Origin: Lentilactobacillus farraginis DSM 18382 = JCM 14108
Lineage (GTDB): Bacteria; Bacillota; Bacilli; Lactobacillales; Lactobacillaceae
Assembly (NCBI RefSeq): GCF_000583655.1
Contig: NZ_BAKI01000028.1
Location: 1 to 34,500 of the forward strand
Length of the DNA stretch: 34,500 bases
Direction of reading: 5' to 3'
A program made the position numbers and the translations under genes. The notes beneath the pieces are model-generated. The model saw only the letters and a program-made list of their open reading frames with translations, ran no database searches and was not told the origin of the DNA. Of this stretch, positions 1-34,500 are shown in pieces. Each line of letters starts with the position of its first letter. Within the stretch, counting starts at the first letter, position 1.

Positions 1-30
1 AATTAATTTAAAAATATTTTTTATAAATTA

Positions 31-1538
<1,508 letters not shown>

Positions 1539-1660
1539 TTAAAGTATATTTCAAAATTTTGTCAGCATTTTAAGTTTACAATGAAGTGTCGAAAAAATAA
1601 AGTAGCTGCTGGCAGTAAAGTCGTGATTAATCAAGATAACCCGGCTCATTGAAGGACATC

Positions 1661-1704
1661 AAAGGACGGCTTCAAGACACTTCACATTGCCTCGGCCGTC
1701 CTTT
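1661..1704. terminator. Inverted repeat between the YacL-type gene and gltX
   Basis: AAAGGACGGC at 1661-1670 pairs perfectly with GCCGTCCTTT at 1695-1704, with a 24-base loop. The T-run is better on the plus strand (CCTTTTTG) than on the minus strand, where the genes are read, so it may only partly terminate yacL transcripts. Confidence 0.5.
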
Positions 1705-1711
1705 TTGACAA

Positions 1712-2902
1712 TTACTTCTTCTTTGATGCCGCTCGCTTGTTATTTTCCTGTTTGGTGTTTTTGGTGTTATTGCCGTTGCTGTCAGCTTTATCGGTAATGT
1801 TTTTGGTCGAGTGCTCAGGGCGGGCAAAAATCATCTTGCCGGCATCTGTTTGAATGGCACTTGTTACAACCACATCAATATGCTGGTTGAAGAAATACCG
1901 ACCATCTTCAACGACCACCATGGTACCGTCATCCAGGTAGGCAACCCCTTGTTGACGTTCCGTACCATTTTTAACCACCATGACATTAAGCTGCTGACCT
2001 GGTAGAATCTTCTGGCGTAACGCAGTGGCCAAAGCGTTAATGTTTAACACTTTAACGTGCTGGAATTGAATCACCTTATTCAGGTTGTAATCATTCGTAA
2101 TAATCACACCATCAACATCCTTGGCAAGTTGGATCAACTTTGTGTCAACTTCATCAATGTCCTCATAATCTTTTTCATAAATTTCAATGGGAATCATTTT
2201 TTCCTTTTGAAGTTTATTTAAAATGTCCAACCCGCGACGGCCGCGAACCCGTTTGACACTATCGCTGGAATCAGCAATGTACTGCAATTCGTACAATACA
2301 AATTTTGGAATCAACAGGGTTCCTTCGATAAAGCCGGTCTTAATGACGTCATATATTCGCCCGTCAATCAAAATATTTGTATCCAATATTTTATAGTGAT
2401 GATAATTATCATCAACCGGTTTATCAATAATCTTTTCGCCGGGATTTTTAGCAGCTTCCGACTTCCGCCGAAACTGAAAGACCTTCCGCCACCGATCGCT
2501 TTGTGTATTTCCCAGTCGAAAACCAAAATAGCCCAATACCAGCATCAAAATAATTGGAATCATGGTATTCAGGAAAAAGGTTTCCGCTTTGAAAAAGACA
2601 ATTGAAATCAGAACTGCCAAGACCAGTCCAACAATCAAGCCCAAAGTACCAAAAAGCAATGATATCGGGCTTTGACTGGTCAAGCGTGATTCCATTCGAT
2701 CAATCACCTTCAAGATGTAGTTTCCGGTAAGCAGCGAAATAATATAAAAAATAATGGCCCCTAAAACAGCATTCGTGATGACGTTATTAAAAAGCGTCCC
2801 GGAAGCTACCTGAAGCAGCAGCCATAAAATCGGAAAATAGCTTGCACCAATTGCCGCTCCGGCAAGTGTTAAAACAATTTGAACAATTCTTTTTCTTTTC
2901 AA
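1712..2902 (-). CDS. PIN/TRAM-domain integral membrane protein (YacL family)
   Basis: The family has four N-terminal membrane helices followed by a cytoplasmic PIN nuclease-like domain and a TRAM RNA-binding domain; its substrate is not established. In this 396-residue protein, hydrophobic segments lie at about 7-29, 40-60, 80-104 and 111-130. The PIN domain starts at YKILDTNILIDGR (about 170-285) with the conserved acidic Asp of LDTN. The TRAM-like segment is at about 290-350. A Lys/Asn-rich tail ends the protein. The start is a TTG with GAAGGTG six bases upstream. It lies between radA and gltX, as in many Bacilli. Family assignment is sure; the biochemical role is unknown. Confidence 0.9.
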   Translation of the reverse strand: MKRKRIVQIVLTLAGAAIGASYFPILWLLLQVASGTLFNNVITNAVLGAIIFYIISLLTGNYILKVIDRMESRLTSQSPISLLFGTLGLIVGLVLAVLISIVFFKAETFFLNTMIPIILMLVLGYFGFRLGNTQSDRWRKVFQFRRKSEAAKNPGEKIIDKPVDDNYHHYKILDTNILIDGRIYDVIKTGFIEGTLLIPKFVLYELQYIADSSDSVKRVRGRRGLDILNKLQKEKMIPIEIYEKDYEDIDEVDTKLIQLAKDVDGVIITNDYNLNKVIQFQHVKVLNINALATALRQKILPGQQLNVMVVKNGTERQQGVAYLDDGTMVVVEDGRYFFNQHIDVVVTSAIQTDAGKMIFARPEHSTKNITDKADSNGNNTKNTKQENNKRAASKKK

Positions 2903-2957
2903 TATTTCACCTTCTTTACATATCTAGTTTAACCCAATGCCAGCTTGAGGGCTTGTG

Positions 2958-4300
2958 TTAAGGTTGAGACGCAACTACCTGAATTCCTTTGGGCGGTGTC
3001 CATCCCTGAAGGTTATTGGCAGGAACCAACACCCGCTTAAACCCGAGTTTCTGCGCTTCGGATACCCGCTGCTCAATTCTGGTAACTCGGCGAACTTCAC
3101 CGGTCAATCCCAGTTCACCGACATAACATTCAGTTGGCTGGTGCCACGGTTTTTATACGAAGACGCAATGCTGACTGCCATGGCCAAATCAATCGCCGGC
3201 TCGTCAAGTTTAACACCCCCGGCCGCTTTTAAATAGGCATCCTGATTTTGTAGTAACAGCCCGGCTCGTTTTTCCAAAACAGCCATAATCAGCGAAACCC
3301 GGTTGCGATCCAGTCCCGTAGCCGTTCTGGTTGCATTGCCAAATACAGAGGCCGTCACCAACGCTTGGATTTCAACCAGAATTGGTCTGGTCCCTTCCAT
3401 TGAAACAACAATTGCCGAACCGGTAGCATCCTTCAGCCGCTCCTCAAGAAAAATTTCAGAAGGGTTGGTAACCTCATGCAGGCCATCGGTCATCATTTCA
3501 AACACACCCAGCTCATTGGTTGAACCAAATCGATTTTTAACCGTCCTTAGGATTCGATAAGAGTGGTGCAGGTCGCCTTCAAAGTAAAGCACCGTATCCA
3601 CCATATGCTCCAAAATCTTGGGGCCGGCAATCGCACCACCCTTGGTAACGTGACCGACTACAAAAACGGTAATCCCCTGTCCTTTGGCAATATTCATTAA
3701 ATCGGCAGTGACTTCCCGAATTTGGGCAACGGAACCGGTAGCCGACTGTAACTCCGGTATCTGCATTGTCTGGACCGAATCAATAACAACCGCGTCGGGT
3801 TTCATTTCACTTATTGTGCTTTTAATAACGTTCATATCCGTTTCAGGGAACACATATAACTGATCGCTGTCAACGTCTAAACGATCTGCCCGCATTTTAA
3901 TCTGGCTGGCACTTTCTTCCCCAGACACATACAAAATCTTACCTGATTTACTTAACTGACCGGAGACTTGAAGCATTAACGTTGATTTGCCGATTCCCGG
4001 ATCACCGCCGATTAAAATCAACGAGCCGGGAACCACACCACCGCCAAGCACTCGATTTAACTCCGCCATGCCGGTTTTAAACCGGGGTTCACTTTGAAAT
4101 TTAACGTGACTGAGCGGCTCCGGTTGGCTATTATCAACCCCGGTTCTTCTCAAGCCGGCCGCCCTGACTGAATTGGATTTTGGCGCGATGGTTTCTTCAA
4201 CCAGCGTATTCCATTCGTTGCAGTTCGGACAGCGGCCCAGATAACGGGGCGAAATATAACCACAATTTTGACATACATATTGCGTTTTTACTTTCGCCAA
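2958..4300 (-). CDS. radA: DNA repair/branch-migration protein RadA (frameshifted by one missing base)
   Basis: RadA is a RecA-like ATPase that promotes branch migration and processing of recombination intermediates. The zinc finger is C10/C13/C24/C27, Walker A is [10 protein letters not shown] (98-107), and the RadA hallmark KNRFG is at 255-259. The TTG-initiated frame is lost at about 3140 and runs into a stop at 3104. Adding one C to the CC run (giving ACC CAG CCA) restores [18 protein letters not shown] and the C-terminal Lon-protease-like domain, ending at the TAA at 2958-2960 for about 447 residues. Without the correction about 50 conserved C-terminal residues are lost. Upstream is dut, downstream yacL. 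Confidence 0.92.
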
Positions 4301-4426
4301 TCAAATTCTCCTCTTTATCTTTTAAACTAGGACTATACAAGACATTTTCCTAGATTATCTATTAATTTTATCACTTAATCCAAGGCAGCTGCCAAACAAG
4401 TGCCGGTTTTAAAGGCTTCTTATACT

Positions 4427-4969
4427 TTAGCGACCCGAGGACCCAAATCCGCCTTTTCGCTGATCCTGCTTTGATTTATCTGCTTGATCTGCTAAAAGAT
4501 AGGGCATAAAGATTCCCTGCGCGATTCGGTCACCCTTTTTAATTTGGATATCCGAAATACCAAAATTAATCATCTGAATAAAAATTTCGCCCTCATTTCC
4601 CGGATTATTATAATAATCCGCATCAATTACGCCAATTCCGTTTGGCACTGCCAAGCCACGTTTAAGGGGGTTACTGGATCGATTGGCAATAATCAGCACT
4701 TCATTTGGCTGCATGTAAGCCTTGATACCCGTTGGAATTAAAAAGGGTTTCAATACTGCTTTTGCGCGTTCAAGCTGCTTATCGTTAATTTTTTTTTCGT
4801 GTTTAACTGCCCATAGTACCCGTAAAAAATTTAATTTCCAGATCGAGGGGATGGTCATATCAACGGCGCTTTCAAAATCATATCCTGCAGCGCTCATGGT
4901 TGTCCGATAAGGAATGGTAACTTCCTGATCCCGATACTTTGATACAATTTCAAATCCACGTTTCATCAT
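4427..4969 (-). CDS. dut: dUTP diphosphatase (trimeric dUTPase)
   Basis: Hydrolyses dUTP to dUMP and pyrophosphate, keeping uracil out of DNA and supplying dUMP for dTMP synthesis. The five dUTPase motifs can be followed: AAGYDFES (27-34), the NRSSNPLKRG loop (96-105), GIGVIDADYY (111-120, with the catalytic Asp and uracil-binding Tyr), KKGDRIAQ (144-151) and the flexible C-terminal RKGGFGSSG (171-179). At 180 residues it is longer than the about 150-residue enzymes because of an insert at about 42-75, which to my knowledge is usual in lactobacilli. It starts at ATG with AAGGAG about 10 bases upstream. It is divergent from rpiA. Confidence 0.93.
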   Translation of the reverse strand: MMKRGFEIVSKYRDQEVTIPYRTTMSAAGYDFESAVDMTIPSIWKLNFLRVLWAVKHEKKINDKQLERAKAVLKPFLIPTGIKAYMQPNEVLIIANRSSNPLKRGLAVPNGIGVIDADYYNNPGNEGEIFIQMINFGISDIQIKKGDRIAQGIFMPYLLADQADKSKQDQRKGGFGSSGR

Positions 4970-5024
4970 TTTATAAATGACTCCTTCTTACAAAATTTAC
5001 TTGTTAAAGTATAAACTATAATTA

Positions 5025-5037
5025 CGTTTTGAAAACG
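5025..5037. other. Small palindrome in the dut/rpiA divergent promoter region
   Basis: CGTTTTGAAAACG is a perfect 6-base inverted repeat around a single G. It lies in the 148-base gap between divergent dut and rpiA, just upstream of a TTGACA at 5044-5049 that could serve rpiA. It may be a regulator site, but such AT-rich palindromes also arise by chance. Confidence 0.25.
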
Positions 5038-5117
5038 ACCGATTGACAAATTAACAAAAAAAATTCAAAATATGAGTTAGTAAAACCTTTAAGCATGAAA
5101 ACGAAAGGAATTTCATC

Positions 5118-5801
5118 ATGACAAAACAAGACGAACTCAAACAACTGGTCGGCCAAGAAGCTGTTAAATTTATCAAGGACGGTATGATTGTCGGCCTGGG
5201 AACCGGCTCAACGGTTAAATTTATGGTCGACGCATTGGGAAAGCGGGTTGCCGACGAACAATTATCAATTGTCGGTGTCCCAACTTCCCAAAGAACCAAA
5301 GAACAGGCAACCCGCCTCGGAATCCCGGTTAAAGATCTTGATGAAGTCGATCATATTGATCTGACAATTGACGGTGCCGATCAAATTGATAAGAATTTCC
5401 AAGGAATCAAGGGCGGCGGGGCCGCTCATCTTTGGGAAAAAATTGTGGCAATTAATTCCACTAAAAACATCTGGATCGTTGACAAAACCAAAATGGTTGA
5501 TCAGCTTGGCTCATTCCCACTACCGCTGGAAGTCATTCCCTATGGCAGCCACCAGCTGTTTCAGCGATTGGCCAATCGCGGCTTCAACCCGGTTTTTCGA
5601 ATGAAAGACGGCCACCACGTATTGACTGACTCCAACAACTACATTATTGATCTTCATCTGCATCAAATTCAGGATCCTCAAGGATTGGCGTTCACATTGA
5701 ATCAAATGACCGGCATTGTTGAACACGGTCTTTTCTTAAATATTGTTAATACCGTGATTGTTGGCGAAGAAAACGGCCCTAAAGTATTACAGGCAAGATA
5801 A
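5118..5801 (+). CDS. rpiA: Ribose-5-phosphate isomerase A
   Basis: Interconverts ribose 5-phosphate and ribulose 5-phosphate in the pentose phosphate/phosphoketolase pathway. Family motifs in this 227-residue protein are GLGTGSTV (27-34, phosphate loop), [11 protein letters not shown] (about 81-91) and the [15 protein letters not shown] segment, which keeps the Lys and the Glu of the active site. The usual Arg of LLREK or LTREK is replaced by Trp (LWEK), probably a lineage variant rather than damage. The start is ATG preceded by AAAGGAA. The gene stands alone with its own terminator, divergent from dut. Confidence 0.93.
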
Positions 5802-5847
5802 AAGGAGCTGTAACAGCTTTCCGCCACGGTATCTTAACTTTTAATTA

Positions 5848-5912
5848 AGCGCTGAAAACAGCCCTCAGACGACTTGGATTAGTCTATTAATTGCTGATTT
5901 TAGCGCTTTTTT
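5848..5912 (+). terminator. Terminator after rpiA
   Basis: AGCGCTGAAAACAG at 5848-5861 pairs, with a few mismatches, with CTGATTTTAGCGCT at 5894-5907, followed by TTTTTT. The loop is long (about 32 bases) and has a minor internal AGAC/GTCT pairing. Confidence 0.7.
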
Positions 5913-6024
5913 GTGTTGTTTATAAAGCCCCCACCGTCAAAAATGACAACCCGGATTGCACTACTCGACTAGCCCTTTTTAGTTAATGAGCGTAAAATAA
6001 TAAACTATTGAAGGAGAGTGATTT

Positions 6025-7362
6025 TTGTTGACATCAGAAATTAAATTAGACCAAATCAACAAGTTTCAACAAAATCTGGATAACCGAAAGGATTCAAAAG
6101 TTGTTGAACGGGCCGTTTCCCACCAGGGAATTTTAGCAAGCAGCGAGGATTTCAAGGCTGAAAGCAATATGCACCCTGTTTTTTCAATTGACCTGTCAAC
6201 CGGAAAAGTTGCCGATCAAAAACGCAGTGGCCGTTGCTGGATGTTTGCCGCTTTAAACACCATGCGCATTCGTTTGATGAATACATTCAAAGTTGGTGAC
6301 GATTTTGAACTTTCTCAAAACTATACAAACTTTTGGGATAAATTTGAAAAGGCAAACTACTTTTTGGAAAACGTCTTAAAAACCGCAGACCAACCACTTG
6401 ATTCCAGAAAAGTAGCTTGGCTGATGGCAACACCCCAACAAGACGGTGGTCAATGGGACATGCTTTGTGCCTTGATTGAAAAATACGGCATTGTTCCAAA
6501 GTATGCAATGCCTGAAACCTTTAACAGCGAAAAATCTGCTCAGCTCAACAAATTCTTAAATCTAAAACTTCGACACGACGCAGCAGCCCTTCGTGAGTTG
6601 GTCGCCGATAACGCATCGGCTGATAAGATCGCCGAAACAAAAGAAACCATGTTAAACGAAATTTACAGAATGCTGGTTTACACGCTTGGTGAACCAACGA
6701 CAACCTTTGATTTTGAATACCGTGACAAGGATCAAAATTATCATATCGACAGAGGGATTACACCCCAAGCATTCTTTAAAAAATACGTTAACCTTAATTT
6801 GGAAAATTATGTGTCGCTCATCAACTCACCGACAAGCGACAAACCATTCAATAAAACCTACACCATTGAGATGTTGGGCAACGTTGTCAATGGTCGCCAG
6901 GTTAAACATCTGAATTTGGAAATGGCTGAATTGAAGAAATTAGCTATTAAACAACTGCAGCATGGTGAATCCGTTTGGTTCGGCAGCGACGTTGGCCAAA
7001 GTTCCAACTCTCAAAAGGGAATCATGGATACCAACCTGTACGTACCGGACGAACTTTTCGACGCTGACCTAGCAATGTCCAAAGCCGAACGCCTTGATTA
7101 TGGCGAAAGCCTCATGACCCACGCCATGGTAATTACCGGTGTTGATCTGGTTGATGGCAAACCAACTAAGTGGAAAGTTGAAAACAGTTGGGGCGAAAAA
7201 GTTGGTAATAAAGGTTACTTTGTCATGAGTGATGAATGGATGGATCAATTTGTCTATCAGTTCGTCATCAATAAAGCTTATCTTTCCGATGACCAGCTTA
7301 AAGCTCAAGCTCAAGAACCAATTGTGTTGAACCCTTGGGATCCGATGGGTGCTTTGGCTTAA
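6025..7362 (+). CDS. pepC: Aminopeptidase C (bleomycin hydrolase family, C1B)
   Basis: Cytoplasmic cysteine aminopeptidase that trims oligopeptides taken up by lactic acid bacteria; it forms a hexamer in the family. The papain-like triad is visible: Cys71 in RSGRCWMFAALN, His366 in THAMVITGV and Asn387 in VENSWG. The length of 445 residues is typical. Translation most likely starts at the TTG at 6025, with AAGGAG at 6011-6016 eight bases upstream; a second in-frame TTG follows at once. It is monocistronic, with a strong terminator shared with gpmA. It fits functionally with the peptide transporter at 30666-32156. Confidence 0.95.
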   Translation: MLTSEIKLDQINKFQQNLDNRKDSKVVERAVSHQGILASSEDFKAESNMHPVFSIDLSTGKVADQKRSGRCWMFAALNTMRIRLMNTFKVGDDFELSQNYTNFWDKFEKANYFLENVLKTADQPLDSRKVAWLMATPQQDGGQWDMLCALIEKYGIVPKYAMPETFNSEKSAQLNKFLNLKLRHDAAALRELVADNASADKIAETKETMLNEIYRMLVYTLGEPTTTFDFEYRDKDQNYHIDRGITPQAFFKKYVNLNLENYVSLINSPTSDKPFNKTYTIEMLGNVVNGRQVKHLNLEMAELKKLAIKQLQHGESVWFGSDVGQSSNSQKGIMDTNLYVPDELFDADLAMSKAERLDYGESLMTHAMVITGVDLVDGKPTKWKVENSWGEKVGNKGYFVMSDEWMDQFVYQFVINKAYLSDDQLKAQAQEPIVLNPWDPMGALA

Positions 7363-7417
7363 ACCACGCCTCTTATAAAATCAAAATACGATAAACTGTT
7401 TCAAAATTTTGTTGATA

Positions 7418-7470
7418 AAAAAATCTGTTGTTGATAGTCAGAATCTAGTGACTACCATCAACAGATTTTT
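7418..7470. terminator. Bidirectional terminator between pepC and gpmA
   Basis: A long hairpin: AAAAATCTGTTG followed by TGATAGTCA on the left pairs with TGACTA and TCAACAGATTTTT on the right around a loop at about 7441-7448. A/T tracts on both sides allow it to end both convergent genes. Confidence 0.85.
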
Positions 7471-7520
7471 ATTAACGAATTTAAAAGACAACCCGCCTGC
7501 TATTTTAAACCAGGCGAACC

Positions 7521-8207
7521 TTAGCTATCGTTATCGCTTGTCATAAATTGTTTACTAAGGATCTTCAGTCGATCATCAAAATCATAACGGATTGGCTTCC
7601 CATTTGGAACCTCAATATTTGGAATTTCTTCGTCTGAAATATTTTCTAAAAACTTGATTAAAGCCCTCAGGGTACTTCCGTGGGCGACAATCAATTGATT
7701 CTTATTATCCAAAAGCTGGGGTGCAACTTGATCAATCCAATACGGAATCAATCGTTGTTGTGCCATTTGCAGGCTCTCCCCAAGAGGTACCTTAACCCCA
7801 TATCGATCATACCTGGCATCTTTGTCGCGCTTTTTAAGCAATGGCGGCACCACCGAAAAGCTTCGTCGCCAAATCTTTAATTGGTTGGCACCAACTTTTT
7901 CCTTCACAGCTAACTTGTTTTTTCCACGAAGTCCACCATAATGACGTTCATTTAATCGCCACGATTTATGCTCAGGAATAAAGTTTTGGTTGATTTCATC
8001 CAAAACAATATGAGTGGTAATAATCGCCCTTTTTAAAAATGACGTATGAACATCATTAAATTGAAGGCCCGACTCAAAGATGATCCTGCCAGCCTGATGA
8101 GCTTGCGAAACACCCGTTTCCGTTAACGGAACATCAGACCATCCTGTAAAAATGTTATCGCGATTTGCCTGACTCTCGCCATGGCGCATGATTACCAATG
8201 TTGGCAC
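7521..8207 (-). CDS. gpmA: 2,3-bisphosphoglycerate-dependent phosphoglycerate mutase
   Basis: Interconverts 3- and 2-phosphoglycerate in glycolysis through a phosphohistidine. The catalytic signature is [17 protein letters not shown] with His9; the acid/base Glu is in LNERHYG (about 86-91), and the second His is in [11 protein letters not shown] (His176). The length of 228 residues matches the dPGM family. The sequence departs from the most conserved glycolytic form (GGLRGKNK where GALQGLNK is common, GSTLRAL instead of GNSLRAL), so this may be a secondary paralogue. It starts at GTG after GAGGATG. Confidence 0.88.
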
Positions 8208-8322
8208 AATTTCATCCTCTTTGTAAAAGTTTTCAAAATTTTTGAAAAAGTAATGGAAATTAAGAACACTGTTAGTCTAACACATATCAAAAAAACAACG
8301 CCAGCCATTAGTGAAAAATTTA

Positions 8323-9356
8323 TCAAATTTTTTCGGTTGATTCGGTTACTGAATGGCCATCAGCCTCCTGATCAGAAACCGCCTCATTTGTCGCTGACGC
8401 ATTAACTTGGCCGGCCGCCTCTTTAAACTGCTTGTCTTGAACCCGATTGCCAATAAAGGTAACCACTGATCCAAGTAAAATAATCACAATCCCGATTATC
8501 ATCGGTAACGTTAATTTTTCGTGGATGGTTATCATGGCAAGCAGTGGTGCCAGTGCCGGCTTAATAAAGAATACCAGTGAAGCAATCGAGACACCGTCAA
8601 GTTCCATTGCCAGAAAATAAAAAGCAAACCCACCACCGGTTACACAAACGCCGATAAAGAACAAAACACCTAGATGGGCACTATCAACATTTCTCAAAAT
8701 CGGTGTCCGGGCAAACTGCTTTAACCAGCTAATCGAGGTCATCGCGTTTGAAACAGCCGGTACACGGGTTAACAGAATCAAGCCGAGTAATTCGGCCGAA
8801 CCGGCAACAAACGTATAAGCAGTCATTGTAATACCGTTAAAGCCAGCCAAAATAGCACCCCAACAAGAAATAATGCTGTACAATCCAAAAGTCAGTGCCG
8901 AAAGGATACTTAATGTTAAGCCAATCGGATTCGTCAAATTAGCCGGATTAACAATGACCAATAACCCAATAACTGAAATAACCAAAGAAATTAATGACAC
9001 CCGATTTAATCTTTCGTGAAGAATTAAAAAAGCAAAAATAAGTGCAAAAACCGGATTACAACTGAATAAAACCGCCACCGTTGCCGGTTTTCCATACACA
9101 ATTGCCAATTGATAAAGTGTCATACTGACAACGATACACAAAAAACCGGTCAACGCAAAAATCAGCCAGTCCGAAACCAGCAACCGGCGCGCTTAAGATG
9201 ATGATTTGCCAGCGGCAGCAGTACCAAGCCGCCAATAAAAAAGCGGATTAAATTCAATTGAATGGGATTGAACTGACCACTGACAGCCTTTAACACAATT
9301 TCCATAGAACTAAACATTAGCGTTGAAATTAACACATAAAATAATGACTTCTTCAA
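8323..9356 (-). CDS. EamA/DMT-superfamily transporter (frameshifted by one missing base)
   Basis: Membrane transporter of the drug/metabolite superfamily (two EamA repeats, about ten helices); substrate unknown. The TTG-initiated N-terminal piece covers 9356 to about 9184 (helices 1-2). The rest is in another frame, read from about 9183 to 8323. Inserting one base in the GGTT run near 9183 joins ANHHLKRAG to LLVSDWLIFALTG and gives about 344 residues with the expected helix pattern and a hydrophilic acidic tail (EAVSDQEADGHS). It lies 15 bases downstream of the AEC carrier gene, so the two are probably co-transcribed. Confidence 0.82.
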
Positions 9357-9371
9357 GTTCCCACACCCTCT

Positions 9372-10316
9372 TTATATTCGCTGAACCAAAACCATTAAGA
9401 TTGGAATGACAATTAAACTTAACAAAGTTGTTTCGGCAACCATAATGGACGCATATTCTGAATCGGCATGGTACAGTCGGGAGACAACCGGTGCGTTGGT
9501 CATAATCGGCATTGCCGACTGCATGATAAATACCTGCTTCATTAATGTTGGCATACCAGTTGGAACTACTAGCAACGACATAATCGTCGGGGCCAATAAA
9601 AATCGGCCAAAAAGAATCAGAAAATTACTACGGTCAAAATGAAGGTTGCTTAAATCAACACTGTTAATTGAAATGCCAATAAAAATCATCGACAGTGGGA
9701 TTGTTAAGCCACCGACGTAGTTTAGATCCTGCATAATAAAATCAGGTAGCGTAATATGCGTTAAGACCAGAGCAACACCCACCATGAACCCCAAAAGCGG
9801 TGGCGAAAAAACCTTTTTGAGCGTTTTTTTCCAATTAACAGAAGCGTGCGCCAGCCCATCTTTTTGGATCAAAAACACACCCAATGTCCAGAAAAAAGTC
9901 GTATTCACCATATAGTAAACCAATACGTACGGTAAACTCTGATTGTGAAACAAGGCCATGTTCACTGGCAGCCCAACAAAAACCGTGTTAGAGTTGGAAA
10001 ACATTGATTGGAACAAACCTGAGTGCATCTTGGGGATTTTGAATAGTTTTACAATCAAAATCGACACTATGTATAATATAAACATTGACACAAAGGGAAA
10101 GAAAACATCAGGAAGCGTTGATAAAAGCTTTCTGGCCGTGAACTTTTCCATTATTGTTGATACCATATAGGCCGGCAGTGCAATCTGGGTAACAAGCCTG
10201 GCAATCATGCTGGTCATCTTACTGTCAAACCAGTCATTTCTGGCCAACAGAAAGCCAAGCGCAATCATAATTAAAATAATCAATACCCCAGAAACTGCTG
10301 AATAAAACGTTGCCAT
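9372..10316 (-). CDS. AEC-family (auxin efflux carrier-like) permease
   Basis: A 314-residue polytopic membrane protein with about ten hydrophobic helices in two halves, typical of the AEC family, whose bacterial members often carry malate, malonate or other organic acids. The N-terminus (ILIMIALGFLLARNDWF) and the mid-protein stretch MFSNSNTVFVGLPV, with family-typical Asn and Gly residues in the carrier core, support the call. The substrate cannot be inferred: no malolactic or citrate genes are adjacent. It starts at ATG with GAGGTGAGGA upstream and is the first gene of a pair with the EamA transporter. Confidence 0.87.
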   Translation of the reverse strand: MATFYSAVSGVLIILIMIALGFLLARNDWFDSKMTSMIARLVTQIALPAYMVSTIMEKFTARKLLSTLPDVFFPFVSMFILYIVSILIVKLFKIPKMHSGLFQSMFSNSNTVFVGLPVNMALFHNQSLPYVLVYYMVNTTFFWTLGVFLIQKDGLAHASVNWKKTLKKVFSPPLLGFMVGVALVLTHITLPDFIMQDLNYVGGLTIPLSMIFIGISINSVDLSNLHFDRSNFLILFGRFLLAPTIMSLLVVPTGMPTLMKQVFIMQSAMPIMTNAPVVSRLYHADSEYASIMVAETTLLSLIVIPILMVLVQRI

Positions 10317-10359
10317 ATCAATTCCTCACCTCAATTCTCAAAACTATAAACAAAATATC

Positions 10360-10368
10360 ATTATAGCA
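10360..10368 (-). promoter_or_regulatory. Extended -10 promoter for the AEC-EamA pair
   Basis: On the minus strand TGCTATAAT is an extended -10 box (TGn-TATAAT), 44 bases upstream of the ATG. No good -35 is seen at 17 bases, as is common for extended -10 promoters. Confidence 0.55.
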
Positions 10369-10602
10369 CAATTAGAATCCACATACTTCTATAATTTTAG
10401 TTGAAAGAAAAATGCGTGGTTTTGCGTTATGATTAAAGAGATTAATTAGCAAGCTGTTCGGGTAAAGTTGGGATAAAGTTACTTTTGGCTTATCCCACAG
10501 TTGAGAAATGTTAAATTAAGTTTAAATAACGGCGGATTTGTGCAATCATCCTGTAAAGTGCAATATACTTTTGTAAGAATTTTTTGTAAATGAGGAGTCA
10601 AT

Positions 10603-11709
10603 ATGCCATCAGATAAGAAGCGGGATTTTGATCCCGTATATTCACGTAGGGCCGATAAAAAGCCCCATTATAAGAAAAAGAACATGCGTAAACGACGAAT
10701 TGTCGGTTGGAGCATTTTTGCCGTTTTGCTGCTGATTATTGGCGGCGGGCTGCTATGGGGCTATGGTGCCTACAAAAGTGCCAAAAAGACCTTTAAGCAA
10801 ACCTATGATTCTACCCACATTCAGAAAGAGCGAAACGTTTCATCTGTCATCAAACAGGGAAAACCGCTTTCCATTCTGTTATTGGGAACCGATACTGGTG
10901 CTCTTGGGCGTCACGATACCGGTCGAACCGATACTTTGATTGTTGCGACGGTTAATCCAAAGAAAAAGACCATCCACTTAACCAGTATCGCCAGGGATAC
11001 CAAAGTTGTGGTTCCCGGCGATACCCAACCATATGAAAAGATTAACGCTGCCTATACAATCGGCGGTGCCGGAACAGCCGTTAAAACTGTCCAGAATCTT
11101 TTGGATATTCCAATTGATTTTTATGCAATTGTAAATATGGGTGGCTTGGAAAAGATGGTCAACGCGGTTGGTGGTGTTGACGTTAAACCGCCGCTGACAT
11201 TTAACTACGGCTACGCGCACGTCGTCAAGAACCAGAAAATTCATTTAAACGGTCGACAGGCACTAGATTACTCAAGAATGCGCGATGAAGATCCCCTCGG
11301 TGATTATGGACGCCAGGCAAGGCAGCGCCAGATTATCAAACATTTAGTAATGAAGGGCTTGGGGATTGCCTCGTTAACCAGGTACAAAGCAATTCTGTCT
11401 TCTCTCAAGGGAAATTTAAAGACCGACATGACCTTTGATGACATGATTGCGGTTCGAGCCAAGTATGGCGATGCAACGCATCATATTAAATCCCAAACTT
11501 TACAGGGTGAAAATGCAATGATCGATGGCCTGTCATATCAAGTTGTTCCTAACAAGGAACTGCTTCGGGTCTCGAACGACATTCGAAAATCACTCAATCT
11601 GTCAGAATCTACCAAACTGAAGACCCAACAAACCCAAACTGATTCAAACACCAACTATTCAACTGGTGGGTACTCCAGTACAACCGGCCAAACCACTACC
11701 GGCTATTAA
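10603..11709 (+). CDS. LytR-CpsA-Psr (LCP) family cell-wall polymer ligase/regulator
   Basis: LCP proteins sit in the membrane with an extracellular catalytic domain that transfers teichoic acids or other polymers from lipid carriers to peptidoglycan. In this 368-residue protein a basic cytoplasmic N-terminus (1-33) precedes one membrane helix (about 34-55). The LCP domain (about 84-250) has LLLGTDTGALGRHDTGRTDTL with the key Asp/Arg residues, SIARDTKV, and the YSRMRDEDPLGDYGRQARQ signature. The last 35 residues are Thr/Ser/Gln/Gly-rich and look disordered. It starts at ATG after GAGGAGTC. It is divergent from the AEC carrier and ends at a terminator shared with the PTS operon. Confidence 0.93.
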   Translation: MPSDKKRDFDPVYSRRADKKPHYKKKNMRKRRIVGWSIFAVLLLIIGGGLLWGYGAYKSAKKTFKQTYDSTHIQKERNVSSVIKQGKPLSILLLGTDTGALGRHDTGRTDTLIVATVNPKKKTIHLTSIARDTKVVVPGDTQPYEKINAAYTIGGAGTAVKTVQNLLDIPIDFYAIVNMGGLEKMVNAVGGVDVKPPLTFNYGYAHVVKNQKIHLNGRQALDYSRMRDEDPLGDYGRQARQRQIIKHLVMKGLGIASLTRYKAILSSLKGNLKTDMTFDDMIAVRAKYGDATHHIKSQTLQGENAMIDGLSYQVVPNKELLRVSNDIRKSLNLSESTKLKTQQTQTDSNTNYSTGGYSSTTGQTTTGY

Positions 11710-11715
11710 AACAAA

Positions 11716-11772
11716 AAAGAGCGCTAATCGGAAAAGTATCTTGCCAGATCATTTCTCCGATTAGCGCTCTTT
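11716..11772. terminator. Bidirectional terminator between the LCP gene and the mannose-class PTS operon
   Basis: AAAGAGCGCTAATCGGA (11716-11732) and TCCGATTAGCGCTCTTT (11756-11772) form a perfect 17-base stem with A/T tracts on both flanks, serving convergent genes. Confidence 0.9.
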
Positions 11773-11777
11773 AATTA

Positions 11778-12620
11778 TCAAACAACAATTACACCACCGG
11801 CATAACCGATAAGTCCTAAAACAAAAAGGAGTAAAATTATCCAGATCGGCGTTACCCGAAGTCGAATCAGCCAAAGACACATCATGGTTAACAGCAGCGC
11901 TGCCAAAGCAGAAACATAAGCGTTTAACCATGCCATATGTTGAAATATATGGATTCGGCCTAAATCAAAGTCAACGCGGACCCACTTTGCAATAAAAACG
12001 CCAACCATGAACATGCCAAAGGCCGCAGAAGCTTTTGTAATGACTTTTAGGACGCCCGAACTAAACAGGTTAATAATATCCGTTCCCCGCGCGTAGCCGA
12101 GTTTCTGAGCCTGATAACGAAAGCTCAGTCGAAGACCGTTCCAAGCCACAAAAAACAAGATTGGCCCCCAGATACCATAACCGCTTAAAACGAGACTGGC
12201 CGCCAGTGCCGATAAAACCGGTCGAATGGTGCCGTTCCAAACTGGATCCCCAATACCGCCCAGTGGCCCCATCATAGCTGTTTTAACGGACGTAATCTCA
12301 CTGGTACTGATCGGCTTACCGGCAGCCTTTTGCTCCTCTAAGTTTAAAACCACCCCGGTAACAAGCGACTGCATAATTGGTGATGTGTTAAAAAATAATA
12401 AATGACGTTTCATTGCCGAAATTCGGTCCGCTTTATTCGGATAAAGCCGCTTAATCGCCGGTGACAAAATAAATGCGAAACCTAAATTCTGCATTCGCTC
12501 ATAATTCCACGATGCCTGTTCGAATCCCGAACGCCAAAAGATGCTGATAAAATCTCCCGGCTGGAGTTGCGGGTGCTGGTTTAAATTTTTTTGATGATTA
12601 TCAGTCAAGTGTTGTCCCAT
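11778..12620 (-). CDS. PTS mannose/fructose/sorbose-family component IID
   Basis: Membrane subunit that forms the sugar channel together with IIC. The N-terminal half has typical IID features: FISIFWRSGFEQASWNYERMQNLGFAFILSPAIKRLYP, then MMGPLGGIGDPVWNGTIRPV, which is highly characteristic of IID. The C-terminus is hydrophobic with several helices. The length of 280 residues is normal. It is last in the IIA-IIB-IIC-IID order, 17 bases after IIC. The sugar cannot be read from sequence; mannose, fructose, sorbose, amino sugars and similar hexoses are possible. Confidence 0.93.
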   Translation of the reverse strand: MGQHLTDNHQKNLNQHPQLQPGDFISIFWRSGFEQASWNYERMQNLGFAFILSPAIKRLYPNKADRISAMKRHLLFFNTSPIMQSLVTGVVLNLEEQKAAGKPISTSEITSVKTAMMGPLGGIGDPVWNGTIRPVLSALAASLVLSGYGIWGPILFFVAWNGLRLSFRYQAQKLGYARGTDIINLFSSGVLKVITKASAAFGMFMVGVFIAKWVRVDFDLGRIHIFQHMAWLNAYVSALAALLLTMMCLWLIRLRVTPIWIILLLFVLGLIGYAGGVIVV

Positions 12621-12637
12621 TGTTAGTTATCCATCCT

Positions 12638-13438
12638 CTATAGGTCATCCAATTCTTTGTCAAAGTCATCCTGTTCGTTCACATCACCACTGTCATTTGA
12701 AGAGTCAGGATGCCGACTTGAAAGCCAGATGTAAATAATCGTTAAGACCAAGCCAATAATGGTCAGAATAAAAATGTTCAGCCCGGAGGCAACTGCCAGC
12801 AAAAAGCCGCCCAGCAGCCACCACCAAAGATGCTTATCAATTGTCATATTCATAATAATGGCAAATCCAACCGCCGCCAACAAGCCGATCGAAACATCAA
12901 TACCGTTGGTTACGACAACGGGAACCTGATTGACCAGGTGATGAAGATAATGGGGACTGATCAGCATAATCAAAAGCGTCGGCATCAGAACCCGCAGCCC
13001 TTGAAAGCACAAACTCAAAAGATGTACCCGATTCATCTTTGACAGATTCCCCGCATTGGCAGCCCGATCCGCTTGATGAATGAATCTCACGATCCGTTTT
13101 CGCACAAAAACGTTTAAGATCTGACCAATTACAGCAAACGGAATTGCAAACGCAATCCCGTTTTTGATACTGATTGCAGCAGGCCCGCAAACCAATAGTG
13201 CAGCCACAACAGCCGGCAGTCCAATATCCGGCGCCACTGCAGCCCCGACGTTCATCCAGCCGATTGTAATCATCTGCAGCGTTGCTCCCAGCAGAATACC
13301 GCTGCCGACATTGCCAGTCGCCAAACCAACCAGCGTACAGGCAATTAAAGGCTGGAAAAGCTGCCATTCATCCAAAATACCATCCATACCAACAATAAAT
13401 GCAACTGCCAAAACCACCAAACCAGAAATTATTCCCAT
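12638..13438 (-). CDS. PTS mannose/fructose/sorbose-family component IIC
   Basis: Integral membrane sugar permease of the mannose-class PTS. The N-terminal segment (GIISGLVVLAVAF, then DGILDEWQLFQPLIACTLVGLATGN) and the segment GILLGATLQMITIGWMNVGAAVAPD are diagnostic of IIC. The remaining protein is a set of hydrophobic helices, ending in an acidic tail (SGDVNEQDDFDKELDDL). It has 266 residues. It lies 11 bases downstream of IIB and 17 bases upstream of IID. It is expected to interact with IID to form the membrane translocator. Confidence 0.93.
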   Translation of the reverse strand: MGIISGLVVLAVAFIVGMDGILDEWQLFQPLIACTLVGLATGNVGSGILLGATLQMITIGWMNVGAAVAPDIGLPAVVAALLVCGPAAISIKNGIAFAIPFAVIGQILNVFVRKRIVRFIHQADRAANAGNLSKMNRVHLLSLCFQGLRVLMPTLLIMLISPHYLHHLVNQVPVVVTNGIDVSIGLLAAVGFAIIMNMTIDKHLWWWLLGGFLLAVASGLNIFILTIIGLVLTIIYIWLSSRHPDSSNDSGDVNEQDDFDKELDDL

Positions 13439-13449
13439 TACTTTACCTT

Positions 13450-13962
13450 CTAATTAACTTTAAAGCCCTTCTTCTGAATTAAATTCAGCAAATCAATTTT
13501 CTTATCGGCCGGAATCTTTTGGGCCGTTACTTCCAGATGAAAGTCATTGACGAGTGTTTGGATCTGCTTGGCAATCCTGTCGTTCATCGCAACCGCATCC
13601 GTAATCATTGTCATTTCATCTTCATACGCAATACTGCCAACGTTGATTCCGATTTGACTGAAGTCTATGCCACCCTCGGCAAGTCGCAGCATATCGCCAA
13701 CGTTTTCAGTCAATAACAATGTCTTAAACGAGTCAAAGCGACTATCAAAATAAGCTCGAATCATTTTATTTACCGAGACAACATTTGCCCGAACACCTGG
13801 TGGTGCCACCTGCGTAATTAGTGTTTTTCTCAAATCATCTTTTGCTGCTGTATCCGAAACAACCATAATTCGGTTAGGCTTAACAAATCGGGTCCAAAAA
13901 GTAGCCACTTGGCCATGCAGCAGTCGACTATCAATCCTAGCCAAACGAATTTCCATTGTCAT
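13450..13962 (-). CDS. PTS mannose/fructose/sorbose-family component IIB
   Basis: Cytoplasmic subunit that passes phosphate from IIA to the incoming sugar. The phosphorylated His is His16 in the diagnostic IDSRLLHGQV. The next conserved element is RIMVVSDTAAKDD, and the length of 170 residues is standard. It starts at an ATG overlapping the IIA stop codon (ATGA), with GGGGAGGATC seven bases upstream, which indicates translational coupling. Confidence 0.94.
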   Translation of the reverse strand: MTMEIRLARIDSRLLHGQVATFWTRFVKPNRIMVVSDTAAKDDLRKTLITQVAPPGVRANVVSVNKMIRAYFDSRFDSFKTLLLTENVGDMLRLAEGGIDFSQIGINVGSIAYEDEMTMITDAVAMNDRIAKQIQTLVNDFHLEVTAQKIPADKKIDLLNLIQKKGFKVN

Positions 13963-14393
13963 AACAGATCCTCCCCATTGTCCGTAGTCGGTACTTTAAA
14001 CTGTTTAATCGTTGTCAAAGCAACTTCATTCAAATGGTCAACTACTTTGGACAATGGCTGATCTTTAACCATGTAAGCTTCCAAGACCAATGGTAAATTA
14101 ACACCGGCTATCAAAGCAAGGTGGCCAATGTCCCCTGCAACCAGCTTGGCTGCTGCATTAAACGGTGAACCGCCCCACAAATCCGTTAAAATCAACACAT
14201 CTTTACCGGAAAAAGAATCAAGCGCCGCCTTGAATTTAGCATCAAGCGTATCAATACCGTCATTAGGCGCCAATGTGACTGCCGTTACCCCGGTTTGTTT
14301 ACCAGCGATCATTTCGGCACTGTTCATCAAAGCACCTGCTAATTGCCCATGACCCGCAATAATAATCGAAACCACGTTCATCACCATCCCCAT
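13959..14393 (-). CDS. PTS mannose/fructose/sorbose-family component IIA
   Basis: Cytoplasmic subunit phosphorylated by HPr on the His of IIIAGHGQLAGA (His15 counted from the first Met). The later block VLILTDLWGGSPFNAA is the other family signature. It has 144 residues from the first ATG, but the ATG at 14381 has a better, though weak, purine-rich GGGGATGGTG upstream and gives the usual MNVVSIII start, so 140 residues is more likely. It is first of the four PTS genes, about 50 bases after the HAD phosphatase gene. Confidence 0.93.
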   Translation of the reverse strand: MGMVMNVVSIIIAGHGQLAGALMNSAEMIAGKQTGVTAVTLAPNDGIDTLDAKFKAALDSFSGKDVLILTDLWGGSPFNAAAKLVAGDIGHLALIAGVNLPLVLEAYMVKDQPLSKVVDHLNEVALTTIKQFKVPTTDNGEDLL

Positions 14394-14445
14394 TATTTTT
14401 TATCAAGCTGCACAATTACTGCTGAGATTAGGAACCCATTTAATT

Positions 14446-15081
14446 CTACTTAAAATCCGTCGACAAATTGACCGACAAAATATCAGTCGGCCGTTTAAAG
14501 TTATAATCGCTGTCAGCAAGCGCACCTGTTTTGGCAGTCCGCCATCCAGCCAAGCCAAAGGCAACGTGAGCCGCGTGGGCCGCTTGTAAGTCATAAACCG
14601 TATCGCCAATGTAGATCGTCGTTTGCGGATCGGCTGATAATTTTTCCACCCCTTTTAAAATCAGATCCGGTGCAGGTTTTCCGTGCTTAATTTCGTTTGA
14701 AAAAACAAACGTGTCAAAATAATCATCCAACCCAAACCTAGTCACGTCCCGATGAAACTCACTCTCAATTTTTGACGTCGCAATTGCCAATCGATTGTTT
14801 GGATCCGCGTGTAGTTTTGCCAAGGTCTCGATAATCCCATCATAGACCCGCGCCTCATTCAGATAGTTTTTAATTTGGCCAAACCACTGCTTTTGAACGG
14901 CCGTTACTTCTTGGACCCCTAATATCTTTAAGGCATCGCTGGCCGTAATGCCAAACACCTTCTCAACATCCTGATAAGTTACATCGTAACCATTGGACCG
15001 TAGTGTTTTTAGCAATGGTAGCATGTACATCTTCTCTGTATCAATCAACGTGCCATCAACGTCAAAAATATAATAATTCAT
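14446..15081 (-). CDS. HAD-superfamily hydrolase (phosphoglycolate phosphatase/beta-PGM-like)
   Basis: A 211-residue haloacid dehalogenase-type phosphatase or phosphomutase. Motif I is FDVDGTLID, with the nucleophile Asp7 and acid/base Asp9. Motif II is the Ser/Thr in IATSKIE, the motif III Lys is in HGKPAPDLIL, and motif IV is IYIGDTVYDLQAA. An alpha-helical cap follows motif I. It precedes the mannose-class PTS genes on the same strand, so it may dephosphorylate or isomerise the sugar phosphate made by that PTS; this is inference from position. AAGGGAGAG lies upstream of its ATG. Confidence 0.86.
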   Translation of the reverse strand: MNYYIFDVDGTLIDTEKMYMLPLLKTLRSNGYDVTYQDVEKVFGITASDALKILGVQEVTAVQKQWFGQIKNYLNEARVYDGIIETLAKLHADPNNRLAIATSKIESEFHRDVTRFGLDDYFDTFVFSNEIKHGKPAPDLILKGVEKLSADPQTTIYIGDTVYDLQAAHAAHVAFGLAGWRTAKTGALADSDYNFKRPTDILSVNLSTDFK

Positions 15082-15215
15082 TTGTCCGCCAACTCTCCCT
15101 TAAATTCAATTCTCTTTTCTCTCTTCCAACATAACTCGAACCAGTCGAATCGGCAATCAAAACAACAAATTAAATGACAATTCAACTTTGAGCTTTTCCT
15201 CACAAGCTTCACATG

Positions 15216-15257
15216 AAAAAAGTTCGACTCACTACTGAAAAGTAATGACCCGAACTT
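15216..15257 (-). terminator. Terminator after tRNA-Leu
   Basis: Read on the minus strand: AAGTTCG, then GTCATTACT paired with AGTAGTGAG around TTTC, then CGAACTT with a T-run to 15216. It is a strong intrinsic terminator five bases after the tRNA. Confidence 0.85.
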
Positions 15258-15262
15258 AGATA

Positions 15263-15348
15263 TGCGGCCAAGAAGATTCGAACTTCCACCGGGATAATTC
15301 CCGACAAGATCCTTAATCTTGCGCGTCTGCCAATTCCGCCATGGCCGC
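15263..15348 (-). tRNA. tRNA-Leu (anticodon AAG)
   Basis: An 86-base class II tRNA: acceptor GCGGCCA/TGGCCGC plus A73, D-arm GGCGGAATTGGCAGACGC, anticodon stem CAAGA/TCTTG enclosing TTAAGGA (anticodon AAG, reads CUU), a long variable arm GTCGGGAATTATCCCGGT, and the T-arm with GTTCGAATC. CCA is not encoded. The A at position 34 is unusual among bacterial tRNAs outside Arg-ACG. Confidence 0.95.
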
Positions 15349-15361
15349 ATCAACGAATAAA

Positions 15362-15390
15362 ATTATAACAAAAATCCCAGACGTTGACAA
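15362..15390 (-). promoter_or_regulatory. Promoter of tRNA-Leu
   Basis: On the minus strand TTGTCA (15385-15390) and TATAAT (15362-15367) are separated by exactly 17 bases. The -10 box ends 13 bases before the mature tRNA. Confidence 0.8.
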
Positions 15391-15450
15391 TCTCTTTTTT
15401 TAAAAGAGTCCGAATTTCTCATATTTTATCCGTTTATTGCTCATAAAATC

Positions 15451-16329
15451 TTATTCACCGCGAACCGTTGCCCCCTGCTCGTCAACCGCCAATAATCTTA
15501 AACTGCCATTTAAATTTTTCTCCTGCAATTCAATTCTCAATTGAGTCAACGTTGATTTATCGCCAAGCGTGACCACGGTTGGTCCGGCGCCTGATAAATA
15601 AGTGCCGTGAATGTCAAGTGTATGGGCCGTTTCTCTGATAATCGACATTTCCGGAACCAAATCTTTACGATAGGGCTCATGAAATTGATCGTTTTCGACC
15701 AGGGAAACAGCTTTATCAAACTGTCCCTGAGCCACCAAAGCAATAAAAACATTTTCCCGGCTGCTGGCCCTAACGGCAGTTGGATAATCAATTGTCTTGG
15801 GTAATTTTTTTCGGCTTTCAACTTCACTCAACCCATCCGGGCGGATATATACCAATGCATGAATATCGGGCAACGTCAATTTAGTCGCCAGAACGTTCCG
15901 ACCATCAAACGTCGACACCGCCATACCGCCAAGAATAGCGGCCGATACGTTTTCGGGATGGCCTTCAAAATCAGCCCCCAATGTCAACTGTTCTTCAATC
16001 GGCCAATTATGATTTCCGAGCGCGTTGGCAATTTTAATTCCTGCCACTACCGCAGTCGTACTCGATCCCAATCCATGCGCGATCGGCACATCTGAGATCA
16101 CAGTTAATTGATGTGGGTGAATATCCGGATCCACCTTTAAAATTGTTTGGACAATTAAATTACGCTCATCTGTTGGAATATCACTTCCCAACGCATGATT
16201 AACCTTCCACTGATCCGTCTGTTCCTCGACAATCACCGTATAGTACATATGAAACGCAATTCCAACTGAATCCATACCTGAACCGACGTTTGCTGAAGTA
16301 GCCGGTACACGAACAATAATCTTAGCCAT
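15451..16329 (-). CDS. thrB: Homoserine kinase
   Basis: A GHMP-family kinase that phosphorylates L-homoserine to O-phosphohomoserine in threonine synthesis. The N-terminal substrate motif is VPATSANVGSGMDSVGIA, the GHMP ATP loop is IAHGLGSSTTAVVAG (at about 85-97), and the C-terminal SGAGPTVVTLG is present. It has 292 residues from the second of two adjacent ATGs, chosen because AAGGAGG lies seven bases before it and only four before the first. The usual partners hom and thrC are not in the window; it follows tex and sprT instead. Confidence 0.93.
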   Translation of the reverse strand: MAKIIVRVPATSANVGSGMDSVGIAFHMYYTVIVEEQTDQWKVNHALGSDIPTDERNLIVQTILKVDPDIHPHQLTVISDVPIAHGLGSSTTAVVAGIKIANALGNHNWPIEEQLTLGADFEGHPENVSAAILGGMAVSTFDGRNVLATKLTLPDIHALVYIRPDGLSEVESRKKLPKTIDYPTAVRASSRENVFIALVAQGQFDKAVSLVENDQFHEPYRKDLVPEMSIIRETAHTLDIHGTYLSGAGPTVVTLGDKSTLTQLRIELQEKNLNGSLRLLAVDEQGATVRGE

Positions 16330-16394
16330 CATACGACCTCCTTACATATCTTCAACTCTCAATTCAATTTATCGATAAAATTCGACCATTATGC

Positions 16395-16862
16395 TCAACC
16401 ATTTGCCGAAATCAATTTCAACTTCCCACGACAGCGGCCGCAAACATATTTTTGAATATTAATCCGTCGCTGCCGCCGATATGTTAAACCACAATGCGTA
16501 CAGCCATATACATATTTGGCTACTTTCGGTGCCTGAGGAGAAATCCCGGCAACCCGCGGCGCATACCGCAAACCGCCAACTGCTTTTAAAAGCTGCTTAA
16601 ATTCCTTAGTGTTATGTTTTCCTGAGTAACCTGCCAAATGTAGATGATAGTGACACAGTTCATGTTTAATAACACCCTCTAAAACTGTCTTAGAAGACAT
16701 ATCAGCCATCTTAGGATTGATATCAATGTTGTGCGTCTCAAGATGATACCGGCCGCCAGTGGTTCTAAGACGACCGTTAAAATAAGCCCGGTGCAAAAAC
16801 GGTTTGGCAAAAAATCGAAGTGAGATTTTTTCTACTAATTGCTGCAATTGTTGATCCGTCAC
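16395..16862 (-). CDS. SprT-family zinc metalloprotease-like protein
   Basis: A 155-residue protein with the zincin motif HELCHYHLH (His67, Glu68, His71) followed by a C-terminal zinc ribbon with C121/C124 and C141/C144. This is the SprT-like architecture of B. subtilis YdcK. Relatives cleave or bind DNA-associated proteins in eukaryotes (Spartan), but the bacterial role is not settled. It starts at GTG with AAAGGA upstream. It lies 24 bases after tex, a pairing conserved in Bacilli. Confidence 0.9.
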   Translation of the reverse strand: MTDQQLQQLVEKISLRFFAKPFLHRAYFNGRLRTTGGRYHLETHNIDINPKMADMSSKTVLEGVIKHELCHYHLHLAGYSGKHNTKEFKQLLKAVGGLRYAPRVAGISPQAPKVAKYVYGCTHCGLTYRRQRRINIQKYVCGRCRGKLKLISANG

Positions 16863-16886
16863 AATAAATCCTTTCCGAAACGACAG

Positions 16887-19054
16887 CTAATCTTTGGGCG
16901 CAATCATCGATAATTGAATTCGATGCCGATCAGCATCAACCGAATCAATCCAAACGGTAACAATATCGCCTACTGAAACCAGCTTACCAGGATCCCTCAC
17001 AAACTTCTTACGCATTTTGGAGATATGAACCAGGCCATCCTGCTTGACGCCAATGTCCACAAAAGCACCAAAATCAACAACGTTGCGAACAGTTCCCTGG
17101 AGTTGCATCCCCGGTTTAAGATCCGCCATCGTCAGCACTTCTTTTTTCAGCAGCGGTGCCGGCATATCATCCCGCAAGTCACGGCCGGGTGTCTCAACGC
17201 CTTTAATAATGTCCGCCAGCGTTGCTGCTCCCACGCCAATTGTTTTGGCTGCTGCCGAAACATCCAGCCCGACTAATTTTTTAGTGACAACCGGTTTTCC
17301 CAAATCGGCTGTTGACAACTGATAACGGGTAAGCAGGGCCGTTGCCGCCGGATAACTTTCCGGATGGATATCCGTGTTATCCAATGGATTATCCCCGTTA
17401 ATAATCCGCAGAAAACCGACAGCCTGTTCAAACGCCTTAGGTCCCAACCGGGGCACCTTCTTTAATTCATTGCGATCAATAAATTGACCGGCTTCATTTC
17501 GAAACTTAACAATGTTATCAGCCGTTGATTTAGTTAAGCCTGAAATATGCACCAGCAATTCGGGACTGGCCGTATTTAGATTTACACCAACCCGATTAAC
17601 CGCGGTTTCAACAACCTGATCCAATTTTTCAGCCAACTGCTTTTGTGGAACGTCATGTTGGTACTGCCCTACGCCGATTGACTGCGGATCAATTTTAACC
17701 AGTTCTGCCAAAGGATCTTGGATCCGACGGGCAATACTGACAGCCGAGCGTTGCTCAACGCTGAAATCGGGAAATTCTTCGCGGGCAACTTTACTTGCTG
17801 AATAAACCGACGCGCCGGCCTCATTCACAATTACGTAATAAACCGGCGACTGCAATTTTTTGATAGCTTTGGCAACAAATTGTTCTGATTCCCGACTGGC
17901 AGTCCCGTTACCGATTGCGATCATTTCAACGTGATTTTTATTAATAAAATCAATAAATAACCCTTCGGCAGCTTTTCGTTTGGCTTCGCTGGCCGGTTTA
18001 TGCGGATAGATAACCGTTTTATCCAGATATTTACCATTGGCATCTACAACCGCTAATTTACAGCCCGTCCGATAAGCCGGATCAAATCCCATTACAATCC
18101 GCCCCTTCAACGGTGCCTGCATCAACAGGTTATATAGATTTTTGCCAAAAACATCGATAGCGTGGACAGCCGCTTTCTCACTGAGTGTCTTTCGGATCTC
18201 ACGCTCAATTGCGGGACCGATAAATCGCTGGTAACCGTCCAAAGCCGCCGTTCGAACAATGTCGGCCGCCAAACCGGTATGTTTACCAACCATGTTGGAT
18301 GTCAGATACCAGTCTATCGGCGCTTCATTCACCGTAATTTTAACGTTTAAAATTCCTTCCTTTTCACCCCGGTTAACTGCCAATATTCGATATGACGGCA
18401 CTTCTCTGACCGACTGGGAAAAATCATAATATTGCTGGTAAGTCGCGGCTTCGTCTTTTTGCTTGGCGCCCCGCTTCACTTTGGTCGTTAAGACGCCATA
18501 ACGATTGGTATGCTGCCGAATCCACTTACGGAAGTCGGCACTGTCGCCAACCTCTTCGGCGATAATTTCATGAATGCCGTCAATAACCGCTTGCCGATCG
18601 GTAAGTTCCTTTTGTGGATCCACCGATTGCTGAATCTTTTCTTCTAATTGTGGGTCAAACTTAATGGCAGCTTTGGCCAGGGGAAGCAAGCCCTTCTCCT
18701 TGGCGATGGTTGCTTGGTCCTTCTTTTTTGTTTGTACGGTAAGTAAAGGTCCTCAACCTGCTGCAGCACATTTGCGGCTTCAATCTGCCCCTTAAGTTTA
18801 GGTGTCAACGCATGCTGTTCGGCAATCATCTTAAGGACTTCATCTTTTCGCTTTTCCAACGTTTGAATCCGATGCGCAGCAGCCTGGATATCCCTGATTT
18901 CAACTTCATCCAGATTCGATGTCCGTTCTTTTCGATACCTGGCAATGAAAGGGACCGTGTCCCCCTCATCAAGCAATTTTAACGTTTCAGCAATTTGCTT
19001 AACCCGAATTTTCGGTAAATCGTGCTGTATTTTTTCAGCAAGCGTTGTCTCCAT
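16887..19054 (-). CDS. tex: Tex-family RNA-binding transcriptional accessory protein (frameshifted by one missing base)
   Basis: Tex proteins bind nucleic acid and are linked to transcription and RNA turnover. In order: the N-terminal helical HTH region, a YqgF/RuvX-like domain (IVMGFDPAYRTGCKLAVVD), helix-hairpin-helix repeats (VGVNLNTASPELL, then KVPRLGPKAFEQAVGFLRI), and a C-terminal S1 domain (GTVRNVVDFGAFVDIGVKQDGLVHIS). The frame breaks at about 18713; restoring a G in AAG-GCA rejoins KQKRRTKATIAKEKGLLPLAKAA. The full length is then about 722 residues, normal for the family. GAGGTGG lies eight bases before the ATG at 19054, which is preferred over the GTG at 19066. Confidence 0.92.
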
Positions 19055-19087
19055 GAAATAATCCACCTCGTTATTAATCTAGTCTTT

Positions 19088-19093
19088 ATTATA
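19088..19093 (-). promoter_or_regulatory. Candidate -10 box for tex
   Basis: TATAAT on the minus strand, 33 bases before the tex ATG. A weak CTTATT lies 17 bases upstream. A TGTGG-AGG-CCACA palindrome (about 19097-19109) sits in the spacer and could be an operator. Confidence 0.4.
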
Positions 19094-19126
19094 TCATGTG
19101 GCCTCCACAAAATAAGCGCATCAATT

Positions 19127-19163
19127 AAAAGAGGCCGGGTAAATAAATTTCCCCGAACCTCTT
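19127..19163 (-). terminator. Terminator after the ATPase operon
   Basis: On the minus strand AAGAGG-TTCGGGG and CCCGG-CCTCTTTT pair with a one-base bulge around an A/T-rich loop. It lies downstream of the small protein at 19185. Confidence 0.65.
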
Positions 19164-19184
19164 CTCAATGATTGACTGCCTGCT

Positions 19185-19616
19185 TTACAGTAGTCCCATA
19201 ATTCTCGTTGTTACGTCCGAAACTTTGGCAATGTGGGCTTCCTGATCCTTTTCAGCTTGATTGAATTGATCAGTGTTAATACTTCCAGCCTCGGCATCAA
19301 GACTGTCAGTCATCGCCTGGCAGGCTGCCGCATAATCTGCGTAGGCTCGTACCAGCAGTTTGTGTTTGCCCAGTACTTTAACCGGAACGGGTGCCTGTTC
19401 AAGCTTGGTCACATTATCCTTGTATTTGTCGGTTCCGGCTTGGAAATGAGCCTTAATGCGAGCAAGCTGATCCGTGCCAAGATCAGCAACCGTCCCATCA
19501 TCAATTGTCTTTCTGAGAATTTCATAATCGGCATTTAAATCCTCTCCGTTTGTCTGGGTTGCATCAATGATATCCGAAACAACTTTGGCATACCTTCTTA
19601 AATCTTGTGGTTTCAA
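19185..19616 (-). CDS. Small helical protein of unknown function in the P-type ATPase operon
   Basis: I do not recognise a named family. The protein is about 143 residues if started at the TTG at 19616, which has GGGGG eight bases upstream; an upstream in-frame TTG at 19631 would give 148 but has no ribosome binding site. It is soluble, without signal peptide or membrane segment, and is expected to be almost fully alpha-helical, with heptad-like stretches such as LARIKAHFQAGTDKYKDNVTKLEQA. No metal-binding Cys or His cluster is visible. It starts 24 bases after the ATPase stop, so it shares the manganese riboswitch and may support metal or envelope stress functions (inference). Confidence 0.7.
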   Translation of the reverse strand: MKPQDLRRYAKVVSDIIDATQTNGEDLNADYEILRKTIDDGTVADLGTDQLARIKAHFQAGTDKYKDNVTKLEQAPVPVKVLGKHKLLVRAYADYAAACQAMTDSLDAEAGSINTDQFNQAEKDQEAHIAKVSDVTTRIMGLL

Positions 19617-19639
19617 AAAGAAAGCCCCCAATTAAAATT

Positions 19640-22306
19640 TTATTGTTGATTGAAAAAGTGACGCTGTCCATATTTTACTACTTCTGAGATGACAACGATC
19701 ATAAATCCGCCAATAATAACAATCAGCCACTGTGACAGATATAATTCTGTTACGTGGAACATACTGTTAAAGCCCGGCACAACAATTGTTAGGATTAGTA
19801 ATAATGCAGATCCCAAAAGTGCCCAATTAAAGAACTTGTTTTTGAAAAGCCCAACTCGAAAGACCGATTGATGAATGGTCTTGGAATTAAACGCATGAAA
19901 CAGCTGAATCAATCCCAACGTCGCGTAAGCCATCGTCAACGCGTCGGCGTGAATCAGTGCATCTGAAGAATGAACCGGATTCAAGATGGCATAAGCGTAA
20001 ACCGCCAGCGTAATCGCGCCCTCAAAGAATCCTTGATAAAGGATATTGGACATAATCCCGCCGGATAAAAAGTTGGACGTCCGGCCACGCGGCTTGCGCT
20101 TCATAATCCCGGGCTCGGCAGGTTCAACTCCCAATGCAATGGCTGGAAAGGTATCGGTTACCAGATTGATCCATAGGATTTGAACCGGCGCCAGAATTTC
20201 CCAGCCCATCATCGTCATAACAAAGAGTGTCAAAACTTCTCCCAAATTAGCAGATAAGAGATACTGCAGTGATTTTTGAATATTGGAGAAAACTTTTCGC
20301 CCAGCTTTAACCGCCGTGACAATTGTCGCAAAATTATCGTCAGCCAAAACCATATCACTGGCTTCTTTGGAAACCTCGGTACCGGTAATTCCCATACCGA
20401 CACCAATGTCTGCAGCCTTTAAAGCCGGCGCATCATTGACCCCGTCGCCGGTCATTGCTACGACCTTGCCCTTTTTCTGCCAGGCATTCACAATTCGCAC
20501 CTTATGTTCAGGGGCAACCCGGGCATATACTGAGATATCCGTGACCCGCTTTTCAAACTGACTGTCCGACAAATCATCCAGTTGTGCGCCGCTGATAACC
20601 TTGTCAGCGGCCTTATCGGTATGGTCGAGAATTCCCAACCGTTTGGCGATGGCCTGAGCTGTATCTTGGTGATCACCGGTAATCATAATTGATTTGATAC
20701 CGGCCGTCTTGGCCTCGGCTACAGCTTGGGCAACCTCGGGCCGTTCCGGATCAATCATCCCAATCAGACCGGCAAAAATCATCCCGTGTTCCTGCGCTTC
20801 GCTGGTTAACTCATCAGGAACTTTATCAACCATGCGATAGGCAAATGCCAATACGCGAAGCGCCTGGGTCGCCAATTCATGATTGGTTTCGCTGATCTTT
20901 TGTTTATCCGCTGCTGTGATCTCTCGAATCCGCTCATTATCCAGGATTTGCGTTACTCTGGCTAAAAGCTGATCAGGAGCGCCCTTCATCGTCATCATGA
21001 TCTGCTGATCGGCCATTTGATTATAAGTGGTCATGAGCTTTCGTTCGGAATCAAACGGAATTTCGGCAAGCCGCTGATGCTGATTGATAAATTCCTGAAC
21101 CGGCAGCTTTTGATTTTGGTAAAACGAAACCAGCGCCGTTTCGGTAGGATCGCCACCCAAACCGTCCGCTAAAAATTTGGTATCGTTATTCAAAACCATA
21201 ATCTGTGGCAGCTTATCAGTCAGTGATAGCTGCGTTTGGGTGGAATCGGTCAGTTGACCATCTAGATAAACCTTTTCAACCGTCATCTTATTTTGAGTCA
21301 ACGTCCCCGTTTTATCCGACGCAATAATGTCGGTGCTTCCCAATGTCTCAACGGCTTGAAGTTTTCGAATCAGAGCGCGATGACGGGCCATCTGCTGCGT
21401 CCCAATTGCCAACGTAACCGTCACGATCGCCGGTAGACCTTCCGGGATCGCCGCAACAGCCAGTGAAATAGCCGTCAGCAGCATATTAATCAGACTTTCC
21501 TGACCTCGCCACATGCCGACACCAAAGACAATCACCGCAATTACCAGAATTAAAACGGTCAAAACTTCTCCGAGTTTGTTCAGGTTTTCTTGAAGCGGGG
21601 TGGTTGCTTCTTCGGTTGTATTTAACATATGGGCAATTTTGCCGACCTCGGTATTCATCCCGGTTCCAATAACTACGCCGGTACCCCGTCCCGATGTAAC
21701 ATTACTATTCATAAAGCCAAGGTTTTTCCGGTCACCAAGCGGCAAATCATTCTCGCTGATGGTCTCGACCTGCTTATTGACGGGCACCGACTCACCGGTT
21801 AAAGCGGCCTCTTCGATCTTTAAAGTGTTGGCCTCAATTAAACGAATATCCGCCGGCACAACATCACCGGCCTCCAGCAGCACAATATCGCCCGGTACAA
21901 TTTCTTCACTTTTAACGGTTGTCTGCCGATCGTTTCGCATCACTGTCGCCATTGGCGCCGACATTTGTTTAAGGGAATCAATTGCGTTTTCAGCTTTGGA
22001 TTCCTGAAAAACGCCAAAGACCGCGTTTAAAATCACAACCGCGATAATAATCGCCGCATCGATATGTTCACCGGCAATCCCGGCAATAACGGCCGCGATG
22101 ATCAAAATAATAATCATCAAATCCTTAAACTGCGCGATAAACTTTTCAAAAAGTGTCGTTCGCCGTTTCGCCTGAAGACGGTTATAACCGAATTGTTCTC
22201 GTCGCTTCGCAACATCTTGATCAGTTAACCCGTTTGGATTAGCCTTCATTCGTTTCATAACCGCTTCAGCCGATTGCTGATAAAATAATTCTGCCTGCTG
22301 TTTCAT
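19640..22306 (-). CDS. P-type cation-transporting ATPase (Ca2+/Mn2+ type, P2A)
   Basis: An 888-residue cation pump of the SERCA/PMR1 group that should export Ca2+ or Mn2+. An N-terminal cation ATPase domain is followed by the actuator motif TGES (170-173), the M4 metal-site motif AAIPEGLPA (about 285-293) and the phosphorylation site DKTGTLTQNK with Asp331. The hinge is TGDGVNDAPALK. M5 has NLGEVL, and M6 has WINLVTD with the Asn and Asp ligands of Ca2+ site II. Yeast Pmr1's Mn-selective Gln in M6 appears to be replaced by Ile. A yybP-ykoY riboswitch in its leader argues that Mn2+ is a physiological signal and possibly a substrate. RBS GAGGAGG precedes the ATG. Confidence 0.93.
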   Translation of the reverse strand: MKQQAELFYQQSAEAVMKRMKANPNGLTDQDVAKRREQFGYNRLQAKRRTTLFEKFIAQFKDLMIIILIIAAVIAGIAGEHIDAAIIIAVVILNAVFGVFQESKAENAIDSLKQMSAPMATVMRNDRQTTVKSEEIVPGDIVLLEAGDVVPADIRLIEANTLKIEEAALTGESVPVNKQVETISENDLPLGDRKNLGFMNSNVTSGRGTGVVIGTGMNTEVGKIAHMLNTTEEATTPLQENLNKLGEVLTVLILVIAVIVFGVGMWRGQESLINMLLTAISLAVAAIPEGLPAIVTVTLAIGTQQMARHRALIRKLQAVETLGSTDIIASDKTGTLTQNKMTVEKVYLDGQLTDSTQTQLSLTDKLPQIMVLNNDTKFLADGLGGDPTETALVSFYQNQKLPVQEFINQHQRLAEIPFDSERKLMTTYNQMADQQIMMTMKGAPDQLLARVTQILDNERIREITAADKQKISETNHELATQALRVLAFAYRMVDKVPDELTSEAQEHGMIFAGLIGMIDPERPEVAQAVAEAKTAGIKSIMITGDHQDTAQAIAKRLGILDHTDKAADKVISGAQLDDLSDSQFEKRVTDISVYARVAPEHKVRIVNAWQKKGKVVAMTGDGVNDAPALKAADIGVGMGITGTEVSKEASDMVLADDNFATIVTAVKAGRKVFSNIQKSLQYLLSANLGEVLTLFVMTMMGWEILAPVQILWINLVTDTFPAIALGVEPAEPGIMKRKPRGRTSNFLSGGIMSNILYQGFFEGAITLAVYAYAILNPVHSSDALIHADALTMAYATLGLIQLFHAFNSKTIHQSVFRVGLFKNKFFNWALLGSALLLILTIVVPGFNSMFHVTELYLSQWLIVIIGGFMIVVISEVVKYGQRHFFNQQ

Positions 22307-22322
22307 TAATTTCCTCCTCTTT

Positions 22323-22450
22323 AAAGAAAAAGAGACTTATAAACTCTTGTGAAAAGAATTCATAAGTCTCACCATTTAAGAAATATCCCGGAAATTTAAA
22401 ATTTCACGTTGACGAGATATCCACAATTGCAATTGCTGGTTACTCCCTTT
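22323..22450 (-). ncRNA. yybP-ykoY (Mn2+-sensing) riboswitch with terminator
   Basis: On the minus strand, in order: AAAGGGAGTAACC (the conserved GGGAGTA at 22447-22441), a hairpin region, CTCGTCAACGTG (the conserved CGTCA loop, around 22415-22407), a second hairpin (AAATTT pairs), and GGTGAGACTTATG (22373-22361, the conserved GAGAC loop). The last element is also the 5' side of a terminator stem, GAGACTTAT paired with ATAAGTCTC (22340-22332), followed by TTTTTCTTT. Metal binding should hold the GAGAC loop in the aptamer, block the terminator and turn on the ATPase. In this family the loops bind Mn2+, and targets include P-type ATPases. Confidence 0.82.
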
Positions 22451-22461
22451 TATTTAAGAAT

Positions 22462-22490
22462 ATTATACCTAATTATTCATGCCTTGTCAC
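22462..22490 (-). promoter_or_regulatory. Promoter of the riboswitch-ATPase transcript
   Basis: On the minus strand GTGACA (22485-22490) and TATAAT (22462-22467) are separated by 17 bases. The start is expected at about 22455, just before the AAAGGGAGTA that opens the riboswitch. Confidence 0.8.
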
Positions 22491-22493
22491 TTA

Positions 22494-23329
22494 CTAGGAC
22501 TTCCAAAAAGTATCGAAAATGTTAATTGGCAGGTGTCGTTTATGTTCCGTTTTGTTATACCAGCTCTCAATCGTCTCAGCTGCTTTTTGTGAAACCGGCT
22601 TGCCCTCCAGGTAATCATCAATATCCTGATAGGTAACCCCCAATGCAACTTCATCGGGTAACGCCGGTCGATTGTCTTCCAAATCGGCAGTTGGTGTTTT
22701 TTGATACAGGTGTTTTGGTGCCTTTAATACTTCCAGGAGCTGCTTACCCTGTCGCTTATCCAACCGCCAAAGCGGCGTGATATCGGCTGCGCCGTCACCA
22801 AATTTGGTGTAAAGCCCGTAACGGCTTCCGCCGCGTGATCGGTGCCCACGACAACGCCATTTGTACTGCCCGCGATCGCATACTGGGCAATCATTCGCTG
22901 CCGGGCCTTAATGTTGCCCTTGTTGAAATCACTGACCGTTACCTGGTTGGCTTCAACAGCTTCGACAGCTGCATCGACTGCCGGTTGGATATCAACCCGA
23001 AAAGTCCGGTCCGCTTTGATATAATCAATGGCTGCCAGCGCATCGGACTCATCCGCCTGCACCCCATATGGTAATCGGACCGCGATAAATTGATAATCTT
23101 TATCACCAGTTTCTTCACGCAATTCAGAAATTGCCATCTGTGATAATTTACCAGCCAACGTTGAATCCTGACCGCCTGAAATTCCCAAAACAAGTGATTT
23201 AAAAAAATCATATTTTTTTAGATAGGCTTTTAAAAAGTCAACACTTTTACGGATTTCTGTTTTTGGGTCAATTGTCGGTTGGACCTTCAAAGATTCAATA
23301 ATCTCTTTTTGCTTCTCTCTCATGACCAT
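22494..23329 (-). CDS. nadE: NH3-dependent NAD+ synthetase (frameshifted by one missing base)
   Basis: The last step of NAD synthesis: amidation of nicotinate adenine dinucleotide with ammonia. The PP-loop ATPase motif SGGQDS is at 51-56, and [12 protein letters not shown] (162-173) is a family signature. There is no N-terminal glutaminase domain, so it is the short, ammonia-dependent type. The frame breaks near 22811-22813; one more T in the TTT run restores [24 protein letters not shown] and a 278-residue protein, the usual length. It follows pncB by 13 bases, completing a nicotinate salvage pair. NadE is normally essential, which argues that the break is an artefact. Confidence 0.93.
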
Positions 23330-23342
23330 TCATCCCTTAATT

Positions 23343-24800
23343 TTAAAAGTTAATCTGCTGCACGTAGTTACGAACTTTTTCAATAATATCACGTTTATTG
23401 TCCCAGCACTTTTGTGAAAGGTCAACCGGATATTTTTGCGGGTTGAGTTCCCGCTTATATTCCGGCCACAACGATGCGATTTGTTTTTTGGCGTAATCTG
23501 AAATTTCATTTAAATCGGGCAGTTGATAAACCAATTTGCCAGCTTCAAAAATCGGTTGGAGCAGGGGTTTGGCATTAAAGTTTTCAACCGTTTTATTAAT
23601 GTACGTGTAATTTGGGTGAAACATGAAAATTGACTTTTCTTTACGGGGATCTTCATCTGCCAGCGTAATGTAATCGCCTTCGGACTTGCCATCCTTGGCA
23701 TTTGTAATCCGCCAAACCTGCTTTTTGCCCGGTGTTGACACCTTTTCAGCGTTGCCGGAAATTTTAATCGTATCTCTCATTTTACCGTCGGCATGTTCAA
23801 CTGACACCATCTTGTAAACGGCTCCCAGTGCAGGCTGATCAAAAGCCGTAATAACTTTGGTGCCGATCCCCCAAACATCAATTTTGGCATGCTGCATTTT
23901 CAAACTGGCAATCGTAGTTTCATCCATATCGTTTGATGCGAAAATTTTGGTATTCTGATAGCCGGCATTGTCCAGCAATTCCCGAACCCGCTTGGACAAA
24001 TAGGCCATATCGCCGGAATCCAAACGAACCCCCGCAAAATTGATCTTATCGCCCATTTCGTCAGCAACCTTAATGGCGCTTGGCACCCCACTCTTAAGTG
24101 TATCATAAGTATCAACCAGAAAAACACAATCATGGTGAGTTTGCGCGTATGCTTTAAAAGCATCATAATCATTACCAAACGACTCAACCAGCGAATGCGC
24201 GTGGGTCCCACTAATCGGAATCCCGAAGTTTTTACCGGCTAAAACATTTGACGTTGAATCAAAACCGCCGATAATCGCAGCCCGAGTTCCCCACAAAGCA
24301 GCGGAAACTTCCTGAGCTCGTCTGGTGCCGAATTCCATTAGTGGATCACTACCGACCACCGTTCGAATTCTGGCAGCCTTAGTCGCAATTAACGTTTGAT
24401 AATTGACCATATTCAAAATGGCTGTTTCAACCAACTGACATTCACAGAGCGTCCCCTCAACTTGGAGAATTGGTTCATTGGCAAATACCAAGTCACCTTC
24501 CAGCGCGGATCTGATGGTTCCCTGAAACTTGAAATTTCGCAGGTACTCTAAAAAATCAGTCGAGTAATTAGTCACTTCCCGCAAATAAGCAATATCATCG
24601 TCGGTAAAATTCAGGTTTTGAACGTATTCGACCATATGCTGCAGCCCGGCAAAAACGGCATATCCGTTTCCGAAGGGCAATTTGCGAAAAAAGACCTCAA
24701 AGACTGCATGCCGGTCCTGCATGTGCTTTTCAAAGTAAGTGGCCATCATATTAATTTCATAGAAATCAGTATGGAGGGTTAAGTTGTCAAATTTTGGCAT
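23343..24800 (-). CDS. pncB: Nicotinate phosphoribosyltransferase
   Basis: The entry step of nicotinate salvage: nicotinate plus PRPP and ATP gives nicotinate mononucleotide. The 485-residue protein has the N-terminal LHTDFYEINMMATYF, EFGTRRAQ with a substrate-contacting Arg, GTHAHSLVESFG with the phosphorylatable His, and FAGVRLDSGDMAYLS, in the family order. It is the long Gram-positive form with a C-terminal extension past residue 400. The start ATG has GGGAGGATA upstream. It is in one operon with nadE, consistent with dependence on external nicotinate. Confidence 0.94.
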   Translation of the reverse strand: MPKFDNLTLHTDFYEINMMATYFEKHMQDRHAVFEVFFRKLPFGNGYAVFAGLQHMVEYVQNLNFTDDDIAYLREVTNYSTDFLEYLRNFKFQGTIRSALEGDLVFANEPILQVEGTLCECQLVETAILNMVNYQTLIATKAARIRTVVGSDPLMEFGTRRAQEVSAALWGTRAAIIGGFDSTSNVLAGKNFGIPISGTHAHSLVESFGNDYDAFKAYAQTHHDCVFLVDTYDTLKSGVPSAIKVADEMGDKINFAGVRLDSGDMAYLSKRVRELLDNAGYQNTKIFASNDMDETTIASLKMQHAKIDVWGIGTKVITAFDQPALGAVYKMVSVEHADGKMRDTIKISGNAEKVSTPGKKQVWRITNAKDGKSEGDYITLADEDPRKEKSIFMFHPNYTYINKTVENFNAKPLLQPIFEAGKLVYQLPDLNEISDYAKKQIASLWPEYKRELNPQKYPVDLSQKCWDNKRDIIEKVRNYVQQINF

Positions 24801-24874
24801 TTTATTAAATTATCCTCCCAGATAAATGTTATATAATTAGTTTAATTCTATCATTATTCAGAATATTGAAAAGA

Positions 24875-24883
24875 ATTATACCA
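24875..24883 (-). promoter_or_regulatory. Extended -10 promoter for pncB-nadE
   Basis: On the minus strand TGGTATAAT is an extended -10 box, 75 bases before the pncB ATG. It sits within the short inverted repeat AATATTG/CAATATT (24862-24868 and 24882-24888), which might be an operator. Confidence 0.5.
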
Positions 24884-24921
24884 ATATTTCAAATAAAGAT
24901 CATGAGAAACAGGGAGATTTT

Positions 24922-25661
24922 ATGGAGAAGGAAACAAAAAATAAGCAGGTTTCAATTCTGGGGGTCCCATTTGAGGATACCAATCAAAAAGACTTTGAAG
25001 CATTACTAAAAAAACGGATTGACGCCCACCAAAACACGTTTGTTGTCACCGCCAATCCAGAAATTGTCATGTATGCCCGCCACAACCGCTTGTACAACCA
25101 GCTGATCCACAAAGCAGATTATATTATCGCTGACGGTATTGGGATTATTATTGGGGCAAAACTGCTAAAGCAACCGTTGGCAGAAAGAATTACCGGTTAC
25201 GACTTATTTGTCAGCCTGCTTCATTGGGGCAGCCAGACTCATAAATCGGCATACTTCGTCGGCGCGAAAACCGACGTCATCAACAAGCTGAAGCAGGTGG
25301 TTGCCAAATCCTATCCAGGACTAACCATTGCCGGCACGCATAACGGTTACTTTGGTGACGACCGCAACATCGTCAATGACATTGCCCGAACCCAGCCCGA
25401 TATGGTATTTGTCGCAACGGGCTACCCCAAGCAGGAAGAATTTATCGAGCGGAACCGAAAGGCTGCCGATGGCCTGTGATGGGGATTGGCGGTTCCTTTG
25501 ATGTTTTGACCGGTACGGTAAAACGGGCACCACAAAGCTGGCAGAAAATGCATCTGGAGTGGTTATACCGAGTAGTTAAAGAGCCCAGCCGGATTTACAG
25601 ACTGTCGGTTTTACCAAAATACCTGCTTGAAGTTCTTAAGGAAAAATGGTCCAAAAAATAA
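24922..25661 (+). CDS. WecG/TagA/CpsF-family glycosyltransferase (GT26; frameshifted by one missing base)
   Basis: GT26 enzymes such as TagA add N-acetylmannosamine to lipid-linked GlcNAc, building the linkage unit of wall teichoic acid; others make surface polysaccharides. The family core is visible: VTANPEIVMYARHN, YIIADGIGIIIGAKLL (catalytic Asp region), RITGYDLF, FVATGYPKQEEFIERN, and after the break MGIGGSFDVLTGTVKRAP and the C-terminal LEWLYRVVKEPSRIYR. One G is missing near 25476 (GGC CTG GTG ATG); restored length is about 246 residues. It is monocistronic with a downstream terminator. The LCP protein at 10603-11709 could act on the same polymer (inference). Confidence 0.9.
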
Positions 25662-25680
25662 TGCTCGCACGTCTCTTTCC

Positions 25681-25737
25681 AATTAAACAGGCGTCGGTTG
25701 ACCGCAAAATTACCGGTTGACCGACGCCTGTTTAATT
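25681..25737. terminator. Bidirectional terminator between the TagA-like gene and the GntR regulator
   Basis: An 18-base perfect stem, AATTAAACAGGCGTCGGT (25681-25698) with ACCGACGCCTGTTTAATT (25720-25737), and a secondary ACCG/CGGT pairing inside the loop. The flanking genes are convergent. Confidence 0.85.
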
Positions 25738-25764
25738 GAATCAACGGTGTAAAATAATACCGCG

Positions 25765-26469
25765 CTAACCCTTTTCCAGATAAAACTCAAACCGATCCCC
25801 GACGTACTGGGTCCTAACGTATTCAAACGGCCGGCCATCCTGCAAATATGTAATCTGCCGCAGCCTTAAGATCGCGTCCCCACGTTTAATATCCAAGTAC
25901 TCCGCGATTCTTTCGGACGCCAGCATTGCCGAAACGGTTTGTTGGGCTTTACCAAGGCTCAAATTTTTCTTTTGTTCCAAAGCCCGGTAAAGTGAACTGG
26001 TGACTTCGGCTTTTTCCAACCCCGAAACAATATTTTCGGGTACCGTTGCGACCTCAAAACAAATCGGAATATTATCACCGTAACGAATCCGTTCCATCCG
26101 CAAAACGGCCTGATCCTGGGTAATCTTTAATTTCTCCATCTCACTTAACGACGGTTCCATCGTATGGTAAGAAATGGTCTTACTGGAGGGCTTTTTACCC
26201 TGAGCCAACATTAAATCCGTAAATCCGGTTACACCAGACATTTTTTCCTGAACCTTTTGATTGGCAACAAAGGTCCCCGAACCGACCCGCCGTTCCAAAA
26301 TCCCCTCATCGACCAAAGTCTGAATCGCCTGTCGAAGCGTCATTCGACTAACCCCAAATTCGGTTGACAACTCCCGCTCTGAAGGAATTCGATCACCGAT
26401 TTTCCATTTCTCGGCTTCAATATTTCGCTTAATATCATTATGAATTTGAATATAAATTGGTAAACCCAT
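25765..26469 (-). CDS. GntR/HutC-family regulator with UTRA domain (probable NagR)
   Basis: A 234-residue regulator with an N-terminal winged helix (about 1-70: KIGDRIPSERELSTEFGVSRMTLRQAI, then GILERRVGSGTFV) and a C-terminal UTRA ligand domain (about 90-230). This HutC-subfamily architecture is that of B. subtilis NagR, which senses amino-sugar phosphates. It lies 30 bases downstream of nagA, so control of GlcNAc-6-phosphate use is the natural inference. The ATG at 26469 is preferred because AGGTGG lies just upstream; the GTG at 26478 is part of that site. Confidence 0.88.
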   Translation of the reverse strand: MGLPIYIQIHNDIKRNIEAEKWKIGDRIPSERELSTEFGVSRMTLRQAIQTLVDEGILERRVGSGTFVANQKVQEKMSGVTGFTDLMLAQGKKPSSKTISYHTMEPSLSEMEKLKITQDQAVLRMERIRYGDNIPICFEVATVPENIVSGLEKAEVTSSLYRALEQKKNLSLGKAQQTVSAMLASERIAEYLDIKRGDAILRLRQITYLQDGRPFEYVRTQYVGDRFEFYLEKG

Positions 26470-26498
26470 TGTTACCACCTACTTTGAATTTGTGTGAA

Positions 26499-27617
26499 TT
26501 ATTTACCATAACTATACGTTGCCATAAGGTTCAACTGATTGTCAAACACATTTATGTCCGCGTCATTCCCGGTTTCAAGAAATCCCTTTCCCACTAATTG
26601 AAACTCTTCAGCTTGATTTGCTGAACTCATCTGAACCGCCTCACTGATTGAGCAGCCGGTAAACCGGATCATATTTTTAAACGCCTGATTAAACTTAAGA
26701 ACCGATCCGGCCAGCTTCCCATTAGCCAAGAGTGCCCGACCATTTCCGACCGCCACTTTTTGGCCGCCAAGCTGATAATTACCAGCCGGCATCCCCTTGG
26801 CTTCCATCGCATCAGTTACTAATTCCAATCGTTTCGGGCCAATTTGTCGATAAGCAATTTTAACAACCGGTGATACTACGTGGTAGCCATCGCAAATTAA
26901 TTCAACGGGGACCCGGCTCAACATTGCGTAGCCCACTACCCCTGGTTCTCTTTGATGAAGTCCACGTTGGGCGTTAAACAGGTGTGTCACATGATCAATC
27001 CGACACTTTTGCAGCAACTCATAGGTTGCGTCACTATGACCGACCGCCAGTCGAATTTGCTGTGAACGGCAGTACGCTTCCAAATCCCGACGCTCGTTAA
27101 CTTCCGGGGCATAGGTCACCAAGCGAACCAGGCCACCGGATAATTGCTGCCAACGCGCTAATTTTTTGACCGACACCCGCTGAATCTGGTCAACCGGTTG
27201 GGCACCGTTAAATTTTTTGGCAACAAACGGCCCCTCCAAGTGAATCCCCAAAATGGCGGGGCTTTTCTCAGAAGCCGCTCTAATCGTCCGCATTGCCTTA
27301 GAAATTTTTTCGGGGGATTGGGTCATTGTCGTCAAAAGAAGCCCCGTTACCCCTTCAGATTTCATTTTAACGGTCATTTGGACCAGCTGGTCAACATCCG
27401 AAAACATGGAGTCAGCCCCGTAACCGCCATGGACGTGGACGTCAATAAAACCGGGAACAACTATTTTCCCTGTTAAATCAATAATCTGATCGGCCAATTG
27501 CGGCTGAAACTCAGTCATTGGACCAAGGGCTTCAACCCGTTTGGAAAATCTGATAAAGGCGGTTTGAATTTCCCGCCGACCCGTGTAAAGATGACAGTTT
27601 ATAAAAACTTTTGACAT
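26499..27617 (-). CDS. nagA: N-acetylglucosamine-6-phosphate deacetylase
   Basis: Amidohydrolase that removes the acetyl group from GlcNAc-6-phosphate, feeding glycolysis through NagB and also cell-wall recycling. Metal and catalytic residues are in place: FIDVHVHGG (His61, His63), the Glu of GIHLEGPF (Glu128), VGHSDAT (His194), VTHLFNA (His212) and the catalytic Asp of LVTDAMEAKGMPAG (Asp269). The 372-residue length is slightly short for the family but complete. It lies 23 bases after proC and 30 bases before the GntR regulator. nagB is not in the window. Confidence 0.93.
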   Translation of the reverse strand: MSKVFINCHLYTGRREIQTAFIRFSKRVEALGPMTEFQPQLADQIIDLTGKIVVPGFIDVHVHGGYGADSMFSDVDQLVQMTVKMKSEGVTGLLLTTMTQSPEKISKAMRTIRAASEKSPAILGIHLEGPFVAKKFNGAQPVDQIQRVSVKKLARWQQLSGGLVRLVTYAPEVNERRDLEAYCRSQQIRLAVGHSDATYELLQKCRIDHVTHLFNAQRGLHQREPGVVGYAMLSRVPVELICDGYHVVSPVVKIAYRQIGPKRLELVTDAMEAKGMPAGNYQLGGQKVAVGNGRALLANGKLAGSVLKFNQAFKNMIRFTGCSISEAVQMSSANQAEEFQLVGKGFLETGNDADINVFDNQLNLMATYSYGK

Positions 27618-27640
27618 ATTAATTCAACTTCAATTCCCAT

Positions 27641-28444
27641 TTATTTACTTGAGTTACCGGTAGATTTTTCAATTGTCGCGTCAATGCCCTTCACAACCGA
27701 ATTAAGCATCCCGGCCTGTTCCATTGCCAGAATACCGGCAATCGTATCGCCGCCTGGTGAACAAACCTTGTCAATCATTTCAGCCGGCGTTTTCTTGGAA
27801 GCCAACAGCGATTGTGCAGACCCCAATGCCGTTTGCGCAGCAATTTTGGTAGCAGTTTCCTTGCCAAAACCATACTTAACACCGGCCCGGCTCAGACAAT
27901 CAATAAAAAAGTCAACGTAGGCAACGGCACTACCCGAAATAGCGCTGAAAACAGCAAACTGGTCTTCCGGTAATTCACTAACCTCACCAGTTGCCTTGAA
28001 AACGGCAAGTGCCGCCTGCTTTCGCTGATCAACCAGATTTTCATTTGCCGCAACTGCCGTCATGCCTTGACCATATTCAGAATTAATGTTGGGCAGACTT
28101 CGAAGAATCGGCAGATTATAATCTGTCAATTCCGCCAACCGGTTCAACGAAATTCCCGAAACAATGGAGATTAGTGTCTTGGTGGGATTTAACGCGTCAC
28201 CAATTTCTCTGAGAACATTTGCAGCCACCTTAGGAACAACCGCTAACACAACAACATCACTGTTTTGGGTAAGTGCTATGTTGGTTTCCTGTGCAGTCAA
28301 ACCATACGCAGCCGCGTAATTTTCATAATGTGCTTTGTGTGCGCTATGGACCAAAATGTCGTTTGCCGGAACAAATTTCGCGTTAAGCAGGCCCTGAATA
28401 ATTGCTTGAGCCATTGCGCCGACGCCAATAAAGCCAATTTTCAT
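27641..28444 (-). CDS. proC: Pyrroline-5-carboxylate reductase
   Basis: NAD(P)H-dependent reduction of pyrroline-5-carboxylate to proline. The N-terminal Rossmann motif is KIGFIGVGAMAQAII, the C-terminal dimer domain carries SGSAVAYVDFFIDCL, and the P5CR signature is SPGGDTIAGI with neighbouring residues. It has 267 residues from the ATG at 28444, which has GAGGAAAG five bases upstream; an upstream in-frame GTG (28459) overlaps that site and is less likely. It is the first gene of a probable proC-nagA-regulator operon. The mixed content suggests proline synthesis and amino-sugar use share a promoter here. Confidence 0.92.
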   Translation of the reverse strand: MKIGFIGVGAMAQAIIQGLLNAKFVPANDILVHSAHKAHYENYAAAYGLTAQETNIALTQNSDVVVLAVVPKVAANVLREIGDALNPTKTLISIVSGISLNRLAELTDYNLPILRSLPNINSEYGQGMTAVAANENLVDQRKQAALAVFKATGEVSELPEDQFAVFSAISGSAVAYVDFFIDCLSRAGVKYGFGKETATKIAAQTALGSAQSLLASKKTPAEMIDKVCSPGGDTIAGILAMEQAGMLNSVVKGIDATIEKSTGNSSK

Positions 28445-28465
28445 CTTTACTTTCCTCACATTCTT

Positions 28466-28500
28466 ATCGGACTATTCCAATTTTTTCTTTAAGTTGACAA
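28466..28500 (-). promoter_or_regulatory. Promoter of proC-nagA with candidate GntR operator
   Basis: On the minus strand TTGTCA (28495-28500) and AATAGT (28471-28476) form a weak promoter with an 18-base spacer. ATTGGAATAGTCCGAT at 28481-28466 is an imperfect palindrome (six of eight pairs) overlapping the -10 box, of the TGG-N-CCA kind bound by HutC-subfamily GntR repressors. This makes it a candidate site for the regulator encoded at the end of the operon. Confidence 0.4.
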
Positions 28501-28564
28501 TAGCGGAAATTCTGCCGGAATGCAACTCCTAAATGTCCGGCTAACCAATTAAACTGTCGATCGT

Positions 28565-29113
28565 TTAGCGAAAACCGGTAATGCAGAATCGACAAATAAT
28601 CTTTTTTAAGGGGGTTTTCTTTAAAATAAAGATCATGCCCCAGCCCACCAGGACCCCTAAAGCATTTGTCAAAACATCGTTAATATCCACCCATCGTGAC
28701 AGCCCAACTGTTATGTCTAAAACAAATTGCATCGCTTCAATCGCCGTGCTGATAACAATTCCTGAAAAGAATACCTTTTTGAGTTTAAATTCCGGTTTTA
28801 TCAGGGCTACGTATACGCCAAGCGGTAACATCATCAAGACATTTTGGTAGAAATCCGCCGTTGTACTCCAAAACGGGATTAAATTAACCGGTGCGCCGGC
28901 AACCATTAACGGGACAACCTGCTGGGGACCGACAAACGCCACTGACGTCGGGGCCAATGTCAGATAACTGACAACTATAATATAAATAATTGTCGAAATA
29001 AGCGTCACTAACTGCCAGCGTGATAGTGTCATAATCGTTCGGAATTGTAGTTTCAACCAAATTAAAATACTTGTCAGGTCAATTAAATACGGCAGCCATT
29101 TAATCATAGTCAT
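28565..29113 (-). CDS. VanZ-family membrane protein
   Basis: A 182-residue polytopic protein with about five hydrophobic segments. VanZ-like features are VNLIPFWSTTADFYQNVLMMLPLGVYV, the conserved Glu of STAIEAMQFVL, and SRWVDINDVLTNALGVLVG near the C-terminus. VanZ of Enterococcus lowers teicoplanin sensitivity, but most homologues in lactobacilli have no known role and should not be read as resistance genes. It lies upstream of proC on the same strand with a 120-base gap; RBS GAAAGGTGA precedes ATG. Confidence 0.85.
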   Translation of the reverse strand: MTMIKWLPYLIDLTSILIWLKLQFRTIMTLSRWQLVTLISTIIYIIVVSYLTLAPTSVAFVGPQQVVPLMVAGAPVNLIPFWSTTADFYQNVLMMLPLGVYVALIKPEFKLKKVFFSGIVISTAIEAMQFVLDITVGLSRWVDINDVLTNALGVLVGWGMIFILKKTPLKKIICRFCITGFR

Positions 29114-29483
29114 TCACCTTTCTTAATTTAAAATACTTAACAGAATCTAAATGAGAATGACTAAAGCTTATAAGTAACGAATTAAGTGAACCTTAAAGAG
29201 CGTCAAAATACCGGTCGGCTTTAAAAAAAGATAACTTTTTAGAAAAGCGCCCAATTGGACCATATTTGAATCTTAATCGGGCAATATTTGAATCAAGGGG
29301 GTCCATAAAAGCCGGGGCATTCGTCTTATAAAACAATGATGGACATCTACACGGCAACAACTATAAACAAGAACAGAACGAGGTTATAAATAAATTAACG
29401 AGGTATCCCGACTTTTAAAATTGGCTAACCTTTTTACTGACTCCTTACTGACAATCAGTGACACTCAAAGAAATACAAAGCAC
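29114..29483. other. Gene-free stretch with two pairs of short direct repeats
   Basis: No convincing gene is seen in these 370 bases. ATATTTGAATC occurs at 29262-29272 and 29284-29294 (period 22). AACGAGGT occurs at 29377-29384 and 29397-29404 (period 20). GTCAGTAA occurs twice near 29440-29455 on the minus strand. Spacing of about two helical turns could mark a protein-binding region. Confidence 0.4.
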
Positions 29484-29530
29484 AAAAAAGCCCGTCCTCA
29501 TAGGTTTTTTGACAACCTGTGAAAACGGGC
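29484..29530 (-). terminator. Terminator after the tRNA-Tyr/tRNA-Gln pair
   Basis: On the minus strand GCCCGT pairs with ACGGGC, with an inner AGGTT/AACCT stem, followed by TTTTTT. Confidence 0.85.
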
Positions 29531-29542
29531 GAAACTCAATTA

Positions 29543-29614
29543 TTGGGCTAGCTGGGTTCGAACCAGCGCATCACGGGATCAAAACCCGTTGCCTTACCAC
29601 TTGGCTATAGCCCA
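29543..29614 (-). tRNA. tRNA-Gln (anticodon TTG)
   Basis: 72 bases: acceptor TGGGCTA/TAGCCCA plus A73, starting with the U typical of bacterial tRNA-Gln. The anticodon stem ACGGG/CCCGT encloses TTTTGAT (anticodon TTG), and the T-arm is GCTGGTTCGAACCAGC. No CCA is encoded. It is second in the transcript after tRNA-Tyr. Confidence 0.96.
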
Positions 29615-29623
29615 AGAATAAAA

Positions 29624-29706
29624 TGGAGGGGAGTGGATTCGAACCACCGAACCCGAAGGAGCGGATTTACAGTCCGCCGCGTTTAGCCAGACTTCGCTAC
29701 CCCTCC
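29624..29706 (-). tRNA. tRNA-Tyr (anticodon GTA)
   Basis: 83-base class II tRNA: acceptor GGAGGGG/CCCCTCC plus A73. The anticodon stem GCGGA/TCCGC encloses CTGTAAA (anticodon GTA). A long variable arm (TCCTTCGGGTTCGG) and a T-arm with GGTTCGAATCC follow. It lies nine bases before tRNA-Gln. Confidence 0.96.
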
Positions 29707-29739
29707 GCAATGTGTGTCGGTATCAAACCAACGAATATA

Positions 29740-29768
29740 ATAATACAAAATTATCGCTACTTCGTCAA
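29740..29768 (-). promoter_or_regulatory. Promoter of the tRNA-Tyr/tRNA-Gln operon
   Basis: On the minus strand TTGACG (29763-29768) and TATTAT (29740-29745) are separated by exactly 17 bases, about 33 bases before mature tRNA-Tyr. Confidence 0.75.
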
Positions 29769-29777
29769 GCAAATTTT

Positions 29778-30599
29778 TCAAAAAAGTTGAATTGTTTTCA
29801 ACTGCTTTTGCCACTCACTAAAAAAGTCATTGGTCTGCCACTCATTATGCCGATGATTATGATAGCCGACAGCACCATTATAGTACCAAGTAGCGTTAAT
29901 CTTCCTGGGTTTCAAGCGGTCATGAATATGGCCAAAAATAACAATTGGTACTGCATACTGATCAATCAGTTTTTCAATCGCTACGCTTCCCAGCATCGCA
30001 TTAGCCATATTCCAAAATCGGTTATCCGAGGTATAACGGATAAACTGCTGATTGGGAACGAAGTGCGTCATTAAAATAACCTTTTTGCGGCTTCTCTGGG
30101 CCGCTTCAAGCTGTTTTTTTAATTCCCCAGCAACTACCCCTGCTCGCTGAACATCGCTCATAGGCTGCTTAATAAGGCTATCAATCCAATAGGCCATTTT
30201 CCATTGGTGAAACTGGGTCTCGGTTTTACCGGTATTTTGCGCAAAGGAATAGTCGTACCAGCCATTTAAGCCAATAACCCGGTAATCGCTGTTTGGCAAA
30301 TCAAAATAGCGATTGTTTAAATAGCCCGGCCAAGTTCCCTGCTCCAATTGATCATAGCTGACGTTTCGAATCATATCGTGATTTCCCGCAATAAACAAAA
30401 CTTTTGTGTGCGGTAATTGGTGGGTTAATCGATCCATGTAAGCAGTTGTCTTACTAAAATCATTAAAAAAATCACCGGCCGCGAGGTAATAGTCAATTTG
30501 ATGACTGGTAAGATATCGGGCCTGCTGGTCAATAACGTCATCAACAATTACTTTGTTTAAATCCAAATGATTATCACTCGAAACTGCTATTTGAATCAT
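29778..30599 (-). CDS. Calcineurin-like metallophosphoesterase
   Basis: The dinuclear metal-site motifs of the family appear in order: SSDNHLD (with Asp and His, SDxH type), AAGDFFND (GD), FIAGNHDM (GNHD), MTHFVPN (H) and IFGHIHDR (GHxH). It has about 273 residues from the ATG at 30599, which has GGGGGTGA five bases upstream; the in-frame codons before it overlap that site. It could act on nucleotides, phosphodiesters or proteins; the sequence alone does not say. A terminator lies just upstream, so expression may need read-through or a promoter within the end of the transporter gene. Confidence 0.87.
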   Translation of the reverse strand: MIQIAVSSDNHLDLNKVIVDDVIDQQARYLTSHQIDYYLAAGDFFNDFSKTTAYMDRLTHQLPHTKVLFIAGNHDMIRNVSYDQLEQGTWPGYLNNRYFDLPNSDYRVIGLNGWYDYSFAQNTGKTETQFHQWKMAYWIDSLIKQPMSDVQRAGVVAGELKKQLEAAQRSRKKVILMTHFVPNQQFIRYTSDNRFWNMANAMLGSVAIEKLIDQYAVPIVIFGHIHDRLKPRKINATWYYNGAVGYHNHRHNEWQTNDFFSEWQKQLKTIQLF

Positions 30600-30615
30600 T
30601 AATTTCACCCCCAAA

Positions 30616-30656
30616 TTAAAAAAAGTGCTGTCCCAAATAGGATAACACTTTTTTAA
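30616..30656 (-). terminator. Terminator after the POT transporter gene
   Basis: On the minus strand AAAAAGTGTTATCC pairs imperfectly with GGGACAGCACTTTTT (30636 to 30616), ending in a T-run. Confidence 0.7.
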
Positions 30657-30665
30657 AAACCAACG

Positions 30666-32156
30666 TTAATTGACACCTTCCATTAATTTCTTAATCGGTT
30701 TGATCAAGAATGCCAGTATAATACTAAAGATAACCGCAGCAACGGCAACCATGGTAAAGTAATTGACCTCATTGGCAGGTGTATAATACTTAACAATTTG
30801 TGAATTAACTGCTTGAGCGGCTGAATCTGCTAGAAACCACATACTCATCATCTGTGATTCGAATGATTTGGGTGCTAGTTTAGTCGTTACCGATAAACCA
30901 ATTGGCGATACCAGCATTTCAGCAACTTCAACAATTGCCCAGCTGCCAATCAACCAGAGCGGGCTAACTTTTGCCGAGCTACCAAACAAGGCAACTGGAA
31001 TCACCATGAATAGATACGACAGACCAGCGACCAAAAGTCCAAGTGAAAATTTGCTTGGTGAGCTTGGCTGTTTCTTCCCCAGTTTCATCCATAACCAAGC
31101 AAAGAAAGGCGTGTACAGCATGATGAAGAATGGATTAAGTGATTGGTACCAACTTGCGGGAATTTGAAAGCCTAAAAAGTTGTTATTCGTTTGGTTAGCC
31201 GCAAACAATGCCAAAACACTTGACCCCTGCTCTTCAATTGCCCAAAAAATCGCAGCGGCAATGAAAAGTGGAATATAAGCAATTACTCGTGACCGTTCTG
31301 TACTGGTAATCTTTTTGCTGGAAATAATAACCACAAAATAAATAACAGGTGTCGCAATTGCGATAACACTTAACAATGTAATGAAGTTGGCAATGTTCAA
31401 AGATCCCATTACATTCATCAACAACAGAATAAGCGCAAAAACAATCACGCCTAAACCGACTTTGACGGATAGCTTCTTCACATCTTCGGGTTCCAGCGGA
31501 TCTGAAGGGTAAAGACTGGAACTTGGCAGATGCTTCTTGCCACCACGGACATATTGCAACAGACCAAAGAACATACCAATGGCAGCCAGAGAAAATCCTA
31601 AATGGAAATTATAGCTCATACCAAGCCAACCAACTAAAATCGGAGAGATGAATGAGCCAAAGTTAATTCCAAAAACAAAAATTGTAAATCCGGAATCCCG
31701 ACGATTATCATATTCTGTATATAAATCGCCAACCATTTCGGAAATATTCGGTTTCAAAAGTCCGGTTCCCAACGTAATTAATACAATTGAAATGAACAAA
31801 GCAATTGAACCCAATGGCATCGAAAGGGCAATATGACCAAACATGATCAATATACCACCGTAAAAAACGGTCTTTCGACTCCCTAAAATCCGGTCACTAA
31901 TGAATCCGCCGACAACTGATGACAAATAAACAAGTGACCCATAAATCGACATGATCGATGCAGCAAGGCCTGGTTCAAAACCAAGACCACCTTTTGCTAC
32001 ACTCCAATACATGTAATAAAGAAGAATTGCGCGCATCCCATAGTAACTGAACCGCTCCCACATTTCTGTAAAGAATAATGTGGAAAGCCCACGGGGTTGG
32101 CCGAAGAATGACGTATCTGCACGTTTCTCCTGGTCACTTTGACCTTGTTGTTGCAT
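30666..32156 (-). CDS. dtpT: POT/PTR2-family proton-dependent di-/tripeptide transporter
   Basis: A 496-residue membrane symporter with about 14 hydrophobic segments. The hallmark ExxERFxYYG is present as [10 protein letters not shown] (31-40). PTR2 motifs follow: [24 protein letters not shown] and [19 protein letters not shown], then the FxxFYxxxNxG-type segment [17 protein letters not shown]. Its closest known type is lactococcal DtpT. It imports small peptides that PepC and other peptidases hydrolyse. RBS GGAGGGTG precedes the ATG, and a terminator-like hairpin in its leader suggests attenuation. Confidence 0.94.
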
Positions 32157-32168
32157 GTGACACCCTCC

Positions 32169-32213
32169 AAAAAATAAATCTAATCCGTTTAACAGATTGT
32201 TAGCGGGATTAGA
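32169..32213 (-). terminator. Terminator-like hairpin in the dtpT leader (candidate attenuator)
   Basis: On the minus strand TCTAATCC (from 32213) pairs with GGATTAGA (to 32179), with inner TAACA/TGTTA pairing, followed by TTTATTTTTT. It lies after the promoter and directly before the ribosome binding site. Confidence 0.65.
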
Positions 32214-32259
32214 CTTTTATTTAAGATTACTCTTGTTTCAAGAATAAATCATAATAGCA

Positions 32260-32288
32260 ATTATAAGCTAGATAAGTAGTGAATTCAA
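32260..32288 (-). promoter_or_regulatory. Promoter of dtpT
   Basis: On the minus strand TTGAAT (32283-32288) and TATAAT (32260-32265) are separated by 17 bases. It gives a leader of about 95 bases that contains the hairpin at 32169-32213. Confidence 0.7.
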
Positions 32289-32358
32289 CAAGGCCAAATT
32301 GTTAAATTTATGGCCAAGCAAGTAAATGCCTTTACGTCGCTATTTTATCAACTTTATT

Positions 32359-32673
32359 TTATTTTTTGGAATTTAAAATCAATGGCAACAAACGCTTCAC
32401 CAGAAAATAAATTGTCTCAGTATTCATTAGAGTATCCTGAGCATGCGTTAATAAAAGTGAGTACTGTAATTTATCCGCATGCTGCATGACCTGATTTTGT
32501 TTTAAGTGAGCTTTTCTTAGCCAGTCTGAGGCCTCCGTTAATTCTTTTTCAATATTATTACTTGCATGCGCACATTCTTCTATATGAGCCAGCAGGTCAG
32601 CCAATATTTTTTTAGCATGGCCGGCATTGGTTAACATTGCCATTGCAAGCTGGTTTAGCTCATCATCATTCAA
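32359..32673 (-). CDS. PTS lactose/cellobiose-family component IIA
   Basis: A 104-residue, all-helical PTS IIA of the Lac family, which is phosphorylated by HPr. The active-site segment is LLTHAQDTLMNTETIYFLVKRLL, with His77 and the metal-binding Asp80 kept; the family's second His of HAQDHLM is Thr here. The first helix (LAMAMLTNAGHAKKILADLL) also fits. Translation starts at a TTG directly after the IIB stop codon, so it is coupled. No IIC permease is adjacent, so the membrane partner must be encoded elsewhere or the pair is regulatory. Confidence 0.85.
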   Translation of the reverse strand: MNDDELNQLAMAMLTNAGHAKKILADLLAHIEECAHASNNIEKELTEASDWLRKAHLKQNQVMQHADKLQYSLLLTHAQDTLMNTETIYFLVKRLLPLILNSKK

Positions 32674-32991
32674 TTACATAGCCTCGGCAGTCGGAAATTT
32701 ATCCATAATGAACTTAACCAACTTCTCACCATTGGCCCAGCCATATACATCATCTGGAATTGTCATTACCGGCGCGCGGCCATCAATCATTTTAATTTCT
32801 TTATCGTGATAGGAAGCCTGGGGTGCAAGCAATACTAAATTAATATTTTTATTCAGGTATGTATCAGCCTGTGTATAATCAGACGACATAAGATTAAAGT
32901 CAACGTTGTATGCTTCCATAAAAGATTCCGCAGACTTTAACAGGAAATTGCTGGAAATCCCATCTTCACAAATCAATAAAATATTTTTCAT
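32674..32991 (-). CDS. PTS lactose/cellobiose-family component IIB
   Basis: A 105-residue IIB domain whose phosphorylated Cys8 is in ILLICEDGISSNFLLK, equivalent to the CxxGMSTS loop of the family but with GISSN. The later LVLLAPQASYHDKEIKMI and PDDVYGWANGEKLV fit the LacIIB fold. It is first of a two-gene operon with IIA. The sugar is unknown; both subunits are divergent from typical cellobiose components. Confidence 0.85.
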   Translation of the reverse strand: MKNILLICEDGISSNFLLKSAESFMEAYNVDFNLMSSDYTQADTYLNKNINLVLLAPQASYHDKEIKMIDGRAPVMTIPDDVYGWANGEKLVKFIMDKFPTAEAM

Positions 32992-33361
32992 TTATAAGAA
33001 CTCCTCGCATTATTAATTTACCTCACTTATACAGGTTATCATATTTTCGATTTTTAAACAAGTACCAATTATTTTTAAATACCTGTAAATTCCTATTTTA
33101 AAGCGACTAATTACTATAATTTATTATATACCAATATTTGTCGCTCCGTATATACCAATTTAAAAAATTTAATGTTATTCATAAGGCAGGCTGCTTTCGA
33201 TCAGCAGATTCCTTTAGAAAAGGTTAAGGGTCCAAATCGCATTGCTTAACTAATGGATTTCTTAGGTGGGTAAAGCATATAATGAGTGGCGAGGTTGGGA
33301 TGATTAATATTGTGTAACGATTATGCATAAATTTACAAATACATTTAGGGGGATTTAACAA
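32992..33361. other. Intergenic region with repeated TATATACCAAT boxes and divergent promoters
   Basis: TATATACCAAT occurs at 33125-33135 and 33149-33159 (period 24), upstream of the PTS pair; on the minus strand this reads ATTGGTATATA and contains a possible -10 (TATAAT within TATATAAT). TATAAT at 33278-33283 on the plus strand could serve the secreted-protein gene; its -35 is weak. A short open stretch at 33172-33249 may be a gene remnant. Confidence 0.4.
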
Positions 33362-33982
33362 ATGAAAAAACTAACACGATTATTAGGAATGGGCCTTGGA
33401 TTACCGTTTATTTTTGCAGCGACCGCAAGTGCAAATTATTATAATCCCGGCAATTTAAAACTAACTATCAAACCGGTTAACAACTCACAAACTAAGATTA
33501 CCGGAACCGCAACCAGGGGCTCTTTAGTCAACTTTTATCAGGACGGTGATTTAAAAGCCAAGGCCAAAGTATCTTCTTCCGGTAAATTTACAATTCCTTT
33601 AAAATATGCACTTTCACACGTGGGAAGCTATAAATTAACCGCCACCAAGTTTAATTACAAGCCGGTAAGTCAATCCTTTAAAGTAACCATGTATCCTTAC
33701 ACAGCTCAAATTAAGCCAATTCAAGATCAGATTAATACATTGCAGAATCAACTGAATGCAATCCAGTCTCAGCTATCAACTATGCAAAGCACGGCCGATG
33801 GCTTAACCAACAACGACACTTCATCGGCGGATTATCAACGGGCTTTTACTGCGGCTGGCAGTAACCCACAAGCTTTCCAAGCTACTTATTTGGGATTAGA
33901 ACAGCAGTCAATTGAGCTTCAGAACCAAATTGCACCGCTACAAGCACAAATTCAACATTATCAGGATTTAAGCAATCGATAA
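33362..33982 (+). CDS. Secreted protein with beta-rich domain and coiled coil, function unknown
   Basis: I do not recognise a named family. The 206-residue protein opens with a signal peptide (KKLTRLLGMGLGLPFIFAATASA, cleavage likely after residue 24, before NYY). A beta-strand-rich segment (about 30-110) resembles bacterial Ig-like or carbohydrate-binding folds. A long Gln-rich coiled coil follows (about 115-145 and 175-206), with heptads such as QIKPIQDQINTLQNQLNAI split by an Asn/Ser/Ala-rich linker. There is no LPXTG motif or lipobox, so it is probably released or loosely wall-bound. The start ATG has AGGGGG nine bases upstream. It is monocistronic with a strong terminator. Confidence 0.85.
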   Translation: MKKLTRLLGMGLGLPFIFAATASANYYNPGNLKLTIKPVNNSQTKITGTATRGSLVNFYQDGDLKAKAKVSSSGKFTIPLKYALSHVGSYKLTATKFNYKPVSQSFKVTMYPYTAQIKPIQDQINTLQNQLNAIQSQLSTMQSTADGLTNNDTSSADYQRAFTAAGSNPQAFQATYLGLEQQSIELQNQIAPLQAQIQHYQDLSNR

Positions 33983-34018
33983 AAGCACTGTTAATTAGCA
34001 GCTGAAAAAATTGCTTAA

Positions 34019-34075
34019 AAACTCCCGTAAAATCAACCAATTACAAAAGCGCTGATTTTACGGGAGTTTCATTTT
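34019..34075 (+). terminator. Terminator after the secreted-protein gene
   Basis: A perfect 17-base stem, AAACTCCCGTAAAATCA (34019-34035) with TGATTTTACGGGAGTTT (34053-34069), then CATTTT. Confidence 0.88.
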
Positions 34076-34500
34076 AGAATGTAAATTTTTAAGGACTAAC
34101 CCAGTTTTCAATTTACTATGATTATTAACAAATTAAATAAAAGGGATGTACTTAGAAATTAGATTTTTTTGACTAATCAGGATAAAATATGTAAGAAGTG
34201 TGTGAATACTTTTTATTCAAAAAAAGAACCTCGCTAAACGTTCCTTTAGCGAGATTCTTTTTGAAAAATCTTTACTTGTACCAAAACTGCCGACTGCAGG
34301 CACAAGTGTCCCTTACAAACGTTGATATAAAGGCATTTATAATTTTAATTGGCCGTTATTTGCCCGTTATTAGCTATTTTGTCCTCAAAAATGATAGTTC
34401 AATAACTAAAAGCTAATATATGCATAATATTATCAAAAGCACAAAATAATATTAATTAATATATACCAATATATGTATTCCCAAATATATCAGGAGTTAT
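34076..34500. other. Gene-free end of window
   Basis: No convincing gene. The stretch contains the hairpin at 34219-34262, another TATATACCAAT box at 34460-34470, and AT-rich DNA that may be the promoter region of a gene beyond the window. Confidence 0.45.
34219..34262. terminator. Bidirectional terminator-like hairpin
   Basis: AAAAAGAACCTCGCTAAA pairs with TTTAGCGAG-A-TTCTTTTT around CGTTCC, with one C/A mismatch. The A and T tracts suit both directions. It may end a minus-strand gene or RNA that starts beyond the window. Confidence 0.65.

Follow-up and report, generated by a model that had tools for sequence, protein, structure and literature searches.

Manganese riboswitches of the yybP-ykoY family (Rfam RF00080) have been described structurally in L. 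lactis and X. oryzae, where the N7 of one adenosine (A41 in L. lactis, A48 in X. oryzae) is reported to bind Mn2+ and its replacement by U to remove the docked state that Mn stabilises (PMC9190785, PMC6754395). In the L. lactis RNA, the switch helix P1.1, once stabilised by Mn2+, is reported to withhold its 3' strand from the terminator. A related leader, that of pneumococcal mgtA, was characterised in 2019 as a Mn/Ca-responsive riboswitch; its aptamer is reported to form a three-way junction that binds Ca2+ more tightly than Mn2+, with transcription activated more by Mn2+ (Martin et al., via PMC11434433, PMC7674665, PMC9495176). The RNA beside pneumococcal SP1551 had already been labelled yybP-ykoY in 2010, and M12, another sRNA candidate of the pneumococcus, later proved to be the Mn riboswitch; further papers drawn on are PMC11087558, PMC7838592, PMC12323649, PMC9334652, PMC9331361 and PMC2887815. 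Among the papers that a literature search covered, none was found to describe a Lactobacillaceae member; the regulons compiled in PMC3766115, which take in both Lactobacillaceae and yybP-ykoY, may list some.

The window, that is, the whole stretch of 34,500 nt that was analysed, carries on its minus strand, in this order, the last nadE frame (ending at 22494), a promoter-like site, a leader, a terminator, a Shine-Dalgarno sequence and the gene of a P-type ATPase. For comparison, 70 homologues of this pump were taken from among the best-scoring matches, the window's own locus included; they were picked by score, and the series of leader motifs lies upstream of 60 of them. A covariance model, R1, was built from alignment A2, which holds 26 of these 60 leaders and contains neither Lentilactobacillus nor Secundilactobacillus, and it finds the same 60. 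To our knowledge, no experiment on such a leader in Lactobacillaceae exists. The features of the locus are the following:

22490-22462, minus strand: promoter-like site, GTGACA-17 nt-TATAAT, 11 of 12 consensus matches, directly after the nadE stop codon.
22461-22356, minus strand: probable riboswitch aptamer of the yybP-ykoY family (P1.1/P1.2, P2, P3); R1 match of 67.8 bits, E 1.2e-16.
22447-22441, minus strand: GGGAGUA, 5' strand of loop L1, invariant in 60/60 leaders; its first G closes P1.1 in the drawn structure.
22440-22437, minus strand: P1.2 5' strand ACCA, which pairs with UGGU at 22374-22371; 3 of 4 pairs changed on both sides among relatives.
22436-22423, minus strand: P2 hairpin, GCAAUUGCAAUUGU; 5 of 5 pairs changed on both sides among relatives.
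22414-22410, minus strand: CGUCA of loop L3, its C-A invariant in 60/60 leaders.
22374-22371, minus strand: P1.2 3' strand UGGU, placed by the R1 match and covariation in relatives.
22370-22366, minus strand: GAGAC, 3' side of L1 and first P1.1 base, also the 5' arm of the terminator; invariant in 60/60 leaders.
22370-22327, minus strand: intrinsic terminator with a 17-bp stem (22370-22332), a loop of 5 and a U-tract (22331-22327); -20.7 kcal/mol.
22318-22313, minus strand: Shine-Dalgarno sequence AGGAGG of the ATPase gene, read from the sequence.
22306-19640, minus strand: P-type ATPase of 888 aa (Ca2+/cation type), ATG at 22306-22304; Pfam E1-E2_ATPase, Cation_ATPase_N and Cation_ATPase_C.
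19631-19185, minus strand: small uncharacterised ORF just 3' of the pump, possibly the second gene of the transcript.

This arrangement agrees with the initial annotation, which had placed GGGAGTA, CGTCA and GAGAC in this order between a promoter and a terminator within 22323-22490, coordinates that hold, and which had noticed that the terminator stem uses the GAGAC strand; the 17-bp stem does begin with GAGAC. The on-switch layout that it proposed also fits, in that the 5' arm of the terminator shares GAGAC with P1.1, and an anti-termination mechanism would give this direction of control. Two of its terms need qualification. The "good promoter" is indeed the sole such site on the minus strand between 22200 and 22700, but 1.2 sites are expected there in shuffled sequences, and the match is weak evidence when taken alone. 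The word "operon" is loose, one small ORF closely 3' of the pump being what is seen. Similar promoter motifs were observed by eye in other Lentilactobacillus leaders. The region 22323-22460 folds with a z value of -3.40, and none of 200 dinucleotide shuffles folds as well.

The small ORF (19185-19631) has no Pfam or NCBIfam match, and several relatives have, next to their pump gene, a frame that resembles it by eye. Some of the neighbouring genes are broken. The minus-strand nadE gene is interrupted by what looks like a frameshift, either an assembly error or real, which leaves its coding in overlapping ORFs of two frames, 22724-23329 and 22494-22763; tex, on the same strand, is also divided, with its Tex_N domain in 18644-19066 and the other Tex domains in 16887-18689. 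The plus-strand ORF 24922-25479, which by eye is presumably TagA-like, seems to end early, and similar coding continues in another frame. With three such breaks within some 9 kb, indel errors of this 129-contig draft are suspected.

The initial annotation had proposed a search with the Rfam yybP-ykoY model and regarded the lack of a covariance-model hit as grounds for rejecting the riboswitch. With RF00080 there is indeed nothing at the gathering score anywhere in the window and nothing at E<=10 within the 271 bases of 22290-22560; the best score of this model in the genome, 7.9 bits, lies away from the leader. With the subgroup model R1, on the other hand, the leader is matched, and this is the sole match in the window and the sole match at E<=10 in the genome. 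None of the Lactobacillaceae leaders or genomes scanned passes the RF00080 cut-off of 45, and 4 of 20 relatives' leaders scanned reach 16.9-21.1 bits, all below it; because RF00080 fails on the relatives as well, and because both models share the same RNA elsewhere, its miss in the window is attributed to a limit of the Rfam model. RF00080 alone was thus rejected as a test of membership, being insensitive for this group of leaders. Matches to bglG-cis-reg, freshwater-2, rli24, Staphylococcus-1 and several microRNA families were also discarded, all of them far under their gathering scores.

The extent of this limit becomes evident in a sample of 295 Lactobacillales genomes, searched with both models under stricter filters that lose weak matches: R1 matches at E<=0.01 in 244 genomes and in 66 of 74 genera, while RF00080 matches at E<=0.01 in 49 genomes and exceeds its cut-off in 35, all of them in one family (f8) that is absent among the R1 matches. 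At least seven places in Lactobacillales are matched by both models, with RF00080 scores of 23.7-32.0 bits, below the cut-off. At 35 vs 244 of 295 genomes, the blind spot of the Rfam manganese family is a large one.

The linkage between leader and pump is widespread. Pump matches at E<=1e-150 are present in 261 of 301 Lactobacillaceae genomes, including that of the window. The leader is absent upstream of 10 of the 70 pump homologues (L023, L026, L034, L052, L057, L058, L059, L061, L062 and L072), the first three of which belong to Secundilactobacillus. Of 44 R1 loci that were chosen, 41 could be oriented; at 38 of these, all from Lactobacillales, the gene that follows encodes the pump or a P-type paralogue, and the remaining three lie outside Lactobacillales, two before TerC-type genes and one before MntP. 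A search with a DNA pattern that ignores the downstream gene, in genomes that overlap with the other samples, gave 100 stretches, and a pump homologue is the longest ORF starting downstream in 86 of them (69/80 and 17/20). The remaining 14 comprise four truncated at the end of the locus (L131, L162, L171 and L213), one with a short ORF only (L156), seven with other genes, and two, in a Clostridia MAG (L211) and a Solobacterium MAG (L227), whose downstream ORF is unlike the pump. In genus g43, which we take to be Streptococcus, pump leaders are likewise matched by R1.

The structure of the aptamer was drawn by hand (P1.1, P1.2, P2, P3 and the top of P3) after a MAFFT alignment of 50 of the 60 leaders (A1), the RNAalifold fold of A1, which recovers P1.2, P2 and parts of P3, and A2; in A1, one P3 strand of Lentilactobacillus is misplaced by one column. 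When A2 is placed on the drawn structure, 94.1% of the cells pair, compared with 28.8-40.5% when the structure is slid by 1-3 columns, and the covariation score is 0.403, compared with at most 0.112. Sixteen of 28 pairs have changed on both sides, with covarying pairs in each helix, and against 500 shuffles four of the five measures are reached by none and the fifth, further pair types, by ten. When all 60 leaders are aligned to R1, 93.5% of the cells pair and the covariation score is 0.505, in an alignment that is itself fitted to the structure. A fourth helix is absent from the structure that fits the leaders, which consists of P1.1/P1.2, P2 and P3.

No base varies among the 60 leaders in GGGAGUA, in GAGAC or in the C-A of CGUCA. 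By our own alignment, aided by the RF00080 alignment of locus L048, the A at 22410 takes the place of the Mn2+-ligating adenosine, A41 in L. lactis and A48 in X. oryzae, and an A is found at the equivalent place in all 39 further rows that have letters there; three weak rows have none. Beyond the 60, GGGAGUA is changed in three leaders (L266, L273 and L274). The main soft spot of the riboswitch reading is the weak P1.1 of Lentilactobacillus: in the window it has 5 of 6 pairs (one of them U-G) and an A-A mismatch, and in 14 other Lentilactobacillus leaders 4 or 5 of 6. P1.1 does covary in the other genera (A2).

A link with the manganese riboswitches already recognised is found outside the order. 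In a sample of the class, 299 genomes in all, R1 has hits in 38, of which ten lie outside Lactobacillales. The genes 3' of these ten are one MntP, eight TerC-type and one Zn_peptidase_2; the MntP, the peptidase and three of the TerC-type proteins were assigned with Pfam, the other five by likeness. RF00080 coincides with R1 at six of the ten loci, over the cut-off in L262, L263 and L264 and below it in L261, L260 and L258, and has no match at E<=0.1 on the other four. R1 was learnt from Lactobacillaceae pump leaders only and reaches MntP and TerC, and thus leads to the classic genes of manganese riboswitches; with both models falling on one RNA at these loci, the leader shares a common ancestry with recognised yybP-ykoY members.

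Other downstream genes were also observed. The R1 leader L257 (41.7 bits), outside Lactobacillales, stands before the gene of a putative neutral zinc metallopeptidase (PF04298), which is not a transporter. In Erysipelotrichaceae MAGs, leaders of this type (R1 54.6-57.6 bits) lie at L135:4515-4614 and L197:3060-3159, before Na+/Pi cotransporter-PhoU proteins, and at L188:3153-3252, before a PHO4-type phosphate transporter, and none of the three has an RF00080 match at E<=0.5. In Clostridia/Clostridiales MAGs, the leader is found at L205:4490-4592, L144:2004-2099 and L196:1914-2012 before CitMHS/ArsB-like permeases, a call that comes from Pfam for L205 and from likeness for the other two. In a further Erysipelotrichaceae MAG, a leader with an R1 score of 46.4 bits (L172:6228-6325) precedes an SPFH/flotillin protein.

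Taken together, homology, a covarying structure, conserved metal-site nucleotides, an overlapping terminator and a conserved linkage to the pump are observed, and they make it very probable that the leader is a yybP-ykoY Mn2+ riboswitch, in the three-way-junction form of the streptococcal mgtA leader, which would act by Mn2+-on anti-termination before an exporting pump. The identity put forward by the initial annotation therefore gains support from the sequence, the covariation, the Mn-site nucleotides and the gene neighbourhood. Mn2+ as the ligand, the direction of the regulation and the substrate of the pump are inferred. At high cytosolic Mn2+, the ion would bind between L1 (GGGAGUA) and L3 (CGUCA) and dock the two arms; the docked arms would stabilise P1.1, whose 3' strand (GAGACUUAU...) would then be unavailable to the terminator, and RNA polymerase would read into the pump gene. 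At low Mn2+, the 3' strand of P1.1 would form the 17-bp terminator and transcription would stop. The pump would export the excess of metal, most likely Mn2+ together with Ca2+.

The terminator is common to most of the leaders. A stem that starts from GAGAC and is followed by a U-run passes a strict terminator test in 45 of the 60, that of the window included; the 15 failures are ten Secundilactobacillus leaders, L067, and L035, L036, L037 and L039, and in these last four the stem is present by eye with a shorter U-run. The Secundilactobacillus failures (L022, L024, L025 and L027-L033) comprise 10 of 10 leaders of the genus. In eight of them, P2 is complementary to the Shine-Dalgarno region at or above the level of the best 5% of 300 shuffles (mean of -9.95 kcal/mol over the ten), the exceptions being L022 (22/300 shuffles) and L031 (140/300). 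The same level is reached in 0 of 15 Lentilactobacillus leaders and 0 of 34 others; L051 has no recognisable Shine-Dalgarno sequence. The pairing of P2 and its pairing with the Shine-Dalgarno sequence would be mutually exclusive. Translational control, again as an on-switch, is predicted from this, and an anti-Shine-Dalgarno P2 may have replaced the terminator in this genus, as a translational platform within the aptamer. The ten leaders come from close relatives and amount to one or a few events.

The closest solved structures of the pump are entries of the Ca2+-transporting ATPase lmo0841, followed by SERCA and a type 2C (SPCA) pump; among NCBIfam models, the PMR1 type is best and lies below its cut-off, and the PMCA type passes its own. 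This kinship to Ca2+-ATPases fits a reading in which the fold is the same and the cellular ligand is Ca2+ (or any divalent ion), the leader serving as a calcium-overload valve for a calcium pump. The higher affinity for Ca2+ reported for the pneumococcal mgtA aptamer, which Mn2+ nevertheless activates more, points the same way, as does the position before the pump of 38 of 38 orientable Lactobacillales R1 loci (P-type paralogues included) and 86 of 100 pattern loci. However, the adenosine that matches the Mn-specific N7 ligand is invariant, and beyond Lactobacillales this RNA stands before MntP and TerC-type genes, so a calcium valve is considered unlikely, if still the most serious of the alternatives. 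Our best guess, and a reasonably probable one, is that the pump is a mixed Mn2+/Ca2+ exporter. The genome of the window (94% complete) has no MntP match and contains, over cut-off, three Nramp-family and three CDF matches, which leaves room for Mn exporters other than the pump. Loss of the orthologous pump by mutation in S. sanguinis is reported to lower the density reached with 2 mM Mn (data not shown by its authors), and the mgtA orthologue is reported, to its authors' surprise, to be up after Mn depletion (both in sources among PMC11434433, PMC7674665 and PMC9495176).

The best Rfam match of the leader is not RF00080; it is RF02617, SSRC10 (39 bits, E 4.2e-6, under the gathering score of 56), and in a search of the genome with this model the ATPase leader is the best place. 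SSRC10 also matches 18 of 20 relatives' leaders at E<=1, one of them over the gathering score, and reaches 72.7 bits in L048, 64.5 in L274 and 59.9 in L273. Rfam files RF02617 as an sRNA gene, with no clan. Read in this way, the RNA would be an independent trans-acting sRNA that ends at the terminator, and the original report offers some grounds for it: SSRC10 of S. pyogenes was detected by Northern blot, its ends were set by circular RACE, and the authors tried to drop candidates located immediately upstream of ORFs (PMC3675131). Yet the same report lists SSRC10 between SPyM3_0439 and SPyM3_0440, a "putative calcium transporter", all on one strand (PMC3675131), which is the arrangement found here. 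The leader, moreover, is kept before 60 of the 70 pump homologues, a riboswitch transcript that stops at the terminator would produce an identical band, and M12 is a precedent of an sRNA candidate that turned out to be a Mn riboswitch, all of which leave an independent sRNA with very little probability. The matches suggest instead that SSRC10 belongs with RF00080 as a riboswitch leader, and that it may be misfiled as an sRNA gene. That the segment is just the terminator of nadE with a chance consensus, the pump having another promoter, is hardly credible: nadE does lie just upstream on the same strand and promoter-like sites are equally frequent in shuffles, but the whole aptamer covaries and is conserved across genera, R1 matches it at E 1.2e-16, and the minus strand has no other promoter-like site in 22200-22700.

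With the riboswitch reading, a wider picture can be put forward, tentatively and with somewhat more doubt than confidence. A three-helix subclass of Mn riboswitches would be spread across most Lactobacillales before one Ca/Mn pump, nearly unseen by RF00080; in Secundilactobacillus the platform would have been swapped, with the terminator gone and the P2 loop and 3' strand complementary to the Shine-Dalgarno sequence as a translational on-switch; and the Erysipelotrichaceae and Clostridia copies before phosphate transporters and a CitMHS-type permease would link Mn2+ sensing to phosphate handling. What is fresh here is the breadth missed by RF00080, the probable misfiling of SSRC10 and the possible change of platform in one genus. 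There is also a regulatory reason to re-examine the "calcium-transporting ATPase" genes of Lactobacillales as exporters of Mn2+ (or Mn2+/Ca2+).

Compared with the known systems, the leader of the window shares with the yybP-ykoY riboswitches of L. lactis and X. oryzae the GGGAGUA of L1, the invariant adenosine of L3, the overlap between a P1.1 strand and the terminator, and metal-exporter genes downstream, and its P1.1/terminator overlap fits the mechanism proposed for L. lactis. The L. lactis and X. oryzae RNAs are described with four helices, P1-P4 (PMC9190785, PMC6754395), whereas three meet at the junction in the window, a difference that is not counted as defining because a three-way junction is reported for the pneumococcal RNA as well. 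The streptococcal mgtA leader precedes the same kind of pump and is reported to have the same three-way junction; in comparison, the P1.1 of the window is weak and A-rich. SSRC10 stands in Rfam as an sRNA gene, whereas the evidence from the window favours a cis-acting riboswitch leader. With regard to the pump, lmo0841 and the PMR1/SPCA-type pumps are the nearest counterparts, by structure and by the best (sub-cut-off) NCBIfam model respectively; lmo0841 (LMCA1) has an Ala where the pump of the window has the Glu of "NLGEV", a Glu that SERCA2 has as well.
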